In this document: in pieces, positions 1 to 64,000 of the stretch | Numbering within the stretch: position 1 is the first letter of the stretch | Layout: each line of letters begins with the position of its first letter | From: Ruegeria sp. 6PALISEP08 | GTDB taxonomy: Bacteria; Pseudomonadota; Alphaproteobacteria; Rhodobacterales; Rhodobacteraceae | Assembly: GCF_001238295.1 (NCBI RefSeq) | Contig: NZ_LGXZ01000002.1 | Span: 372,001-436,000 of the forward strand | DNA length: 64,000 nucleotides | Reading direction: 5' to 3' | Made by a program: the position numbers and the translations under genes | The notes under the pieces: generated by a model | The model's database searches: none | What the model was told of the DNA's origin: nothing | The model's input: the letters and a program-made list of their open reading frames with translations, nothing else

Positions 1-168
1 TTGACCCATACCCCGAATCCGATGCGGTTTCTGAACGACGCGCTGGACCGGCCCGCATCAGAAAAACCGACGATGATCATCGCAGTTGGGCATTCTTCGG
101 AAACCGCGACAGTGCCTGCAGTGGCAAAGCTGAAGAAACCGCTGGACGAGATCTCGTCGTTCTTCTGA
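1..168 (+). CDS. Nitroreductase family protein, C-terminal fragment (5' end outside window)
   Basis: An open frame enters from the window edge and stops with TGA at 166-168, giving 55 residues. The stretch with HTPNPMRFLN, GRP-like spacing, EKPTMIIAVGH and the closing KKPLDEISSF resembles the C-terminus of NADH-dependent FMN nitroreductases, where the family has THTPSPMxFLN..RPxxE(R/K)P and a final KPLDE. The catalytic and FMN-binding parts lie upstream, so the substrate cannot be judged. It ends 11 bases before the stop of the convergent MFS gene. Identification rests on a short tail and is moderately sure. Confidence 0.6.
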   Translation: MTHTPNPMRFLNDALDRPASEKPTMIIAVGHSSETATVPAVAKLKKPLDEISSFF

Positions 169-179
169 GAACACGCGCT

Positions 180-1460
180 TTACTCCTGCGGCTGGGATGC
201 GTCTTTCCGGACTGGCCGCATCATTAGATAGCATGTTACGCAGGACGCCAGGCTGACGGCGACAATGAAGGCGACCGCCAATGCGACCTCATGCATATGG
301 GCAACTGCGGCCAATGCCGCCGAGAGAAGCACCGCTGACAAACGGGCAATTGATTTGACCGCAGCTGACCCCTGCACGCGGAGATCCTTGGGCGCGATGT
401 CCAGAAAATACAGTTTGCGCGAACTGCTGATCCCCGTCACCGCCACGGTGACAACAAACAGAGCGATGGCATGCAGATGCACATCGTGATCTATGCCCAA
501 ATAGTGGAACGCCAAAAGGACGCTTCCGGTGGCGGCCACCATCAGGGTTCCAACCATCATGACAGCGCGATGGGACCTCATGTTCACAAATTGCCATAAA
601 GGCCCTGAAACAAGATAACCTGAAGCAGAAGACACGATCACCGCGGTCAGACCTTTTGCCGAACTGTGATGCGCCTCTGCCGCGATCAGGGCGAAGAACG
701 GTACAGAGAGCGAGACTGCCACCAAAGGCATACGCATAGCCATGTAACGCCGAAACCAGGGGTAATCGAACATGTTCAGAATACCCTGAACATTGGCCTT
801 AAACGACAATCTTGGCTTGGTTTCAGCCCTCTTTACTGGTTCGACAGAGCGCGCATTCTCGGTCATCGCCAGCATCAAAAGCCCCGAGAGCATAAAAAAC
901 GCAACTGACACGCCGATCATTGTGGAATGGCGCGAAAACGGCGGGTTTTCCTTGGTAATCTGATGCACAAGCAAGGCAAGGCCGATGGCGCATAGCCCAC
1001 CGCCTCCGAGTTGCAGGTACTGCATCGCCATGCGTGATCGTGAATGGACATGATCGCCCAGCAGATCAGTGAACATCAGGTTCTGAACCTCGTCCACCAG
1101 ACCAATCACAAAAAAGACCGAAACGAAGATCACCGCAATCAACGGAACGACCCCGGTCGCAGCTGCGGCCATCGCCAGTACCAGACAGACGCCGATAACA
1201 GCTTCGGTCAGAGCAATGGCGCGCTTTTTCTGCGATTTTGCCGCGACAGGTTGCGCCAGAAAAAAATCGGAAATCATGCTGCCGACCATCCGCACCGAAA
1301 CCAGCGCGCCTGCCACGAACATCGGCAGTTCGAAGGACACGGCCAGAAACGGCAATACCACCGAAGGGCTGCCCAAGGTCCACGCAACCTGAGACACAAT
1401 ACTCTGCCCGGTCAGAACCGGCACATTGCGTTTGGCAGTATCAGGTTTCTTGGACGTCAT
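180..1460 (-). CDS. MFS-type transporter
   Basis: A 426-residue integral membrane protein with about 12 hydrophobic segments, a basic N-terminus (MTSKKPDTAKR) and a charged tail, as in major facilitator carriers. The substrate is not recognisable; no drug-efflux or sugar signature is obvious. An in-frame ATG 54 bases upstream (1512-1514) would add 18 residues. Neither start has a good ribosome binding site; the inner one is chosen because it puts a short basic cytoplasmic tail before the first membrane segment. It converges on the nitroreductase at the window edge and sits downstream of yebC, but a strong terminator separates them, so it probably has its own promoter. Confidence 0.75.
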   Translation of the reverse strand: MTSKKPDTAKRNVPVLTGQSIVSQVAWTLGSPSVVLPFLAVSFELPMFVAGALVSVRMVGSMISDFFLAQPVAAKSQKKRAIALTEAVIGVCLVLAMAAAATGVVPLIAVIFVSVFFVIGLVDEVQNLMFTDLLGDHVHSRSRMAMQYLQLGGGGLCAIGLALLVHQITKENPPFSRHSTMIGVSVAFFMLSGLLMLAMTENARSVEPVKRAETKPRLSFKANVQGILNMFDYPWFRRYMAMRMPLVAVSLSVPFFALIAAEAHHSSAKGLTAVIVSSASGYLVSGPLWQFVNMRSHRAVMMVGTLMVAATGSVLLAFHYLGIDHDVHLHAIALFVVTVAVTGISSSRKLYFLDIAPKDLRVQGSAAVKSIARLSAVLLSAALAAVAHMHEVALAVAFIVAVSLASCVTCYLMMRPVRKDASQPQE

Positions 1461-1556
1461 GGATCTTGGGGTCGCGTCTTTCCATAGTTCAACACCCACC
1501 CAGCCTAAGCGCATCTAGGGTTTCAGCCAATAACCCATACGAATTGTCCTGAAACT

Positions 1557-1584
1557 AAAAAACCCGGCCAGATTGGCCGGGTTT
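1557..1584 (-). terminator. Rho-independent terminator of yebC
   Basis: On the minus strand AAACCCGGCC, a short loop and GGCCGGGTTTTTT form a perfect GC-rich stem followed by a run of six T, 23 bases after the yebC stop. Confidence 0.9.
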
Positions 1585-1606
1585 CGCAATTGCAAATTTT
1601 GCTTTT

Positions 1607-2347
1607 TCAGAGCTGAGCCATCACTTCGTCAGTGGCCTCGAAGTTCGTCGTGACGCGCTGCACGTCATCATCGTCTTCCAGCGCATCAACCAGCTTCATC
1701 AGCTTTTGCATGTCTTCCAGACCCAGCTCGGTCGTGGTGGTGGGCTTCCAGACCAGTTTGGTGGACTCCGTTTCACCCAAAGCAGTTTCCAGAGCGTTCG
1801 AAACGTCGTTCAGATCCGTATCCGCGCACCAGATGATGTGACCATCCTCTGAGCTTTCGACATCTTCGGCGCCTGCTTCGATGGCCGCTTCGAAAATGGT
1901 GTCCGCATCGCCCGCAGTCGCCGGATAGAGAACTTCGCCCTTGCGTTCGAACATGAACCCAACCGAGCCCGTCTCACCCAGATTGCCACCGTTCTTGGAA
2001 AAGGTCGAACGTACGGTCGACGCGGTGCGGTTGCGGTTGTCGGTCATTGTTTCAACAATCACGGCCACGCCGTTGGGGCCGTAGCCCTCATAGCGGATTT
2101 CTTCGTAATCGTCGCCGTCGCCCGCCTGCGACTTCTTGATGGCCCGGTCGATCACGTCCTTTGGGACAGAATTCGACTTGGCCTCTTTCACGGCCAGGCG
2201 CAGGCGCGGGTTCTTGTCGGGATCGGGGTCGCCCATCTTGGCAGCCACGGTGATCTCTTTCGACAGTTTGGAAAACAGTTTGGACCGCGCGGCGTCCTGA
2301 CGTCCCTTGCGGTGCTGGATGTTGGCCCATTTGGAGTGGCCTGCCAT
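1607..2347 (-). CDS. yebC: YebC/TACO1 family DNA-binding regulator or translation factor
   Basis: A 246-residue protein starting [15 protein letters not shown], the invariant N-terminus of the YebC/PmpR/TACO1 family. Further family marks are the NKNPRLR-like segment near residue 45, [14 protein letters not shown] near 105, NRNRTAS and the [10 protein letters not shown] block near 130. Full length for the family (about 245). YebC proteins have been described both as transcriptional regulators and, more recently, as ribosome-associated factors relieving stalling at proline-rich stretches; the sequence cannot decide between these. In many bacteria it sits beside ruvC, but here it is monocistronic with its own terminator. 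Confidence 0.95.
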
Positions 2348-2458
2348 GTTGCGTCCTCGTCATTCGTGATTTCGTGTTCGGCGCTCATATAGACGTTTGC
2401 GGGGGGCAGGATCAAGAGAGCGGCTTGCGACGACATCACTGACTTGTATGGTGACGGC

Positions 2459-4231
2459 ATGACGACAGATCAGATCATTCTTTTTTCACTTTTCATCACG
2501 GTCTTCGGAATGCTGCTTTGGGGTCGGTTTCGATACGACCTTGTGGCCTTTGCGGCACTGATGATCGGCGTTGTGCTGGGCGTCGTGCCGGTGAACGATG
2601 CCTTCGCCGGGTTCGGTCATCCGGCCACCATCATCGTGGCGCTGGTTCTGGTCGTCTCTGCCGGTCTGGTTCGGTCGGGGGCAGTATTCTTGATCACCCG
2701 CACCTTGGTCGATGCCTCACGTGGATTGGGCGCGCATATCGCCCTGATGGGCGGGATCGGCGCAGTGCTGTCGGCCTTCATGAACAACGTGGCAGCATTA
2801 GCCCTGCTGATGCCCGTCGACATTCAGACCGCACGCAAAGCGGGGCGATCTGTGGGTCTGACCCTGATGCCGCTGAGCTTTGCCACCATTCTGGGGGGGA
2901 TGGCGACATTGATCGGCACTCCTCCGAACATCATTATCGCCTCGATCCGGGCCGAGACGCTGGGCGAGCCGTTTCACATGTTCGATTTTGCCCCGGTCGG
3001 TGGGCTGGCCGCGATCGCCGGTCTTGCTTTTGTCGCCCTGGTGGGCTGGCGTCTGATCCCAAATCGCGGGCCGCAAACCGAGACGTCTGAAGCGCTGGCA
3101 GAATACATCGCCGAGCTGACAGTTCCTCCCGAATCCGCGCATATCGGCAAACGGGTCAGCGAGCTTTATGAGGCCGCCGAAAAATCCGACGTGGCCATTA
3201 TTGGCCTCATCCGCGACGGCAAGCGGCGCTATGGCCGCTCTGCCCATACCACACTGAAAGAAGGCGACGCATTGGTTCTGGAAGCCCGGCCCGAGGCGCT
3301 GGATGAATTCCGTGCCGCGCTTAATCTGGATTTCTCAGACACACGGCGGCAGGAACTTCTGACGGCTGAGGGTGACGGGCTGGAAGTGATCGAAGTGGTT
3401 GTGCCGGAAAGTGCCCGCATCACTGGCCGCACTGCACAGGGTCTTGGGCTGGCATGGCGGCAGAGCACCGTCCTGATGGGCATATCGCGCCAAGGTCGGC
3501 AGATCACCCAACAGGTCCGTAAGACTGAGGTTGAGCCCGGTGATATCCTGTTACTGCTCTGCCCCCGCGACCGCGCTGCGGATGTAACGGAGTGGCTGGG
3601 CTGCCTGCCCCTTGCCGGGCGCGGGCTGAACGTCACTGCAAATGATAAGGCGTGGCTGGCCATCGGCCTGTTTGCTGCCGCCGTTTTGGCGGCCAGTGTC
3701 GGGTTGATCTACTTGCCTGTTGCCCTGGGGTTAGTTGTCATTGCCTATGTGCTGACTAAGATCATGCCGATCGCCGACATCTATAACCACATCGAATGGC
3801 CGGTGGTTGTCCTCTTGGGTTCCATGATCCCGCTGGGCAGTGCATTGGAGACCTCGGGTGGGACTGAACTGATCGCGAATGCGCTGATCCAACTGACCGA
3901 TGGCCTTCCCGCCTGGGCCATCCTGACCGTATTGATGGTCGTGACCATGACATTGTCTGATGTCCTGAATAACACAGCCACTGCCATTGTCGCTGCACCG
4001 GTTGGGATACAAATGGCCCGCACGCTCGAGGTTTCGCCCGATCCGTTCCTGATGACGGTTGCCGTTGCGGCCTCGGCCGCGTTCCTCACGCCTATCGGGC
4101 ACAAGAACAATACGCTGGTTCTGGGACCTGGTGGCTATCGGTTCGGAGATTACTGGCGCATGGGTTTGCCACTTGAGGTGTTGATCATAGCGGTTTCCAT
4201 CCCCGCCATCCTTGTCTTTTGGCCGTTGTGA
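2459..4231 (+). CDS. SLC13 family (DASS-type) permease with two RCK_C domains
   Basis: A 590-residue inner-membrane carrier of the divalent-anion:Na+ symporter group. The N-terminal half has membrane helices and the motif NNVAALALLMPV near residue 105, followed by GTPPNIIIAS near 155. A cytoplasmic insert (about residues 215-385) holds two TrkA_C/RCK_C-like domains, then the second membrane half has SDVLNNTATAIV and a TPIGHKNNT motif matching the family's paired hairpin-plus-SNT-like repeats. ATG at 2459 is preferred over an in-frame TTG at 2444 because it begins the hydrophobic helix directly. Likely substrate classes are sulfate or dicarboxylate; this is not resolved. A glutamine amidotransferase follows after 16 bases, so the two are probably co-transcribed. 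Confidence 0.88.
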   Translation: MTTDQIILFSLFITVFGMLLWGRFRYDLVAFAALMIGVVLGVVPVNDAFAGFGHPATIIVALVLVVSAGLVRSGAVFLITRTLVDASRGLGAHIALMGGIGAVLSAFMNNVAALALLMPVDIQTARKAGRSVGLTLMPLSFATILGGMATLIGTPPNIIIASIRAETLGEPFHMFDFAPVGGLAAIAGLAFVALVGWRLIPNRGPQTETSEALAEYIAELTVPPESAHIGKRVSELYEAAEKSDVAIIGLIRDGKRRYGRSAHTTLKEGDALVLEARPEALDEFRAALNLDFSDTRRQELLTAEGDGLEVIEVVVPESARITGRTAQGLGLAWRQSTVLMGISRQGRQITQQVRKTEVEPGDILLLLCPRDRAADVTEWLGCLPLAGRGLNVTANDKAWLAIGLFAAAVLAASVGLIYLPVALGLVVIAYVLTKIMPIADIYNHIEWPVVVLLGSMIPLGSALETSGGTELIANALIQLTDGLPAWAILTVLMVVTMTLSDVLNNTATAIVAAPVGIQMARTLEVSPDPFLMTVAVAASAAFLTPIGHKNNTLVLGPGGYRFGDYWRMGLPLEVLIIAVSIPAILVFWPL

Positions 4232-4247
4232 CAGGTAAAGGCGGCAC

Positions 4248-4982
4248 ATGAAACGCTTTTTGATCCTGCAACTGCGTCCGGAAACGGATGCGTCCGACGC
4301 CGAATACGCCTCGATTCTGGACAAGACCCGCCTTACGCCCGAGCAGACCCACCGTATCCGGCTGGATTGTGAGGATTTGCCTGACAACTTGGACGTAACG
4401 GACTATGCGGGCGTCATCGTTGGCGGAGGTCCCGGTTGTGTCAGCGATGACCCCGCAACAAAATCCGACTTGGACGCAAAGATCGAAGATGCGGTCATGG
4501 GACTCATGCCGCAGATCACGGCGCAAGATCATCCCTTCATGGGCTGCTGCTATGGTTTAGGCGTTCTGGCTGCACACTTAGGTGGCGACGTGAGCAAAAC
4601 CCGTTACGGCGAACCGGTCGGCCCGTCAGCCTGCCGCCTGACGGCAGACGGCGTGTCAGACCCGCTGACCACTGGGCTGGCCCCCGAATTCGACGCCTTC
4701 GTCGGCCACAAAGAGGCCGTCCAGACTTTGCCGGAGGGCTGCGTGCATCTTGTCTGCTCAGCCCCCTGCCCCTTTCAGATGATCCGCTTTGGCCAGAACG
4801 TCTATGCCACACAGTTTCACCCCGAAGCGGATGCGAAGGACTTTGAGCAGCGCATCAACATCTACAAACATCACGGTTATTTCCCGCCCGAAGACGCCCA
4901 ACGTTTGATCGATATCTGCAACGCCGCTGACGTCACCCAACCCGGCGAAATCCTGCGCCGGTTCGTCGAACGTTACAAGTGA
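4248..4982 (+). CDS. Class I glutamine amidotransferase (GMP-synthase-like GATase domain protein)
   Basis: A stand-alone 244-residue class I glutaminase. The nucleophile elbow GCCYG places the catalytic cysteine at residue 101; the partner histidine and glutamate are H191 and E193 in TQFHPEAD; the GGGPG turn near residue 60 is the oxyanion loop. Such proteins are often annotated as 'glutamine amidotransferase' or GMP synthase-like; they lack the ATP-pyrophosphatase half of GuaA. The amide donor or hydrolysed substrate is unknown; gamma-glutamyl peptide hydrolysis (as in PuuD or GGP-type relatives) is one option. SD-like AAAGGCGG lies just upstream of the ATG. It follows the SLC13 permease closely, suggesting a shared transcript. 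Confidence 0.85.
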   Translation: MKRFLILQLRPETDASDAEYASILDKTRLTPEQTHRIRLDCEDLPDNLDVTDYAGVIVGGGPGCVSDDPATKSDLDAKIEDAVMGLMPQITAQDHPFMGCCYGLGVLAAHLGGDVSKTRYGEPVGPSACRLTADGVSDPLTTGLAPEFDAFVGHKEAVQTLPEGCVHLVCSAPCPFQMIRFGQNVYATQFHPEADAKDFEQRINIYKHHGYFPPEDAQRLIDICNAADVTQPGEILRRFVERYK

Positions 4983-5055
4983 CCTAACGGCGCGGTTGCC
5001 TGCGGCTTTCATGCTCGCATAGGCTGATCCGAAACGACTTTGGGAGGAGTTGTTC

Positions 5056-5913
5056 TTGGATTTTCTAATCAATGTCGGCCTGCCGATCTCGCTGGCCATT
5101 ATCATGCTATCCCTTGGCATCGGGCTAGAGATCGCGGATTTCCGGCGCGTGTTGAACCGTAGATACCCGTTTGCAATTGGTGCGATCTGTCAGGTGGTGC
5201 TTCTACCTATTGCTGCTTTTGTTACTGTCACTCTGTTTGACCTGCCCCCTGAAATAGCGGTGGGCTTTATGCTGCTCAGCTTTTGCCCGGGCGGTGTGAC
5301 CAGTAACATTCTGACCAAACTGGCAAAGGGTGACGTGGCGCTTTCCGTTAGCCTGACTGCGGTGATCAGCATTCTGTCTATCCTGACAGTGCCCTTTCTG
5401 GCGGCATGGTCCATCACCTATTTTATGGGGGAAAATGCCCCGGACGTTTCGATCAGCGGTCTGGCCGTTGCCATGTTCCTGATCACCACCCTTCCTGTGG
5501 CAATCGGCATCGGGGTTCGCAGATTTGCAACCGGGTTTGCAAACCGTATCGACGGCGGACTTTCAAAGTTAGCAACTGCTTTGTTTGTTGTGATCGTCGT
5601 GGCCGCCCTGGCCGGAAACTGGCAGATTTTCGTTGATAACTTGGGCATTATGGGTGCAGGCCTGATCTCACTTAACGTTGCCCTTTTGCTCATCGGGCTG
5701 GGGATCGCACGTGCTGCAAATCTGTCATGGGCCGAGTGTAAAAGCATCTCAATTGACACAGGCATCCAGAACTCGACACTGGGTATTACGCTGGCGGCAC
5801 TTATCACGGGCACAGAGAGCGGGTTTAGCCCTCTGGCCTTGCCGTCCGCAGTCTACGGGATCACGATGTATGCGGTCGTGCTACCGTTCCTCGTTTGGTT
5901 TCGCAGACGCTGA
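5056..5913 (+). CDS. Bile acid:sodium symporter family (BASS) transporter, TTG start
   Basis: About 285 residues with roughly 9-10 hydrophobic helices and the family hallmark PGGVTSNILTKLAKGDVALS near residue 75, a Na+-binding crossover region in BASS carriers; a second conserved stretch is GIQNSTLGITLA near 235. Family substrates include bile acids, pantoate, 2-keto acids and other organic anions. The start is a TTG at 5056: the excellent GGGAGG at 5042-5047 is 8 bases from it, whereas the earlier in-frame TTG at 5050 would be only 2 bases away. The next gene, a 3-ketosteroid-dehydrogenase-like flavoprotein, begins 11 bases after the stop, so uptake and oxidation are probably coupled. Confidence 0.88.
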   Translation: MDFLINVGLPISLAIIMLSLGIGLEIADFRRVLNRRYPFAIGAICQVVLLPIAAFVTVTLFDLPPEIAVGFMLLSFCPGGVTSNILTKLAKGDVALSVSLTAVISILSILTVPFLAAWSITYFMGENAPDVSISGLAVAMFLITTLPVAIGIGVRRFATGFANRIDGGLSKLATALFVVIVVAALAGNWQIFVDNLGIMGAGLISLNVALLLIGLGIARAANLSWAECKSISIDTGIQNSTLGITLAALITGTESGFSPLALPSAVYGITMYAVVLPFLVWFRRR

Positions 5914-5924
5914 AAGGACAGTTC

Positions 5925-7586
5925 ATGACCAATAATACAGCAGATGCGATTGTCGTCGGCGCGGGCTTGGCGGGATTGGCAGCCGCGGCTGAGCTGGGGG
6001 ATCGAGGAAAAAGGGTGATCATTGTCGATCAAGAGGCCGAGAGCTTTCTGGGTGGTCAGGCATTCTGGAGCCTTGGTGGACTGTTCATGGTCGACACGCC
6101 GGAACAACGCCGGATGGGCATCAAGGACAGCCAAGATCTTGCCCTACTTGACTGGATGGGCAGCGCGCAGTTTGACCGCACGGAAGACGCCTGGCCTCGC
6201 AAATGGGCCGAGAGTTATGTCGAGTTTGCCGCAGGCGAGATGCGCCCATGGCTGCACGAGATGGGCCTGCGCTGGTTTCCGGTGGTGGGTTGGGCCGAGC
6301 GTGGTGGTTCCTATGCGAACGGGCACGGAAACTCGGTTCCCCGTTTTCACATAACGTGGGGCACAGGACCCGGCGTGCTGGAGCATTTTATCCGTCGTGT
6401 AAAAGAGCATGCCAGCGCCGGGTTGATCCAGATGAAATTCCGCCATCAGGTCAGCCATATCATCATGCAAAATGGCGCCGCCAAAGGCGTGTCCGGTGAA
6501 GTGCTGGCCGATGACACTGCCCAGCGCGGCGGCAAGACCAACCGCGACGAAGTGGGCGAGTTCGAGGTATATGCGCCCTCGATCATCGTCACCTCTGGCG
6601 GTATCGGTGGTAACTTTGAAATGGTGCGGCAGAACTGGCCCAAGGATCGTTTGGGGGAACCGCCGCAGGAGATGGTGGCAGGGGTACCCTTTCACGTCGA
6701 TGGCCGCATGATCGGGATCAGCGAAAAAGCGGGCGGCCATGTCATCAATGGCGACCGCATGTGGCATTACACCGAAGGCGTGCGCAACTGGAATCCGATC
6801 TGGCCCGACCACGGCATTCGCATTCTGCCCGGCCCCAGCTCAATGTGGTTTGACGCCAAAGGCAATCGTCTTGCACCACCTTGCCTGCCGGGGTTCGATA
6901 CGCTGGGCACGCTGCGCGAAATTCTGAAGACAGGGTATGAGTATAGCTGGTTTGTTCTGACCCAGAAGGTCATCAAGAAGGAATTCGCCCTGTCCGGGTC
7001 TGAACAGAACCCCGATTTCACCTCGGGCAGTTGGAAAGAGGTGATCCGTCAGCGCGTCCTGTCGGGGTCCAAGGCAACCGCCCCGGTCGAAGCGTTCAAG
7101 GAACATGGCGAGGATTTCGTCGTGGCCAACACGTTGACCGAACTGGTCAACGGGATGAACCATCTGGGCGGCGGTCTGATTGACGAAGCGCACCTGCGCG
7201 CGCAGATCGAAGCACGAGATTCTCAGGTCGACAATCCATTCTCAAAAGACGCGCAGATGATGGCGATCCTGGCGGCAAGAAACTACCGCGGCGACAAGCT
7301 GATCCGCACCGCCAAGCCACACAAGTTCCTCGACCCGGCCAACGGTCCGCTGATCGCGGTCAAGCTACACGTCCTGACACGCAAGACGTTGGGCGGGCTT
7401 CAGACCAATATGGACAGCCAGATGATCGGAGCGGATGGGCAGGTGGTGTCCGGCCTGTTCGCAGCAGGCGAAGTCGCCGGGTTCGGCGGTGGCGGCTATC
7501 ACGGCTACAACGCGCTGGAGGGTACGTTTCTGGGCGGTTGCATCTTTTCGGGGCGCAACGCAGGGCGGTCAAGGGCCGTCGCCTGA
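5925..7586 (+). CDS. FAD-binding dehydrogenase, 3-ketosteroid-1-dehydrogenase (KstD)/fumarate-reductase-like family
   Basis: A 553-residue flavoprotein. The Rossmann dinucleotide fold is at the N-terminus (IVVGAGLAGLAAAAELG, with the ribose-binding D in VIIVDQE about 20 residues on). A second FAD-contact region near the C-terminus contains GLFAAGEVAGFGGGGYHGYN and ALEGTFLGGCIFSGR, typical of the 'FAD-binding dehydrogenase' group allied to KstD and FrdA. No signal peptide, so cytoplasmic. Start ATG at 5925 follows AAAGGA with about 7 bases. It lies directly behind a BASS anion symporter. A steroid substrate is suggested by the pairing only; the group also contains enzymes of unknown substrate. 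Confidence 0.85.
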   Translation: MTNNTADAIVVGAGLAGLAAAAELGDRGKRVIIVDQEAESFLGGQAFWSLGGLFMVDTPEQRRMGIKDSQDLALLDWMGSAQFDRTEDAWPRKWAESYVEFAAGEMRPWLHEMGLRWFPVVGWAERGGSYANGHGNSVPRFHITWGTGPGVLEHFIRRVKEHASAGLIQMKFRHQVSHIIMQNGAAKGVSGEVLADDTAQRGGKTNRDEVGEFEVYAPSIIVTSGGIGGNFEMVRQNWPKDRLGEPPQEMVAGVPFHVDGRMIGISEKAGGHVINGDRMWHYTEGVRNWNPIWPDHGIRILPGPSSMWFDAKGNRLAPPCLPGFDTLGTLREILKTGYEYSWFVLTQKVIKKEFALSGSEQNPDFTSGSWKEVIRQRVLSGSKATAPVEAFKEHGEDFVVANTLTELVNGMNHLGGGLIDEAHLRAQIEARDSQVDNPFSKDAQMMAILAARNYRGDKLIRTAKPHKFLDPANGPLIAVKLHVLTRKTLGGLQTNMDSQMIGADGQVVSGLFAAGEVAGFGGGGYHGYNALEGTFLGGCIFSGRNAGRSRAVA

Positions 7587-7592
7587 CGGCCC
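7573..7592. other. Perfect hairpin over the stop codon of the KstD-like gene
   Basis: GGGCCGTC at 7573-7580 and GACGGCCC at 7585-7592 form an 8-bp stem with a 4-base loop; the TGA stop of the upstream gene lies at the loop edge. It has no T-run, so it is not a classical terminator. It sits between two convergent genes and may slow convergent transcription or protect the 3' end. Confidence 0.5.
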
Positions 7593-7599
7593 CATCGCG

Positions 7600-8337
7600 T
7601 TACTTACGGGTCAGCTTAATCACCGGCTCTCCGTCCGCATCCAAAAGGGCCAGTGCGTTGCCTTGCATTGCGAACGTCGTGACGCTTTGCATCGCTTTCA
7701 GAAACTGCCGTTCGACCTCATCCATCGGGGGTGGACACGCCATGAGTGTCGCAGCCATGTTGTCCGGGAATTCGATCCGATTAGCAGAAATCTCTGCCTG
7801 GCCACTAAACCGATTACAACCGCCGCTTCCCGAAAACGTACCGCTTTGCCCGAAAGCAAGCTCGGGACGTTTTTCAGTCTCAATAGGCGCGCCGTTCAGA
7901 CCTGAGGCGACCCATTCCGTGTTTTCCAGCATAGCAGCATCCTGATGCTGAACCTGTACCATCAACAGGTCGGCGGTATTCTCTGCGCCATTGGTAAGAA
8001 CCGGGTAATTAGTATCAGTCGTGAACAGCAGTTTTTGCCCCTGCATGACCGAAGCGCGCACCGCGTATCTATACCCGTCCTTAATCAACGCATCATCATA
8101 GGTCAGTTCAAATTGCGCTGGCACCCCGGTCAGCGCGTATCTCTGCGCAGCAAGTGTCACAGCCGGAGCATCAGCCAGTGAGATATCCTGAAGTTCGACA
8201 AAAAGAGTTGCGTCGGGCGGGACCGCAATACGCTCTCGGTAGGTTGCGTTCCCTGCAACGGTGCCTGCAATCGCGACATTGCTTATGAGGGTCGCAAACG
8301 CTGCGCCTGCAAATGTAGAACGTCCTATCGTCAGCAT
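7600..8337 (-). CDS. Exported YbaY-like plus META (HslJ-type) domain protein
   Basis: A 245-residue secreted protein. A signal peptide covers the first 24 residues and ends at an AIA/G-like site. Residues about 25-125 resemble the YbaY/'type III lipoprotein chaperone' beta-sandwich (GNATYRERIAVPPDATLFVELQDIS). The C-terminal 110 residues are a META domain, starting with LENTEWVASGLNGAP and containing GGCNRFSGQAEI and MAATLMACPPPMDEVE, as in the heat-shock protein HslJ. ATG at 8337 is preceded by AAAGGGGAT; an in-frame TTG 18 bases upstream overlaps that site and is rejected. Roles are unproven; META proteins are linked to envelope stress and motility. The gene lies 95 bases downstream of the SLC13 permease gene on the same strand. 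Confidence 0.82.
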   Translation of the reverse strand: MLTIGRSTFAGAAFATLISNVAIAGTVAGNATYRERIAVPPDATLFVELQDISLADAPAVTLAAQRYALTGVPAQFELTYDDALIKDGYRYAVRASVMQGQKLLFTTDTNYPVLTNGAENTADLLMVQVQHQDAAMLENTEWVASGLNGAPIETEKRPELAFGQSGTFSGSGGCNRFSGQAEISANRIEFPDNMAATLMACPPPMDEVERQFLKAMQSVTTFAMQGNALALLDADGEPVIKLTRK

Positions 8338-8432
8338 GGCTAATCCCCTTTGCAAGTTTTATTCACAAAAGATTGTATATTGTCCGCCATTTACAAGTCT
8401 GCCTCCGACAAAGTGGCAAATCTGCGCCGATA

Positions 8433-10211
8433 TTATAGCGGCCAGATCAACGGGATAAGCAGGGACGCCAGCAGTCCGACCGTCAGGTTAAGCGGAACGC
8501 CCACTTTCATGAAGTCAGTGAACCTGTAGCCACCGGGACCGTAGACCATCATGTTGGTCTGGTATCCGATCGGTGTTGCAAAGGATGCCGATGCCGCCAC
8601 CATAACCGCGACCACCAGCGGGCGTGGATCAATCCCTACAGCCTGCGCCAAACCAATGGCAATCGGGGTGACGACAACCGCGACCGCGTTGTTGGAAACC
8701 AATTCGGTCAGCACCGAGGTCAGCAAGTAAATCGCCCAGATAATCAGGAATGGCGGCAAAGTACTGAGCCCCGGCGCTATGGCCTCGACGATCAGAGAGA
8801 CCGCGCCGGAACTGTTCAGCGCCGCACCTATAGCCAGCATCGCAAAGATCAGCGCCAGCAGCCGACCTTCAACAAAGGAAAACGCTTCATCAGCATCAAT
8901 GCAGCGGGTCAGAAGAACCACAGCGACGGCCACAATCGACAACAGCAGGATCGGCGCGACGCCCAGCGCGGCAAGAGCGACGATCCCGACAAGCGCGCCA
9001 ATTGCAATTGGCGCGTGGCTGCGACGGAAGGCGCGCGCGGACGGCTGGGTGACATCTACCATATCCATTTCGGCTGCAAGCCGTTTAATGTCCGCCGGGG
9101 CGCCTTCCAGAAGCAGAGTATCCCCAACCCTGACCACCAAATCATCCAACTGGCGACCGATGTTCTGGTTACGGCGGTGCACTGCCAACACGTAGACGCC
9201 ATAACGACGCCGAAGCCGCATCATTCCAAGGGTCCGACCCACCAAACGGCATCCGGGCGTGATCAGCACCTCAACTGTCTTGGTTTCAACGGCGGACACC
9301 TGATCCACGCGTTTGAGCTCTCTGTTGCGCTGAAGGCTCAGCAGTTCGGTCATCTCGGTGCGTAAAACCACCCGATCGCCAACTTTCAGTTCGACGCCTT
9401 TCAGGTTACGCCGCAGCGACTCGTCCCCCCGAATGACATCGATCAGACGCACACCAGGGCGTTTGAACAACTGTACCCCGGTTACTTCGCGCCCGATCAG
9501 GTTACTATCCGGCGGAATGACAGCTTCGGTGAAGAACTTCATCTTGGACCGATCGCTGAGCAGTGACGCCATGCTGTCCCGCTCGGGCAACAGCTTGGGC
9601 GCAATGAACCGCAAATAGATCATGCCGTAGATCACCAGCGCGATCCCCAGTGGCGTGACTTCGAAAATCGTGAAGGCTTTCATCCCCTGAGCGCGAGCGA
9701 CACCATCAACGAGCAGGTTGGTCGACGTGCCGATCAGCGTCAGCGTGCCGCCCAGAATGGCGGCATAGCTCAGCGGAATCAACAGTTTCGACGCAGGTAC
9801 GTTCAGCGTGCGGGCGATCTGAACAAAGACCGGGATCATCACCACAACAACAGGTGTATTCGACACCACCGCCGAAGCCAGCACGACAAACGCCATAAGC
9901 AACCCGATGGCGAAACGCGGGTTGACCTGAGCCTGTTTCTGCGCAGTCGAGGTGAATGAGTCCAACGCCCCCGTTCGCACCAAAGCCCCCATGATGATGA
10001 ACATCGCGCCAATCGTCCAGGGCGCAGGGTTGGACAGAACCGCCAACGCGCTTTGATAGGGCAGGATGCCTGTGACAAGCATCAGCGAGACGCCACCAAT
10101 GGCCACGACCTCGGTCGGATAAACCTCGCGCAGGAACATGACGAACATGCCCGCAACGATGAGCAGCGCCAGAATTGCGCTGCCTGTGTCTGTCAGTGAA
10201 AGGAAATTCAT
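8433..10211 (-). CDS. SLC13 family permease with RCK_C domains (second copy)
   Basis: A 592-residue inner-membrane carrier homologous in architecture to the one at 2459-4231: membrane half one with VSNTPVVVVMIPV and GTLTLIGTSTNLLVDG, a cytoplasmic insert (about 205-380) with two RCK_C-like units, and membrane half two with TELVSNNAVAVVVTPIA and FATPIGYQTNMMVYGPGGY. The SNT/TNL and TPIGYQTN motifs are the Na+ and substrate sites of divalent-anion symporters; this copy is closer to the sulfate-type 'SLC13 family permease' group. ATG at 10211 (MNFLSLTD) starts immediately before the first helix; a longer in-frame extension lacks family character. Substrate inferred, not shown. Confidence 0.88.
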   Translation of the reverse strand: MNFLSLTDTGSAILALLIVAGMFVMFLREVYPTEVVAIGGVSLMLVTGILPYQSALAVLSNPAPWTIGAMFIIMGALVRTGALDSFTSTAQKQAQVNPRFAIGLLMAFVVLASAVVSNTPVVVVMIPVFVQIARTLNVPASKLLIPLSYAAILGGTLTLIGTSTNLLVDGVARAQGMKAFTIFEVTPLGIALVIYGMIYLRFIAPKLLPERDSMASLLSDRSKMKFFTEAVIPPDSNLIGREVTGVQLFKRPGVRLIDVIRGDESLRRNLKGVELKVGDRVVLRTEMTELLSLQRNRELKRVDQVSAVETKTVEVLITPGCRLVGRTLGMMRLRRRYGVYVLAVHRRNQNIGRQLDDLVVRVGDTLLLEGAPADIKRLAAEMDMVDVTQPSARAFRRSHAPIAIGALVGIVALAALGVAPILLLSIVAVAVVLLTRCIDADEAFSFVEGRLLALIFAMLAIGAALNSSGAVSLIVEAIAPGLSTLPPFLIIWAIYLLTSVLTELVSNNAVAVVVTPIAIGLAQAVGIDPRPLVVAVMVAASASFATPIGYQTNMMVYGPGGYRFTDFMKVGVPLNLTVGLLASLLIPLIWPL

Positions 10212-10298
10212 TCGTGGTATTCTGTCCGAACCCGGGCCCAAGCGCCTGATGACATGCAGTTTCACGCATTGCGCGCAGCAGAGCAAGCCTGACGTTGA

Positions 10299-11114
10299 TT
10301 AATCAGGCCCAGCCTGTTCAAGACGCCCCCCGACGCGCACCATACGCACAGATTTAGCCTGACCGTCGCGATCATTGGTTTCCACGAACACGCCGCTCAA
10401 CGTGGCCTCGCCATTGGCAGGGGTGAACCGCGCCTTGGGCATTCCGGTGATGAAGCGGCGCATCGGTTCCTGCTTGTCCATGCCGATGACCGAGTCGTAA
10501 TCTCCGCACATGCCCGCATCCGTCAGATACGCTGTACCACCGGGCAAAATTTGAGAATCCGCAGTCGGCACATGGGTATGTGTTCCCACCACGAGGCTGG
10601 AACGTTTATCGCAATAATGGCCCATCGCCATCTTCTCGGACGTCGCCTCGCAATGCATGTCCACGATGATGGCCTGCGCCTGCCCCCCGCGAGGATGCGA
10701 CTTCAGGATCGGTTCAATGGCCGAGAACGGATCGTCAAACGGCCGTTTCATGAAGACCTGCCCCAGCACCTGCACCACCAGAACCTTGCGCCCGCCCGGC
10801 GCGTTGAACAGCCGATGACCCCGCCCCGGTGCCCCTTTGGCAAAGTTCACCGGACGCACGATACGCTGTTCTTTCTCGATGTATTGCAACATATCCTTCT
10901 GGTCGAAGGCATGATCACCCAGCGTCAGACAATCCGCACCGGCATCCAGAAGCAGCTTGGCGTGATCACCGCTCAGCCCCATTCCGTTCGACGCGTTTTC
11001 ACCGTTGACCACAACAAAATCCAGCTGCCATTCGTCGCGAAGACGTGGCAAATGCTGCTGAACGGCTGCGCGGCCCGCGCGCCCCATGACATCACCAAGA
11101 AATAAAATCCTCAT
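10299..11114 (-). CDS. YmdB/TIGR00282 family metallophosphoesterase
   Basis: A 271-residue cytosolic calcineurin-like phosphoesterase of the TIGR00282/YmdB family. It begins MRILFLGDVMGRAGR, giving the first metal-binding Asp; other metal motifs are VVNGENASNGMG near residue 36, GDHAFDQKD near 66, DMHCEATSEKMAMG near 150 and VVGTHTHVPTADSQI near 175. Bacillus YmdB is a 2',3'-cAMP phosphodiesterase affecting biofilm and RNA decay; Deinococcus homologues behave similarly. The start is the ATG opening the beta-strand; a 12-residue upstream extension has no family counterpart. It is separated from the SLC13 gene by about 90 bases. Confidence 0.92.
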   Translation of the reverse strand: MRILFLGDVMGRAGRAAVQQHLPRLRDEWQLDFVVVNGENASNGMGLSGDHAKLLLDAGADCLTLGDHAFDQKDMLQYIEKEQRIVRPVNFAKGAPGRGHRLFNAPGGRKVLVVQVLGQVFMKRPFDDPFSAIEPILKSHPRGGQAQAIIVDMHCEATSEKMAMGHYCDKRSSLVVGTHTHVPTADSQILPGGTAYLTDAGMCGDYDSVIGMDKQEPMRRFITGMPKARFTPANGEATLSGVFVETNDRDGQAKSVRMVRVGGRLEQAGPD

Positions 11115-11247
11115 GATCCGGGTCGTAGGGGCTGTGCAGGGCAATAACAAGGCGGAAGCATGAAATTTGCCGCAGAGTTGAGGGTTGAATTAACATTCAA
11201 GCGCGGCAATGTTTTGAAATAGCGTTTGAATACAGAAGGAATTCTTT

Positions 11248-11475
11248 GTGAGAGCTCTAATTTTTCTGACCGCCTGCCTTTTGACCGCTTCGGCTGCGGG
11301 GGCGGAAGGCACCAAAACATCCATGCCCAATCCGGCGGCAACATTTTGCATCGAAAACGACGGGACTTACCAACTTCGGAAAAACGAAGATGGCAGCGTT
11401 TTTGGCGTCTGCATTTTGAAAGACGGCACCGAAGTTGATGCCTGGGATTACTTGCGCAGCCACTTCGAGCAGTAA
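11248..11475 (+). CDS. Small exported DUF333 domain protein, GTG start
   Basis: A 75-residue protein with a signal peptide (residues 1-19, cleavage after AGA) and a compact DUF333 domain: NPAATFCIENDGTYQLRK, then GVCILKDGTEVDAWDYLRSH. The two cysteines (in TFC and GVC) are conserved in the family and probably form a disulfide in the periplasm. The GTG start at 11248 follows AGAAGGA with 7 bases spacing. DUF333 proteins are annotated as 'putative hemolysin' but no function is proven. It is convergent with the cyclo-ligase gene, whose stop is 4 bases away. Confidence 0.85.
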   Translation: MRALIFLTACLLTASAAGAEGTKTSMPNPAATFCIENDGTYQLRKNEDGSVFGVCILKDGTEVDAWDYLRSHFEQ

Positions 11476-11478
11476 CAG

Positions 11479-12036
11479 CTAGAAGGTCAGTACCCGGCTT
11501 TCCGTGATGACCATATCCAGCTGTTGGTCGGTTGGCTCCAGCGGCAGCCCCTCTGCCTCCTGCGCGTCAAAGGCAAAGCCAATGGCAAGTGTCGGACGTT
11601 TGGCGCGCAGACCTTCCAGAGTGCGGTCATAGAACCCGCCACCATAACCCAGTCGACCACCTTTTGCATCAAACGCGACCAGCGGCACGATCAGAATCTC
11701 GGGATCGAAATAGTCATCCACCTCGGGTACTTTGGCTCCGAACGGACCATCTTTCAGCGCCCCTTCGGGTGTCCAGCGAGAGAATTTCAAAGGGCGACCG
11801 GCGGCCTGAATGACCGGCACCCCCACCAACCCATAAGCCGATGCCTCGGCCATCGCGGGCAGCGGGTCGATCTCGGTCCGGATCGGCATATAGCCTGACA
11901 TTGGCACGCCGCGATGGCCTGCCAAAACCTCGGACAAACGTCCTGCAGCTCCTGGTAAACGCGTATCAAATGCAGCCTTGCGGCGTACAAAGGCCGCTTT
12001 GCGGGCTGCGGCTTTGATTTCGGTCAGATCGGTCAC
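11479..12036 (-). CDS. 5-formyltetrahydrofolate cyclo-ligase
   Basis: A 185-residue enzyme converting 5-formyl-THF to 5,10-methenyl-THF with ATP hydrolysis (YgfA/Fau/MTHFS family). The C-terminal signature GGRLGYGGGFYDRTL holds the ATP/phosphate loop; IVPLVAFDAKG precedes it, and the N-terminus carries the Arg/Lys-rich segment (KAAARKAAFVRRKAAF) of the family. Length is typical. Its ATG overlaps the mgtE stop by 4 bases (ATGA arrangement at 12033-12036), so it is translated from the mgtE transcript. In many proteobacteria this gene lies next to 6S RNA; no room for one exists here. Confidence 0.95.
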   Translation of the reverse strand: MTDLTEIKAAARKAAFVRRKAAFDTRLPGAAGRLSEVLAGHRGVPMSGYMPIRTEIDPLPAMAEASAYGLVGVPVIQAAGRPLKFSRWTPEGALKDGPFGAKVPEVDDYFDPEILIVPLVAFDAKGGRLGYGGGFYDRTLEGLRAKRPTLAIGFAFDAQEAEGLPLEPTDQQLDMVITESRVLTF

Positions 12037-13427
12037 AGTAGCACCACGCTGGCAAGCCCAAGAAAGATGAAGAACCCCATGACATCCGTTGTGGTTGTTA
12101 CAAAGGTTCCAGACGCCAGCGCCGGGTCAACGCCCAAACGGTCCAGCACGACCGGTACTACCGTACCCGCGAACCCTGCGATGATCATGTTCACGACCAA
12201 GGCGGACCCGATCACGACACCCAAGAGCGGAGAATCGAACCACAACATCCCCACGGTTCCCAATACGATGGCGAAACACAGCCCGTTGAGCATACCGACC
12301 AGCAACTCGCGTCGGATCACCCGCATCACGTTTGCATTGGTCAGGTCGCGCGTCGCCAGTGCGCGCACGGCTACCGTCAGCGATTGCGTGCCCGCATTGC
12401 CGCCCATCGAGGCCACAATCGGCATCAGGATGGCCAATGCGACCAACTGATCAATCGCCGCCTCAAACTGTGAAATCACCAGCGAGGCACAGATCGCCGT
12501 ACACAGATTCACCGCCAGCCACGGCAATCGCCGCCGACTTGTTGCCGCCACGCTGTCGGACAAAGAGCTTTCGTTACTGACACCGGCAAGACGCAGAATG
12601 TCTTCTTCGTGCTCTTCATCCAGAACCACCATCGCGTCGTCGATGGTGATAACGCCAACCAGACGCCCATCCTCGTCCACCACCGGGGACGAGATCAGGT
12701 GGTACTGGTTAAAGGCATAGGCCACGTCTTCCTCGTCCTGATCGACGGGGATGATGTGAAACTCCTCTTCCGCCAGGTCGTGCAGCGGCACCTCGCGCCG
12801 CGTCGCCATCAACTTGCCCAATGTCACCTGCGCCACCGGCTTCAGGCGTGGATCGACCAGCACCACGTGATAGAACTGCTCGGGCAGGTCATCATTTGCG
12901 CGCATGAAGTCAATGGCTTGCCCGACCGTCCAATGCTCGGGCGACATGACGACCTCGCGCTGCATGAGACGACCGGCCGAGTTCTCAGGGTAAGACAGCG
13001 CCTGTTCGGCTGCAACCCGTTCGGAATCCTCCAGCGCATCCAGAATGGTTTCCTGCTGAGGTTCCTCAAGGTCTTCCAGCAGGTCAACGACGTCGTCGCT
13101 TTCCATCTCGCGCACGGCTTCGGCCAGAACGTCCGGCTTTAGGACCGAGATCACCTCTTCGCGGACCGACTCATCCAGTTCAGACAGGATGTCGCCATCA
13201 AATTCCTTGTCATACAGTCGGATCAGGCGGGCCCGGTCAAACGGATTGATCTGTTCCAGAAGGTCAGCGATGTCGGCCGCGTGCAGCGGCTCCATCAGCT
13301 CAATCAGCTTGTCGCGATCATCGATATCCACCGCATAGAGGATCCCCGCCACTGCCTTGGGATCCAGCGCATAGGCGTCTTCGTCCCGGGGCTGATCGTA
13401 TCCGGCTTCGTCACTGCCTGTCGTCAT
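12033..13427 (-). CDS. mgtE: Magnesium transporter MgtE
   Basis: A 464-residue Mg2+ channel/transporter. Order of domains: acidic N-terminal superhelical MgtE_N domain (about 25-130, with DIADLLEQINPFDRARLI-type repeats), two CBS domains (about 135-260, with VDEDGRLVGVITIDDAM), and a C-terminal five-helix pore containing PIVASMGGNAGTQSLT, the conserved selectivity region. The acidic residues at the N/CBS boundary bind Mg2+ and gate closure in Thermus MgtE. Start ATG follows AAGGGGGCCGCGC. It is upstream of, and overlaps, the folate cyclo-ligase gene. No Mg2+-sensing leader was recognised in the 139-base divergent spacer with the guanine deaminase gene. Confidence 0.96.
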   Translation of the reverse strand: MTTGSDEAGYDQPRDEDAYALDPKAVAGILYAVDIDDRDKLIELMEPLHAADIADLLEQINPFDRARLIRLYDKEFDGDILSELDESVREEVISVLKPDVLAEAVREMESDDVVDLLEDLEEPQQETILDALEDSERVAAEQALSYPENSAGRLMQREVVMSPEHWTVGQAIDFMRANDDLPEQFYHVVLVDPRLKPVAQVTLGKLMATRREVPLHDLAEEEFHIIPVDQDEEDVAYAFNQYHLISSPVVDEDGRLVGVITIDDAMVVLDEEHEEDILRLAGVSNESSLSDSVAATSRRRLPWLAVNLCTAICASLVISQFEAAIDQLVALAILMPIVASMGGNAGTQSLTVAVRALATRDLTNANVMRVIRRELLVGMLNGLCFAIVLGTVGMLWFDSPLLGVVIGSALVVNMIIAGFAGTVVPVVLDRLGVDPALASGTFVTTTTDVMGFFIFLGLASVVLL

Positions 13428-13566
13428 GCGCGGCCCCCTTAATTCGGCGATTGACTTCTAAATAGAAGAAGCAGCTACCGGAAAACAATGACAATGCACC
13501 GATTTACCCACTTCTTTCGTCTGCCTATGCTGATGCGCGGTTCCAAACAGGTGGAGAATAGGGACA

Positions 13567-14853
13567 ATGGCGCAAAAGACGCTTTTGAAAGGGCGCGTTC
13601 TGAGTTTCACGGCCTCACCCTTTGACGGAGAGCCGACCGAGGCCACCCGGCTGGACGAAGCGGTTGTCATCGAAAACGGGCGCATTGCAGATGTCGGCAC
13701 CGCCGATGCGTTGGCGCAGGCTCATCCTGATGCAATCACCAAGGATCACGGCAAGCACCTGATCATGGCAGGGTTTGTGGACCCGCACGTGCATTACCCG
13801 CAAACGGCGATGATCGCCAGCTGGGGTAAACGGCTGATCGACTGGCTGAACACTTACACCTTCCCGGAAGAGATGAAGTTCGGCGATCTCGGCTATGCGA
13901 CCGAAATTGCCAATCGCTATCTGGACCTGACTGCCGCACATGGCACCACAACCATGTGCAGCTTTTGCACGATCCATCCCGAAAGCGTGGACGCGTTCTT
14001 TACAGCAGCGCAACAACGCGGACAACGGGTAGTGGCAGGTAAGACCTGCATGGATCGCAATGCGCCTGAAGGTCTGCGCGACACGGCTCAAACCGCCTAT
14101 GATCAATCGGCAACTCTTCTGGAAAAGTGGCACCGTGTCGACCGACTGTCCTATGCCATCACCCCACGGTTTTCCCCCACCTCAACTCCCGAGCAACTTG
14201 AGGCGATGGGCGCTCTATGGGCCGAACATCCGCACTGCCTGATGCAAACTCATCTGAGCGAGCAAACAGATGAAATCGAATGGGTCCAGTCGCTGTTCCC
14301 GGATGCGCGGGATTATCTGGACACGTACGAGAAGTTCGGCCTGCTGGGTCAGAATGCCCTGTATGGGCACGTCATCCATCTGGAAGACCGGGAGCGGGAT
14401 CGGCTGCGTGAGGTCGATGCGTCGTTGATCCACTGTCCCACTTCCAACACCTTCATCGGGTCGGGCCTGTTCGACATGAACGGGCTGATCCATGATGGCC
14501 ACCGTATCGGTCTGGCCACCGATACAGGCGGCGGGTCCAGTTTCTCGATGCTACGTACCATGGCTGCCGCCTATGAGATCGGCCAGTTGCGTGGTCGCCC
14601 GCTGCACTCGGCGCAATTGCTTTGGCTGGGTACAGTAGGGTCCGCGCGGAGCCTGCGGATGGATGACTGCATTGGCAATGTCGCCCCAGGAATGGAGGCG
14701 GATCTGGTTGTGCTCGACCTCGCCTCGACCCCGGCCATCGCCCAGCGCGAGGCCCATGCAGAGGATGTTTGGGAGGCGATCTTCCCGACCATCATGATGG
14801 GTGATGATCGGGCCGTGGCAGAGGTTTGGATCGGCGGGCAGCAGGCAGTTTAA
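13567..14853 (+). CDS. guaD: Guanine deaminase
   Basis: A 428-residue amidohydrolase producing xanthine and ammonia from guanine. Zinc ligands: H74 and H76 in GFVDPHVHYPQT, a histidine in CLMQTHLSEQ near 225, another in LYGHVIHLEDRE near 262, and the Asp in GLATDTGGGSSFSM near 313. The PHVHYPQT and CSFCTIHPES stretches and the ETDE-like SEQTDEIEW region are guanine-deaminase specific. ATG follows AATAGGGACA. Its TAA stop forms one half of a TTAA palindrome whose other strand is the stop of the 8-oxoguanine deaminase gene. Together they handle free guanine and its oxidised form in purine salvage or degradation. Confidence 0.95.
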   Translation: MAQKTLLKGRVLSFTASPFDGEPTEATRLDEAVVIENGRIADVGTADALAQAHPDAITKDHGKHLIMAGFVDPHVHYPQTAMIASWGKRLIDWLNTYTFPEEMKFGDLGYATEIANRYLDLTAAHGTTTMCSFCTIHPESVDAFFTAAQQRGQRVVAGKTCMDRNAPEGLRDTAQTAYDQSATLLEKWHRVDRLSYAITPRFSPTSTPEQLEAMGALWAEHPHCLMQTHLSEQTDEIEWVQSLFPDARDYLDTYEKFGLLGQNALYGHVIHLEDRERDRLREVDASLIHCPTSNTFIGSGLFDMNGLIHDGHRIGLATDTGGGSSFSMLRTMAAAYEIGQLRGRPLHSAQLLWLGTVGSARSLRMDDCIGNVAPGMEADLVVLDLASTPAIAQREAHAEDVWEAIFPTIMMGDDRAVAEVWIGGQQAV

Positions 14854-16184
14854 GCCTGCAACGCCAGAGCAAGCGCATTCTGACGCTCGATCACGCGGGG
14901 CAGATCAATCGTTGCGATCTGCCCATCGCGCACGATATGACGACCTTCGACGAACAGATGTTTCACGGTCATCGGCCCCGCCAGAAGCAGAGCCGCCGGA
15001 TCCCAACTACCTGCGCTTTCGATGCTGCGCATATCCCATACCGCAATATCAGCGCGTTTGCCTGGCATGAGTCGCCCACAATCAGGACGTCCCAATACGT
15101 CGGCTCCGCCGCGCGTCGCAATCTCCAACGCTTCGCGGGCTGACATGGCATCTGCGCCATTGGCTACCCGTTGCAACAGCATCGCCTGCCGGGCCTCCAG
15201 CATCAGGTTGCCATTGTCATTGCTGGCCGATCCATCCGCGCCAAGGCCAACCTTGACGCCTGCATCCCGCATCGCCCGTACTGGCGCGATGCCCGATCCG
15301 AGACGACAATTTGAGCAGGGACAGTGGGCCACGCCTGTTTTGGTTCGCGAAAACAGGTCGATCTCGGCCCCGTCCAGCTTGACGCAATGGGCGTGCCAGA
15401 CATCAGCGCCGGTCCAGCCCAAATCTTCGGCATACTGACCAGGGCGACAGCCGAATTGTGCCTGCGAATAGGCGATATCTTCGTCATTCTCGGCCAAATG
15501 AGTGTGCAGCATCACGCCTTTGTCCCGCGCCAGCAAGGCTGCATCGCGCATCAGGTCTCGGCTTACAGAGAACGGCGAACACGGGGCGAGGCCGACGCGG
15601 CACATCGACCCTTCCGACGGGTCATGAAACGCATCAACGACACGGATCATGTCGTTCAGAATGGCGGCTTCGTCTTCCACCAGACTGTCCGGCGGCAGAC
15701 CACCGTCACTTTCACCAATGCTCATCGCGCCACGCGTCGGCTGGAACCGCATCCCCAGCTCCGACGCGGCAGCAATCGTATCCTCCAGCCGCGCGCCATT
15801 GGGGTAAAGGTAAAGGTGATCGGAACTGAGCGAACAGCCCGACAGCGCCAGCTCGGCCAGTCCAATCTGGGCCGAAGTGAACATCTCGTCCGGTCCAAAC
15901 CTTGCCCAGATCGGGTAAAGCGTTTGCAGCCACCCGAACAACAACGCATCCTGCCCGCCCGGTACAGCACGGGTCAGGGTTTGGTAAAGGTGGTGATGGG
16001 TGTTCACCAGACCGGGTGTAATCAGACACCCCGTCGCGTCGTGAATGTCGCCCTGTGTCTGCAACCCGCGACCAATTTCGGCGATTTGCCCGTCGCAGAT
16101 CAGAATGTCAGCCCCGGGCATCTCTTGCCGGGTATCATCCATCGTCAGGATCAGATCGGCATTCTTGAGTAGGATTTCTGTCAT
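14850..16184 (-). CDS. 8-oxoguanine deaminase (amidohydrolase)
   Basis: A 444-residue amidohydrolase. The HxH pair is in PGLVNTHHHLYQTLTR near 60; later metal residues are in MLHTHLAENDED near 235, WHAHCVKLD near 265 and LGADGSASNDNGNL near 320. The NTHHHLYQT start of the active site, PCSNCRLGSGIAP and the ADGSASNDNGN segment match enzymes described as 8-oxoguanine deaminase (which yield uric acid) in the triazine-hydrolase-like branch; atrazine chlorohydrolase is a more distant relative. The inner ATG (MTEILLKNAD) is chosen over one 15 bases upstream. Convergent with guaD with a 3-base overlap. Confidence 0.88.
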   Translation of the reverse strand: MTEILLKNADLILTMDDTRQEMPGADILICDGQIAEIGRGLQTQGDIHDATGCLITPGLVNTHHHLYQTLTRAVPGGQDALLFGWLQTLYPIWARFGPDEMFTSAQIGLAELALSGCSLSSDHLYLYPNGARLEDTIAAASELGMRFQPTRGAMSIGESDGGLPPDSLVEDEAAILNDMIRVVDAFHDPSEGSMCRVGLAPCSPFSVSRDLMRDAALLARDKGVMLHTHLAENDEDIAYSQAQFGCRPGQYAEDLGWTGADVWHAHCVKLDGAEIDLFSRTKTGVAHCPCSNCRLGSGIAPVRAMRDAGVKVGLGADGSASNDNGNLMLEARQAMLLQRVANGADAMSAREALEIATRGGADVLGRPDCGRLMPGKRADIAVWDMRSIESAGSWDPAALLLAGPMTVKHLFVEGRHIVRDGQIATIDLPRVIERQNALALALQA

Positions 16185-16298
16185 ATCGCGCTCCTGCATC
16201 TGCCCGTTTCATGCAAGGAGTGCGTGTGCCGGCGGAAAACGGGCTCAAGAACCGGCTAAATCCGGTTTAATCGTCATTGGCCCGCCCGGCAACAGAAT

Positions 16299-17090
16299 TC
16301 AGAAATGACGCAATACCTGAAGGGCCGCGGCGTGTAGGTCCGCGTTTGAAGCGGCCAGGGCACGACCCCCTTCATAGGCCGGACCACCCTGCCAATCGGT
16401 CACAATACCGCCCGCTGCCTGAATAACGGCAATAGGTGCCTGAATATCATAAGAATTCAGGCCCGCCTCGATCACCAGATCCGCCTGGCCTGCCGCAAGA
16501 AGCGCGTAAGCGTAGCAATCCATTCCATAGCGCGTCAGTTTCACCTGCTCGGACACGGCCTGAAACCCTGCCCTGTCTTCCGGGGTGCCGACTTCGGGAA
16601 AGGTTGTGAACAGGGTCGCTTGTTCCAGCGTCTTCGTCTTGCGTGTCTGCAAAGCGGTGGTCCCGTGCGGACCAGTCAGTTGAGCCCCAGATGAGGATCC
16701 CACAAAACGCTCTCCGATATAGGGTTGATCGATCACCCCCATGAACGGTCCATCCTGATCGCTTAGCGCGATCAGAACACCCCAGGTTGGCGTACCGCTG
16801 ATAAATCCACGGGTGCCATCGATAGGGTCCAGAACCCAGGTTCGACCACTGGTGCCTTTGTGTTCGCCGAACTCTTCGCCCAGAATGCTGTCATCCGGGC
16901 GTTGACGGGCCAGAACCTCACGCATCGCCTGTTCAGCCGCACGGTCAGCCACCGTGACGGGATCAAACCCATCGGCCAGCTTGTTCGCGGTTTCCAGATC
17001 TGCTTGACGAAAAAAAGGAAGAATAGCCGCGCGTGCCGCTTCGGCCATTTCTTCGGCAATTTCTAGGTCACTGAACGTCGTCGGTTGCAT
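16299..17090 (-). CDS. hisN: Histidinol-phosphatase, inositol-monophosphatase family
   Basis: A 263-residue Mg2+-dependent phosphatase. Metal motifs of the superfamily: GEE at residues 71-73, DPIDGT at 88-93, and SYDIQAPIAVIQAAGGIVTDW near 210. The tetra-residue signature GEEFG with ASKLADGFDPVT-like text (here ANKLADGFDPVTVADR) and FTTFPEVGTPEDRAGF point to the HisN-type histidinol-phosphate phosphatase used by actinobacteria and alphaproteobacteria for the penultimate step of histidine synthesis, rather than SuhB or CysQ. No other his gene is in the window, which is normal for these organisms. Upstream neighbour is an XRE regulator on the same strand. Confidence 0.85.
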   Translation of the reverse strand: MQPTTFSDLEIAEEMAEAARAAILPFFRQADLETANKLADGFDPVTVADRAAEQAMREVLARQRPDDSILGEEFGEHKGTSGRTWVLDPIDGTRGFISGTPTWGVLIALSDQDGPFMGVIDQPYIGERFVGSSSGAQLTGPHGTTALQTRKTKTLEQATLFTTFPEVGTPEDRAGFQAVSEQVKLTRYGMDCYAYALLAAGQADLVIEAGLNSYDIQAPIAVIQAAGGIVTDWQGGPAYEGGRALAASNADLHAAALQVLRHF

Positions 17091-17130
17091 AGCCCACAGG
17101 TGCGAGCAATGCCCCCCAAAGTCAAGTCTA

Positions 17131-17502
17131 TCAGGCGACTTCGCTGAGAACGCGAGCTAGCTCAAACAAGCGGCGGCGCTGGTTTTCTGGAATCGCATAG
17201 TATGAGCGCACCAGATCCAAAGCTTCCTTGTCGCCCATCAGATCGGCAGGAACAGATTTTTTGTCCGCATCGCTTTTTTCGGCTTCTTCCAAACCTTCGA
17301 AGAAAAAGCTGACCGGCACGTCCAATGCCTCGGCAATGTCCCACAGGCGAGATGCGCTGATTCGGTTGGCCCCGGTCTCATATTTCTGGATTTGCTGAAA
17401 CTTGATACCAACTTGTTGCGCCAACTGCTGCTGGGTCATGCCAATCAGCCAGCGGCGATGCCGAACGCGCTTGCCCACATGGACATCGACGTGATGAGTC
17501 AT
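17131..17502 (-). CDS. XRE-family regulator, PraR/PhrR-like
   Basis: A 123-residue DNA-binding protein. The helix-turn-helix covers about residues 10-65: VGKRVRHRRWLIGMTQQQLA, then QQVGIKFQQIQKYETGANRIS. The KFQQIQKYE recognition helix and the following SASRLWDIAEALDVPVSFFFEG match the PraR/PhrR/SinR-like group of alphaproteobacteria, implicated in surface growth, biofilm and quorum-related control. The tail (66-123) is acidic and then has a helix RSYYAIPENQRRRLFELARVL, probably for dimerisation. The ATG is preceded by AGGAGAATACCA. Upstream lies a 334-base AT-rich spacer shared with a divergent oxidoreductase. Confidence 0.88.
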   Translation of the reverse strand: MTHHVDVHVGKRVRHRRWLIGMTQQQLAQQVGIKFQQIQKYETGANRISASRLWDIAEALDVPVSFFFEGLEEAEKSDADKKSVPADLMGDKEALDLVRSYYAIPENQRRRLFELARVLSEVA

Positions 17503-17836
17503 TGGTATTCTCCTATACTACACAAACATCTACGCGGGAGTTCGCGACGTCCGATATCGCAGACTTAGAGGTTTCCCCTTAACTTCCCCCTAATTCGGAT
17601 TGTGCCGCCTCCCCCGCACAGCACTAGGCGCTTATAATGCCGGTTTTTGAATTTTTTTCAAGACGGTTGAGTCGAGTCCCCTCAGGAAGGGCTGTGGTTG
17701 TATTGAATTGAGCCTACCGCGCCCATTTGAGTTGTTCCCCCAAAGCCCCCTGATTTTCCTCTTCAACACCGTTTCCTCAAAGCAATTGACTTTTGTTATC
17801 ACGCTCGTGCCTATGGCCAAAAAGACGAGGACAATT
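17503..17836. promoter_or_regulatory. 334-base divergent intergenic region between XRE regulator and quinone oxidoreductase
   Basis: No protein or RNA gene is recognised. The region has a T-rich inverted repeat TTGAA-N5-TTCAA at 17647-17661 and a TATAAT at 17633-17638. A TTGACT at 17784-17789 lies about 50 bases upstream of the oxidoreductase start and could be its -35 element, but the matching -10 is weak. On the minus strand TTGAAA with TATAAG 19 bases on is a poor-spaced candidate for the regulator. The length suggests both genes have long leaders or control sites here. Confidence 0.4.
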
Positions 17837-18793
17837 ATGCGGGCCTATCGCATTCAATCTGACGGGGCGGCTGCCCAACTATGCAGCCTTGAGGTGCCAG
17901 AACCAGGCACAGGTCAGGTGCGCGTTGCAATCAAGGCATGTGGTTTGAACTTCGCCGATTTGCTGATGCAAAAGGGCAGCTATCAGGATACACCCGCTGC
18001 TCCGTTTACCCTCGGCATGGAAATTGCGGGGGTTGTCGATGCCGTCGGAGCAGGCGTGTCACAATTGAAACCCGGTAACCGCATCGCGGTGTATTCGGGT
18101 CAAGGTGGGCTGGCAGAATATGGCGTGTTCGACGCCGATCGGGCGATTCTTCTGCCGGACAGCACCAGCTTTGAAGAGGCCGCCGCCATCCAGATTGCAT
18201 ATGGCACCAGCCACATGGCGTTGGATCATCGGGCCAGACTGCAACCCGGTGAAACGCTACTGGTCACAGGGGCTGCCGGTGGCGTTGGGCTGACCGCTGT
18301 TGAGATCGGAAAACTCATGGGTGCCACCGTCATCGCGCAGGCACGCGGCCAGGATAAACTGGCCGTGGCCAAGGCTGCAGGAGCCGATCGTCTGATAGAC
18401 GCCTCTGAGGACCTCAGAGAGCGGGTCAAAGCCCTGGGAGGCGCGGATGTAGTGTATGATGCCATCGGCGGTGACGTGTTCAAAGCCGCCTTCCGCGCCA
18501 CGAACCCCGAAGGCCGCTTGTTGCCCATCGGTTTTGCCGGGGGCGAGGTTCCGCAATTCCCTGCCAACCATCTTCTGGTCAAGAATCTGACCGTGATCGG
18601 GTTTTACATCGGTGGTTACCTGAGATTCCGCCCTGAAGTGGTGCACAACAGCTTCGACACCCTGTTCCGTTGGCACGCAGAGGGTCGGATCAAGCCGCAT
18701 ATCAGTCACATCCTGCCGCTTGAACAGGTGGCTCTTGGACTGCAATTGCTGAAAGAGCGGAAATCGACGGGCAAGATTGTCATCACCCCCTGA
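17837..18793 (+). CDS. Quinone oxidoreductase-like NADPH-dependent zinc-free MDR protein
   Basis: A 318-residue medium-chain dehydrogenase/reductase. N-terminal GroES-like fold (KACGLNFADLLMQKGSYQ, then PFTLGMEIAGVVDAVG) and a Rossmann NADPH fold with GAAGGVGLTAVEIGKLMGA near 145. The zinc-binding cysteines and the GHE motif of alcohol dehydrogenases are absent, as in QOR (NADPH:quinone oxidoreductase) and ETR-type enoyl reductases. ATG at 17837 has GAGGACA 6 bases upstream; a longer frame running 43 codons upstream is not family-like. Convergent with a LysR gene, stops 6 bases apart. Confidence 0.88.
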   Translation: MRAYRIQSDGAAAQLCSLEVPEPGTGQVRVAIKACGLNFADLLMQKGSYQDTPAAPFTLGMEIAGVVDAVGAGVSQLKPGNRIAVYSGQGGLAEYGVFDADRAILLPDSTSFEEAAAIQIAYGTSHMALDHRARLQPGETLLVTGAAGGVGLTAVEIGKLMGATVIAQARGQDKLAVAKAAGADRLIDASEDLRERVKALGGADVVYDAIGGDVFKAAFRATNPEGRLLPIGFAGGEVPQFPANHLLVKNLTVIGFYIGGYLRFRPEVVHNSFDTLFRWHAEGRIKPHISHILPLEQVALGLQLLKERKSTGKIVITP

Positions 18794-18799
18794 TCGCCG

Positions 18800-19687
18800 T
18801 TACCCCGCCACCGCACGCAGAGGCGCACCACCCAGCATCCGAAAATTCTGGCGTACCAACTGCGCCAATGCCTCGACAACAGCGCCACGACCCGACTCGC
18901 CACCATAGAGGTTGATCATATGGGCCGGCAGCTCTGGCAGCGCGCCACCGGAATCGATTTGCTCAAGATGCGAGGCTTCGGTTCCGTCCAACATGGCGTG
19001 AACAGCAAGGTCCGCACTGACCGTGGCTTCGATGGTCCGATCGTTTTCGGTTTCAACCGACAACTCCCACGGAATTCCTGCCGCATCCAATGCCGAGATC
19101 ACCTGAGGTCGGAACAGGCAGCGACGCCCAAGTGCCAGAGGCAGCGGCTCTTTGCGCCACGCAGTTCCGCCCGGCGCGCCAATCCAACGCAAAGGGAGCT
19201 CGGCGATGGTCTCTGCCCCCACAGTCGAAGACGGTTCCGTTGTCAGGATCACATCACATTCACCACGTTTGAACATGTCCTTGAGCTGAAGCGAATATGA
19301 CGACACCAATTGCACGCGGACGCGTGGAAATTCCGCATTGAACCGCTGCAGCACCCGGGGAATCGCTGGATAAACGATGTCATGCGGCACACCCAGCACC
19401 ACCTCGCCTTCAAATGCCTGGTCTGTCAGGCGCCCGATCACCTCGTCGTTTAACGCGATCATACGGCGGGCGTAGGCCAGCAATTGCTCGCCTGAAGCCG
19501 TCAGCGCAATGGTCCGACCACTGCGATCCAGCAATTCCAGACCCAACAGTTCCTCCAACCTCTTCAACTGCATGGAGACGGCGGATTGCGTCAGATGCAG
19601 AAACCCGGCGGCGCGCGTGACACCGCCTTGATCCGCCACAGCCACAAAAGAGCGAAGGGTGGTTATATCCAAATTTCGCAACTTCAC
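18800..19687 (-). CDS. LysR-type transcriptional regulator, GTG start
   Basis: A 295-residue regulator. The N-terminal winged HTH (LDITTLRSFVAVADQGGVTRAA, TQSAVSMQLKRLEELLG) is canonical LysR; the rest is a two-lobed effector domain starting about residue 90 (EGEVVLGVPHDIVYPAIPRVL). GTG at 19687 follows AAGGAAAC; this start gives a normal N-terminus (MKLRNLDI). The target is unknown. The divergent neighbour is the DUF1127 gene 121 bases away, in an AT-rich spacer, which by LysR habit is a plausible target. Confidence 0.9.
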   Translation of the reverse strand: MKLRNLDITTLRSFVAVADQGGVTRAAGFLHLTQSAVSMQLKRLEELLGLELLDRSGRTIALTASGEQLLAYARRMIALNDEVIGRLTDQAFEGEVVLGVPHDIVYPAIPRVLQRFNAEFPRVRVQLVSSYSLQLKDMFKRGECDVILTTEPSSTVGAETIAELPLRWIGAPGGTAWRKEPLPLALGRRCLFRPQVISALDAAGIPWELSVETENDRTIEATVSADLAVHAMLDGTEASHLEQIDSGGALPELPAHMINLYGGESGRGAVVEALAQLVRQNFRMLGGAPLRAVAG

Positions 19688-19808
19688 GTTTCCTTATACA
19701 TACCATCAAAAATATTCGTTTTTAAAATATGCCACATTGCCCCATATCGATCAAGGAAGTTGATGACTGAAGCGGAAATCATCGAAAAATCTGGAAAGGA
19801 CAAAGATC

Positions 19809-20018
19809 ATGACCCAAATTGCATTGCACACACCTTGCAAACCCGCCAACCGGTCTCTGGCGTCGCTGATCTTTCAGGCAATCGAACTGATGCGGCAGCG
19901 ACGCAAGCTGGCTCAGCTGGACGATGCAGCCCTTGAAGATATCGGCGTGACACGCACTGAAGCCTCTGCTGAGGCAGAGCGATTCCTCTGGGATGCTCCC
20001 GGTTACTGGAAAAGGTAA
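19809..20018 (+). CDS. DUF1127 domain protein
   Basis: A 69-residue small protein. The C-terminal DUF1127 motif RQRRKLAQLDDAALEDIGVTRTEASAEAERF (residues about 29-59; LxxLDDxxLxDIGVTR core) is diagnostic. Such arginine-rich short proteins are abundant in Rhodobacteraceae and rhizobia; some bind RNA (for example CcaF1 of Rhodobacter) or modulate phosphate and sRNA pathways. ATG follows AAAGGACAAAGATC. The gene is alone, divergent from a LysR regulator and upstream of the BI-1 gene, with about 190 bases between. Confidence 0.88.
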   Translation: MTQIALHTPCKPANRSLASLIFQAIELMRQRRKLAQLDDAALEDIGVTRTEASAEAERFLWDAPGYWKR

Positions 20019-20112
20019 CTGCAAAACACACATTTTTTTGCGGCGGCGGGCGGCCAAGAGTCACCTGCCGCAGAATTTGTTGCGTGTTTTAGTCGGTTTT
20101 CGGTCGGAATCT

Positions 20113-20143
20113 CTTGAAACACAGCCACTAGTTGCCGATATTT
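20113..20143 (+). promoter_or_regulatory. Heat-shock (RpoH)-like promoter of the BI-1 gene
   Basis: CTTGAAA at 20113-20119 is followed after 15 bases by CCGATATTT at 20135-20143. This resembles the sigma-32 pattern CTTGAAA-N11..16-CCCCATnT in the -35 and in spacing, with partial -10 agreement. A housekeeping reading (TTGAAA-N17-GATATT) is also possible. Confidence 0.4.
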
Positions 20144-20154
20144 AGAGAGAAAAC

Positions 20155-20174
20155 CGCCCCGCATCGCCGGGGCG
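20155..20174 (+). promoter_or_regulatory. Hairpin in the 5' leader of the BI-1 gene
   Basis: CGCCCCG at 20155-20161 and CGGGGCG at 20168-20174 form a perfect 7-bp stem with a six-base loop, about 30 bases before the start codon. No T-run follows, so an attenuator is unlikely; it might stabilise the leader. Confidence 0.45.
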
Positions 20175-20204
20175 TATTAACTCGATGAATAGGGAGACCC
20201 TTTG

Positions 20205-20984
20205 ATGGCACAATTCGACACGATCCGGACGGTATCCGGCGCGCGCGCCGCCGAGATTGATCAGGGCCTGCGCGCCCACATGAACAAAGTCTACGGCACA
20301 ATGTCCATCGGCATGCTGATCACAGCATTGGCGGCATGGGCGATTGCCGGTCTGGCTGTCACCAGTGATCCAAGCAACGCGGTCGCACAAATTGGCGCTG
20401 ATCGCTATCTGACCAGCCTGGGTGGTGCACTGTTCCTGTCGCCGCTGAAGTGGGTGGTCATGTTCGCCCCTCTGGCCTTTATCCTCTTTGGCTGGGGTGC
20501 TCTGATGCGCCGTGGTTCAGCCGCGACAGTTCAGCTTGGCTTCTTTGTCTTTGCCGCCGTTATGGGCGTATCCATGAGCTCGATCTTCATGGTCTTCACG
20601 CCCTACTCGATTGCTCAGACTTTCCTGGTGACCGCGATCGCCTTTGCCGGCCTGAGCCTGTACGGTTACACCACCAAGCGTAACCTCAGCGGTATGGGCA
20701 CCTTCCTGATGATGGGTGTGATTGGGCTTCTGGTTGCAATGATCATCAACCTGTTTCTGCAGTCTGGCGTCATGATGATGGCCATTTCCGCCATCGGCAT
20801 CCTGATCTTTGCCGGTCTGACTGCCTTCTACACGCAGGACATCAAGAACACCTATGTCGCACATGCTGCGCATGGCGATCAGGAATGGCTGGACAAGGCG
20901 GCCTTTGACGGCGCGCTGAGCCTGTACATCTCATTCCTGAACATGTTCCAGTTCCTGTTGATGTTCATGGGGCAACAGGAATAG
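20205..20984 (+). CDS. Bax inhibitor-1 / YccA family membrane protein
   Basis: A 259-residue inner-membrane protein with seven hydrophobic helices and the family's C-terminal Asp-containing motifs: GLTAFYTQDIKNTY near 205 and DGALSLYISFLNMFQFLLMFMG at the end. BI-1/YbhL/YccA proteins are pH-sensitive Ca2+ leak channels in Bacillus (BsYetJ), and E. coli YccA modulates the FtsH protease. Start ATG at 20205 (MAQFDT) follows AGGGAGACCC; a TTG three bases earlier is in frame. The gene is followed by a strong terminator and preceded by a heat-shock-like promoter. Confidence 0.93.
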   Translation: MAQFDTIRTVSGARAAEIDQGLRAHMNKVYGTMSIGMLITALAAWAIAGLAVTSDPSNAVAQIGADRYLTSLGGALFLSPLKWVVMFAPLAFILFGWGALMRRGSAATVQLGFFVFAAVMGVSMSSIFMVFTPYSIAQTFLVTAIAFAGLSLYGYTTKRNLSGMGTFLMMGVIGLLVAMIINLFLQSGVMMMAISAIGILIFAGLTAFYTQDIKNTYVAHAAHGDQEWLDKAAFDGALSLYISFLNMFQFLLMFMGQQE

Positions 20985-21006
20985 CGCCTGCTGCAAGACA
21001 ATGATG

Positions 21007-21038
21007 AAAGGGCCGGTTAATCACCGGCCCTTTTCTTT
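21007..21038 (+). terminator. Rho-independent terminator of the BI-1 gene
   Basis: AAAGGGCCGGT, five-base loop, ACCGGCCCTTTT: an 11-bp stem with four Ts, 22 bases after the stop. Confidence 0.92.
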
Positions 21039-21071
21039 GCTTCAACAGCCATGTCTGGTTTGCGGAGAAAC

Positions 21072-21103
21072 AAAAAACCCCGCCGTTCAGGCGGGGTTTT
21101 TTT
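21072..21103. terminator. Bidirectional terminator
   Basis: AAAAAACCCCGCC, loop GTTCA, GGCGGGGTTTTTTT. The A-run and T-run make it work in both directions. Mainly it ends the minus-strand lipoprotein gene whose stop is at 21122, and it backs up the BI-1 terminator. Confidence 0.92.
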
Positions 21104-21121
21104 ATCTGGATCAAAATCCGA

Positions 21122-21628
21122 TCAGCTACAATTCAGTGGAATGGCAAAGCCAGAACTCCGCTCGGATGTACCTTTTCGGAACACGCCGCCCGCTGGCAGG
21201 CATCCGGTGAATCGTTCGGTCTCTTCCGCAAAACCGACCCCTATCGAATTTTCAACCTTCGCGCTGTTGCTTGATGTACGCAACACGCCAAACAGTGTGC
21301 CATTGACACTGACGGTGCTGAGGAACAGGTCCCTGTCGCTTCCTTCCAATTGAACAGCAGAATTTGGCGTCTGCCCACCATTGTCGATTGCCACTGACGC
21401 CACTTTGGACGGATCGGTTTCATCCACCAGCAGCGTCACAGTCGGAAACTCTGCCAGTTCCGCAGGCACGTTGGTCGCGTCTGGCAAAAAGGCGACGGCA
21501 CCGGGCACATCGGAAATCGTGCGCGGTTCACCATCGATTCCAGTGAACCCGACGCCTTCGCGGTTGAACGGGTCATCGCAGGCCGCAAGGGTCAGGACAG
21601 CAATTGTGGATAACAAGATTTTTTTCAT
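21122..21628 (-). CDS. Hypothetical lipoprotein
   Basis: A 168-residue protein with a lipoprotein signal peptide: basic start MKK, hydrophobic stretch and lipobox LAAC at residues 16-19 followed by DD. The mature protein is small and acidic with no domain I recognise; it contains about two further cysteines (GCLP near 147 and the C-terminal NCS), which could pair. The Asp at +2 after the acylated Cys would be an inner-membrane retention signal by the E. coli rule, uncertain in alphaproteobacteria. A long in-frame upstream extension has no start with a binding site and is rejected. Monocistronic, closed by the bidirectional terminator. Confidence 0.7.
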   Translation of the reverse strand: MKKILLSTIAVLTLAACDDPFNREGVGFTGIDGEPRTISDVPGAVAFLPDATNVPAELAEFPTVTLLVDETDPSKVASVAIDNGGQTPNSAVQLEGSDRDLFLSTVSVNGTLFGVLRTSSNSAKVENSIGVGFAEETERFTGCLPAGGVFRKGTSERSSGFAIPLNCS

Positions 21629-21788
21629 GGCGCTCAACATTTTGTGGCGGTTTGCTGAACCGTACTTGCTGGGCACCGCAAAAAGCAAGCCACAGGCAAT
21701 GCGATTGCTCTGGTCGCTGATGCGCGGCTGCAACGGACCCTGGCAGTTATGTGCGCCCCTGCCCTTTTGATTAGGGGCTTTCTCGCAC

Positions 21789-21821
21789 AAAAAAAGAGGC
21801 CCTGAAAAACAGAGCCCCTTT
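21789..21821 (-). terminator. Rho-independent terminator of rpmG
   Basis: On the minus strand GGGGCTCTG, loop TTTTT and CAGGGCCTC (two G-U pairs) are followed by TTTTTTT; 25 bases after the rpmG stop. Confidence 0.85.
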
Positions 21822-21846
21822 CAAATTGTTCACGCGGAACGGCAGA

Positions 21847-22014
21847 TTACTTGATCTTGCCTTCCTTGTACTCGACATGCTTACGAACGACCGGATCGTA
21901 TTTACGAATGGTCATTTTCTCGGTCATGGTGCGCGCGTTCTTTTTGGTCACGTAGAAGTGGCCCGTGCCCGCGGTCGAGTTCAGACGGATCTTGATTGTC
22001 GTCGGCTTCGCCAT
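21847..22014 (-). CDS. rpmG: 50S ribosomal protein L33
   Basis: A 55-residue ribosomal protein, [18 protein letters not shown], then [23 protein letters not shown], the classical L33 core. It lacks the two CxxC zinc knuckles of the zinc-binding form, so it is the C-minus (zinc-independent) paralogue normal for alphaproteobacteria. ATG follows CAGGAGATAACC. It is monocistronic with its own terminator and sits beside the DUF533 gene. A longer reading frame upstream of the ATG is not real. Confidence 0.97.
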
Positions 22015-22141
22015 GGTTATCTCCTGCGTCCGGAAAGGCAGGGGCCTTTCGGTTGAATTCCTATGAGCGTGCGCTTTTACGCGCTGCACCGCCTATGTCA
22101 AGACCAATCGGCCCATCCTGCCACAGGAATCCCGACCGAAC

Positions 22142-22843
22142 TTAATCCGGCAGGGTTGGGGCCCCCATATAGGTGTGAATCTGGTCTCTTTCCGCGTCTG
22201 AGAGGCCCAGCGCAGTGGACAATTGCCGCAAATAGGACGCCTCGCGCGTGTTGTCCAGACGGATGGCTGCCAGAGATGTAGCGTAGATCTGTATTTTGAG
22301 CGGCGCACCAGAATCAGCCGCCAATCCCATCACGTCAATCGGTGCGTTCAACTGCTCTTGCACAAAAGCACGCTCCTCATCAGTGACGTCGTCGCCCAGC
22401 TCTCCCAGAATGATCTCTTGTTCCTGTTCATCCAGTTCGCCATCCGCCTTGGCCGCCTGGATCATAGCCCGCAGCATAAGCTTTGCCTGCTCTTCCATCG
22501 CTGCGCCTGCGGGTGTGCCACTGAAAACGGTTTCCATCATATCACCGGCCTGTTGATTGGCAGTTTTGGCTGCCCCTTGCATGGCATTCAACAACCCGCC
22601 CAACCCGGCGGCCCCGGCGGCGTTGCCGCCAAGCCCCATCTTGCCCATCATGTCCTGAAGGCCAGCAGCACCGCCGGGCAAACCAAACTGCTCGGCCATC
22701 TTGCCAAGCTGGTCCATACCAAAACCACCGCCCTGCATCATATCCTGCAGGCCAGCCATTCCACCCATCTTTTGATACTTGTCCATGCCCTTTGCAGCTG
22801 CAAAACCAATGGCCACAGACGCCAGTGTTTTCATAAAGCTCAT
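22142..22843 (-). CDS. DUF533 / TerB-like protein (YebE type) with Gly/Met-rich N-terminus
   Basis: A 233-residue protein. An N-terminal hydrophobic start (FMKTLASVAIGFAAAKGM) precedes a low-complexity Gly/Met/Ala region in which the unit AGLQDMM occurs at 30-36 and 60-66. The C-terminal half (about 105-230) is an all-alpha DUF533/TerB fold with the acidic turn KADGELDEQEQEII at 132-145, which in the TerB family binds metal or ligand. YebE-type proteins are envelope-associated. Regulation and partners are unknown; the neighbours (rpmG, DUF1326) do not clarify it. ATG follows GGGAGGATAGTT. Confidence 0.85.
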   Translation of the reverse strand: MSFMKTLASVAIGFAAAKGMDKYQKMGGMAGLQDMMQGGGFGMDQLGKMAEQFGLPGGAAGLQDMMGKMGLGGNAAGAAGLGGLLNAMQGAAKTANQQAGDMMETVFSGTPAGAAMEEQAKLMLRAMIQAAKADGELDEQEQEIILGELGDDVTDEERAFVQEQLNAPIDVMGLAADSGAPLKIQIYATSLAAIRLDNTREASYLRQLSTALGLSDAERDQIHTYMGAPTLPD

Positions 22844-23110
22844 AACTATCCTCCCGGTTCTTCAAATCTACGCGGCGAGTCTAGCAGCAGAATGTATAAG
22901 CGAATACGGCGTTCAACCCCAACGCGATTAATGCTCAAACAACATCTGTTTGGCACGTTTAATCTGCTGTCATGTTTGTACATATCAAGGATTCGTGATA
23001 CGTACTCGCATCCAAGAAGCCAAGTTCAGGCTCGTAAGCCGAGGCAGCAAAAACAGGGCCGACCTGTGTCGAGCAGAGTTGTTTAATGCGACTTTTCTTG
23101 GGGGGCTATC

Positions 23111-23746
23111 ATGACAGAATGGGTTATTCAGGCCGAGGAACTGGCCAATTGCAACTGCAACTTCGGCTGTCCTTGCCAGTTCAGCGTTCTGCCGTCTCAT
23201 GGCAATTGCGAAGCGGTTGTCGTCTTCGACATCCATAGCGGCCACTATGGCGACACCGATCTGGGCGGCCTTCGGGCGGCAGGTGTTTACTACTGGCCAG
23301 GCCCAATTCATGAAGGCAATGGTCAGATGCAACTGATCATCGATGAAAGCGCCTCGGAAGATCAGCGGGCCGCATTGCAGGCCGTCATGACCGGGCAAGA
23401 CACTGACGAAATGGCCACGTTCTGGTACGTCTTCAGCGCGATGGCTCCGACCAAGCATGAAACACTATTCGTTCCGATCGAGCTGGACTGGAGCCGCGAA
23501 GATCGTAGTGGATATGCCAAGGTCACGGGTGTTTTCGACGTCGAGGTCAAACCGATTCCCCATATCGTCTCTGGCGCGCCCCATCGGGCATCGATCCAGT
23601 TGCCAAACGGGTTTGAGTATCGCCATGCCGAGGCTGCCTCGGGCAGTGCAAAAACCACCGGCAGCAAGATCAGCCTCACCTTTGATACCACTCACGCCCA
23701 TCTGGCGCATCTAAACATCTCGGGCCACGGCGTTTTGGGCGCATAG
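23111..23746 (+). CDS. DUF1326 domain protein with Cys-rich CxCxxxCxC motif
   Basis: A 211-residue soluble protein. Near the N-terminus cysteines at residues 14, 16, 20 and 22 form the motif CNCNFGCPC, which looks like a soft-metal or persulfide binding site; the rest (VVVFDIHSGHYGDTDLGGL, then GGAGVYYWPGP-like text) is the DUF1326 core with conserved histidines. No export signal is seen. It is 14 bases upstream of a DUF2182 membrane protein, a pairing repeatedly seen in proteobacteria in my recollection. Start ATG follows GGGGGGCTATC. Function undescribed; metal handling is inference from the motif and the partner. Confidence 0.85.
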   Translation: MTEWVIQAEELANCNCNFGCPCQFSVLPSHGNCEAVVVFDIHSGHYGDTDLGGLRAAGVYYWPGPIHEGNGQMQLIIDESASEDQRAALQAVMTGQDTDEMATFWYVFSAMAPTKHETLFVPIELDWSREDRSGYAKVTGVFDVEVKPIPHIVSGAPHRASIQLPNGFEYRHAEAASGSAKTTGSKISLTFDTTHAHLAHLNISGHGVLGA

Positions 23747-23759
23747 CCTAGGATGTCTC

Positions 23760-24602
23760 ATGACCAAGCAGAAATCATCACTTCAAGCCGGCGCTGTTGA
23801 GCGGCTGTTACGACAGGACACTGTGATCGTTTTAGGCAGTGTTTTTTTGATCGTTCTGTGTACCGCATGGTACACGGTCGCCGGGGTTGGGATGAACATG
23901 TCCGCAGTTGAGATGACGCGGATGGCTGGCCCGATAGGCAAGCCAATGAACATGGGTTCTGCCATGGCCTGGAGCACCGGTTATGCCCTGCTGATCTTTT
24001 TCATGTGGTGGGTCATGATGATCGCGATGATGACCCCAAGCGCTACGCCTGCTGTACTTTTGTTCACCGCACTCAAGCGCTTAGGTCCAGACAAGGAGCG
24101 CACCGCGACGTACAGTCTGAGCTTTCTGTCGGGCTATCTGGTGGCGTGGGGGGCATTCAGTCTTACCGCAACCGCTTTGCAATGGGGGTTAGAGCACATT
24201 GGACTGTCTGACGGGCCGATGATGACGGTCCGGTCTGGCATTTTTGCTGGATCCGTTCTGTTAGCTGCGGGCATCTACCAGTTTTCAGAATTGAAAACGG
24301 CGTGTCTGCGCCATTGCCAAAGCCCCGCCCGGTTCTTGGCGGACCACAACCATCCCGGTCTTTGGGGGGCGTTCAGAACAGGTGGCTTGCATGGCACATA
24401 TTGCCTCGGATGCTGCTGGGCGCTGATGCTGCTGCTTTTCGTCGGCGGTATCATGAACCTCTATTGGATCGTCGGTATCGCCGCTTACGTTGCGCTTGAA
24501 AAACTTCTGCCAACGGCCCGCTGGCTGGTTCCGGTCTCGGGTGTGGCGCTGATCGGCGCAGGTACTTGGTTGATCGCAGCCCCGTTTCTTACCGGCGGCT
24601 GA
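23760..24602 (+). CDS. DUF2182 integral membrane protein, Met- and Cys-rich (putative metal-binding)
   Basis: A 280-residue inner-membrane protein with about 7 helices. Residues 45-91 carry twelve methionines, in loop and helix (GMNMSAVEMTRM, KPMNMGSAM, then WVMMIAMM), a density typical of Cu(I) or Ag(I) sites. Cysteines occur as CLRHC at 183-187 and CLGCC at 216-220 with a His at 212 and HNHP near 197. DUF2182 is annotated as 'predicted metal-binding integral membrane protein'. It overlaps no gene but follows DUF1326 by 13 bases. The transported or stored ion is not established; copper is the guess favoured by the residues. Confidence 0.83.
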   Translation: MTKQKSSLQAGAVERLLRQDTVIVLGSVFLIVLCTAWYTVAGVGMNMSAVEMTRMAGPIGKPMNMGSAMAWSTGYALLIFFMWWVMMIAMMTPSATPAVLLFTALKRLGPDKERTATYSLSFLSGYLVAWGAFSLTATALQWGLEHIGLSDGPMMTVRSGIFAGSVLLAAGIYQFSELKTACLRHCQSPARFLADHNHPGLWGAFRTGGLHGTYCLGCCWALMLLLFVGGIMNLYWIVGIAAYVALEKLLPTARWLVPVSGVALIGAGTWLIAAPFLTGG

Positions 24603-24668
24603 CACCAATCGGCCCCGGGACCAGCCGATGCAATGGCCCCGATTGATTGTCACAAAACGGAGGTTTCA

Positions 24669-25001
24669 ATGCCCATTTTCATTACATACGCAACTTACTC
24701 GCAAGCTGGCGTCAAAGGCATGTTGCAGAAGCCCGAGAACCGCACCGGTCCGGTAAAAGCCCTGCTCGACAAAGTCGGCGGCAGGCTGTTGTCGTTTTAC
24801 ATGACCACTGGCGGCAACGATGTCGTTGTGATCAGCGAAGCCCCCGATGGAACCGATGCGGTCGCTGTTGGCATGGCCGTTGCCGCGTCGGGTGCGGTGA
24901 CGAATATCGAGACAGTTCGCGCCTGGACGGCAGACGAGTTCGTCTCGGTCACCGAAAAAGCGGCCCGGCTAACGGGGGCTTATACGCCGCCCGGAGGCTA
25001 A
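24669..25001 (+). CDS. GYD domain protein
   Basis: A 110-residue ferredoxin-like alpha/beta barrel protein of the GYD family: MPIFITYATYSQAGVKGML, GGRLLSFYMTTGGNDVVVISEAPDG and EFVSVTEKAARLTGAY. GYD proteins are small oligomeric domains with no settled activity. ATG at 24669 follows GGAGGTTTCA. A 66-base gap separates it from DUF2182 and no terminator lies between, so the three genes DUF1326-DUF2182-GYD may form one transcript. Ends 6 bases from the 3' end of RNase P RNA, which is on the other strand. Confidence 0.85.
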   Translation: MPIFITYATYSQAGVKGMLQKPENRTGPVKALLDKVGGRLLSFYMTTGGNDVVVISEAPDGTDAVAVGMAVAASGAVTNIETVRAWTADEFVSVTEKAARLTGAYTPPGG

Positions 25002-25007
25002 GAGAAT

Positions 25008-25411
25008 ACGCGCGGAGGGCCTGTAAGCCGGATCTTGTTCCGGGGTTGCCCCCTTCGATGACCATTCCTCTAGGCCGCGCATTGCTGCGCGGCTCAAGCT
25101 GCCAACCCGGTCCCTCTCGGCCAAGACGCGCTTAGCGGCGGTATCGGCTTGCGCCGACCGGCCCGCGCGGGGACCCTATTTGGCATTGCTCCCGGTGGGG
25201 CTTGCCGTGCCGCCCCTGTTGCCAGAGGCGCGGTGGGCTCTTACCCCACCGTTTCACCCTTACCCCGGACCGAAGTCCTGGGCGGTCTGATTTCTGTGGC
25301 GCTTTCCGTCGGGTTGCCCCGCCCGGGCGTTACCCGGCACCGTTGTCTTGTGGAGTCCGGACTTTCCTCTCGGGCCTTGCGACCCCAGCGGCCATCCGGC
25401 CCTCCGCGCCG
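25008..25411 (-). ncRNA. rnpB: RNase P RNA (type A)
   Basis: Minus-strand RNA of about 404 nt. Its 5' strand (25398-25409) and 3' strand (25010-25021) form a perfect 12-bp P1 helix GCGCGGAGGGCC / GGCCCTCCGCGC. Conserved catalytic core text is present: GAGAGGAAAGTCCGGACTCC near the 5' end (P4 region), GGTAAGGGTGAAACGGTGGGGTAAGAGCCC-type core (around 25225-25270), AGCAAG and AATAGG blocks, and CAAGATCCGGCTTACAGGCC at the 3' end. This is the ribozyme subunit that trims tRNA 5' leaders. Exact ends are inferred from P1. Confidence 0.95.
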
Positions 25412-25416
25412 GGGAT

Positions 25417-25444
25417 GGGTAGGCTGTGCGCCATGCGGCGTCAA
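25417..25444 (-). promoter_or_regulatory. Putative promoter of RNase P RNA
   Basis: On the minus strand TTGACG (25444-25439), 16 bases and CTACCC (25422-25417) place transcription start about 6-8 bases on, at the inferred 5' end of RNase P RNA. The -35 is good; the -10 is weak, as is common in GC-rich alphaproteobacteria. Confidence 0.5.
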
Positions 25445-25495
25445 GAGTGGAAAGCGGGGAATTGGGCCACCCCCTTCCTGGCCTGCGGCCAATTC

Positions 25496-25529
25496 AACCC
25501 CGAGGTATTATTAGCCCGATGAAGCGCAG
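25496..25529 (+). repeat. Degenerate copy of the Rhodobacterales intergenic repeat tail
   Basis: AACCCCGAGGTATTATTAGCCCGATGAAG resembles the second half of the element at 58160-58225 (ACCCCCGAGATATTTTTGGCCAGATGAAG): same order, with changes in the middle. The hairpin half is missing or not recognisable here. Located between rnpB and the amidase. Confidence 0.5.
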
Positions 25530-25530
25530 A

Positions 25531-26214
25531 TCAGGTTATTGTGCCGGGCGGGATGAGCGCATTCAGATCCCCTGTTTCCAGTGGGCCTTGTGCCCAGGGA
25601 CGAAATCGCAGCCGGACGGCGGCCAGCAGTTGGGTATCATCCACGGGAGCAGTGAAACCTGCCCTTCGCGCGGCGGCGCGGAATGCCTCCGGGCTTGGTG
25701 TGGCTGACGCGGTGACCGGCGCGCGAGGTTTAGCCAAAGCTTGCCGCTCGAGCCTTTGCCAATCGAAGTGGGGCCCGGGATCTGATTTGCGGCCGGGCGC
25801 CATGTCGGAATGGCCGATCACGCCCGATGCCGGGATGGACCAGCTTTTCATAATCCGAGGCAGGAGCGCTTCGAGGGTCGACATTTGCGGTTCGGAAAAG
25901 GGATGCGATCCAGTGCTGTCCAATTCGATCCCGACCGACCGCGAGTTAATGTCGGTTTGACCTTCCCACTCCCCTGCCCCAGCATGCCAGGCGCGGTCTT
26001 CTTCACGCACCATTTGCCAAAGGGTGCCATCACCACCGATCAGGAAATGGGCCGAAACCTCGGAAGCCGGATCGCACAAACGATCCAACGCCGCTTTCGC
26101 GCTATTCATGGCCGTGTAATGGATCACGACCAAACTCGGCGTCAGCCCATCCCTGCGCTCACTGAAATTGGGCGACGGATGCCAAATGGGTGAGAGTTCA
26201 GTTGTTGACGGCAC
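25531..26214 (-). CDS. N-acetylmuramoyl-L-alanine amidase, AmpD-like
   Basis: A 227-residue enzyme (GTG start) cleaving the amide between N-acetylmuramic acid (or anhydroMurNAc) and L-Ala. The Amidase_2 fold begins near residue 20 with LVVIHYTAM (zinc H32) and continues with SAHFLIGGDGTLWQMV, AWHAGAGEWEGQTDIN (near 80) and GHSDMAPGRKSDPGPHFDW near 140 (second zinc His and Asp). No signal peptide, so a cytosolic AmpD recycling role fits. The start is uncertain: a GTG at 26214 overlaps the upstream lipoprotein gene by 17 bases; an ATG at 26247 overlaps it by 50. Confidence 0.88.
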   Translation of the reverse strand: MPSTTELSPIWHPSPNFSERRDGLTPSLVVIHYTAMNSAKAALDRLCDPASEVSAHFLIGGDGTLWQMVREEDRAWHAGAGEWEGQTDINSRSVGIELDSTGSHPFSEPQMSTLEALLPRIMKSWSIPASGVIGHSDMAPGRKSDPGPHFDWQRLERQALAKPRAPVTASATPSPEAFRAAARRAGFTAPVDDTQLLAAVRLRFRPWAQGPLETGDLNALIPPGTIT

Positions 26215-26902
26215 TGCGGAACGGGCTGGGATCCCAGCCGCAGGCATAGCCATCCCCGTCCGGGTCCAGACCCTTGCGGTCGCGCTGCGGGCCGCCATTG
26301 GACAGAAACTCGATCTGCGCCTGATCCGGCGATGGGAATTGTGCGCAGTTCCGCTGTGCCTTGGCTTGAAGGTTAAAGCCTGCGCGGCTGTAGAGTTGCG
26401 TGCCGACCGGGTTCGAGGTGCTGAGCGCGTATTGCACGATGTTGGGCTGACCGCCTGCGCTGCGCTCGGGCACGGCGGTCGGGGCCACAACATCGTAGGT
26501 TTGGCGGTTTTGCTCGATCCGCGCGGCGTCGGATTCGATGCTGCGCCGCTCAGACACAGCCGCGAAATCCTGTTCGTCGGAAATTGCGCCATTGTTTGAT
26601 GCAGGTGCTGTGGACACGCCTGCAGAGCTTTGTCCAGACGTACCGGCAAGGGCTGCTGCGGCTTGATTGGCAATGTCGGCGTTTTCACCGGTTGCGACAC
26701 CTGTCGAACCTGGCGCGCCCAGCGGCTGCTGCGACACATCGACAGGAGCCAGAAGTGGGTTGCCCACTGCGCCCTGCCCGGCCAATTGCGCCTCGCGCTG
26801 CGCCTGATACTCAGGCGTATTGAAACCGGTGCTGGTTAGCGGCGCAACATCCGTGCAGGCCACAACCAGCGTCAGGGCGGGGACCGAAAGCAAAACGCGC
26901 AT
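26198..26902 (-). CDS. Lipoprotein with C-terminal Excalibur-like calcium-binding motif
   Basis: A 234-residue exported lipoprotein. The signal peptide (MRVLLSVPALTLVVAC) ends in a lipobox with Cys 16. A Gln/Ala/Ser-rich linker follows, and the C-terminus has the Excalibur-type motif DPDGDGYACGWDP (about 217-229), a DxDxDGxxC(E/G)W calcium site. An ATG three bases upstream (26905) is in frame; GGAG is better placed (6 bases) for the inner ATG. It overlaps the amidase start, indicating one transcript for a periplasmic Ca2+-binding lipoprotein and cytosolic amidase. Function unknown. Confidence 0.82.
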   Translation of the reverse strand: MRVLLSVPALTLVVACTDVAPLTSTGFNTPEYQAQREAQLAGQGAVGNPLLAPVDVSQQPLGAPGSTGVATGENADIANQAAAALAGTSGQSSAGVSTAPASNNGAISDEQDFAAVSERRSIESDAARIEQNRQTYDVVAPTAVPERSAGGQPNIVQYALSTSNPVGTQLYSRAGFNLQAKAQRNCAQFPSPDQAQIEFLSNGGPQRDRKGLDPDGDGYACGWDPSPFRSAVNN

Positions 26903-26939
26903 CATTGGCTCCGTGTCTAGTGCTTCAGTTGCCCGAGGC

Positions 26940-28427
26940 TTACCACCATTTCCCGGGCTTGGCCACAAAACCGGCCGCGTTTTCCAGCGCATAGGCGGTG
27001 TTGAGCAGATCACCCTCTTCCCACGGACGTCCGATCAGCTGCAGACCCAGCGGAAGACCCTGTGCATCCAGCCCTGCGGGGACCGAGATACCGGGCAAAC
27101 CAGCCAGGTTCACAGTCACCGTGAAGACATCGTTCAAATACATTTGAACGGGATCCGCCTCGGTCATTTCGCCAAGACCAAAGGCCGCCGAGGGGGTTGC
27201 CGGGGTCAGGATCGCATCGACGCCCGCCGCGAATACATCCTCGAAGTCTTTCTTGATCAGCGTCCGCACCCGGCGTGCACGGTTATAATAGGCATCGTAG
27301 AAACCTGCCGACAGCACATAGGTGCCAATCATTACGCGACGCTGCACTTCGTGGCCGAAGCCTTCGGCGCGGGTTTTTTCGTACATCTCAGTGATGCCGT
27401 CGCCTTGCGCCAGCTGCGCGCGGTGACCATAGCGAACACCGTCGTAGCGAGCGAGGTTCGAGGACGCCTCGGCCGGAGCAATCACGTAGTACGCAGGCAG
27501 CGCGTATTTGGTGTGCGGCAGCGAGATATCGACGATCTCGGCACCCGCGGCTTTCAGCATCGCGGCACCATCGGCCCAGAGCTTTTCGATCTCGGCAGGC
27601 ATACCGTCCATGCGGTATTCCTTGGGGATACCGATCTTCTTGCCCTTGATATCACCGGTCAGCATCGCCTCGAAATTCGGGACGGCCAGCTCGGCACTCG
27701 TCGAATCTTTGGCGTCATGGCCGCACATGGTTTCGAGCATGATCGCTGCGTCGCGGACGTTCTTTGTCATCGGACCGGCCTGATCCAGCGAAGATGCGAA
27801 TGCCACGATGCCCCAGCGCGAGCAGCGGCCATAGGTCGGCTTGATGCCGGTGATGCCGACAAAAGCGGCAGGTTGGCGGATGGAGCCGCCTGTATCGGTG
27901 CCCGTCGCCGCAAGGCACAAGTCAGCGGCCACAGCGGATGCAGATCCGCCCGACGAACCACCCGGTGTCAGTTGCGCATCATCATTGCCGCGGCGCCACG
28001 GGCTGACCGCATTACCATAGACCGAGGTTTCATTGGACGATCCCATGGCGAATTCGTCCATGTTCAGCTTGCCCAACATCACCGCACCGGCATCGGCCAA
28101 TTGCTGCGACACAGTAGATTCGTATTCAGGCTTAAAGCCTTCAAGAATGCCCGATGCGGCTTGCGACGGCACGCCCTTGGTGCAAAACAGATCCTTGATA
28201 CCAATGGGCAGACCACACATTGACGGCGCGTCGCCGCCCTTGATCCGCTCGTCCGCTGCCTTCGCACGCTCCAGCGCGATTTCGGGCGTCTTATGCACAA
28301 AAGCGTTCAGCGCGTCGGCCTCATCAATGGCCTTCAGGCAGGATTCGGTCAGTTCGACAGAAGTGACGTCGCCGGCACGCAGGGCGTCGCGGGCCTCGGC
28401 CAGGCCAAGTTTGTTCAGATCGCTCAT
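26940..28427 (-). CDS. gatA: Asp/Glu-tRNA amidotransferase subunit A
   Basis: A 495-residue amidase-signature enzyme that supplies ammonia for converting Glu-tRNA(Gln) (and Asp-tRNA(Asn)) to the amide. The catalytic Lys is in [10 protein letters not shown] (about residue 78), the Ser-cis-Ser pair in [12 protein letters not shown] (about 155-170), and [11 protein letters not shown] holds the second Ser. Full length for the family. It follows gatC by 3 bases. gatB is not in this window, so the complex is split across the genome, as in many alphaproteobacteria. Confidence 0.97.
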
Positions 28428-28430
28428 GTC

Positions 28431-28718
28431 TTACTCCACCACTTTGGGGACTGCGAAAAAGCCCTCGCGCGCGTCGGGCGCGTTCGCCAGAACCTTGTCC
28501 TGCTGGTTGCCGTCGGTGACCTCGTCCTGACGACGCTTCAGGCGCATCGGCTCGACCGAAACCATCGGCTCAACGCCTTCGACATCCACTTCGTTCAGTT
28601 GCTCGATGAACCCAAGGATGGTGTTGAACTCGGATGCCAGCGCCGGCAGCGCGTCATCCTCGACCTTGATCCGGGCCAGTTTGGCCACTTTGGCGGCGGT
28701 GCTTTGGTCAATCGACAT
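28431..28718 (-). CDS. gatC: Asp/Glu-tRNA amidotransferase subunit C
   Basis: A 95-residue subunit stabilising GatA. Typical text: DQSTAAKVAKLARIKVEDDALP, LASEFNTILGFIEQLNEVD and the tail EPMRLKRRQDEVTDGNQQDKVLANAPDAREGFFAVPKVVE with the conserved APDAREGFF(A/V)VPKV segment that touches GatA and GatB. Its gene begins the gatCA unit, which is co-transcribed. Confidence 0.97.
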   Translation of the reverse strand: MSIDQSTAAKVAKLARIKVEDDALPALASEFNTILGFIEQLNEVDVEGVEPMVSVEPMRLKRRQDEVTDGNQQDKVLANAPDAREGFFAVPKVVE

Positions 28719-28860
28719 CGGCTTCCCTCATCTACGTTATGGGGCGTTTACCCGTCTGTCGCGGCAGTCGCAAGACCACTGCGCCACTGGTAGGCCAGTG
28801 TTTCAAATTCCGGGTCTGTCACCTGCTATTCAAAACTGAATGAGGGATATGCGAAATAGT

Positions 28861-28914
28861 AAACTGTTTAGTTCATTTTGGAACTTGAAAACTGTACTGT
28901 ACAGTTCATTTTAA
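28861..28914 (+). promoter_or_regulatory. 17-bp palindrome with repeats upstream of the small exported peptide gene
   Basis: AACTGTAC-T-GTACAGTT (28890-28906) is a perfect palindrome. AAACTGT occurs at 28861 and 28889, and AGTTCATTTT at 28870 and 28905, so the site contains a shortened upstream copy. The form suits a TetR- or MarR-like dimer operator. A weak TTGAAA (28885-28890) lies within it. Confidence 0.6.
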
Positions 28915-28946
28915 TTATGCGACATAACGCAAACCGGAGAGAAAAC

Positions 28947-29105
28947 ATGAAACCCCTGATGACAGCCGCAGTCTTGTCCGCCACGTTTTTGGCCGCACCG
29001 GCAATGGCTTTGGGTATCGGCACAAACAACCTGACACGCACGTTGACCTTCCCGTCCCCTGTCGCGGAACCGGTCACGCAGGATCAGGTTAAACCTGCCA
29101 AATAA
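28947..29105 (+). CDS. Small exported peptide, 52 residues
   Basis: A 52-residue protein: signal peptide of about 21 residues (MKPLMTAAVLSATFLAAPAMA, cut after AMA) and a mature part of about 31 residues with TNNLTRTLTFPSPVAEPVT and ending in KPAK. No cysteines and no family I recognise. ATG follows GGAGAGAAAAC, an SD-like site. It is between gatC (divergent) and DUF4202, with a strong terminator after it and an operator-like palindrome 40 bases before the start, so it is a self-contained regulated unit. It could be a secreted signal or an envelope peptide; not determined. Confidence 0.7.
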   Translation: MKPLMTAAVLSATFLAAPAMALGIGTNNLTRTLTFPSPVAEPVTQDQVKPAK

Positions 29106-29117
29106 AGCGCAGGTCCC

Positions 29118-29156
29118 GGCCGGGTCGGACTTCCCCTCTCTGACCCGGCCATTTTG
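29118..29156 (+). terminator. Rho-independent terminator of the small exported peptide gene
   Basis: GGCCGGGTC (29118-29126) and GACCCGGCC (29142-29150) form a 9-bp perfect stem with ATTTTGCATTTT after it. Confidence 0.85.
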
Positions 29157-29259
29157 CATTTTCGAGGATGCACATCCCACGGCAAGCCGCTAGCATGAGC
29201 AACGATATCCAAGACGGCCGCGGGTCTCTCGTGGCGCAGGCAAGCCAGTGGAGCAAGAC

Positions 29260-29823
29260 ATGAGCGCGCAAAAACAAGCGGTTCTGGACGCAATTGATGC
29301 AGCCAATGCACATGACCCCAACCTAGACGACGACCGACCCGAAGCGCTGCTTTACGGTGAACGCATGACCGCTGAGTTGGACCGTTTGGTCCCGAACGCC
29401 TCTGACGTCCTACAGATTGCGGCGCGTGGTCAGCATGTAGAGCGGTGGAAACTGGCCCGCAGTGAGTACCCCGAAGGTCGGGCAGGTTATCTGGCATGGC
29501 GCAAAGCGCAGGCCGTGCACCATGCCGAAGTGGTCACTGGCCTGATGACCCGTGAAGGCTATGACGCAGAGCAGGTCGAGGCCGCAGGACGTATGTTGCG
29601 CAAGCAGGGAATCAAGCGCGATGAAGAGGTGCAGGCGTTGGAAGATGTGATCTGCTTTGTATTCCTGAAATGGTATTTCCTACCCTTTGCCGCGAAGCAT
29701 TCAGCTGAAAAAATCCAGAGTATTGTCGAAAAGACCGCCCGCAAGATGTCATCAGCGGGCCGCGCGCGGGTTTTGGCTGAGTTTGACTTGCCTAACCATC
29801 TGGCAGCGGCCTTTCAGGATTAA
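29260..29823 (+). CDS. DUF4202 domain protein
   Basis: A 187-residue all-alpha protein of the DUF4202 family, full length: LDAIDAANAHDPN start, LLYGERMTAELDRLVPNASDVLQIAARGQHVERWKL, then HHAEVVTGLM and CFVFLKWYFLPFAAKHSAEKIQSIV. The conserved His/Glu-rich stretches resemble an HD-like metal site (RGQHVERW; HAE), but enzymatic activity is not known. ATG at 29260 follows GGAGCAAGAC; an upstream in-frame start 12 bases earlier is less good. Convergent with a ceramidase-type gene. Confidence 0.88.
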   Translation: MSAQKQAVLDAIDAANAHDPNLDDDRPEALLYGERMTAELDRLVPNASDVLQIAARGQHVERWKLARSEYPEGRAGYLAWRKAQAVHHAEVVTGLMTREGYDAEQVEAAGRMLRKQGIKRDEEVQALEDVICFVFLKWYFLPFAAKHSAEKIQSIVEKTARKMSSAGRARVLAEFDLPNHLAAAFQD

Positions 29824-29899
29824 GTCAGGACCGGCGCGGTTTGAGAACCTCAATTGCGTTTCTCTGGGATGATCAGAAATGGTTCATCCCGCGGCGTCC

Positions 29900-30571
29900 T
29901 CACGACCCGAAGCCTGTTGAAAAGCGACCCCGTATCATCGCTGCGCGGTACACCTCGATCATCCAGCCCAGCATGATGGCATTCAGGATGTGCCACATGA
30001 AATGCGTACCCAGCGGCCATTCTCCACAAACAGGCAAGTCGAGCGCACGGAACGTGATCGAAAGAATCAGAATCACCGCTCCGATTGCCATCCTTTTGGC
30101 CAAGATCGGATCACGACCCCGCAACAGGGCCGCATAAATCAGGATCAACAACGGGACCGGCGCATAAGCCGCTGATCCGCCAAGCCCCGGAACAAGCTGA
30201 AACAGCGGAACGGTTGCAGCAGCATAGGGAAAAAAGAGCAACGTTCCCCCAAATGCAAACACCGAAGACATCCGCCAGATGTCCCTGTTCACTGCAAAGA
30301 TATAGACCAGAATGAACAGAATGATCGGCACCACATCTGCCAAGGCCGCCCAGACCTGCGCATGTGTGTGGAACAGATAGCTGCCAATCCCGATCATCGC
30401 CAAAAGCGCAACCAGAACCATGGCCAGTGGCATGTCCTGATCGCGCGCCCGTCGCCACATGATCCAAGCAGAAATCAGAAAGGCCGCATTTGTGGCCGCA
30501 TTGATTGGCTCGGCCCAATAGTCCGGCGACAAGCGTTCGCAATATCCGTCAATTTCTCGAATCCAGTCCAT
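29900..30571 (-). CDS. Ceramidase-domain (alkaline ceramidase-like) membrane protein
   Basis: A 223-residue membrane protein with seven helices, in the CREST superfamily (PF05875-like). The N-terminus has DGYCERLSPDYWAEPINAATNAAFLISA, with Asp/Glu/Asn metal ligands, and later GIGSYLFHTHAQ near 88, LAD (ALADVVPI) and the C-terminal HFMWHILNAIMLG near 200. These His and Asp residues form the zinc site of alkaline ceramidases. Bacterial substrates are uncertain; some Rhodobacterales contain sphingolipid-like or ornithine lipids. Divergent from the UPF0173 hydrolase gene, 60 bases apart. Confidence 0.85.
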   Translation of the reverse strand: MDWIREIDGYCERLSPDYWAEPINAATNAAFLISAWIMWRRARDQDMPLAMVLVALLAMIGIGSYLFHTHAQVWAALADVVPIILFILVYIFAVNRDIWRMSSVFAFGGTLLFFPYAAATVPLFQLVPGLGGSAAYAPVPLLILIYAALLRGRDPILAKRMAIGAVILILSITFRALDLPVCGEWPLGTHFMWHILNAIMLGWMIEVYRAAMIRGRFSTGFGS

Positions 30572-30631
30572 GAAATTTTACATAGCCGATGCTAGGTTGA
30601 TGCCAATAGTATGTTCAGGAGGAAATAATTT

Positions 30632-31324
30632 ATGAATATTGTCTGGTTGGGCCATGGCAGTTTCCGCATCGAAACGCAGGGGCAGGTTCTGTTGATTGAT
30701 CCGTGGCTGACCGGCAACCCGGTTTTGCCCGAAGAACAGCATGATGCAGCGCTGGACGGTGCAACCCATATCCTTCTGACCCATACACATTTTGACCATG
30801 TCGCTGATGTTCTGCCGCTGGCCAAGCACCTGAAAATCCCAGTTGTTGGTCAATACGACTTGATGGGATTTTGGAGTGAAGCGGAAGGCATTGAAACCAT
30901 CGGCTTCAACAAAGGCGGCACTGTCGATCTGAAAGGGGTCAAGGTGACAATGGTCCCGGCCTCTCACAGCTCGACCTTCTCAACCCCCGACGGTCTGCGC
31001 ACCGGCGGTAGCGAAGTCGGTTTCATGATCGCGGCTGAGGGAAAAGTGCTTTACGTTTCTGGCGACACTGACATCATGGCCGATATGGACTGGATGGGGG
31101 ATTACTACAAACCCGATATCGGCATCCTGTCGGCTGGTGGACATTTCACCATGGACATGAAAGCCACCGCCTATGCAGCCAATCGGTATTTCAACTTCAA
31201 GACGGTTATTCCGTGTCATTACAAGACCTTCCCAATTCTTGAACAGTGCGCACAGGCTCTGATTGATGGGCTTCCCGGGGTCGACGTGATCGAACCAGAG
31301 GTTATGAAAGCCATCACCGCCTGA
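30632..31324 (+). CDS. UPF0173 metal-dependent hydrolase (beta-lactamase fold)
   Basis: A 230-residue metallo-beta-lactamase-fold protein. The dinuclear metal motif THTHFDH gives H51, H53, D55 and H56; further ligands are in PASHSSTFS near 114, VSGDTDIMADM near 148 and VIPCHYKTFPIL near 195. Full length for UPF0173 (YtkL/UlaG-like), a family of unassigned hydrolases. ATG is preceded by AGGAGGAAATAATTT. Divergent from the ceramidase-type gene, and convergent with tadA, whose stop is 14 bases away. Confidence 0.92.
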   Translation: MNIVWLGHGSFRIETQGQVLLIDPWLTGNPVLPEEQHDAALDGATHILLTHTHFDHVADVLPLAKHLKIPVVGQYDLMGFWSEAEGIETIGFNKGGTVDLKGVKVTMVPASHSSTFSTPDGLRTGGSEVGFMIAAEGKVLYVSGDTDIMADMDWMGDYYKPDIGILSAGGHFTMDMKATAYAANRYFNFKTVIPCHYKTFPILEQCAQALIDGLPGVDVIEPEVMKAITA

Positions 31325-31338
31325 GTTAACGCGGCGGA

Positions 31339-31803
31339 TCAGTCCGGCGCGTCCTTGCGGCGGGCTTCGAAGAAGGCTTTCAGAAGGGCCGCAGCGTCTT
31401 CACTGGCGATCCCGTCATAGACTTCGGGCACGTGGTGGGATTGCGAGTGTGAAAACACCCGCGCCCCATGGGCCACACCCCCGGATTTGGGATCTGCGGC
31501 CCCATAGTAAATCCGCCGGATGCGCGCGGCTGCCAGGGCCGCAGCGCACATGGCGCAGGGCTCCAACGTCACATAGAGATCATGCTCTGGCAACCGTTCG
31601 GACCCTGCCTTGGCACACGCCGCGCGCAAGACCAGGATTTCAGCATGGGCAGTTGGGTCATTCAATTCGCGCGTTCGGTTCCCTGCTGTCGCCACAACAC
31701 TTCCGTCAGGGCCGACAATAACAGCCCCCACCGGTACCTCGCCACGATCCGCTGCCGCGCGTGCCTCGGCCAGGGCCTGTTCCATATGCGATTTGAACAC
31801 CAT
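31339..31803 (-). CDS. tadA: tRNA-specific adenosine deaminase
   Basis: A 154-residue cytidine-deaminase-fold enzyme that converts the wobble adenosine 34 of tRNA-Arg(ACG) to inosine. The zinc site is HAEILVLRAA (His and catalytic Glu near 54) and PCAMCAAALAAARI near 84 (two cysteines). Length and the GEVPVGAVIVGPDG and VAHGARVF stretches match TadA rather than guanine deaminase. ATG follows AGAGGC. Divergent with the pseudouridine synthase gene, 61 bases apart. Confidence 0.93.
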   Translation of the reverse strand: MVFKSHMEQALAEARAAADRGEVPVGAVIVGPDGSVVATAGNRTRELNDPTAHAEILVLRAACAKAGSERLPEHDLYVTLEPCAMCAAALAAARIRRIYYGAADPKSGGVAHGARVFSHSQSHHVPEVYDGIASEDAAALLKAFFEARRKDAPD

Positions 31804-31864
31804 GCCTCTGACTGCATCAGAAACCTGCCTTTCGCAAGCGCGCGGGATGCGTTATGGGCCTGAC

Positions 31865-32680
31865 ATGAACAAGACCCCTCCTCCCGGCGACCGGATCGCC
31901 AAAGTCCTGGCCCGTGCTGGCATTGCATCGCGGCGCGAGGCTGAGCGCATGATCGAAGCAGGCCGCGTGGCCGTAAATGGCAAGACCATCGACAGCCCTG
32001 CCCTGAACGTGACGGCAAAAGACAAGATCGTTGTAGATGGCAAACCGGTCTCTGAACCGGAACCATCTCGCTTGTGGCTGTATCACAAGCCTGCGGGGCT
32101 GGTGACAACAACTCGCGATGAAAAAGGGCGCGATACGATTTTCGACAAACTGCCCGACGACATACCACGGGTCATGAGCGTCGGTCGGTTGGACCTGAAT
32201 TCTGAAGGTTTGTTGCTGCTGACCAATGACGGTGGCATCAAACGCAAGCTCGAGCTGCCCTCGACCGGCTGGTTGCGGAAATACCGTGTTCGCATAAATG
32301 GCCGCCCCAAGGACGAAAATTTCGAACCGCTGCGCAAAGGTCTTGTCATCGAAGGCGAGCGGTTTCAACCAATGACCGTGGCGCTGGATCGCCAGCAAGG
32401 GGCAAATGCCTGGCTGACCATTGGTCTGCGTGAAGGCAAGAACCGCGAAATCCGTCGTGCGATAGAAGACATCGGGTTTACGGTGAACCGCCTGTTGCGC
32501 GTGTCCTACGGACCGTTCCAACTGGGCGATCTGAAACAGGGCGAGGTCGAAGAGGTCCGTCGCCGTGTGATGCGCGATCAACTTGGACTGGATTCAGATG
32601 CGACACCCGATGCGACACCCAATCGTCCGTCGCGACCACAACGAAAACGCCCCCCAATCGGCAAGAAACCTCGCAAGTGA
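31865..32680 (+). CDS. rluB: 23S rRNA pseudouridine synthase, RluB-like
   Basis: A 271-residue enzyme. An S4 RNA-binding domain (about 8-65; DRIAKVLARAGIASRREAERMI, VNGKTIDSPALNV) precedes an RsuA-family catalytic domain with the active-site Asp in VGRLDLNSEGLLLLTNDG near 110 and REGKNREIRRA near 193. The C-terminal tail is basic and Pro/Arg-rich. RluB/RluE/RluF are hard to tell apart by sequence; the S4 domain and the ordering favour RluB-like. Start at 31865 chosen because the longer frame (about 85 residues more) overlaps the divergent tadA gene and is not homologous. Confidence 0.9.
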   Translation: MNKTPPPGDRIAKVLARAGIASRREAERMIEAGRVAVNGKTIDSPALNVTAKDKIVVDGKPVSEPEPSRLWLYHKPAGLVTTTRDEKGRDTIFDKLPDDIPRVMSVGRLDLNSEGLLLLTNDGGIKRKLELPSTGWLRKYRVRINGRPKDENFEPLRKGLVIEGERFQPMTVALDRQQGANAWLTIGLREGKNREIRRAIEDIGFTVNRLLRVSYGPFQLGDLKQGEVEEVRRRVMRDQLGLDSDATPDATPNRPSRPQRKRPPIGKKPRK

Positions 32681-32761
32681 CGCGGGTTTGGCAACCTTCC
32701 CCCTAGCGCTAAGCCCGCGCATCCCCTAAATTTTCAGTGGAAGTTGCTATTGGGGGATGTG

Positions 32762-32851
32762 ATGTCCGGAAGCGGAGTGCAAAAACTGGCCTACGCTGTC
32801 TTGTTGCTGCTGTTGATTGGTGTCTGCACCGGACTGCTTGGGGGTCTGTAA
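32762..32851 (+). CDS. Tiny membrane peptide, 29 residues
   Basis: A 29-residue peptide: MSGSGVQKLAYAV, then a run of leucines and isoleucine (LLLLLIGVCTG) and a short GGL tail. It is one transmembrane helix and little else. ATG at 32762 has TTGGGGGATGTG before it, and the XpaC gene starts 4 bases after its stop, so the two are probably coupled. Not proven; it could be a leader peptide. It is the first gene of the XpaC-TelA operon. Confidence 0.6.
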   Translation: MSGSGVQKLAYAVLLLLLIGVCTGLLGGL

Positions 32852-32854
32852 ACC

Positions 32855-33769
32855 ATGGCAAAGCGGTTTGGCGGCAAGTATAGCCCACAAGGGGACGCGT
32901 CGGACAATACTCCTCTGCCAAGGGGGCAGTTCGATGGCGCGCGGATTGAACCGGCTGGTGCCCGGGCAAATCTGCTATTTCTTCCGGCCATCCCTTTGGT
33001 GTTTTTGTCCCTGAACGATGGCGCGATTGGCATGACCATCGGGTTGGTCGCGGCTGGTATTCTAACAGCGGCTGCGTTTTTACTGCGTGAAGGGTTGCGG
33101 GCCGAGGCGGCGTACAACGCCCGAAAAACCGCCCGTCGGCCTGCTTTTCCGCGTAAGATATTTGCAAGCTTTCTGACAGGTCTGGGTGCAGGGCTTGCCA
33201 CTTACAGGACTGAACTTCTGGATGCAGAAACCGCCGCACAAGCCGGCCTGTTGGCCCCGGTGCTGTTCGGTATTGCGGCAACCGTTTTACACTCAGTCTC
33301 TTTCGGAATTGATCCGATGAAAGACAAAGGCATGGAAGGGGTGGACACCTTTCAGCAAGACCGCGTAGCCCGCGTTGTCGACGATGCCGAGAAGCATCTG
33401 TCCGAGATGACCGATGCGATCAAACGCGCAGGCGACCGCCGCGTCGAAGCCCGCGTGGAACGGTTTCAGGACACCGCGCGGGACTTGTTCCGCACGGTCG
33501 AGGAAGACCCACGCGATCTGGCCGGTGCCAGAAAGTACCTGACCGTGTACCTGCAGGGTGCACGTGACGCGACCGTCAAGTTTGCTGACGTCTACGCCCG
33601 CACCCGCGACGCGCAGGCGCTTGCGGATTACTCCGCTTTGCTGGACGATCTGGAACAGAATTTCGCCGCGCGCACGCGCAAAATGCTTTTGGATGACCGC
33701 AGTGATCTGACGGTTGAAATTGATGTGTTGCGCGAAAGGCTGCAACGCGAAGGCGTCCGGTTGGACTGA
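32855..33769 (+). CDS. XpaC-like protein (5-bromo-4-chloroindolyl phosphate hydrolysis family)
   Basis: A 304-residue protein. N-terminal cytoplasmic segment (about 1-40), then membrane helices near 42-78 and 105-150 separated by a basic loop (EGLRAEAAYNARKTARRPAF), and a C-terminal cytoplasmic coiled-coil (about 165-304; VARVVDDAEKHLSEMTDAIKRA). This is the XpaC (PF10112) family, named for an old phosphatase phenotype but mostly found beside TelA. TelA follows after 30 bases. ATG overlaps no SD except GGGGG inside the preceding mini-gene, implying translational coupling. Confidence 0.88.
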   Translation: MAKRFGGKYSPQGDASDNTPLPRGQFDGARIEPAGARANLLFLPAIPLVFLSLNDGAIGMTIGLVAAGILTAAAFLLREGLRAEAAYNARKTARRPAFPRKIFASFLTGLGAGLATYRTELLDAETAAQAGLLAPVLFGIAATVLHSVSFGIDPMKDKGMEGVDTFQQDRVARVVDDAEKHLSEMTDAIKRAGDRRVEARVERFQDTARDLFRTVEEDPRDLAGARKYLTVYLQGARDATVKFADVYARTRDAQALADYSALLDDLEQNFAARTRKMLLDDRSDLTVEIDVLRERLQREGVRLD

Positions 33770-33799
33770 CCGGCCACTATTTGAGCGAGGAACATCCCC

Positions 33800-34990
33800 A
33801 TGTCCGAAGAGATCAAGAACAAGGCAGTTCAGGCCGAAACGCTGGTGCAGGAGGTTACCGCAGTTGCCCTGCCCGAACCGCAGGGCGAGATCGTTTCGCT
33901 GGAAGAGGCTGAAGAACCCGTCAGCGCTGAGATCCGCAAACGGATGGATGAGATCGACATGGATAACACCAACTCCATCGTTTCATTCGGTTCCTCCGCA
34001 CAGGCAGAGTTGCAGGAAATCAGTCAGGCTATGCTGGCGGATGTGCGCAACAAGGATGTGGGCCCGGCTGGCGACAGCCTGCGTAACATCGTGACCACGA
34101 TCCGAGGATTCTCGGTCAGTGAACTGGACGTGCGCCGTGAACGCAGTTGGTGGGAGAAACTGCTTGGCAAGGCTGCACCTTTTGCCAAATTCACCGCTCA
34201 GTACGAAGAAGTTCAGGATCAGATCGACCGTATCACCGACGATCTTCTGGGCCATGAGCATACGTTGCTAAAGGACATCAAGTCGCTGGATCTGCTGTAT
34301 GAAAAGACGTTGGACTTCTACGACGAACTGGCGCTGTATATCGCGGCGGGCGAGGAAAAGCTGACCGAGTTGGACAGCCACGACATCCCTGAGAAAGAAG
34401 CCGAAGTTCAGGCAGTACCCGAAGAAGAACAGGTGATGAAAGCGCAGGAGCTGCGCGACATACGTGCTGCGCGCGACGATTTGGAACGCCGTGTTCATGA
34501 CCTGAAGCTAACGCGCCAGGTCACGATGCAGTCGCTACCATCGATCCGTTTGGTACAGGAAAACGACAAGTCGCTTGTGACCAAGATCAATTCGACGCTG
34601 GTGAACACGGTGCCTCTGTGGGAAACCCAGCTGGCGCAAGCCGTAACCATCCAGCGCAGCGCCGAGGCTGCGGCAGCCGTGCGTGACGCCAACGATCTGA
34701 CAAACGAACTGCTGACCTCGAATGCGGCCAATCTGCGCGAATCCAACAAGATGATCCGCGAAGAGATGGAGCGCGGCGTATTCGACATCGAAGCGGTCAA
34801 GCAGGCCAATGCTGACCTGATCGGCACCATCAACGAAAGCCTGGCGATTGCAGATGAAGGCAAGGCCAAACGTGCTGCGGCTGAGGTTGAATTGCAAAAG
34901 ATGGAAACCGAGCTGCGCGACACACTGTCCGCTGCCAAAGCGCGCCGGGACGGGACTGGTGACAATGCCGGTACGGCGGTTCCCGGCTAA
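33800..34990 (+). CDS. Toxic anion resistance protein, TelA/KlaA family
   Basis: A 396-residue cytoplasmic protein, almost all alpha-helical: acidic N-terminus (to about residue 60), then TelA core with FGSSAQAELQEISQAML, WWEKLLGKAAPFAKFTAQYE near 118, and long coiled-coil segments (RAARDDLERRVHDLKL, NDLTNELLTSNAANLRESN). TelA/KlaA is linked to tellurite and other toxic-anion tolerance on plasmids and on chromosomes; in the comparative-genomics literature TelA and XpaC are placed with the Ter stress system. ATG follows GAGGAACATCCCC. No TerC/TerD in the window. Confidence 0.92.
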   Translation: MSEEIKNKAVQAETLVQEVTAVALPEPQGEIVSLEEAEEPVSAEIRKRMDEIDMDNTNSIVSFGSSAQAELQEISQAMLADVRNKDVGPAGDSLRNIVTTIRGFSVSELDVRRERSWWEKLLGKAAPFAKFTAQYEEVQDQIDRITDDLLGHEHTLLKDIKSLDLLYEKTLDFYDELALYIAAGEEKLTELDSHDIPEKEAEVQAVPEEEQVMKAQELRDIRAARDDLERRVHDLKLTRQVTMQSLPSIRLVQENDKSLVTKINSTLVNTVPLWETQLAQAVTIQRSAEAAAAVRDANDLTNELLTSNAANLRESNKMIREEMERGVFDIEAVKQANADLIGTINESLAIADEGKAKRAAAEVELQKMETELRDTLSAAKARRDGTGDNAGTAVPG

Positions 34991-35003
34991 AGGCAGGATC
35001 GGC

Positions 35004-35960
35004 GTGCGGCGCTTCAACTCTCTGAAATTTGCGTTGGGGATGACTTCGGTTTTGGCTCTGGCCAATTGCGATGAAACCCTGACGACCACTGTTGCACCGC
35101 AACCCCGGCCGGAACCTGCGCCTACGGCAGTTAATGCCTATGTGCCACCCTCTGCCGCCAGTCAGGATCTGGCGCGGTTCTACCAGCGTGTTGAACGTGA
35201 CCTTCTGGTTCGTGGGTTGTTGCGCACTGATGGCGGCGGACCGGATACACCTTATGATGCCGATGATCTGGCCCGAAACTTCGAAGCAATCGCGTTCTAC
35301 AGCGAATATCCGACACAAAGCGTCTCGATCGGCTCACGGCAAACGGACGGGCAGTTGAGCCGGTGGTCCGGCCCCGTGCGTATCCAGACCGAGTTCGGCC
35401 CCTCGGTTCTGCCCGAAACGCGAGCGCAGGATGCGAAGCAGGTGCGGCTGTTTACAGACCGCCTGGCCGCGTTGACCCAGCACCCGATTTCGGTTGTGTC
35501 GCGAAACGCTAATTTCCATGTCTTTTTCGCCGGCAAGGACGACAGCGCCTATGTCGCGTCGCGACTGAAGCAGTTGATCCCAAATATCAGCCAGGCCTCG
35601 CTGGATCTGGCCGCCAACCCACGCGCCAATTTCGACTGTCTCGTCTTTGCATCTGCGACCAAGGCGTCACCCTACAAATATGTGCGCGCGGTTGCATTGA
35701 TCCGGGCAGAACTGACGGATCTGGTACGCCGCAGCTGTATTCACGAAGAAATCGCTCAGGGGCTTGGTCTGTCCAATGATAGCCCAGCAGCACGACCTTC
35801 GATCTTCAACGATGATGATGAGTTTGCCCTGCTGACTAGCCATGACGAGAAACTGCTGACGATGCTGTACGACCAGCGGTTGCAGCCCGGAGTGGGCGTG
35901 GATGAGGCGCGCCCCGTCGTACGAATTATTGCACGCGAATTGATGGGGCAGCCGCTCTGA
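35004..35960 (+). CDS. DUF2927 lipoprotein, GTG start
   Basis: A 318-residue lipoprotein (GTG start, MRRFNSLKFALGMTSVLALANC): the lipobox LANC puts the lipidated cysteine at about residue 22. The mature protein contains DUF2927: ENLYGS-like text is absent but YQRVERDLLVRGLLRTDGGGPDTP, RFDRL-type LFTDRLAAL, CLVFASATKASPYKYVRAVALIRAEL and SCIHEEIAQGLGLSNDSPAARPSIFNDDDEFALLTSHDEKLLTMLYDQRL are typical; the last block (HExxQGLGLxND) resembles a metalloprotease HExx site. GTG is 13 bases after the TelA stop with AGGA ahead. It may act in the envelope side of the same operon. Confidence 0.85.
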   Translation: MRRFNSLKFALGMTSVLALANCDETLTTTVAPQPRPEPAPTAVNAYVPPSAASQDLARFYQRVERDLLVRGLLRTDGGGPDTPYDADDLARNFEAIAFYSEYPTQSVSIGSRQTDGQLSRWSGPVRIQTEFGPSVLPETRAQDAKQVRLFTDRLAALTQHPISVVSRNANFHVFFAGKDDSAYVASRLKQLIPNISQASLDLAANPRANFDCLVFASATKASPYKYVRAVALIRAELTDLVRRSCIHEEIAQGLGLSNDSPAARPSIFNDDDEFALLTSHDEKLLTMLYDQRLQPGVGVDEARPVVRIIARELMGQPL

Positions 35961-35982
35961 CCCCAAGGACAGGAGAACCCAA

Positions 35983-37131
35983 ATGGGAATTTTCGATTTT
36001 CTGACCGGAGAATTCATTGATGTCATTCACTGGGTGGACGACACTCGTGACACGATGGTCTGGCGTTTTGAACGCGAAGGCCACGAAATCAAGTACGGTG
36101 CCAAGCTGACCGTGCGCGAAGGTCAGGCAGCGGTGTTTGTACACGAAGGGCAACTGGCCGATGTGTTCACGCCGGGTCTCTACATGCTTGAGACCAACAA
36201 CATGCCGATCCTGACGACGCTGCAGCATTGGGATCACGGCTTTCAGTCTCCGTTCAAATCTGAGATCTATTTCGTCAACACGACCCGGTTCAACGACCTG
36301 AAATGGGGCACAAAGAACCCGATCATGCTGCGCGATCCGGAATTTGGGCCAACCCGCATCCGGGCCTATGGCACCTACACGGTACGTGTGAAAGACCCCG
36401 CGAAGTTTCTGGTCGAGATCGTCGGAACAGACGGCGAGTTCACCATGGATGAAATCAGCTTTCAGGTGCGCAACATCATCGTGCAGGAGTTCAGCCGCGT
36501 CATTTCCAGCTCGGGCATTCCGGTGCTGGACATGGCCGCAAACACCGCCGATCTGGGCAAGCTGATCGCAGCCGAGGTGACACCTGTTCTGGACAGCTAT
36601 GGGCTGGAGATGCCGGAATTTTATATCGAGAACATCTCGCTGCCGCCTGCGGTCGAGGCGGCGCTGGATAAGCGGACCTCAATGGGGTTGGCTGGCGATC
36701 TGGGCAAGTTCACGCAGTATTCCGCCGCCGAAGCAATGACCGCTGCGGCAAACAACCCCGGACAAGGTGGTGGCATGGGTGCAGGTCTTGGCATGGGCAT
36801 GGGCATGGCGATGGCGCAGCAAATGTCGAACATGGCAGCGGCGCAACCAAGCGGCCCGTGGGGATCGCCTGCCCCCGCTGCCCCGCAACCGGCAGCACAT
36901 GCGGCACCGCCGCCCCCTCCCCCAGTTGAGCATGTTTGGCATATCGCTGTGGATGGGCAGACCAGCGGGCCGTTTTCCAAAGCCAAGATGGGGCGGATGG
37001 CCAGCGAAGGCGAGCTTACCCGGGACACCTATGTCTGGACTGCAGGGCAGGACGGATGGAAAAAGGCAGGTGACGTGCGGGAACTGGCGCAGCTGTTCAC
37101 CATCTTGCCGCCACCGCCGCCCGGAGCTTAA
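35983..37131 (+). CDS. SPFH (virion core protein/YdjI-like) protein with C-terminal GYF_2 domain
   Basis: A 382-residue protein. SPFH-like domain (about 30-240) contains VREGQAAVFVHEGQLADVFTPGLY, WGTKNPIMLRDPEFG and FTMDEISFQVRNIIVQEFSRV. Then comes a Gly/Met-rich linker (GGGMGAGLGMGMGMAMA), a Pro/Ala-rich stretch with poly-Pro, and a GYF_2 domain (about 318-375; HIAVDGQTSGPFSKAKMGRM, WTAGQDGWKKAGDV). Its nearest named relative in context is Bacillus YdjI, which recruits PspA-type proteins at the membrane. ATG has AGGAGAACCCAA. GYF_2 domains recognise proline-rich partners, perhaps the protein's own linker. Confidence 0.88.
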   Translation: MGIFDFLTGEFIDVIHWVDDTRDTMVWRFEREGHEIKYGAKLTVREGQAAVFVHEGQLADVFTPGLYMLETNNMPILTTLQHWDHGFQSPFKSEIYFVNTTRFNDLKWGTKNPIMLRDPEFGPTRIRAYGTYTVRVKDPAKFLVEIVGTDGEFTMDEISFQVRNIIVQEFSRVISSSGIPVLDMAANTADLGKLIAAEVTPVLDSYGLEMPEFYIENISLPPAVEAALDKRTSMGLAGDLGKFTQYSAAEAMTAAANNPGQGGGMGAGLGMGMGMAMAQQMSNMAAAQPSGPWGSPAPAAPQPAAHAAPPPPPPVEHVWHIAVDGQTSGPFSKAKMGRMASEGELTRDTYVWTAGQDGWKKAGDVRELAQLFTILPPPPPGA

Positions 37132-37177
37132 CAAAACGCGGTCTTCCTTCATAATCATCGTGACCACTGGGTAACTC

Positions 37178-38284
37178 ATGACACAAGTCACCGCCCCTGA
37201 CCTTGCCGAACACCGCTTTCCCTGCGACCAGTGCGGCGCGGATTACCGGTTCAACCCGGGTGACGGCACTTTGACATGCGATCATTGCGGGCATTCCAGA
37301 CCGATCGGTGCCGGGCCTTGGGGCGGTGCCAGTCTGCGAGAGCTGGACTTTGACGCGGCCATCGCGGATCGCCTGCCGGACAGCGAGATCGAAGAAACCC
37401 GTGTTCTGTCCTGCCCAAACTGCGCCGCGCAGGTGGAGTTTGACCCGAATACACACGCCGCCGAATGCCCGTTCTGTGCCACGCCGGTCGTGACCGACAC
37501 CGGAATCAATCGGCATATCAAGCCAAAAGGTGTTCTGCCTTTTGCGTTCGACGAACGCTCGGCCCATAAGGCGATGGGAGATTGGCTGGGACGACTGTGG
37601 TTCGCACCTAACGGGTTGAAAGAGTATGCCCGCAAGGGGCGCAGGATGCAGGGTATTTACGTGCCCTACTGGACCTTCGATGCCGACACCAAATCCACTT
37701 ATCGCGGCGAACGCGGCATTATCTATTACGAAACCCGCACCGTGATGCGAGACGGCAAACGGGTTCAGCAACAGGTGCCAAAGGTACGCTGGACGTCCAA
37801 GTCCGGGCGCGTCGAGCGATTTTTTGACGACGTGCTTGTGCTGGCGTCCCGATCGCTCCCCAAAAAATATACCGACGCGCTGGAACCCTGGGACCTGCCC
37901 GCGCTCGAACCGTATCAACCCGAATACCTGGCCGGTTTCCGGGCTGAGGCATATACCGTTGAACTCAGGGACGGCTACGTCGAAGCCCGTACCCATATGG
38001 CGCGCGTGATCGAGCGGGATGTTCGTTTTGACATCGGCGGGGATCGGCAGCGCATCCATGCGGTCGATACAGACGTACGCGATGTCACGTTCAAGCATAT
38101 CCTGTTGCCGGTTTGGATGGCCGCTTACAAATACCGCGGCCAGACCTATCGGTTTGTGGTCAATGGCCGAACCGGGCGGGTTCAGGGTGAACGCCCGTGG
38201 TCAGCCATCAAGATAACCATCGCCGTCGTTTTGGGTTTACTGGTGGCAGCAGGTGTCGGGTATCTGGCGGCCACCGGGCAATAG
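37178..38284 (+). CDS. Zinc-ribbon membrane-anchored protein (YdjG-like)
   Basis: A 368-residue protein. Two zinc ribbons: cysteines 16, 19, 34, 37 (CDQC...CDHC) and 79, 82, 97, 100 (CPNC...CPFC). The middle has a conserved globular region (YVPYWTFDADTKSTYRGERG, VDTDVRDVTFKHILLPVWMAAYKYRGQTYRFVVNG). One C-terminal helix (about 342-364) anchors it. Often annotated as TFIIB-type zinc ribbon or 'primosomal protein'; it fits the YdjG type that accompanies SPFH/YdjI. Its position after the SPFH gene makes it the last gene of this stress operon. Confidence 0.82.
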   Translation: MTQVTAPDLAEHRFPCDQCGADYRFNPGDGTLTCDHCGHSRPIGAGPWGGASLRELDFDAAIADRLPDSEIEETRVLSCPNCAAQVEFDPNTHAAECPFCATPVVTDTGINRHIKPKGVLPFAFDERSAHKAMGDWLGRLWFAPNGLKEYARKGRRMQGIYVPYWTFDADTKSTYRGERGIIYYETRTVMRDGKRVQQQVPKVRWTSKSGRVERFFDDVLVLASRSLPKKYTDALEPWDLPALEPYQPEYLAGFRAEAYTVELRDGYVEARTHMARVIERDVRFDIGGDRQRIHAVDTDVRDVTFKHILLPVWMAAYKYRGQTYRFVVNGRTGRVQGERPWSAIKITIAVVLGLLVAAGVGYLAATGQ

Positions 38285-38361
38285 GCGGACCTGCATACAA
38301 GCTTGTGCATCCGCCAAAGCACGGTCATGTTCAGCTCGAAAAACAATGGGGTGGGCCTGTC

Positions 38362-39030
38362 GTGTCGTTTGCTGAGTTGAATTCCCTACTGAAAGATCGC
38401 CATTCCTGCAGAGCGTTTTTGCCGGATCCAGTTCCGCGCGCGCAGATTGAACAGATCGTGGCAAGCGCGTCGAGGGTGCCAAGCTGGTGCAATGCGCAAC
38501 CTTGGCAGTTGGTGATCACCAGCGCAGACGAAACAGATGCTTTCCGTGAAGCGATGCAAAACGAGGCTGTCAGCGGTGCTCCGGCACCGGATCTTCCGTT
38601 TCCAACATCCTATTCTGGCGTGTACCAAGACCGCCGCCGGGCCTGTGGCTGGGCGCTTTACGAAGCTGTTGGGGTGGAACGAGGGGACCGCGTCGGGTCA
38701 GCGCAGCAAATGATGCAGAACTTTGCCCTGTTTGGCGCGCCGCATTGTGCCATCCTCTCAAGCCCGGCAGAGCTTGGCCCCTATGGCGCAATGGATTGCG
38801 GTGGTTTTATCACAGCCTTCACTCTGGCCGCGCAGGCCTTGGGCGTAGCGACCATCCCCCAAGCCGCGTTGGCCACGTACAGCCCCTTTCTGCACCGGTA
38901 TTTTCAAATCCCTGAAGACCGCCTGATCCTATGCGCGATTTCATTTGGCTATGCAGATCCAAGTCATCCTGCAAATAACTTTCGCACGGATCGCGCCGCA
39001 CCGAGTGACTTTGTGGAATGGCGCGGGTAA
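38362..39030 (+). CDS. Nitroreductase family protein, GTG start
   Basis: A 222-residue FMN-dependent oxidoreductase. The N-terminal FMN-binding RHSCRAFLPDPVPRAQIEQIVASASRVPSWCNAQPWQLVI (residues about 12-50; RxSxRxF and PSxxNxQPW) is diagnostic. C-terminal GGFITAFTLAAQALGVATIPQAALA and ISFGYADPSHPANNFRTDR also fit. GTG at 38362 is the likely start; a longer frame reaches into the end of the zinc-ribbon gene and is not used. About 75 bases separate it from the stress operon; substrate unknown (nitroaromatics, quinones or ring reduction). Confidence 0.88.
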   Translation: MSFAELNSLLKDRHSCRAFLPDPVPRAQIEQIVASASRVPSWCNAQPWQLVITSADETDAFREAMQNEAVSGAPAPDLPFPTSYSGVYQDRRRACGWALYEAVGVERGDRVGSAQQMMQNFALFGAPHCAILSSPAELGPYGAMDCGGFITAFTLAAQALGVATIPQAALATYSPFLHRYFQIPEDRLILCAISFGYADPSHPANNFRTDRAAPSDFVEWRG

Positions 39031-39072
39031 ACGGAGGCAAGGGCAGTCCTATCGCGTTAAGGGAGGAACCAC

Positions 39073-39510
39073 GTGCGCGCAGTGTTGCAAAGAGTGTCAC
39101 ACGCCACAGTTTCGGTTGATGACACAGTCATAGGATCGTCGGGACCGGGCCTTTTGATTCTTGTTTGCGCCATGCATGGCGATGACGACATACAGGCCAG
39201 AAAGCTTGCAGAGAAAGCCGCGAAACTGCGTGTCTTCAAGGATGATGCAGGTAAAATGAATCGCTCTCTGCTGGATATTGGCGGATCAGCGCTGGTGATC
39301 AGCCAATTCACCTTGGCTGCTGATACAACAAGCGGCAACCGGCCAGGGTTTTCAACCGCAGCACCGCCGGATCAGGGCGAGCACCTGTACAAGGAATTTG
39401 CAACGCATCTTGCCGCACAAGGTGTTGCAGTGGAAACTGGGCAATTTGGGGCTGACATGGCGGTTGAACTTGTAAATGACGGCCCGGTCACGATCTGGAT
39501 TGAGAACTGA
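39073..39510 (+). CDS. dtd: D-aminoacyl-tRNA deacylase, GTG start
   Basis: A 145-residue homodimeric enzyme that hydrolyses D-aminoacyl-tRNA and recycles D-amino acids and tRNA. Signatures SQFTLAAD (near 78) and the cross-subunit [11 protein letters not shown] (C-terminus, Gly-cis-Pro motif) are present. GTG at 39073 follows GGGAGGAACCAC. Its stop TGA overlaps the next gene's ATG by 1 base, so it is co-translated with the glycerate kinase. Confidence 0.96.
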
Positions 39511-40613
39511 TGGATACAGCCAAGCGCGCTGCAGAACTTTGGCAGGCAGGGGTCGATGCGGTTGACGGATTTGCCGCCACCAAAGCCGCTCTGTCTGATG
39601 TTCCCAAGCCGGACCAGATTCTCGCGGTTGGCAAACCCGCTGCCGCCATGGCACGTGCGGCGCTGGCACAATTTGGACCGGTCCCCGCACTTGTTGTCAC
39701 CAAAGACGATCATGGCCGCGACCTGCCGGAAGCGGTCGACGTCATCGAAGCCTCGCACCCGGTGCCGGACAACCGCAGCCTTGCTGGCGGGCAAGAGCTG
39801 CGATTGGCAATGGAGCGGATGCAGCCCGGATCACATGTGCTTCTGCTGGTCTCGGGCGGGGCGTCCTCATTGGCCGAGGATCTTTTGCCCGGCACTTCTC
39901 TGCGCGATCTTGAGGCGCTGAACCGTAAGCTGCTGGCCGAAGGCTTGGACATCCGCGCCATGAACGACGAGCGGCGCAAGATGTCGCGTATCAAGGGTGG
40001 CGGTTTGCTATCTCATTTCAAGGGCGCACGCGCCACCGTACTGGCAATTTCGGACGTGCCGGGGGATGATCTGAATGTCATTGGCTCGGGCATCGGCGCT
40101 TTGCCGAACAGCTACAGCTTTACTGCCACCACGCAGATCGTGGCTTCAAACGCCCATGCCCGGAATGCGGCCGCCAACGTTGCGGTCTCGGCGGGCCTTG
40201 CTGTTTTGGCCAATGACGAAGCCCTGCACGACGACTATTTGCAGGTCGCCGGGAAACTGGGGCCGATTCTGCGCGGCATGGACAACGGCGTGATGATCTT
40301 TGGTGGTGAACCAACCGTGGTTCTACCGGATCAACCGGGTCGTGGAGGGCGGAATCAGGCACTGGCGCTTGCGCTGGCAAAAGAGATCTCTGGGCAGCCC
40401 AATCTTGCTGTTGTTGTTGGCGGAACAGATGGAACAGATGGCCTGACAAATGCGGCAGGAGGAATCATATCCGGTAAAACCTGGAGCGAAACGGCGCAAT
40501 CCTACCTCGACAACGCGGACAGTGGGACGTTTTTGGACAATGTGAATGCATTGTTGACCACTGGCCCTACTAGCACGAACGTGATGGACTTGGTTGTCGC
40601 AATCCGAGGATGA
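39510..40613 (+). CDS. Glycerate 2-kinase (GckA/TtuD type)
   Basis: A 367-residue enzyme of the DUF4147-MOFRL family: N-terminal part with LLLVSGGASSLAEDLLPG near 117, MNDERRKMSRIKGGGLLSHFKGA near 153, and the C-terminal MOFRL domain with GGEPTVVLPDQPGRGGRNQALALALA near 265 and VGGTDGTDGLTNAAGG near 303. Such proteins are annotated glycerate kinase or hydroxypyruvate reductase; the kinase activity (glycerate to 2-phosphoglycerate) is now favoured. It fits glycolate/serine-cycle metabolism. Overlaps dtd. The following 238-base spacer has no gene. Confidence 0.92.
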   Translation: MDTAKRAAELWQAGVDAVDGFAATKAALSDVPKPDQILAVGKPAAAMARAALAQFGPVPALVVTKDDHGRDLPEAVDVIEASHPVPDNRSLAGGQELRLAMERMQPGSHVLLLVSGGASSLAEDLLPGTSLRDLEALNRKLLAEGLDIRAMNDERRKMSRIKGGGLLSHFKGARATVLAISDVPGDDLNVIGSGIGALPNSYSFTATTQIVASNAHARNAAANVAVSAGLAVLANDEALHDDYLQVAGKLGPILRGMDNGVMIFGGEPTVVLPDQPGRGGRNQALALALAKEISGQPNLAVVVGGTDGTDGLTNAAGGIISGKTWSETAQSYLDNADSGTFLDNVNALLTTGPTSTNVMDLVVAIRG

Positions 40614-40787
40614 TTTGACGCATTTCGCAAACCTGCAATCTGGAAAGCATTGACACTGTCTCAAATAAGCATGTTGTAGCTGGCTTGCGTCACTTCAGAT
40701 GATCGGGATGAACAACCGAATCTTCGGTACCCGTCCATATCATTGTCTTAGATTAGCGCTTGCCCGTTGGGCTGAAATCGGCCAACA

Positions 40788-40825
40788 TTGACTATCGCGT
40801 CAATAAAAAATGCCCAAACAGGGCA
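40788..40825 (+). promoter_or_regulatory. Two short inverted repeats before the peptide ABC operon
   Basis: TTGAC-N6-GTCAA at 40788-40803 and TGCCC-N5-GGGCA at 40811-40825 lie 27-64 bases before the start codon. The first could be a repressor half-site pair, the second a leader hairpin. No good -35/-10 pair was found nearby, although a TTGACA is at 40650. Confidence 0.35.
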
Positions 40826-40851
40826 GTACTAAACGATAGGGAGAATTCTGA

Positions 40852-42438
40852 ATGAACGATCAACTCACTCACATGGCTGGTCAAGTTACGACGGGGAAAA
40901 TGACCCGCCGCGAGTTCATGGGGAAAGCCGCAGCTCTGGGTGTATCGGCAGCTATGGCCAGCACAATGTTTGCAGATGCTGCACGTGCGGCTGGCCCCAA
41001 AAAAGGCGGCGATCTGAAATTTGGTCTTCAGGGCGGCGAGTCCACCAACTCTCTGGACCCGGCGACCTATGCAAGTTCGGTTCCGTTCCAGAACGGCAAA
41101 CAGTTCGGTGACCAACTGGTGGAAGTTGCGCCTGACGGCACGATCGAGCCGCGTCTGGCCGAAAGCGTTGAGGGAAGCGCGGACGCAAAGGTGTGGACGT
41201 TCAAGCTGCGTCAAGGCGTCGAGTTCCACAACGGCAAGACAATGACCAGCGAAGACGTGCTGAAAACAATGCAGCGCCACTCGAATGAAGACTCTAAATC
41301 CGGTGCCCTTGGCATCATGAAGGGCATCGAGTCGATGAAAGCTGATGGTGACAACTTTCAGGTCACTTTGACAGAGCCAAACGCTGACTTGCCATACCTG
41401 ATGGCCGACTACCACCTGATCATTCAGCCCGATGGTGGAATGGACAATCCGGGGGCGGGTATTGGTACAGGTCCTTACAAACTGGAAGTGGACGAACCCG
41501 GCGTCCGTCACCTGTTCACTAAGAACGAAAACCACTGGAACAGTGATTTCGGTAACTTTGACAGTGTTGAGGTTGTTGTAATCAACGACGCAACGGCGCG
41601 CACCGCGGCTCTCCAATCTGGTCAGGTCCACGCAGTTAACCGCGTTGAACCCAAAGTTGCCGACCTGTTGGGTCGTGCACCAAACCTGACGGTTCACTCA
41701 ACCGCTGGCCGTGGGCATTATGTCTTTATCATGCACTGCGATACCGCGCCGTTCGACAACAACGAACTGCGTACCGCGTTGAAATACGCCATCAACCGCG
41801 AGGAACTGGTGGACAAGGTTCTGCGCGGCTACGGCTCTGTCGGGAATGACATGCCGATTAACGCGGCCTACCCCCTGTTTGATGAGACAATCGAACAGCG
41901 AGAGTTCAGCATTGAAAAGGCGGCTGAGCACTACAAGAAGTCCGGTCATGACGGTTCGCCGATTATTCTGCGTGTCGCAGATGGCGCCTTCCCGGGAGCC
42001 GTGGACGCCGCTGCTCTGTTCCAACAGACTGCCGCGCAGGCCGGAATTCCGTTGGAAATCAAACGCGAACCCAATGATGGTTACTGGTCGGAAGTCTGGA
42101 ATGTTCAGCCATTCTGTGCCTCGTACTGGGGTGGCCGTCCAGTTCAGGATCAAATGTACTCGACCGCATATCTGTCGACCGCCGACTGGAACGATACACG
42201 GTTCAAGGTTCAGGCATTCGACGACATGTTGTTCGCGGCGAAGGCCGAGTTGGACGTTGAAAAACGCAAGGGCATTTATAGCCAGATGGGTCGGATGGTC
42301 CGCGACGAAGGCGGCCTGATCTGCCCGATGTTCAACGACTTTGTCGAGGGCATCAGCAACCAGCTGGACGGCTGGGAATCTGACCCGACGCAAGAGATGA
42401 TGAACGGCAACATGTCCCGCAAGATGTGGTTCGTCTAA
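40852..42438 (+). CDS. ABC transporter substrate-binding protein, family 5, Tat-exported
   Basis: A 528-residue periplasmic receptor of the DppA/OppA type (SBP_bac_5). Twin-arginine signal TRREFMGKAAALGVS ends near residue 43 (ADAARA). Mature core: GGDLKFGLQGG start, SLDPATYASS, PRLAESVEGS, VWTFKLRQGVEFHNGKTMTSEDV and ALKYAINREEL. The Tat route suggests folding before export. ATG follows TAGGGAGAATTCTGA. It heads a four-gene operon with two permeases and a fused ATPase. The ligand is not shown by the sequence; peptides, glutathione or other oligomers are possible. Confidence 0.93.
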   Translation: MNDQLTHMAGQVTTGKMTRREFMGKAAALGVSAAMASTMFADAARAAGPKKGGDLKFGLQGGESTNSLDPATYASSVPFQNGKQFGDQLVEVAPDGTIEPRLAESVEGSADAKVWTFKLRQGVEFHNGKTMTSEDVLKTMQRHSNEDSKSGALGIMKGIESMKADGDNFQVTLTEPNADLPYLMADYHLIIQPDGGMDNPGAGIGTGPYKLEVDEPGVRHLFTKNENHWNSDFGNFDSVEVVVINDATARTAALQSGQVHAVNRVEPKVADLLGRAPNLTVHSTAGRGHYVFIMHCDTAPFDNNELRTALKYAINREELVDKVLRGYGSVGNDMPINAAYPLFDETIEQREFSIEKAAEHYKKSGHDGSPIILRVADGAFPGAVDAAALFQQTAAQAGIPLEIKREPNDGYWSEVWNVQPFCASYWGGRPVQDQMYSTAYLSTADWNDTRFKVQAFDDMLFAAKAELDVEKRKGIYSQMGRMVRDEGGLICPMFNDFVEGISNQLDGWESDPTQEMMNGNMSRKMWFV

Positions 42439-42453
42439 GACGGGCCACGGATA

Positions 42454-43410
42454 ATGCATCCCATCATCAAATTGGTTTCCCAGCGCCTCGCGCTGGGAAT
42501 TCTATTGCTGTTCGGCGCTTCGGCCTTGATTTTTGGCCTGACCGAAGCCCTTCCCGGAGACGCCGCGCAAGCCGTCCTGGGGCAGTCCGCCACTCCTGAA
42601 GCGCTTGCAAACCTCCGAGAAGAAATGGGCCTGAATCGCCCGGCCCTGACCCGCTATTTTGAATGGCTGGGTGGCATTGTTCAGGGCGATCTTGGCCAAT
42701 CGCTGACCAACAAGTTAGATATTTCCGAGAGCATTGGAAAACGTTTAGGTAACACGTTGTTCCTGGCCTGTGTTGCGGCGATCGTATCCGTTCCTCTTGC
42801 GATTTTTCTGGGGCTGCTGGCCGTCCGGTACCGCAATCGGTGGCCGGATAAGCTCATTTCTGCCATCACGCTGACAACAGTATCGATCCCCGAGTTTCTG
42901 ATCGGCTACGTCGTGATCTATTTTATCTCGGTCAAGCTGGGATGGTTTTCATCACTTGCGATGATCAACGACTCGATGTCTTTCTGGCAAAAACTGAATG
43001 CAATCGCCCTGCCCGCTTTCGTTCTGACGCTGGTGGTCCTTGCGCAAATGATGCGCATGACACGTGCCGCGATTCTGAACCTGATGCAATCAGCGTATAT
43101 CGAGACAGCCGAGCTTAAGGGCCTGAGCATGTTTCAGGTTATCGCACGGCATGCCTTTCCCAACGCAATCTCACCTATCGTGAACGTCGTCATGTTGAAC
43201 CTGGCCTATCTGGTCGTTGGAGTCGTCGTGGTCGAAGTTGTGTTCGTCTATCCCGGCATGGGGCAATACCTTGTGGATGCGGTGACCAAGCGTGACGTGC
43301 CCGTCGTTCTGGCCTGCGGCGTGGTGTTTGCCGCTGTTTACATCGGCCTGAACATGGTTGCGGACGTCGTCTCGATCCTTGCCAACCCAAGACTGAGGCA
43401 TCCGAAATGA
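42454..43410 (+). CDS. ABC transporter permease (DppB type)
   Basis: A 318-residue inner-membrane permease with about 6 helices. Typical GAALIFGLTEALPGDAAQAVLG start, LNRPALTRYFEWLGGIVQGDLGQS loop, and the coupling loop TAELKGLSMFQVIARHAFPNAISPIV (EAA motif) near residue 215. Stop overlaps the next permease start by 4 bases, meaning one polycistronic unit. Confidence 0.94.
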   Translation: MHPIIKLVSQRLALGILLLFGASALIFGLTEALPGDAAQAVLGQSATPEALANLREEMGLNRPALTRYFEWLGGIVQGDLGQSLTNKLDISESIGKRLGNTLFLACVAAIVSVPLAIFLGLLAVRYRNRWPDKLISAITLTTVSIPEFLIGYVVIYFISVKLGWFSSLAMINDSMSFWQKLNAIALPAFVLTLVVLAQMMRMTRAAILNLMQSAYIETAELKGLSMFQVIARHAFPNAISPIVNVVMLNLAYLVVGVVVVEVVFVYPGMGQYLVDAVTKRDVPVVLACGVVFAAVYIGLNMVADVVSILANPRLRHPK

Positions 43411-44222
43411 AAAATATTCCTATTTCGGCTCTGATTGGCCTTATATTCACGGGCGCCTATTTCTTTGTGGCTATCGCAGCCCCGTTGATCGCGCCTTACG
43501 GGATGGCAGAAGTGGTCGGCGATGTATGGGAACCGGCCAGTGCCAAACACCTGTTGGGCACGGATAACATCGGTCGCGACCTGCTGACCCGCATGATCTA
43601 TGGCGGGCGCACGACAATCTTCATTGCTGCTGCGGCGACTCTGCTCAGCTTTCTGACCGGTACCTCGCTGGGCCTGCTGGCTGCCGTTCTGGGCGGTTGG
43701 GCAGATCAAGTGCTGAGCCGGGCAGTCGACCTTGTCATGTCGATCCCTACACTGATCCTGGCGCTGGTCATTCTGGCCATCGTTCCGGTAACTGTTCCGA
43801 TCCTGATCCTTGTCATGGGCCTTTTGGATGCGACGCGCCCCTATCGCCTTTCGCGATCTGTTGCCGTCGACATCAACGTGATGGACTACGTCGAAGCAGC
43901 AAAACTGCGCGGTGAGGGACGGGCTTGGATCATCTTCCGGGAAATCCTGCCGAACGCATTGTCGCCATTGGTGGCCGAGTTTGGCCTGCGGTTCATCTTC
44001 ATGGTGCTGTTTATCTCAACCCTGTCCTTCCTCGGGCTCGGCGTTCAACCGCCTTTGGCCGACTGGGGTGGCATCGTGAAAGAAAACAAGGACGGCATCG
44101 TCTATGGCATTGGCGCTGCTCTGTACCCCGCTGTGGCCATCGCGACACTGGCAATCTCGGTCAACCTTGTGGCTGACTGGGTCCTGAACCGAACCACATC
44201 ACTGAAAGGAGGCCGGGGATGA
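43407..44222 (+). CDS. ABC transporter permease (DppC type)
   Basis: A 271-residue permease with 5-6 helices: LLGTDNIGRDLLTRMIYGGRT at about 51 (DppC hallmark), EAA-type loop YVEAAKLRGEGRAWIIFREILPNALSPLV near 160 and LGVQPPLADWGGIVKE near 213. It pairs with the DppB-type protein. It ends with a 4-base overlap to the ATPase start. Confidence 0.94.
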   Translation: MKNIPISALIGLIFTGAYFFVAIAAPLIAPYGMAEVVGDVWEPASAKHLLGTDNIGRDLLTRMIYGGRTTIFIAAAATLLSFLTGTSLGLLAAVLGGWADQVLSRAVDLVMSIPTLILALVILAIVPVTVPILILVMGLLDATRPYRLSRSVAVDINVMDYVEAAKLRGEGRAWIIFREILPNALSPLVAEFGLRFIFMVLFISTLSFLGLGVQPPLADWGGIVKENKDGIVYGIGAALYPAVAIATLAISVNLVADWVLNRTTSLKGGRG

Positions 44223-45856
44223 GTGATACCCTTCTCAAGGTCCGCGACCTCAAGATCGGTGCGACCGTCTATCCACCGGGCGAGAAACCTCAGGATATCG
44301 AAATCGTGCACGGGATCAGCTTTGACCTCGAGCGCGGCAAGGTCCTGGGGCTGATCGGTGAATCAGGTGCCGGCAAATCCACCATCGGCCTCGCCTCGAT
44401 GGCCTATGGCCGTGGTGGCGTCGAAATTACCGGAGGCGAGGTTTGGGTCAACGGACGCGACATCCTGAAGTCATCGCATGGTGATATCCGCAATCTGCGC
44501 GGTGGTGAGGTTGCGTATGTCTCCCAGTCCGCCGCGGCGTCGTTCAACCCCGCCAAGAAGATCATGGATCAGGTTGTCGAGGCTGCGGTCGAGCACAAGA
44601 AGTTTTCGCGCAAAGAGGCCGAAGGCCGCGCGCGCGAATTGTTCGCCAAGCTGGGCCTGCCCGATCCTGACAATATCGGCAATCGCTATCCGCATCAGGT
44701 TTCAGGCGGTCAGCTGCAGCGCTGCATGACCGCGCTGGCGCTGTGTCCCGAACCTGATCTGGTGGTATTTGACGAACCGACCACGGCGCTGGACGTGACC
44801 ACGCAGATAGACGTTCTGATGGCAATCAAGGATGCCATTCGCGACACCGGCGTTGCCGCATTGTACATCACGCACGACCTGGCCGTCGTTGCTCAGGTCA
44901 GCGACGAAATCATGGTTTTGCGGATGGGCGATACGGTCGAGTATGGCAGTACCGATCAGATCATCAACAACCCGCAGGAAGAGTATACGCAGGCGCTTGT
45001 CTCGGTCCGCTCAATCGAGCACGAAGAAAAACAGCCCACATCGGAACCGGTGCTCAGCGTCGACGGTATCACCGCGCGCTACAAAGGGCTGAACTTCGAC
45101 GTGCTGCACAATGTCAACGTTGAGCTTCATCCGGGGCAGACGCTGGCAGTTGTGGGTGAGTCCGGCTCGGGCAAATCCACACTAGCACGTGTGATCACAG
45201 GTCTGCTGCCACCGCGTGATGGTGAGATCACCTTTGCCGGGCGCAAGCTCTCGCCAGACCTCAAGGGCCGCACCCGCGAGGATCTGCGCGAGTTGCAGAT
45301 GATCTATCAGATGGCAGACGTGGCCATGAACCCGCGTCAGACCGTTGGCACGATCATCGGCCGTCCGCTGGAGTTCTACTTCAACATGCGCGGTGCCGAG
45401 AAGCGAAAGCGGATCATCGAACTGTTGGATGAGATCGAGTTGGGTGAAAAGTTCATCGACCGCTATCCTGCGGAACTGTCCGGAGGTCAGAAACAGCGTG
45501 TCTGTATCGCGCGGTCACTGGCGGCCAAGCCCAAGATGATCATCTGTGACGAGGTGACCTCGGCGCTGGACCCATTGGTGGCGGACGGTATCCTCAAGCT
45601 GTTGCTGGACCTGCAAAAGATCGAGGACGTGGCCTATCTGTTCATCACCCACGATCTGGCGACGGTCCGTGCGATCAGCGACAGCATTGCGGTAATGTAT
45701 CAGGGGCGCGTGGCGCGCTATGGCTCAAAGAGCCAGGTGCTGAGCCCGCCGTTTGACGACTATACCGACCTTCTGCTCAGTTCGGTGCCCGAAATGCATC
45801 TGGGTTGGCTGGAAGAAGTTGTCGCCCATCGCAAGATGGAAAGCGCCGGAAACTAA
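44219..45856 (+). CDS. Fused dipeptide/oligopeptide ABC transporter ATPase (DppD-DppF)
   Basis: A 545-residue protein with two nucleotide-binding halves. First: Walker A GESGAGKS near 44, signature VSGGQLQR near 162, Walker B LVVFDEP. Second: Walker A GESGSGKS near 316, signature LSGGQKQR near 420, Walker B MIICDE. The fusion replaces separate D and F subunits, common in alphaproteobacterial oligopeptide importers. GGATGAG start overlaps the preceding permease. A strong terminator follows at 45887. Confidence 0.95.
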   Translation: MSDTLLKVRDLKIGATVYPPGEKPQDIEIVHGISFDLERGKVLGLIGESGAGKSTIGLASMAYGRGGVEITGGEVWVNGRDILKSSHGDIRNLRGGEVAYVSQSAAASFNPAKKIMDQVVEAAVEHKKFSRKEAEGRARELFAKLGLPDPDNIGNRYPHQVSGGQLQRCMTALALCPEPDLVVFDEPTTALDVTTQIDVLMAIKDAIRDTGVAALYITHDLAVVAQVSDEIMVLRMGDTVEYGSTDQIINNPQEEYTQALVSVRSIEHEEKQPTSEPVLSVDGITARYKGLNFDVLHNVNVELHPGQTLAVVGESGSGKSTLARVITGLLPPRDGEITFAGRKLSPDLKGRTREDLRELQMIYQMADVAMNPRQTVGTIIGRPLEFYFNMRGAEKRKRIIELLDEIELGEKFIDRYPAELSGGQKQRVCIARSLAAKPKMIICDEVTSALDPLVADGILKLLLDLQKIEDVAYLFITHDLATVRAISDSIAVMYQGRVARYGSKSQVLSPPFDDYTDLLLSSVPEMHLGWLEEVVAHRKMESAGN

Positions 45857-45886
45857 CACGGTTCGTGACACTCCCATGAAGATTTG

Positions 45887-45926
45887 AAATCCCGGCGCTT
45901 TATCTGATGACAGGCGTCGGGATTTT
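45887..45926 (+). terminator. Rho-independent terminator of the ABC operon
   Basis: AAATCCCGGCGC (45887-45898) and GCGTCGGGATTT (45914-45925) pair over 12 bp with one G-T, then TTTG. It is 30 bases after the ATPase stop. It separates the ABC operon from the alkaline-phosphatase family gene, although read-through is possible. Confidence 0.8.
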
Positions 45927-46010
45927 GCTATTGGAGGCGCAAAGTGGCAGCCCGTGGATTGCGAATCTCATAGGGTCGCCTGAAAACAATGACTCTCGAA
46001 GGGCCTCGAC

Positions 46011-46847
46011 ATGGACCGTAAGCTTCTCCTCATCATTCTGGACGGCGTCCCCTATCGCAACTTTCGCCGCCTGTTCGGTAATCTCGAAGGCTGGGTCGAC
46101 AGCGGCGAGGCACGCGTTTGGAAGCTGCGCGCAGTGCTGCCGTCGATATCGGCTAGTTGTTATGCATCGATCCACACTGGTGTGACACCTCAGGAGCACG
46201 GTTGCACCGGCAACGGCAATGTTTTCCGACTGAGCCACAAGGACGTATTTAGCCAGATGCGAGAGGCCGGTGGCGTGACCGGGGCCGTTACCCACAGCTA
46301 CTGGTCGCAGTTCTTCAACCGCCACCCGTTCGACTACGTGCGCGACATCGAATACGATGAACCAGAGAGCATGACCATCAACCATGGTCGTTTTTACAGC
46401 ATGACCGGCTATGGCAAAGACAATCAGATGACGCCGTCTGATGTCGACCTGTATGGTACACTTACCAATCTGTGCCTGCGCTTCGGTCTGGACTACGGCA
46501 TTCTGCACACCTGTACATTGGACAGCATGGGCCACCGCTTCTACCATGACTGCGAAGAGATGGACCACGCCTGTTTTGTCGCGGACGAGATGCTTGCCCC
46601 TTTCATTACCCGCTGGCGTCAACTGGGATATGAGGTCATCGTAACTGCCGATCACGGTCAGGACGAACGCGGCCATCACGGTGGGCGCGGCCCGCTGCAA
46701 CAGGAAACAGCACTGTACTACTTTGGTGACGCCGAAGGGCCGGATGCAGACACCATAATCGACCAGCTGCAACTGGCCCCAACGATTCTGAAGCGCATGG
46801 GCGCACCTGTTGCCGAGACAATGAAGGGTGAAGTGTTCTTGCGGTAG
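46011..46847 (+). CDS. Alkaline phosphatase superfamily protein (type I phosphodiesterase/nucleotide pyrophosphatase-like)
   Basis: A 278-residue protein of the alkaline phosphatase superfamily. Metal motifs: ILDGVPYRN (Asp 9), nucleophile region LPSISASCYASIHTG near 45-60 (Ser), TLDSMGHRFYHD near 179 (Asp and His) and TADHGQDERGHHGG near 215 (Asp, His, His). No signal peptide or membrane helix, so it should act in the cytoplasm, unlike most nucleotide pyrophosphatases. It is only 85 bases after the terminator of the ABC importer. ATG at 46011 after CGAAGGGCCTCGAC; the binding site is weak. Convergent with the alpha/beta hydrolase. Confidence 0.85.
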   Translation: MDRKLLLIILDGVPYRNFRRLFGNLEGWVDSGEARVWKLRAVLPSISASCYASIHTGVTPQEHGCTGNGNVFRLSHKDVFSQMREAGGVTGAVTHSYWSQFFNRHPFDYVRDIEYDEPESMTINHGRFYSMTGYGKDNQMTPSDVDLYGTLTNLCLRFGLDYGILHTCTLDSMGHRFYHDCEEMDHACFVADEMLAPFITRWRQLGYEVIVTADHGQDERGHHGGRGPLQQETALYYFGDAEGPDADTIIDQLQLAPTILKRMGAPVAETMKGEVFLR

Positions 46848-46877
46848 GATGCGCCCACCTTCGTGGCTGCAAATGGC

Positions 46878-47801
46878 TTAATCGTAGGACCAGATCCCCT
46901 GCCCCAGTGCCTCGATGGCAACCGAAATACGTTCGAAGCTTTCTGCTGCGCGTTTGACCGAGGTCCGGGCGCGCAGGTAGCCGTGTACAAGGCCAGGCTC
47001 GTTGATCCAGTGCGCCTGGCCGCCCGCCGCGATAACGCGTCCGCAATAGACCTGCCCGTCATCGCGCAACGGATCGCAATCAGCGGTGATAACCACGGTT
47101 GGCGGAAGGTCAGAGAAATCACTGTCCTGCAAAGGGGCATAGGTCGGATCACCCTGCGGGTGGTCGCCTGAACACCGAACAGTTTCATAGAAAGTGATAT
47201 CGTCCAGCGTCAGCAAAGGGGCGTGGGCGTGTTCAAGATACGAGCCTTGGCTACGGTCCCCTCCAAGCCCGGGATAGATCAGCACTTGCCCCAGAATGCC
47301 CTCAAGCCGTCCCCGCGTTTGATGTGCAACGGCGGCGGCCAGGTTCCCTCCGGCACTGTCCCCGGCCAAAACAAGCGGGTCTCCAAACTCAGCCGCGGCC
47401 CAATTCACAGCCGCCCAACAATCCTGAAATTGCGCCGGATGCACGTGTTCGGGGCACAGCCTGTAGTCAACCGCCACCACTCGGTAGCCGGTCTGCGCGC
47501 ACAGTTCAGCGCAAACGTCATCATGGCTGTCCAGCCCGCCCACAACAAACCCGCCGCCATGAAAGTAGACGACAGTGCGTGTGGGTTGACCGGCGCTATA
47601 GATACGGACCGGAACACCATCAGCGGTCTTGTCCTGTGTTTCCACTCCCTTGGGGCGCGGTTGGCGGAAATCCTGACACATGGTGTCGTAGACGCGGCGT
47701 TGATCCTCGATTGAAAGATCAACCGCATCATCAGGATAGCTTTCAGCCGTGCGACGTATGAACGCCCAGGTTTCCTCATCAATCAGGCGTTCATAGTCCA
47801 T
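46878..47801 (-). CDS. Alpha/beta hydrolase (HSL-type, esterase/lipase)
   Basis: A 307-residue hydrolase. Oxyanion motif HGGGF (VVYFHGGGFVVGGLDSHD near 78), nucleophile GDSAGGN (LAGDSAGGNLAAAVAHQ near 147), Asp in DCDPLRDD near 245 and His in PGLVHGYLR near 275: the complete catalytic triad of the hormone-sensitive-lipase family (IV). It is co-directional with and 12 bases behind the acyl-CoA synthetase gene. Likely an esterase on small acyl or lactone substrates. Cytosolic. Confidence 0.92.
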   Translation of the reverse strand: MDYERLIDEETWAFIRRTAESYPDDAVDLSIEDQRRVYDTMCQDFRQPRPKGVETQDKTADGVPVRIYSAGQPTRTVVYFHGGGFVVGGLDSHDDVCAELCAQTGYRVVAVDYRLCPEHVHPAQFQDCWAAVNWAAAEFGDPLVLAGDSAGGNLAAAVAHQTRGRLEGILGQVLIYPGLGGDRSQGSYLEHAHAPLLTLDDITFYETVRCSGDHPQGDPTYAPLQDSDFSDLPPTVVITADCDPLRDDGQVYCGRVIAAGGQAHWINEPGLVHGYLRARTSVKRAAESFERISVAIEALGQGIWSYD

Positions 47802-47813
47802 TGTCCCTCCGGC

Positions 47814-49703
47814 TTACTCAGACCACTCCCACGGCTGGGTATAAGCACCCAGCACTTTTGAGACATCGTCTTCCGAAGATCCGTTCGCGTCAAGCTGCGC
47901 GACAAGGCCGCGTTTTTTATCGTCGATCACCGAGACCACCCGCGCTGCAACATCCGCAGACTCAAGTGCTCCGTTGTAGATGCGCGTGATGGCCTGCTTG
48001 CGCAGATCGGGTTTAAAGACTTTGCCCACCGCAGTTTTTGGCAACTCGTCCAGAATGGTCATATGCTTGGGCTGCGCCGCGCGCTCATGCACATGAACTT
48101 TGCAGTACTCCATCAGCTCTTTTTCCGTGACCGAGGCCCCGTCGACCAGTTCAACGAACGCACAGGGCACTTCGCCAGAATGCGCGTCGGGCTGGCCAAT
48201 GGCCCCGGCAAAAGCGACAGCCTCGTGGCCCAGCAGTGCCTCTTCGATCTCGGCCGGGTCGATGTTGTGGCCGCCCCGAATGATCAGGTCCTTGGCACGA
48301 CCCGTGATCCAAAGGTATCCGTCTTCGTCGAACCGCCCCAGATCACCTGTGCGCAGGTACTTTTCAAAGTAATAAAGATCTACGTTCTTGTCAGCCTCGG
48401 TGTAAGTATTGCCGGCATAGACGCCCGGGTTCGAGATGCAGATTTCACCGATTTGATCGGTGCCGCATTCGACCGGTCCATCCGGCCCACCCTGAAGAAT
48501 TTTCACGTCCGTATATGGGAACGGAATGCCGATTGAGCCGATCTTTTTCTCACCGTCCACGGGATTGCACGACACAAGACAGGTGGCCTCGGTCAGGCCA
48601 TAGCCTTCAACGATGGTGACGCCCGTGGCTTCTTCAAAGCGACGGAACAGTTCGACCGGCAGCGGGGCGGAGCCCGAGAAGGCCGTTTTCACGCTGGAGA
48701 TATCAGCATCGACCGGACGCTGCATCTTGGCTGAAATCGCCGTAGGAACAGTTATGATAAATGTCACTTTCCAGCGTTCGATCAGCTTCCAGAAATTGTC
48801 GAAAACGCCGTCGCCACGATACCCGGCCGGTGTCGGGAAGATCACATGCGCGCCCGAGGACACCGCCGCCATCATAATCACATGTACCGCAAAGACATGG
48901 AACATGGGCAGCGGGCACATGATGACGTCATTTTCGTCAAACAACAGCGTATGACCCAGCCAGCCGTTGTAGACGAGGCCGGAATACTTGTGCTGCGCCA
49001 CTTTTGGCATGCCCGTCGTGCCGCCGGTGTGGAAGTAACACGCAACGCGGTCTTCCTTACTGTCTTCGAATGTCAGCGTCGTCGGCTGCTTGGTCAGCTC
49101 TTTGTTAAAGTTCTTGTAATTCGCATGAGCCAGTTTTTCCTTGTCACCCATCTTGGGGCGCAGGAAAGGCACCAACCAGGATTTGGGCGGTGTCAGATAG
49201 CGGTTCAGGTCGATTTCCAGAATGGTGTTGACCTTGGGCGCGTGGCGAACAGCCTCTTCAACCTTCTGGGCGACATCCGTCTTTGGGAAAGATTTCAGCG
49301 TCACTACCACCTTGGCGCCGGTCTCACGCAGGATGGCCGCGATCTGTTCCGGCTCAAGCAGCGGGTTAATCGGGTTGACGATCCCTGCAACCGCGCCGCC
49401 CATCATCGTAACCAGCGTCTCGTTACAGTTAGGCAGCACATAGGCCACCACATCCTTTTCGCCAATGCCCAGCGACCGGAACAGGTTCGCCGCCTGGTTT
49501 ACCTTGCCCTGCAATTGCGACCAGGTCAGAGTCTCGGCTTTGTCGGTTGGTCCCGAAAGCAGTTGAAAACTGATGGCATTGTGGTTGGGAAACTTCTCTG
49601 CCGTGCGCGACAAGAGTTGATGGAAGGTGACGGGCAGATCCCGATCCTCCCACGGCATTTCCTGTTCCATGCGCGTTTTGTCTTCCAATCCCACAAAGGC
49701 CAT
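47814..49703 (-). CDS. Acyl-CoA synthetase (AMP-forming)
   Basis: A 629-residue ANL-family enzyme activating carboxylic acids to acyl-CoA. The core motif YFHTGGTTGMPKVAQHKYSG near 212 (P-loop), FSGSAPLPVELFRRFEEATG, YGLTEATCLVSCNPV near 350, and the hinge/A8 region LRTGDLGRFDEDGYLWITGRAKDLIIRGGHNIDP near 455 followed by PKTAVGKVFKPDLRK (catalytic Lys) near 560. It is larger than usual (extra N-terminal segment and C-terminal tail). Substrate unassigned. ATG has GGGAGGAACCAC, an excellent site. The alpha/beta hydrolase follows, so a two-gene acyl/ester module. Confidence 0.93.
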   Translation of the reverse strand: MAFVGLEDKTRMEQEMPWEDRDLPVTFHQLLSRTAEKFPNHNAISFQLLSGPTDKAETLTWSQLQGKVNQAANLFRSLGIGEKDVVAYVLPNCNETLVTMMGGAVAGIVNPINPLLEPEQIAAILRETGAKVVVTLKSFPKTDVAQKVEEAVRHAPKVNTILEIDLNRYLTPPKSWLVPFLRPKMGDKEKLAHANYKNFNKELTKQPTTLTFEDSKEDRVACYFHTGGTTGMPKVAQHKYSGLVYNGWLGHTLLFDENDVIMCPLPMFHVFAVHVIMMAAVSSGAHVIFPTPAGYRGDGVFDNFWKLIERWKVTFIITVPTAISAKMQRPVDADISSVKTAFSGSAPLPVELFRRFEEATGVTIVEGYGLTEATCLVSCNPVDGEKKIGSIGIPFPYTDVKILQGGPDGPVECGTDQIGEICISNPGVYAGNTYTEADKNVDLYYFEKYLRTGDLGRFDEDGYLWITGRAKDLIIRGGHNIDPAEIEEALLGHEAVAFAGAIGQPDAHSGEVPCAFVELVDGASVTEKELMEYCKVHVHERAAQPKHMTILDELPKTAVGKVFKPDLRKQAITRIYNGALESADVAARVVSVIDDKKRGLVAQLDANGSSEDDVSKVLGAYTQPWEWSE

Positions 49704-49766
49704 GTGGTTCCTCCCGTTATTTTCTCCCGCATTTGCGCGGGCTTGTTGTTCGCCTCCAAGATGAAA

Positions 49767-49798
49767 GTAAAACTAAGCCCGCGCAAGCGAGGGCTTAG
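49767..49798 (-). terminator. Terminator of the ABC exporter gene
   Basis: On the minus strand CTAAGCCC, an inner small pairing loop, GGGCTTAG and TTTTAC form an 8-bp perfect stem with a short T-run, 65 bases after the exporter stop. Confidence 0.65.
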
Positions 49799-49862
49799 CT
49801 GTGACAGTGGGTAAAATGTAGAATGACGCTACGGCGAATGGGTTAATGCCCGTGCGTCACTT

Positions 49863-51683
49863 CTATTCGGCAGCGACGCCATCGGTAAATTGCAGCCGTG
49901 CAAGCCGTGCGTACAGCCCGTCTTGAGAGACCAGATCGTCATGGCTGCCCTGCGCCACGATACGCCCTTCTTCCAATACGACGATGCGGTCGGCCTTCTT
50001 CACGGTTGCCAATCTATGCGCAACGATCAGGGTCGTGCGTCCGGCTCGCATCTGGTCCACCGCACCCTGTACTGCGCGTTCGCTTTCCGCATCCAGGGCC
50101 GAGGTTGCCTCGTCCAGCAGCAGTACTGGTGCGTCGCGCAGGATGGCACGCGCAATGGCGATACGCTGCTTCTGACCACCGGACAACATGACACCGCGTT
50201 CTCCCACAAAGCTGTTATATCCTTCAGGCAAGGCCGCAATAAAATCATGTGCGGCGGCGGTGCGAGCTGCGGCTTCAACTTCGGCGTCAGTTGCATCCAG
50301 ACGACCGAAACGGATGTTTTCACGGGCCGAAGCCGCAAAGATTACTGGATCTTGCGGGACCAGCGCCATATGCGTCCGGAAATCTGCCCGCCCCAGTTCT
50401 TGCAGGTCGTGACCATCCAGCGTGACCCGGCCCGAATTGGGATCATAGAAACGCTGGATCAATTGAATGACGGTCGTCTTGCCTGCGCCGGACGGTCCGA
50501 CAAAGGCCACCGTTTCACCCGGATTGACCTGCAGCGACAGATGATCCAGCGCGACGGTATCGGGCCGCGCGGGGTAACGGAAACTGACATCTTCGAACCG
50601 GATTTCACCTTTGAGGTCTTTGGGCAGGATTACGGGCTTGGCGGAATCGGTTACGGTGTCTTGGGCATTCAGAAGCTCAACCAAACGCTCAGTGGCACCA
50701 GCAGCACGCTGAATTTCACTCCAGATCTCGGACAGGGCCGCGACCGAACCTGCCATGATGATCGAATAGATCACAAACTGCACCAGCACACCTTCGGTCA
50801 TCACACCGTTGCGCACGTCAATTGCACCCATCCACAGGACACCAACGATGCCAGAAAAGACCAGAAAGATCACAATGACCGTCAGGACAGCGCGGGTTTG
50901 AATGCGGCGCAATGAGACCTCATATGAAGTCTCTGTCATCTCACCAAATCGCTGGCGGCTGGCCTGCTCATGGGTAAAGGCCTGCACGGTCTGCACCGCA
51001 CCCAAAGCTTCCCCGGCATTGCCGGACGACGCCGCGATCCAATCCTGATTTTCGCGGCTGATCACGCGCAGACGGCGACCCAGAACCAGAATCGGAACAA
51101 TGACAATCGGGATAAGCAACAAGACCAAACCGGTCAACTTGGCCGAGGTCAACAGCATCAGCACAAGCCCACCGAAGAACAACAGCATATTGCGCAGCGC
51201 GATAGACACCGAAGACCCAAGAACCGATTGAATCAGGGTCGTATCCGTTGTGATCCGGCTGAGAACCTCACCCGTCATGATGCGTTCATAGAATTCCGGG
51301 CTCATCGCGATCACGCGATCGAAAACGGCCTTGCGAATATCAACGACCACGCGTTCACCCAAGCGCGTCACCAGAGCATATCGAATGCCAGTACCCACAG
51401 CCAAAACAGCGGCAATGACGAGTGCGGCCAGAAAGTACCAATCCAACAGCTCGCCATCCTGAATGCGAAAGTTGTCGATCACGCGCCGGACCGCCAGTGG
51501 CAGAGTCAGTGTCATGCTTGCAGTCAGAATCAACGCCAGTGTCGCGCCAATCATCAAAAGCTTGTAGGGCTTCATGAATGGCCACAGCGAGGCCAGCACC
51601 CCTATTTTCTTTGAGCGGGCCCGCTCTTCGCTGGCACCGGGTGCAGCGGCTGGTGCTGGTTTGTTGGCGGTCTGTCTTGCCAT
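49863..51683 (-). CDS. ABC exporter, fused permease and ATPase (MsbA-like)
   Basis: A 606-residue half-transporter. Six helices (about 40-320) with the transmembrane domain, then ATPase with Walker A GPSGAGKTT near 400, signature LSGGQKQRIAIARAIL near 502 and Walker B VLLLDEATSALD. Type is close to the MsbA/LmrA-like multidrug or lipid exporter group; closest relatives in Rhodobacteraceae are annotated 'ABC transporter transmembrane domain-containing protein'. It dimerises. ATG follows AAGGGCCCGAC. A Pro/Ala-rich N-terminal tail is unusual but harmless. Confidence 0.93.
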   Translation of the reverse strand: MARQTANKPAPAAAPGASEERARSKKIGVLASLWPFMKPYKLLMIGATLALILTASMTLTLPLAVRRVIDNFRIQDGELLDWYFLAALVIAAVLAVGTGIRYALVTRLGERVVVDIRKAVFDRVIAMSPEFYERIMTGEVLSRITTDTTLIQSVLGSSVSIALRNMLLFFGGLVLMLLTSAKLTGLVLLLIPIVIVPILVLGRRLRVISRENQDWIAASSGNAGEALGAVQTVQAFTHEQASRQRFGEMTETSYEVSLRRIQTRAVLTVIVIFLVFSGIVGVLWMGAIDVRNGVMTEGVLVQFVIYSIIMAGSVAALSEIWSEIQRAAGATERLVELLNAQDTVTDSAKPVILPKDLKGEIRFEDVSFRYPARPDTVALDHLSLQVNPGETVAFVGPSGAGKTTVIQLIQRFYDPNSGRVTLDGHDLQELGRADFRTHMALVPQDPVIFAASARENIRFGRLDATDAEVEAAARTAAAHDFIAALPEGYNSFVGERGVMLSGGQKQRIAIARAILRDAPVLLLDEATSALDAESERAVQGAVDQMRAGRTTLIVAHRLATVKKADRIVVLEEGRIVAQGSHDDLVSQDGLYARLARLQFTDGVAAE

Positions 51684-51813
51684 GTCGGGCCCTTATGGAT
51701 TGAACGCTAGAAAGTGACAGCTTTCTTGGCCTCAGCCGCCCTTGTGGTCAAGCATCACGACAAGGATCAGCGACCCGAAAGGGCCATTTGACGCAGAAAG
51801 TTGGAGAGTTTGG

Positions 51814-51884
51814 AGCGGGTAGACGGAATCGAACCGACATAGCCTGCTTGGAAGGCAGGGGCTTTACCATTAAGCTATACCCGC
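51814..51884 (-). tRNA. tRNA-Gly (anticodon UCC)
   Basis: On the minus strand the acceptor arm GCGGGTA pairs with TACCCGC, the D-arm is GCTTAATGGTAAAGC, the anticodon stem CCTGC/GCAGG encloses CTTCCAA (TCC), and the T-loop is TTCGATT. Length is 71 nt without CCA; CCA is not encoded. T-stem has one T-T mismatch. Discriminator is T. Reads GGA and GGG (and GGN by wobble). Confidence 0.93.
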
Positions 51885-51989
51885 AAATGGTTTGCGTTGG
51901 TTAAGTCATGCACCCGGGCGCGTCAAGCAGGAAGTGGCAAATTTTGTGCCTCCGTTTTTGCACCACAGCGCTTGGTCAGATTCGCCCGA

Positions 51990-52862
51990 TCAATCCTGAT
52001 TGCGGAATATCCGGGTCGACGAAAAAAACTGCTCCAGTTCCTCGATCCGCTCCTTGCTTTCCTCCCATCGCGCCTCCTGCACTTCGGCAATCAGGGTTTC
52101 GGAAATCAGTTGCAGTGCTATCGTCGAATCCCAGCTTGAAGGGGCCTCGACCAAAGCGTGGAAGGTGTAATTGGCGGCCTTTCCGATCGGTGAGCCCCAT
52201 TGATCCGTAAACAAAACAACCGTCACGCCGCGGCTCGAAGCGACTTGCGCCAGTTTTTCCAAATGCGCTTCGTACCGGCGGATGTCGAAGATCACCAGAA
52301 CAGAGGACGCGTCCATATCCAGAAGGTATTGCGGCCACACATTGGCCGAATTGCCCAGCATCGTCACATTGGGCCGGATGATCTGCATGTGATTGAACAG
52401 GTAATCCGCGTTGGATCGGGTGATACGGCCACCCACCACATAGAGATGCCGATCCGTCTCGGCCAACAGCTGGGCAACGGTGTCAAACATCCCTTTGTCC
52501 AGACGCTCCAGGGTGTGGCGCATGTTTGTCCATACGGCTTGCGCAAAGCGGGTTGTCGGGTGTTCGGCCTCGTCATCGACGACCCAGGCATCCCGTTTCG
52601 AGATCGGTTTCTTGATCTGCGCAGCCACTTCTTCGCGCAGCGCATCCTGCAAATCCGGAAACCCATCGAATCCCAGTTTGCGCGCCATGCGAATAACCGT
52701 CGGCGTCGAGACCTGAGCCGCAGCCGCCAGCTTGGTGATCGATTGCAACCCTGCCATCGGATAGTCCTGTAACAGGATTGATGCCAACTGGCGCTCTGAT
52801 CGGGTCAGTTCGTCCAGTTCATCCTGAATCCGCTGTTTGACGAGCTTCACAACGGTGGCCAT
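51990..52862 (-). CDS. RpiR/MurR family transcriptional regulator
   Basis: A 290-residue regulator. N-terminal HTH_6 domain (about 1-80; TRSERQLASILLQDYPM, STPTVIRMARKLGFDGFPDLQ) and C-terminal SIS sugar-isomerase-like domain (about 115-260; VVGGRITRSNADYLFNHMQII, DASSVLVIFDIRRYEAHLEKLAQVA). RpiR proteins respond to phosphosugars or related ligands. Divergent from the N-formylglutamate-amidohydrolase gene, with repeats TTTGTTACAG and CTGTAACAAA in the 94-base spacer, so it likely controls that cluster and itself. Confidence 0.92.
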   Translation of the reverse strand: MATVVKLVKQRIQDELDELTRSERQLASILLQDYPMAGLQSITKLAAAAQVSTPTVIRMARKLGFDGFPDLQDALREEVAAQIKKPISKRDAWVVDDEAEHPTTRFAQAVWTNMRHTLERLDKGMFDTVAQLLAETDRHLYVVGGRITRSNADYLFNHMQIIRPNVTMLGNSANVWPQYLLDMDASSVLVIFDIRRYEAHLEKLAQVASSRGVTVVLFTDQWGSPIGKAANYTFHALVEAPSSWDSTIALQLISETLIAEVQEARWEESKERIEELEQFFSSTRIFRNQD

Positions 52863-52882
52863 CGATGCCCTCTCTTCTTAAA

Positions 52883-52957
52883 TTTGTTACAGAGTATTCT
52901 CGTTTGTAATTTTGTCTACAGTAATTTTCTTGACAGGTGGGAAATTGCTGTAACAAA
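52883..52957. promoter_or_regulatory. Candidate RpiR operator in the divergent spacer
   Basis: TTTGTTACAG at 52883-52892 and its inverted copy CTGTAACAAA at 52948-52957 bracket TTTGTAAT (52903-52910) and TTTGTCTACAG (52911-52921). Three co-oriented half-sites plus one inverted. A TTGACA (52930-52935) is between them and a TAACAA is 15 bases on, a possible promoter of the catabolic cluster that would be covered by the regulator. The inverted half-site touches the first ATG of the next gene. Confidence 0.6.
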
Positions 52958-53751
52958 TGCTACCTATGCTTCACGAGACCGAGTCATCACTGCTACAACC
53001 GACAGAAGCCCCGGCCGCCCGAGTGCTTAATGCACAAGGCCGCGCGCCTGCGGTTTTGGTGTGCGAACATGCCAGCCGTTTCATCCCGGCTGCTTTGAAC
53101 GGTCTGGGTCTGGATGAGGATGCAGCACGGTCTCATGCGGCATGGGACATCGGCGCATTAGAGCTTTCGGTTGAGTTGATGGGAGCGCTGGACGCACCAT
53201 TGGTGCATTCCCGTGTCAGTCGCCTTGTCTACGACTGCAACCGTCCACCGGAACGCGAAGATGCGATGCCGCAACTTAGCGAAGTGTTCTCGGTTCCCGG
53301 CAACGCAAACCTGACTGCGGCCCAGCGTGACCAGCGGGTTCATGATGTGTACGAACCGTTCCGGCAGTTGCTGTCATCCACACTGGACGCGAGAAGCGAA
53401 CCGCCGGTTGTCGTCACCATTCACAGCTTCACTCCGGTCTACAAAGGACAGAGAAGGACGGTGGAACTGGGCATTCTGCACGACGAAGACAACCGTGCGG
53501 CCCAGATCATGCTGCAACAGGCGCAGGGGTCCGGGCTGCGCGTTGCGCTGAACGAGCCGTATTCGGCGACTGACGGCGTCACGCATACGTTGCGGGAACA
53601 TGCGATCAAACGCGGGCTTCCGAACGTCATGATCGAGGTTCGCAATGACCTGATCGACACACCAAAAGGCGTGAACCGCATGGCAGGTCTGCTGGCGCCG
53701 ATCCTGAAATCGGTCATCACCGCCCTTCCAGGCACAGGCGTAAAATCATGA
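52957..53751 (+). CDS. N-formylglutamate amidohydrolase family protein
   Basis: A 264-residue zinc amidohydrolase of the N-formylglutamate deformylase (HutG-like) family. Motifs: LVCEHASRFIPAAL near 35, SHAAWDIGALELSVEL near 61, SRLVYDCNRPPE near 85, VTIHSFTPVYKGQRR near 150, NEPYSATDGVTHTLREHAI and MIEVRNDLID near 220. Family members hydrolyse N-formylglutamate or related N-acyl acidic residues. No hut genes are near, so the substrate may be another N-acyl- or gamma-glutamyl amide. ATG at 52957 or 52966 (both without a clear ribosome binding site). First gene of the cluster under RpiR. Confidence 0.85.
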   Translation: MLPMLHETESSLLQPTEAPAARVLNAQGRAPAVLVCEHASRFIPAALNGLGLDEDAARSHAAWDIGALELSVELMGALDAPLVHSRVSRLVYDCNRPPEREDAMPQLSEVFSVPGNANLTAAQRDQRVHDVYEPFRQLLSSTLDARSEPPVVVTIHSFTPVYKGQRRTVELGILHDEDNRAAQIMLQQAQGSGLRVALNEPYSATDGVTHTLREHAIKRGLPNVMIEVRNDLIDTPKGVNRMAGLLAPILKSVITALPGTGVKS

Positions 53752-53767
53752 GAAAACGGGTGTCGAA

Positions 53768-54286
53768 ATGAAATTCATGCGGGGATATGTGGCGGTCATT
53801 GACCGCGCGAACCGCTGGATCGGGCGCGTGGTCATGTATGGCATTTTCGTCATGATGGGCATTCTGCTCTGGTCTTCGATCTCGAAAACCTTCTTTCTGC
53901 CATCGCTCTGGACACTGGAAATGGCTCAGTTCGCCATGGTGGCCTATTACATTCTGGGCGGCCCTTATTCGATCCAGATGGGGTCAAACGTCCGCATGGA
54001 CCTGCTGTACGGCGAATGGTCCGATCGCCGCAGGGCCTGGACCGACGCGATCACCGTCTTTTTCCTGATCGTCTATCTCGTTGTGATGATCTACGGCGGA
54101 TACGACTCGCTGAGTTATTCGCTGCAATATGGTGAACGCAGCCCAACCGCGTGGCGCCCGTACCTCTGGCCAATCAAGGTGATCATGGTCGTGGGGCTGT
54201 TCCTGATGTTGCTTCAGGCCATCTCGGAACTGTTCAAAGATATTTTGCGCCTCAAGGGCGATGACATCCCGCGCGAGGTGATTTGA
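53768..54286 (+). CDS. TRAP transporter small permease (DctQ)
   Basis: A 172-residue protein with four hydrophobic helices: YVAVIDRANRWIGRVVMYGIFVMMGILLW, LWTLEMAQFAMVAYYILGGPY, ITVFFLIVYLVVMIYGGYDSL, and VIMVVGLFLMLLQAISELF. Typical DctQ subunit with QMGSNVRMDLLYGEWSDRRRAW loop. It overlaps the large permease start by 4 bases. Confidence 0.94.
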   Translation: MKFMRGYVAVIDRANRWIGRVVMYGIFVMMGILLWSSISKTFFLPSLWTLEMAQFAMVAYYILGGPYSIQMGSNVRMDLLYGEWSDRRRAWTDAITVFFLIVYLVVMIYGGYDSLSYSLQYGERSPTAWRPYLWPIKVIMVVGLFLMLLQAISELFKDILRLKGDDIPREVI

Positions 54287-55611
54287 TGTCTTACGAAATG
54301 ATCGCCATCTTGATGTTCTCGACCATGATGCTGATGCTGCTGACCGGGCAGCGGGTGTTTGGGGCCATCGGCTTTGTTGCCGTCATGGCCGCCCTGTTCC
54401 TGTGGGGGGATCGCGGTGGCTATGACATCGGCTTTTCCGCCGCCATGAAGCTGATGAAATGGTACCCGCTGCTGACGCTGCCGATGTTCATTTTCATGGG
54501 GTATGTGCTGGCAGAATCCAAAATCGCCGACGATTTATACAAGATGTTCCACGTCTGGATGGGCGGTCTGAACGGCGGGCTGGCCATCGGCACCATTGGT
54601 CTGATGGTTCTAATCTCGGCCATGAACGGGTTGAGCGTTGCCGGAATGGCCATTGGCGCGACCATTGCGCTGCCTGAATTGTTGAAACGTGGGTATGACA
54701 AGAAGATGGTAACCGGGGTGATACAAGCCGGTTCATCGCTGGGTATCCTCGTGCCACCCTCCGTTGTGCTGGTTCTATATGCGATGATCGCGCGCCAGCC
54801 GGTTGGCCAGCTTTGGTTGGCTGGGTTGCTGCCGGGGCTGATGATGGCTGCAATGTTCATCCTGTATATCGTGATCCGCTGCCGGATTAACCCGGCATTG
54901 GGACCGGCGCTCTCGGCGGAAGAGCGCGACGTGCCAATGGCAGAGAAAATGCGCCTGTTGCGTGCAGGCTTGCTACCTTTGGGAATTTTCGCCGCGATGA
55001 TGGTGCCGTTTGTGAACGGTTGGACCTCATTGGTGGAAAGCTCGGCCATCGGCGCATTGACCGCTTTTGCGGCCGCAATCCTGAAAGGTCGGATGACGCG
55101 CGAAGTGTTCGAGACCTCGGTGCGCTCGACACTGGGCATCACCTGCATGTTCATGTGGATCATCCTTGCGGCGTTGGCTTTTGGCGCGGTATTCGACGGG
55201 CTGGGCGCGGTGCGCGCCATCGAGAACCTGTTCACCGAGCGTCTGGGTCTGAATCCCTGGGTGATCCTGATCTTCATGCAACTCAGTTTTATTCTAATGG
55301 GAACGTTCCTGGACGACACTGCCATGCTGGTGATCGTTGCGCCTCTGTACGTTCCACTCGTGGGCGCAATGGGGTTCGATCTGATCTGGTACGGGGTGCT
55401 CTATACGATCACGACCCAGATCGCTTATATGACACCACCGTTCGGCTATAACCTGTTCCTGATGCGGGCGATGGCACCACCTGAGATTTCGCTGCGCGAC
55501 ATCTATGGCTCGATCCTGCCTTTCGTGATGGTGATGACGCTTGCACTGGCAATCATCATGACCTTCCCGCAGATCGCGCTGTGGCTGCCAGAATATGTCT
55601 ACAACAAATGA
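54283..55611 (+). CDS. TRAP transporter large permease (DctM)
   Basis: A 442-residue membrane protein with about 12 helices. DctM family motifs: FIFMGYVLAESKIADDLYKM, VLISAMNGLSVAGMAIGATIALPEL, QAGSSLGILVPPSVVLVLYAMI near 150, FLDDTAMLVIVAPLYVPL near 345 and YMTPPFGYNLFLMRAMAP near 385. The elevator-type large subunit that carries substrate with Na+. Co-translated with DctQ. Confidence 0.95.
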   Translation: MMSYEMIAILMFSTMMLMLLTGQRVFGAIGFVAVMAALFLWGDRGGYDIGFSAAMKLMKWYPLLTLPMFIFMGYVLAESKIADDLYKMFHVWMGGLNGGLAIGTIGLMVLISAMNGLSVAGMAIGATIALPELLKRGYDKKMVTGVIQAGSSLGILVPPSVVLVLYAMIARQPVGQLWLAGLLPGLMMAAMFILYIVIRCRINPALGPALSAEERDVPMAEKMRLLRAGLLPLGIFAAMMVPFVNGWTSLVESSAIGALTAFAAAILKGRMTREVFETSVRSTLGITCMFMWIILAALAFGAVFDGLGAVRAIENLFTERLGLNPWVILIFMQLSFILMGTFLDDTAMLVIVAPLYVPLVGAMGFDLIWYGVLYTITTQIAYMTPPFGYNLFLMRAMAPPEISLRDIYGSILPFVMVMTLALAIIMTFPQIALWLPEYVYNK

Positions 55612-55678
55612 TCCCGGACCAAACCGGGGCATCGCGGGTATCCCCCGCATTGCTGAAACTGACCAACGGAGAGAGAGA

Positions 55679-56710
55679 ATGACGAACAGACGTACATTTC
55701 TGAAAGGTGCCGCGGCGGCCCCCGCTGCTGCGCTGGCGACGCCTGCATTGGCGCAATCGACGATAACGTGGCGGATGCAAACATATGCCGGTCCGGCATT
55801 GGCAGAACACGTGATCGATCCTGCCATCAAGATGTTCAATGACATCGCCGGCGACCGCATGCAGATCGAGCTGTTCTACGCAGACCAGCTTGTGCCCACA
55901 GGCGAGTTGTTCCGCGCAATGCAGCGCGGTACAATTGATGCGGTACAGTCAGACGATGACTCGATGGCCTCGCCCACCGAAGTCACGGTGTTTGGTGGGT
56001 ATTTCCCCTTCGCATCGCGTTACTCATTGGACGTGCCGGTTCTGTTCAACCAGTACGGCCTGAATGAAATCTGGGACGAACAATATTCGGCAGTCGGTGT
56101 TAAACACATCTCGGCCGGTGCATGGGACCCTTGCCACTTTGCGACCAAAGATCCGATCAATTCGCTTGCTGATCTGCAGGGTAAGCGCATCTTTACCTTC
56201 CCGACCGCAGGCAGGTTCCTGACACAGTTCGGTGTTGTACCGGTGACCCTGCCTTGGGAAGATATCGAAGTTGCGGTTCAGACAGGTGAGTTGGACGGGA
56301 TCGCCTGGTCGGGCATTACCGAAGACTACACCGTGGGCTGGGCAGATGTGACCAACTACTTCCTGACCAACAATGTGTCGGGCGCTTGGGCGGGTCACTT
56401 CTTCGCCAACATGGACCGTTGGAACGAATTGCCGGAAGATCTTAAAACACTGTTCAAGGTCTGCACCGACCAGTCACATTATTACCGCCAGTGGTGGTAT
56501 TGGGGCGGAGAAGCCTCATTGCGCGTGAACGGCGACAAGCTGAAGCTGACGACAATCCCGGATGATGAATGGGCAACCGTCGAGGACGCTGCCGTCAAAT
56601 TCTGGGACGAGATCGCGGCCGAGTCTGAGACAAAAGCGAAAGTTGTCGAAATCTTCAAGCAATACAACGCCGACATGCAAAAGGCCGGTCGGCCATATCG
56701 CTACGGTTAA
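55679..56710 (+). CDS. TRAP transporter substrate-binding protein (DctP), Tat-exported
   Basis: A 343-residue periplasmic receptor. Tat signal TNRRTFLKGAAAAPAAAL ends at about residue 26 (ALA/Q). Mature SBP has QTYAGPALAEHVIDPAIKMFND, GDRMQIELFYADQLVPTGELFRAMQRGTIDAV and the conserved KDPINSLADLQGKRIFTFPTAGRFLTQFGVVPVTLPWEDIEVAVQTGELDGI region with the substrate arginine (KRIF) and a TG(E)LDG stretch. Closely related proteins bind carboxylates or polyols. Third TRAP component; placed right before the glutamine synthetase gene. Confidence 0.94.
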   Translation: MTNRRTFLKGAAAAPAAALATPALAQSTITWRMQTYAGPALAEHVIDPAIKMFNDIAGDRMQIELFYADQLVPTGELFRAMQRGTIDAVQSDDDSMASPTEVTVFGGYFPFASRYSLDVPVLFNQYGLNEIWDEQYSAVGVKHISAGAWDPCHFATKDPINSLADLQGKRIFTFPTAGRFLTQFGVVPVTLPWEDIEVAVQTGELDGIAWSGITEDYTVGWADVTNYFLTNNVSGAWAGHFFANMDRWNELPEDLKTLFKVCTDQSHYYRQWWYWGGEASLRVNGDKLKLTTIPDDEWATVEDAAVKFWDEIAAESETKAKVVEIFKQYNADMQKAGRPYRYG

Positions 56711-56803
56711 GAAAACTGCCTACTCAACCTGCCCCCTTTCGTGGGGGCAGGTCTATCAGGACGAATGGCCGAAAATTCAATTCGGCAAAGACAAAGGTGG
56801 CAC

Positions 56804-58156
56804 ATGCTCACGTTCGAACATCTGAAAACGCAGGTATCCGAGGGATCGGTGGACACGGTTTTGGTCTGCATGGTCGATATGCAGGGCCGTTTGATGGGCA
56901 AACGCTTTCACGCAGGCCATTTCGTGGCCAGCGCGTGGGAAGAGACACATTGCTGCAACTATCTGTTGGCCACTGATCTGGAAATGGCGACGCCCGACGG
57001 TTATGCCTCCACCAGTTGGGAGCGCGGCTATGGTGACTATGTCATGAAACCCGACCTTGATACGTTGCGCCCGGTTCCATGGCTTGAGGGCACGGTCATG
57101 GTAATGTGCGATGTGCTGGATCACCATACGCATGAAGAGGTGCCACACGCACCGCGTTCGATCCTGAAAAAACAGGTCAACCGCTTGAAAGCCATGGGCT
57201 ACGACGCGATGACCGCGACGGAATTGGAGTTTTTCCTGTTCGAGAAGAGCTTTGACCAGATCCGCAAGGAAGGCTTCCGCGATCTGGAACCGATCTCGGG
57301 CTACAACGAAGACTATCACATTCTTCAAACCACCAAAGAAGAGCATGTGATGCGCCCGATCCGGAATCACCTGTGGGACGCGGGCATACCGGTTGAGAAC
57401 TCGAAGGGCGAGGCCGAAACCGGACAGGAAGAGCTGAACATCAAATACGCCGCGGCAATGGATACCGCCGAGTATCACTCGATCGCAAAAAACGCGATCA
57501 AGGAGATTGCATGGCAGCACGGCCATGCCGCGACTTTCCTGCCAAAATGGCACCATGATAAGGTGGGCAGCTCGTCCCATGTGCATCAGTCACTGTGGGC
57601 CGATGGCACGCCTGCGTTCTATGACGCGGACGACGCATTGGGCATGTCAGGGCTGATGAAAAGCTACATGGCCGGTCTGCTGAAATACGCCCCTGATTAT
57701 ACCTGCTTCATGGCGCCCTACATCAACAGCTACAAACGCTTCATGAAGGGCACCTTTGCACCGACGCGGATCATCTGGTCGGTCGACAACCGCACTGCCG
57801 GGTTCCGCCTATGTGGGGATGGCACCAAGGCGGTTCGGGTCGAGTGCCGGATTCCAGGTTCGGACATGAACCCCTATCTGGCGATGGCCGGAATGCTGGC
57901 TGCTGGGATTGCAGGGATCGAGGAAGGGCTGGAGTTGCAGCCGCCCACCACCGGCGACGTCTATCAGGGCGAGACCGGCATGATCCCCGGCAACCTGCGT
58001 GCGGCACGGGATGCGCTGCATGGCTCGACCATGTTACGGGCGGCCATGGGCGATGACGTTGTCGATCACTACGCCCGCGCCGCCGAGGTCGAGATCGAAG
58101 AGTTCGAGCGTGTGGTGACCGATTGGGAAGTTGCTCGCGGGTTTGAACGGGCTTGA
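56804..58156 (+). CDS. Glutamine synthetase family protein (gamma-glutamylamide synthetase, PuuA-like)
   Basis: A 450-residue protein with the two glutamine-synthetase domains. N-terminal VCMVDMQGRLMGKRF (PuuA-like, in place of the DGSS ammonia motif of true GlnA), catalytic TATELEFFLFE (glutamate ligands), ETGQEELNIKY, WHHDKVGSSSHVHQSLW (catalytic His/Glu), NSYKRFMKGTFAPTRIIWSVDNRTAGFRL and the C-terminal ECRIPGSDMNPYLAMAGML. It ligates glutamate to an amine rather than ammonia, forming a gamma-glutamylamide. ATG is after AAAGGTGGCAC. The next genes are ALDH and iron ADH. Confidence 0.88.
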   Translation: MLTFEHLKTQVSEGSVDTVLVCMVDMQGRLMGKRFHAGHFVASAWEETHCCNYLLATDLEMATPDGYASTSWERGYGDYVMKPDLDTLRPVPWLEGTVMVMCDVLDHHTHEEVPHAPRSILKKQVNRLKAMGYDAMTATELEFFLFEKSFDQIRKEGFRDLEPISGYNEDYHILQTTKEEHVMRPIRNHLWDAGIPVENSKGEAETGQEELNIKYAAAMDTAEYHSIAKNAIKEIAWQHGHAATFLPKWHHDKVGSSSHVHQSLWADGTPAFYDADDALGMSGLMKSYMAGLLKYAPDYTCFMAPYINSYKRFMKGTFAPTRIIWSVDNRTAGFRLCGDGTKAVRVECRIPGSDMNPYLAMAGMLAAGIAGIEEGLELQPPTTGDVYQGETGMIPGNLRAARDALHGSTMLRAAMGDDVVDHYARAAEVEIEEFERVVTDWEVARGFERA

Positions 58157-58159
58157 GGT

Positions 58160-58225
58160 CGGGCCAGGTTGGGGGCTCTGCCCCCAGACCCCCGAGATAT
58201 TTTTGGCCAGATGAAGCAGGGATCC
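58160..58225 (+). repeat. Rhodobacterales-type intergenic element with GC hairpin
   Basis: The hairpin TGGGGGC-TCT-GCCCCCA (58170-58186) is followed by CCCCCGAGATATTTTTGGCC and an AGATGAAGCAGG tail. It acts as a partial terminator or RNA 3' stabiliser, and resembles a repeat that I know from many Rhodobacteraceae genomes. A degenerate copy of the tail is at 25496-25529. Confidence 0.6.
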
Positions 58226-58250
58226 TGTTTCTTTCGGAAATGGAGTGGAT

Positions 58251-59633
58251 ATGGGGCAGATGTTGAAATGTGTCTCACCGATCGATGGATCGGTTTTTGC
58301 GGAACGAGAAGTGTTGTCTCGGGACGCGGCGTTTGAGGTTGCAGGCCGGGCGCGCGCCGCTCAGGCAGATTGGGCCGCGCGGCCCCTGCAGGAGCGGATT
58401 GATCTTGTCATGGCGGGCGTGGCTGCTGTTGGCGCGATGAATGACGAGATCGTACCCGAGCTGGCGCATATGATGGGCCGCCCGGTGCGCTATGGCGGTG
58501 AGTTTGGTGGTTTCAACGAGCGCGCCAGCCATATGGCCGAAATCGCTGAGGCTTCTCTGGTTGATATCGCGGTGGGCGAAGATGAGACGTTCAAGCGTTA
58601 CATCAAGCGCATTCCGCATGGGGTGGTGTTTGTCGTGGCACCGTGGAACTACCCCTATATGACCGCCATAAACACGGTCGCACCGGCGCTGATCGCGGGG
58701 AATACTGTGATCCTGAAACATGCCACGCAGACGCTGCTGGTGGGTCAGCGTATGGCACAGGCGTTCCATTCGGCAGGTGTGCCTGAGGACGTGTTTCAGA
58801 ACGTGTTCCTGAGCCATGACGTCACCAATGAACTGATTGCGGGCAATGCGTTTGATTTTGTGAACTTCACCGGCTCGGTCGGCGGTGGCCAGGCTATGGA
58901 ACGTGCGGCGGCTGGTACGTTTACCGGCGTAGGCACCGAGCTGGGTGGCAAAGACCCGGGTTATGTCATGGAGGACGCGGATCTGGACGCAGCCGTCGAT
59001 ACGTTGATCGACGGAGCAATGTTCAACTCGGGTCAGTGTTGCTGTGGGATCGAGCGCATTTACGTCCACGAAAGCCTATTCGATGATTTTGTCGCCAAGG
59101 CAGTTGAGATTGTAAACAGCTACAAGTTGGGCAATCCGCTGAATTCCGAGACGACGATTGGTCCGATGGCAAATGTACGTTTTGCCAAAGAAGTGCGCGC
59201 GCAGATTGCCGAAGCTGTTGAGGCCGGTGCGGTCGCACATATCGACACCTTTGCTGAAGACGATGGTGGCGCCTACCTGACGCCACAGATTCTGACCAAT
59301 GTGACCCATGACATGCGGGTGATGCGGGATGAGAGCTTTGGGCCGGTTGTGGGCATCAGGAAAGTGTCTTCGGATGAAGAAGCCATTCAACTGATGAATG
59401 ACAGCGAGTTTGGCCTGACCGCCAGCCTGTGGACCCGCGATGTGGATCGTGCGGCGCGGGTGGGCGATCAGATCGAGACCGGCACTGTATTCATGAATCG
59501 GGCGGATTATCTAGACCCTGGTCTGTGCTGGACCGGCTGCAAGAACACCGGGCGCGGCGGCGGCCTTTCGGTCATTGGCTATCACAACCTAACCCGTCCC
59601 AAATCCTATCACCTGAAGAAGGTCACGGGCTAA
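58251..59633 (+). CDS. Aldehyde dehydrogenase family protein (NAD(P)+-dependent)
   Basis: A 460-residue enzyme. Conserved PWNYPYMTAINTVAPALIAGNTVILKHA near 132, GSVGGG near 217, catalytic Glu in TELGGKDPGYVMEDADLD near 240, catalytic Cys in MFNSGQCCCGIER near 275 and SFGPVVGI near 370. It oxidises an aldehyde to an acid. ATG follows GGAGTGG with 5 bases. Lies 94 bases after the glutamine synthetase gene. A gamma-glutamyl amino aldehyde substrate (as for PuuC) is proposed from context. Confidence 0.94.
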   Translation: MGQMLKCVSPIDGSVFAEREVLSRDAAFEVAGRARAAQADWAARPLQERIDLVMAGVAAVGAMNDEIVPELAHMMGRPVRYGGEFGGFNERASHMAEIAEASLVDIAVGEDETFKRYIKRIPHGVVFVVAPWNYPYMTAINTVAPALIAGNTVILKHATQTLLVGQRMAQAFHSAGVPEDVFQNVFLSHDVTNELIAGNAFDFVNFTGSVGGGQAMERAAAGTFTGVGTELGGKDPGYVMEDADLDAAVDTLIDGAMFNSGQCCCGIERIYVHESLFDDFVAKAVEIVNSYKLGNPLNSETTIGPMANVRFAKEVRAQIAEAVEAGAVAHIDTFAEDDGGAYLTPQILTNVTHDMRVMRDESFGPVVGIRKVSSDEEAIQLMNDSEFGLTASLWTRDVDRAARVGDQIETGTVFMNRADYLDPGLCWTGCKNTGRGGGLSVIGYHNLTRPKSYHLKKVTG

Positions 59634-59640
59634 GGACGAT

Positions 59641-59678
59641 GGTCTGCTCGGGTTTGACCCCCTCCCCCCAAGCAGACC
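59641..59678 (+). other. Inverted repeat between aldehyde and alcohol dehydrogenase genes
   Basis: GGTCTGCT (59641-59648) and AGCAGACC (59671-59678) pair over 8 bp with a 22-base loop rich in C. No T-run follows. It may be a stabilising RNA hairpin; alternatively chance. Confidence 0.4.
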
Positions 59679-59701
59679 TCAAATCACAAAGGAAACCTGA
59701 C

Positions 59702-60847
59702 ATGTCACTTGTTGGAAACTGGTCCTATCCGACCGCAATCAAATTCGGCGCCGGACGCATCAAGGAACTGCCTGAAGCCTGCGCTGCCGCCGGGATGAAA
59801 AAACCCCTGCTTGTCACGGACAAGGGGCTTGCCGATCTGCCGATCACCGCCGCAACCTTGGACATCATGGAGGCCGCAGGACTGGGTCGTGGGCTATTCA
59901 GCAATGTGGATCCCAACCCGAACGAAAAGAACCTCGACGCCGGGGTTGCTGCCTACAATGCGGGCGGCCATGACGGTGTGATCGCTTTTGGCGGAGGCTC
60001 GGGGTTGGATCTGGGCAAGATGGTCGCCTTCATGGCGGGTCAGACTCGGCCCGTATGGGATTTTGAGGATATCGGCGACTGGTGGACCCGCGCAGACGCG
60101 GAAGTGATCGCGCCGATCATCGCAGTGCCGACCACCGCCGGGACGGGATCGGAAGTTGGGCGTGCCAGTGTCATCACCAACTCGGAAACCCACGCGAAGA
60201 AGATCATTTTCCACCCCAAGGTTCTTCCAACCGTAGTGATCTGCGACCCTGAACTCACTGTCGGGATGCCCAAGTTCATCACCGCAGGCACGGGTCTCGA
60301 CGCCTTTGCTCACTGCGTCGAGGCATATTCCAGCCCGCACTATCACCCGATGAGCCAGGGCATTGCGCTGGAAGGGATGCGGCTGGTGAAAGAATATCTG
60401 CCGCGCGCCTATGCCAACGGCACCGATATCGAGGCCCGCGCCCAGATGATGAGCGCAGCAGCCATGGGCGCGACGGCCTTCCAGAAAGGGCTAGGTGCCA
60501 TCCACGCGATGAGCCACCCGATCGGGGCAGTGTTCAACACTCACCACGGTACCACCAACGCGGTTTGTATGCCTGCTGTGCTGGAGTTCAACGCCCCTGC
60601 CATCGCCGACCGGTTCCAGCAGGCCGCGTCTTATCTGGGCATTGATGGTGGCTTTGACGGCTTCCGTGCCTTTGTGCAGGAGTTCAACGACAGCCTCGGC
60701 ATCCCGCGCACCCTGTCCGACTTGGGTGTGACCGAGGCCGCAATCCCCGAACTGGTCGAAGGCGCGATCATCGATCCCTCTTGCGGGGGCAACCCGATAG
60801 AGTTGACGAAAGAAAATCTGACGCAGCTGTTCAAGGCCGCGCTTTAA
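59702..60847 (+). CDS. Iron-containing alcohol dehydrogenase
   Basis: A 381-residue group III ADH. NAD-binding FGGGSGLDLGKMVAFM near 96, PTTAGTGSEVGRASVITN near 143; metal ligands Asp/His in GTGLDAFAHCVEAY near 195, GAIHAMSHPIGAVFNTHHGTTNAV near 260 (two His). Usual length. It would oxidise an alcohol to an aldehyde with NAD+. It directly follows the aldehyde dehydrogenase, so an alcohol-to-acid conversion is encoded. A strong terminator follows at 60852. Confidence 0.95.
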   Translation: MSLVGNWSYPTAIKFGAGRIKELPEACAAAGMKKPLLVTDKGLADLPITAATLDIMEAAGLGRGLFSNVDPNPNEKNLDAGVAAYNAGGHDGVIAFGGGSGLDLGKMVAFMAGQTRPVWDFEDIGDWWTRADAEVIAPIIAVPTTAGTGSEVGRASVITNSETHAKKIIFHPKVLPTVVICDPELTVGMPKFITAGTGLDAFAHCVEAYSSPHYHPMSQGIALEGMRLVKEYLPRAYANGTDIEARAQMMSAAAMGATAFQKGLGAIHAMSHPIGAVFNTHHGTTNAVCMPAVLEFNAPAIADRFQQAASYLGIDGGFDGFRAFVQEFNDSLGIPRTLSDLGVTEAAIPELVEGAIIDPSCGGNPIELTKENLTQLFKAAL

Positions 60848-60851
60848 AACC

Positions 60852-60882
60852 AAAGGGCCCGGCAAAACCTGCCGGGCCCTTT
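60852..60882. terminator. Bidirectional terminator
   Basis: AAAGGGCCCGGCA, loop AAACC, TGCCGGGCCCTTT: a 13-bp near-perfect stem between the plus-strand ADH stop at 60847 and the minus-strand HlyD stop at 60906; short T-runs on both sides. Confidence 0.9.
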
Positions 60883-60905
60883 GCGTTTGGATTGCCAAGA
60901 CCGGA

Positions 60906-62138
60906 TCAATGCCCGGTCAGCACCAAAGTGTTCACCGGCATCAGGATCAAACGCAGGCGCAGACCTGCGGCGTGAACCACACCGATTGTGTCCACCACAT
61001 GCAAGAACGCAGCCTCCCAAAAGCCCAGATCCTCGTACTCTAGCCGCTCGTGGTTATCGGTGTAGACATTGGCCAGACAGTTGCTGCCCGGAAGAATGTC
61101 ATCGGCCATACCTTTGTATAGCGGCTCCACATAGACCAGGATCGAACCGGGTTGGTTGTTGGTTTGCACATCGCGCAGCTCGTCCGACGGGCGGATCTGT
61201 CCCGATGGGATCACATCCTGCACCTCGACCACCACCGTGGGGATTACCGTGAACGGCTTGGTCATGCAGCCCAACTCTCCGATCATGCCCGGTTTGATGA
61301 CCTGAGCGGACAGTTGGTTGAACGCAGCCTGGAACCGGTCATGTCCGGTATGTGACGGCACCAGAATACCGGCAGGGCGCAACAATGGGCTTACATAATC
61401 GCCGACCTGTAAGCTAAACTGTTCGACCCGTCCGGTAACACCAGCGAGAATAACTGTTTTGTCCAACTCGGTCTGCGCGGCGTCCAGTTGCGCAATCGCA
61501 CTGGCCAGTTGGGCAGGGATCAGCTCTTCGATCTGCTGCTCAACTGCTGCACGTTTGGCTTCAGCCGCGACAACCTGCGCCTCACGCTCGGCGACAAGAT
61601 TTTCCAACCTATCAATCTCGGCCAGCCGCACAGCGCTCGAACCTTCGTCGCGCAAGGTTGTGTTGCGTTCCAGATCCTCGAGAGACTGCGCAAGGGCGGC
61701 CTTCGCGCCAGCGATTCCTGCGTCAGCCTCTGCCAGGTCGGTTTCGGCAACTTTAAGCGAGGCCTGCACCTGCGCTATCTGTGCATTTGCCGCCTGAACC
61801 TGCGCGGTTTGGCTGAAATCCTCGATCCGGAATATCGGCTGACCCGCCGTGACCAGTTGGTTGTTCTTGACGAAAACCTCTGAAACACGCCCGCCCAGCT
61901 GTGGCAGGATCGTGACGGTACGGAAATAGGACGCGGCCGTTTTGCTGGCCGGGTGGAAATAAAACAGCGTGGTGATCACGGTCAGCGCCAGAATGGCGCA
62001 TGTCGTCAGGCCCCAACGCAGTTCGTACCACATGGTAAACAAGGTGATTTCGTGACCTATACGTTTGCCCTGTACAAACCGGCGGAACAAATAATCGGGC
62101 AGCACCGTAATCAAGGCGCAGAGCATGGTCTCGATCAT
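60906..62138 (-). CDS. HlyD family membrane fusion protein (YiaV/YibH-like)
   Basis: A 410-residue periplasmic adaptor. One N-terminal membrane helix (about 45-68; WGLTTCAILALTVITTLFYF), a biotinyl-lipoyl-like hairpin start (VTILPQLGGRVSEVFVKNNQLVTAGQPIFRIED near 88), a long coiled coil (115-215) and beta-barrel (VTGRVEQFSLQVGDYVSPLLRP near 245). YiaV/YibH adaptors of E. coli are encoded with DUF3302 partners and lack an adjacent pump. Here the DUF3302 gene is upstream with a 4-base overlap. An ABC or RND partner is not nearby. Possible role: envelope stress or efflux. Confidence 0.9.
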   Translation of the reverse strand: MIETMLCALITVLPDYLFRRFVQGKRIGHEITLFTMWYELRWGLTTCAILALTVITTLFYFHPASKTAASYFRTVTILPQLGGRVSEVFVKNNQLVTAGQPIFRIEDFSQTAQVQAANAQIAQVQASLKVAETDLAEADAGIAGAKAALAQSLEDLERNTTLRDEGSSAVRLAEIDRLENLVAEREAQVVAAEAKRAAVEQQIEELIPAQLASAIAQLDAAQTELDKTVILAGVTGRVEQFSLQVGDYVSPLLRPAGILVPSHTGHDRFQAAFNQLSAQVIKPGMIGELGCMTKPFTVIPTVVVEVQDVIPSGQIRPSDELRDVQTNNQPGSILVYVEPLYKGMADDILPGSNCLANVYTDNHERLEYEDLGFWEAAFLHVVDTIGVVHAAGLRLRLILMPVNTLVLTGH

Positions 62139-62563
62139 TTGCTGTGCTCCTGCGCTTCACCAGCTTCTCTAACGGACGCTGCCGGTGCGGCTGCCTCAGG
62201 CAACGGTTCCGGCGCCTGAACCCGACCAAGAGAACGAATGGCATCAGCAATGTTTCTGAGCGGTGTGGCAAAGTCCGGAAACTGAAACCCTGCGACCAGT
62301 ATGGCGGCAACCCAGAACAGTCCATTATGCGTAAACAGCGCAAGCAGCGCCAAAATACCCACCAATTGAAATTGCGGGTGGTTGTTTTCATGGGCCATTT
62401 TTTCCGGCACGGAATGGAGCGTCAGGTACCCAACGCCAATCAACACCACCAGAACGACAAAAAAGACGATCATGGCTGAAAAAAGGTAGTCGCTTCCATC
62501 AGCTGCGACAACGTATCGGGGAATATGCCCTGTAGCCATTGGATGAAGGTCTGCTGCAGTCAC
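62135..62563 (-). CDS. DUF3302-like membrane protein (YiaW/YibI-like), GTG start
   Basis: A 142-residue inner-membrane protein with two helices (residues about 28-50 and 70-95) and a Pro/Ala/Glu-rich tail. The core LHSVPEKMAHENNHPQFQLVG (residues about 49-69; conserved NHP) then LALLALFTHNGLFWVAAIL resembles the YiaW/YibI DUF3302 family. GTG at 62563 follows AAAGGAGGGTAAG, an excellent site, and 9 residues before an internal ATG. It overlaps the HlyD start by 4 bases (ATGA), so the two form an operon. Confidence 0.8.
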   Translation of the reverse strand: MTAADLHPMATGHIPRYVVAADGSDYLFSAMIVFFVVLVVLIGVGYLTLHSVPEKMAHENNHPQFQLVGILALLALFTHNGLFWVAAILVAGFQFPDFATPLRNIADAIRSLGRVQAPEPLPEAAAPAASVREAGEAQEHSK

Positions 62564-62725
62564 CTTACCCTCCTTTATATTTTGATACTTCTTTGACCGG
62601 GTTGAAGCGTAAATTCAAGGCTGCTTATAGTCTTGAAAGACAAACGCAAAACGAATGAAAGACTCACAGACCAATATGCAATTCCAGAATACTTCGCCGC
62701 ATCCCGTCCGAGGCGCCCGCAAACC

Positions 62726-63799
62726 ATGATTGATTTTCTGATCATCGGTGGTGGCATCGCCGGTCTCAGCGCTGGCGCGCGCCTGTCGCAGCATGGAACC
62801 GTGATGGTGCTCGAGGCCGAGGACGCCCTGGGCTATCACGCATCCGGCCGATCTGCTGCACTGTTTGAAGAAAACTATGGATCGCCTTCGGTTGTCGCTC
62901 TGAACAAGGCAGGCGCTGCCTTCCTGCATTCGCAGAACGGAGGTTATCTGACTCCGCGCGGATTGATGTTGGTCGGCGCGCGAGATCAGTCAGACCTGTT
63001 TGCTGCTGATTGCAGGGACTTGAACATGGCGCAAATATCGACAGTTGACGCCATTGCACGTGTTCCGATCCTGAACTCCCAGCAGGTGGGCTTTACGGCT
63101 GTCAGCGAAACCGCTTTTGACATCGATACAGATCGTTTGTTGCAGGATTTTGCCCGAACCATTCGGCAGAATGGCGGGACGATTTCGACCAAACACAGGG
63201 TCACTGCCATCCGCAAAGACCTGCATTGGATCGTCACCGCCGGTCAGAGTTTTGAGGCCCATAACCTGGTCAACGCCGCCGGCGCGTGGGTGGACGAAAT
63301 CGCCGGTCTTGCGGGGCTTCCGCCCATCGGTATTACCCCGCGCCGCCGGTCCATGGCGCGATTGCCCGCCCCAGGTGGCCATGATGTTTCCGTTTGGCCC
63401 ATGATGCTGGGTGTGGGTGAAACATGGTACGCTAAACCCGATGCCGGGAAACTTCTGGTCTCGCCATCCGAGGCCGACCCTGTTCCTCCTCAGGATGCTT
63501 ATGCGGACGATATGGTGCTGGCAGAAGGTCTGGCGCGGTATGAGGCATTGATGATCGAAAAGGTCACACGGGTCGAAACAAACTGGGCCGGGTTGCGCAG
63601 TTTTGCGCCAGACGGAACTTTGGTACTTGGAAGAGACCCTCAGGACCCTTCATTCATATGGAGCGCTGGACAAGGTGGCTATGGCTTTCAAACCGCGCCT
63701 GCAGCGTCTCAGTTGCTTTGCGATCTGGTTACAGGAGCTCCTCCTGCCCTTGACGCTGGGATTGTTGCCATGTTGACCCCAGAAAGGTTGAAGCAATGA
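62726..63799 (+). CDS. FAD-dependent oxidoreductase of the DAO (glycine/D-amino acid oxidase) family
   Basis: A 357-residue flavoprotein. FAD fold at the N-terminus (FLIIGGGIAGLSAGARL, VLEAEDALGYHASGRSAALF), mid NAAGAWVDEIAGLAGLPPIGITPRRRSM near 205, and C-terminal GLRSFAPDGTLVLGRD near 298 and WSAGQGGYGFQTAPAASQLL near 322. The family includes D-amino acid dehydrogenases, glycine oxidases and 2-hydroxyglutarate oxidases; substrate is unassigned. ATG at 62726. Overlaps the next gene's start by 4 bases. Confidence 0.9.
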   Translation: MIDFLIIGGGIAGLSAGARLSQHGTVMVLEAEDALGYHASGRSAALFEENYGSPSVVALNKAGAAFLHSQNGGYLTPRGLMLVGARDQSDLFAADCRDLNMAQISTVDAIARVPILNSQQVGFTAVSETAFDIDTDRLLQDFARTIRQNGGTISTKHRVTAIRKDLHWIVTAGQSFEAHNLVNAAGAWVDEIAGLAGLPPIGITPRRRSMARLPAPGGHDVSVWPMMLGVGETWYAKPDAGKLLVSPSEADPVPPQDAYADDMVLAEGLARYEALMIEKVTRVETNWAGLRSFAPDGTLVLGRDPQDPSFIWSAGQGGYGFQTAPAASQLLCDLVTGAPPALDAGIVAMLTPERLKQ

Positions 63800-64000
63800 T
63801 CAAACGCAGACTTCCCTCCTCTGCCAGCGTTGCCAATTCGGCTGAAGATGGCAAACTGGTGGCCCCGGCGGCATCGCGAAACTCCGACGCCTTGTGCGCA
63901 TTGCTGCGTGACTGGGCTCCGTCCCAGGGACAGGCGTTAGAGATTGCCAGCGGTACCGGTCAGCATATCGCGGCCTTCGCGGACCTGTTGCCCGGCCTCC
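63796..64000 (+). CDS. DUF938 (class I SAM-dependent methyltransferase) protein, 3' end outside window
   Basis: The first 68 residues of a protein cut by the window edge. It reads MIKRRLPSSASVANSAEDG, then APAASRNSDALCALLRDWAP and ALEIASGTGQHIAAFADLLP; EIASGTGQH is the SAM-binding motif I of the DUF938 methyltransferase family. The ATG overlaps the TGA of the flavoprotein gene (ATGA), so both are on one transcript. Confidence 0.8.
   Translation, partial: MIKRRLPSSASVANSAEDGKLVAPAASRNSDALCALLRDWAPSQGQALEIASGTGQHIAAFADLLPGL

Follow-up and report, generated by a model that had tools for sequence, protein, structure and literature searches.

Among the closest described systems is the Puu putrescine pathway of Escherichia coli, where the logic of gamma-glutamylation, oxidation and hydrolysis is applied to another substrate with another class of hydrolase and another transporter. 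Ethanolamine clusters of Chromohalobacter salexigens and Agrobacterium C58 are reportedly described in Vetting 2015, as cited by PMC10132767. In Phaeobacter sp. MED193, an operon with the gene order RpiR-GGAH-EtoV-EtoW-EtoX-ETAGA-GAADDH-GETADH has been published (PMC10132767, Fig. 5 legend). Its receptor, EtoX, is reported to bind ethanolamine with a Kd of 7.9 uM, with no binding of phosphorylethanolamine, phosphocholine and glycerol phosphates, and five of the eight operon proteins are raised on phosphorylethanolamine (PMC10132767). Receptor binding and protein induction have been demonstrated in Phaeobacter, and the enzyme steps, including the gamma-glutamylglycine hydrolase role of the FGase homologue, are assigned there by annotation (PMC10132767).

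The genes of the C. salexigens pathway are described as demonstrated to function in PMC10132767 and the pathway as predicted in silico in PMC6529630. In Streptomyces, GlnA4 is a demonstrated gamma-glutamylethanolamide synthetase and the later steps are proposed, the last of them being assigned to a hydrolase of the formylglutamate amidohydrolase family; the cluster legend of the same paper names one gene as a glutamine amidotransferase (PMC6529630).

The cluster of Ruegeria sp. 6PALISEP08 analysed here has the same eight genes, the same order (as judged by the figure legend) and the same predicted reactions as the operon of Phaeobacter sp. MED193 (PMC10132767), in a different organism. It resembles the ethanolamine cluster of C. 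salexigens in the receptor (Csal_0678, 4UAB) and, by the best match to 5dm3, in the glutamine synthetase (GS) homologue, and it resembles Agrobacterium C58, which like C. salexigens belongs to another lineage, in the FGase homologue by structural match (Atu2144, 2odf). With the GlnA4 pathway of Streptomyces coelicolor it shares the gamma-glutamylethanolamide synthetase, an aldehyde dehydrogenase (ALDH) and the hydrolase that is proposed from the formylglutamate amidohydrolase family, whereas the S. coelicolor cluster legend has a short-chain dehydrogenase for the iron alcohol dehydrogenase (ADH) and differs in the putative transporter and in the regulator (PMC6529630).

Sequence data and searches

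The window is the whole 64,000-nt stretch of Ruegeria sp. 6PALISEP08 DNA that was analysed, and the cluster occupies window positions 51990-60847. Relatives were obtained by a scan with the GS homologue, from which the best 80 of at least 585 confirmed relatives were taken, so that the sample represents the nearest 80 only. A search with the receptor across the order (292 genomes) was performed without a tight cut-off, and hence no frequency is derived from it.

Gene content and boundaries of the cluster

The cluster is, with a probability of about 0.93, an eto-type ethanolamine catabolic operon, the individual steps being predicted by homology. The ORF list places the RpiR regulator on the minus strand and the hydrolase, DctQ, DctM, receptor, GS homologue, ALDH and iron ADH on the plus strand. 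The features are as follows.

51990..52862, minus strand: RpiR/MurR-family regulator (HTH_6 and SIS; ORF list, Pfam), divergent, likely ethanolamine-responsive with a presumed ligand
52905..52920, no strand: candidate operator TGTA-N8-TACA (TGTAATTTTGTCTACA) from motif counts in intergenic regions, function presumed
52957..53751, plus strand: FGase-family amidohydrolase, predicted gamma-glutamylglycine amidohydrolase (GGAH; PF05013, PDB match 2odf)
53768..54286, plus strand: TRAP small permease DctQ (EtoV; Pfam)
54283..55611, plus strand: TRAP large permease DctM (EtoW; Pfam)
55679..56710, plus strand: TRAP ethanolamine receptor by homology (EtoX; Pfam DctP, best PDB match 4uab), with TAT signal
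56804..58156, plus strand: GS homologue, predicted gamma-glutamylethanolamide synthetase (ETAGA; Gln-synt_C, best PDB match 5dm3)
58245..59633, plus strand: aldehyde dehydrogenase, predicted gamma-glutamyl-aldehyde dehydrogenase (GAADDH; Aldedh, ELGGK and GQCC motifs)
59702..60847, plus strand: iron alcohol dehydrogenase, predicted gamma-glutamylethanolamide dehydrogenase (GETADH; Fe-ADH, DAFAH and HAMSH motifs)
60852..60882, plus strand: G+C-rich inverted repeat with 12-bp arms AAAGGGCCCGGC / GCCGGGCCCTTT, read from the sequence, likely terminator

Every one of the eight families (HTH_6 with SIS, FGase, DctQ, DctM, DctP, Gln-synt_C, Aldedh and Fe-ADH) scores above the Pfam cut-off, and the gene set of the original prediction, made from the DNA letters alone, is borne out in place and strand for all eight genes. 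Its hint that this exact gene set was undescribed does not hold, since the same set in the same order has been published for Phaeobacter (PMC10132767).

The ATG at 56804 and the position 59702 are probably the starts of the GS homologue and the iron ADH, rather than the longest-ORF starts, as judged from the reading frames and the alignment with 5dm3. The ELGGK and GQCC motifs kept by the ALDH and the DAFAH and HAMSH motifs kept by the iron ADH are what we take to be the usual functional motifs of the two families. The operon probably ends at 60852-60882, because the inverted repeat comes after the final stop codon and the next gene in the ORF list, at 60906-62138, converges on the 3' end of the operon.

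An FAD-dependent oxidoreductase of the DAO family lies near the operon, at window positions 62633-63799. It was considered as a consumer of the glycine product and rejected, since the fetched stretch contains a relative (at least 70% identity) in only three of the 58 complete operons, L006, L016 and L018, where the entire chromosomal block accompanies it; the gene is probably unrelated to the operon.

TRAP receptor

The best PDB match of the receptor is 4uab (E-value 7.9e-191, ungapped over residues 25-342), with the next structure at an E-value of 1.8e-16. The structure 4UAB is described as a complex of Csal_0678 with ethanolamine, in which Glu220 and aromatic side chains hold the ligand (PMC12410723), and Csal_0678 is reported to be devoid of the Arg by which other TRAP receptors select carboxylates (PMC4646407). 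Residue F172 of the window receptor faces an Arg in the alignment with 4yzz, which in our reading of the motif is the carboxylate-selecting Arg, so that the window receptor, like Csal_0678, would have no such residue. Residue E215, in GITEDYTVGW, is Glu in all 69 receptor rows, three of which are the window's own receptor. In the alignment with 4uab it faces chain index 217, and it would correspond to Glu220 only if the two numberings are shifted by 3.

Position 172 differs between two receptor classes, being Phe in 63/63 class A rows and Tyr in 6/6 class B rows. The second class, found in L016, L018, L044, L057, L060 and L073, is 63-64% identical, lies beside the other operon genes and has 51 class-specific positions; L016 and L018 share the chromosomal block of the window. 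These receptors may bind another amino alcohol.

GS homologue and FGase-family hydrolase

The GS homologue matches 5dm3, which we believe to be linked to C. salexigens, with an E-value of 8.3e-240, followed by 11zs (5.1e-170) and an archaeal glutamine synthetase as third-best (6.7e-54). In the alignment with the host's own GlnA (L085), the Asp of MVDMQGRLMGKR faces the Asp of FTDPRGKLQH and the Glu in KGEAETGQ faces the Glu of HHEVASCQ in the ammonium region; these are presumably Asp50/Glu212-type residues. With both residues kept, the earlier suggestion that MVDMQGRLMGKR stands in place of the ammonia-site motif has to be withdrawn. Two more GS-like genes (L087 and L088) lie close together in the same genome at C1:62641-65728 and are possibly other gamma-glutamyl ligases.

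The only PDB match of the hydrolase is 2odf (Atu2144; E-value 3.7e-66), and its PF05013 score is 147.9-148.3 bits. Among 73 related hydrolase sequences, in which the window and its own copy are counted, 48 positions are at least 98% conserved, including H38, H156, H175, E227 and R229. The genome carries three other FGase-family genes, only one of which (L003) is similar enough to align.

Proposed pathway and alternative explanations

In the proposed pathway, ethanolamine would be imported by the TRAP system EtoVWX and joined to glutamate at the expense of ATP by the GS homologue, giving gamma-glutamylethanolamide, which the iron ADH would oxidise to the gamma-glutamyl aldehyde and the ALDH further to gamma-glutamylglycine. 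The FGase-family hydrolase would then release glycine and regenerate glutamate, and the RpiR protein would control the operon, with ethanolamine or an intermediate as the probable signal. The route originally predicted, from amino alcohol import through gamma-glutamylation to ADH and ALDH, agrees with that published for this gene order (PMC10132767), and the anticipated FGase-family hydrolase in place of PuuD likewise appears in PMC10132767 and is proposed for Streptomyces in PMC6529630. No EutB match was detected in the genome, with the control EutB found in E. coli, one of 14 control genomes, and the ammonia-lyase (Eut) route is therefore unlikely here.

The same chemistry could serve another main substrate, such as alaninol, 1-amino-2-propanol, serinol, isopropylamine or a similar small amino alcohol or amine. 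Related routes through gamma-glutamylation exist for further amines, isopropylamine being one, and the second receptor class, with its 51 class-specific positions in six loci of the same operon type, suggests that specificity may vary. However, the window receptor closely matches 4UAB, the published complex with ethanolamine (PMC12410723), and EtoX of the same operon in Phaeobacter binds ethanolamine, with none of these four compounds among the ligands named in the accessible text of PMC10132767; another main substrate is thus improbable. Counted against the ethanolamine reading are the induction of EtoX of MED193 by phosphate starvation alone (PMC10132767, Table 2) and the observation that conservation across the complete operons is lowest in the regulator and the FGase homologue, which have a median of 47% and 51% identity, respectively, with their window counterparts.

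Membership of PF00120 and PF05013 would also suit a nitrogen or histidine cluster, with the GS homologue using ammonia and the FGase homologue cleaving N-formylglutamate, and the presence of a PuuA-like ligase with an ALDH would suit a variant of the putrescine (Puu) pathway; both are very improbable. The GS homologue scores 253.6 bits against a cut-off of 429.15 for the GlnA equivalog TIGR00653 and is also below the curated cut-off of the type III glutamine synthetase model, and the hydrolase is far below the cut-off of the HutG equivalog TIGR02017 (22.4 bits against 278.75). The genome also possesses genes that fit the two families better, namely a GlnA (L085) with a PF00120 score of 451.1 bits as against 328.7 for the cluster protein, and two FGase-family genes that outscore the cluster hydrolase (254.8 and 239.8 bits as against 148.3). 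With regard to putrescine, the gamma-glutamylputrescine synthetase model NF045547 has a cut-off of 650 bits, of which the GS homologue reaches 197.2, and a PuuD-type hydrolase is found by Pfam in none of the eight cluster proteins. To our knowledge, an iron ADH and an ethanolamine-type receptor have no role in the Puu pathway, which also speaks against it.

Regulator and candidate operators

The space between the regulator and FGase genes is 94 bp long and holds TGTAATTTTGTCTACA at 52905-52920. The pattern TGTA-N8-TACA is present in 12 of 65 intergenic regions between regulator and FGase genes, whereas 300 mononucleotide shuffles gave 0.17 on average and 2 at most. All seven spaces (that of the window among them) whose regulator has an identity of about 91% or higher contain the pattern; the other five belong to more distant regulators and have different middle bases. 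A second pattern, GGAA-N6-TTCC, was observed in 10 of the 53 spaces devoid of the first (shuffle mean 0.38, maximum 4, for spacers of 6 to 8), both motifs together in none of the 65 and neither in 43; the contrast with the shuffles is flattered in both cases, as both motifs were selected by inspecting the very sequences in which they are counted, and single-base composition is all that the shuffles preserve. The two motifs are candidate operators. A sigma-70 promoter scan of 52840-52980 found no promoter.

Conservation and variant modules in the relatives

All eight genes are present in 58 of the nearest 80 loci (best 80 of 585), with the seven plus-strand genes collinear and the RpiR gene divergent upstream in 58/58; the cluster is therefore not a chance assembly. 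The remaining 22 loci are a mix of contigs ending inside the operon and real variants. The closest named loci among the matches listed are from Ruegeria. A GS match at an E-value of 1e-150 or lower, counted by this match alone, was found in seven of 96 genomes of the class, the host genome included, and the six other genomes of this wider draw show 53-65% identity.

An IMPase-family gene and/or a Na/Pi-transporter gene lies near the ligase in 16 of the nearest 80 loci (best 80 of 585), and neither is present in the window cluster. Relatives of the IMPase-family gene of L019 occur up to 4 kb upstream of the GS gene in 10/80 loci (L013, L019, L022, L024, L025, L033, L039, L047, L064 and L081), and relatives of the Na/Pi transporter of L014 or L019 also in 10/80 (L014, L017, L019, L021, L023, L025, L030, L033, L042 and L081). 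In five of the latter, L014, L017, L021, L023 and L030, the TRAP operon is complete and the Na/Pi gene is inserted between the genes for the receptor and the GS homologue (at 8235-9917 in L014). Pfam was applied to the transporters of L014 and L019 (Na_Pi_cotrans plus PhoU) and the phosphatases of L019 and L022 only.

Relatives of a sulfatase-superfamily gene of L022 were identified 2-5.5 kb upstream in L022, L025, L033, L081 and, with an identity of only 27%, L082, and in L065 on the downstream side, about 8 kb from the GS start; the L025 copy, the one compared with NCBIfam, scores 451 bits against the PehA cut-off of 900. A 2-aminoethylphosphonate-type ABC system adjoins in L047, its receptor scoring 315.9 bits against a cut-off of 392.75, with a weaker match in L065 (61.2 against 310); the receptor of L025 is more like polyamine receptors. 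Gamma-glutamylation genes are accompanied by IMPase-family, Na/Pi, sulfatase-superfamily and ABC genes in L019, L025, L033, L081, L047 and L065, not all of them at each locus. In L022, L042, L066 and L075, no ALDH relative was found in the fetched stretch at an E-value of 1e-10 and the iron ADH gene follows the GS gene directly or closely; the ALDH of these loci may be located elsewhere.

The IMPase-family, Na/Pi, PehA-like and 2-aminoethylphosphonate-type ABC genes near the GS gene in the relatives suggest that a phosphorylated compound is an alternative source of the ethanolamine. It is conceivable, though we do not regard it as the likelier case, that the gamma-glutamylation enzymes act as a common hub for differing supply modules, which in some relatives, and not in the window, would import phosphorylated or glycerophospho-ethanolamine, cleave it inside the cell, export the phosphate and convert the ethanolamine to glycine. 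A literature search of open-licence PubMed Central articles found no description of such a variant; further Pho-independent headgroup pathways are mentioned in PMC10132767, the accessible text of which does not name IMPase-family or Na/Pi-type genes. Ruegeria sp. 6PALISEP08 would be one more bacterium for an already known pathway, and the useful remainder lies in the variant modules of its relatives.
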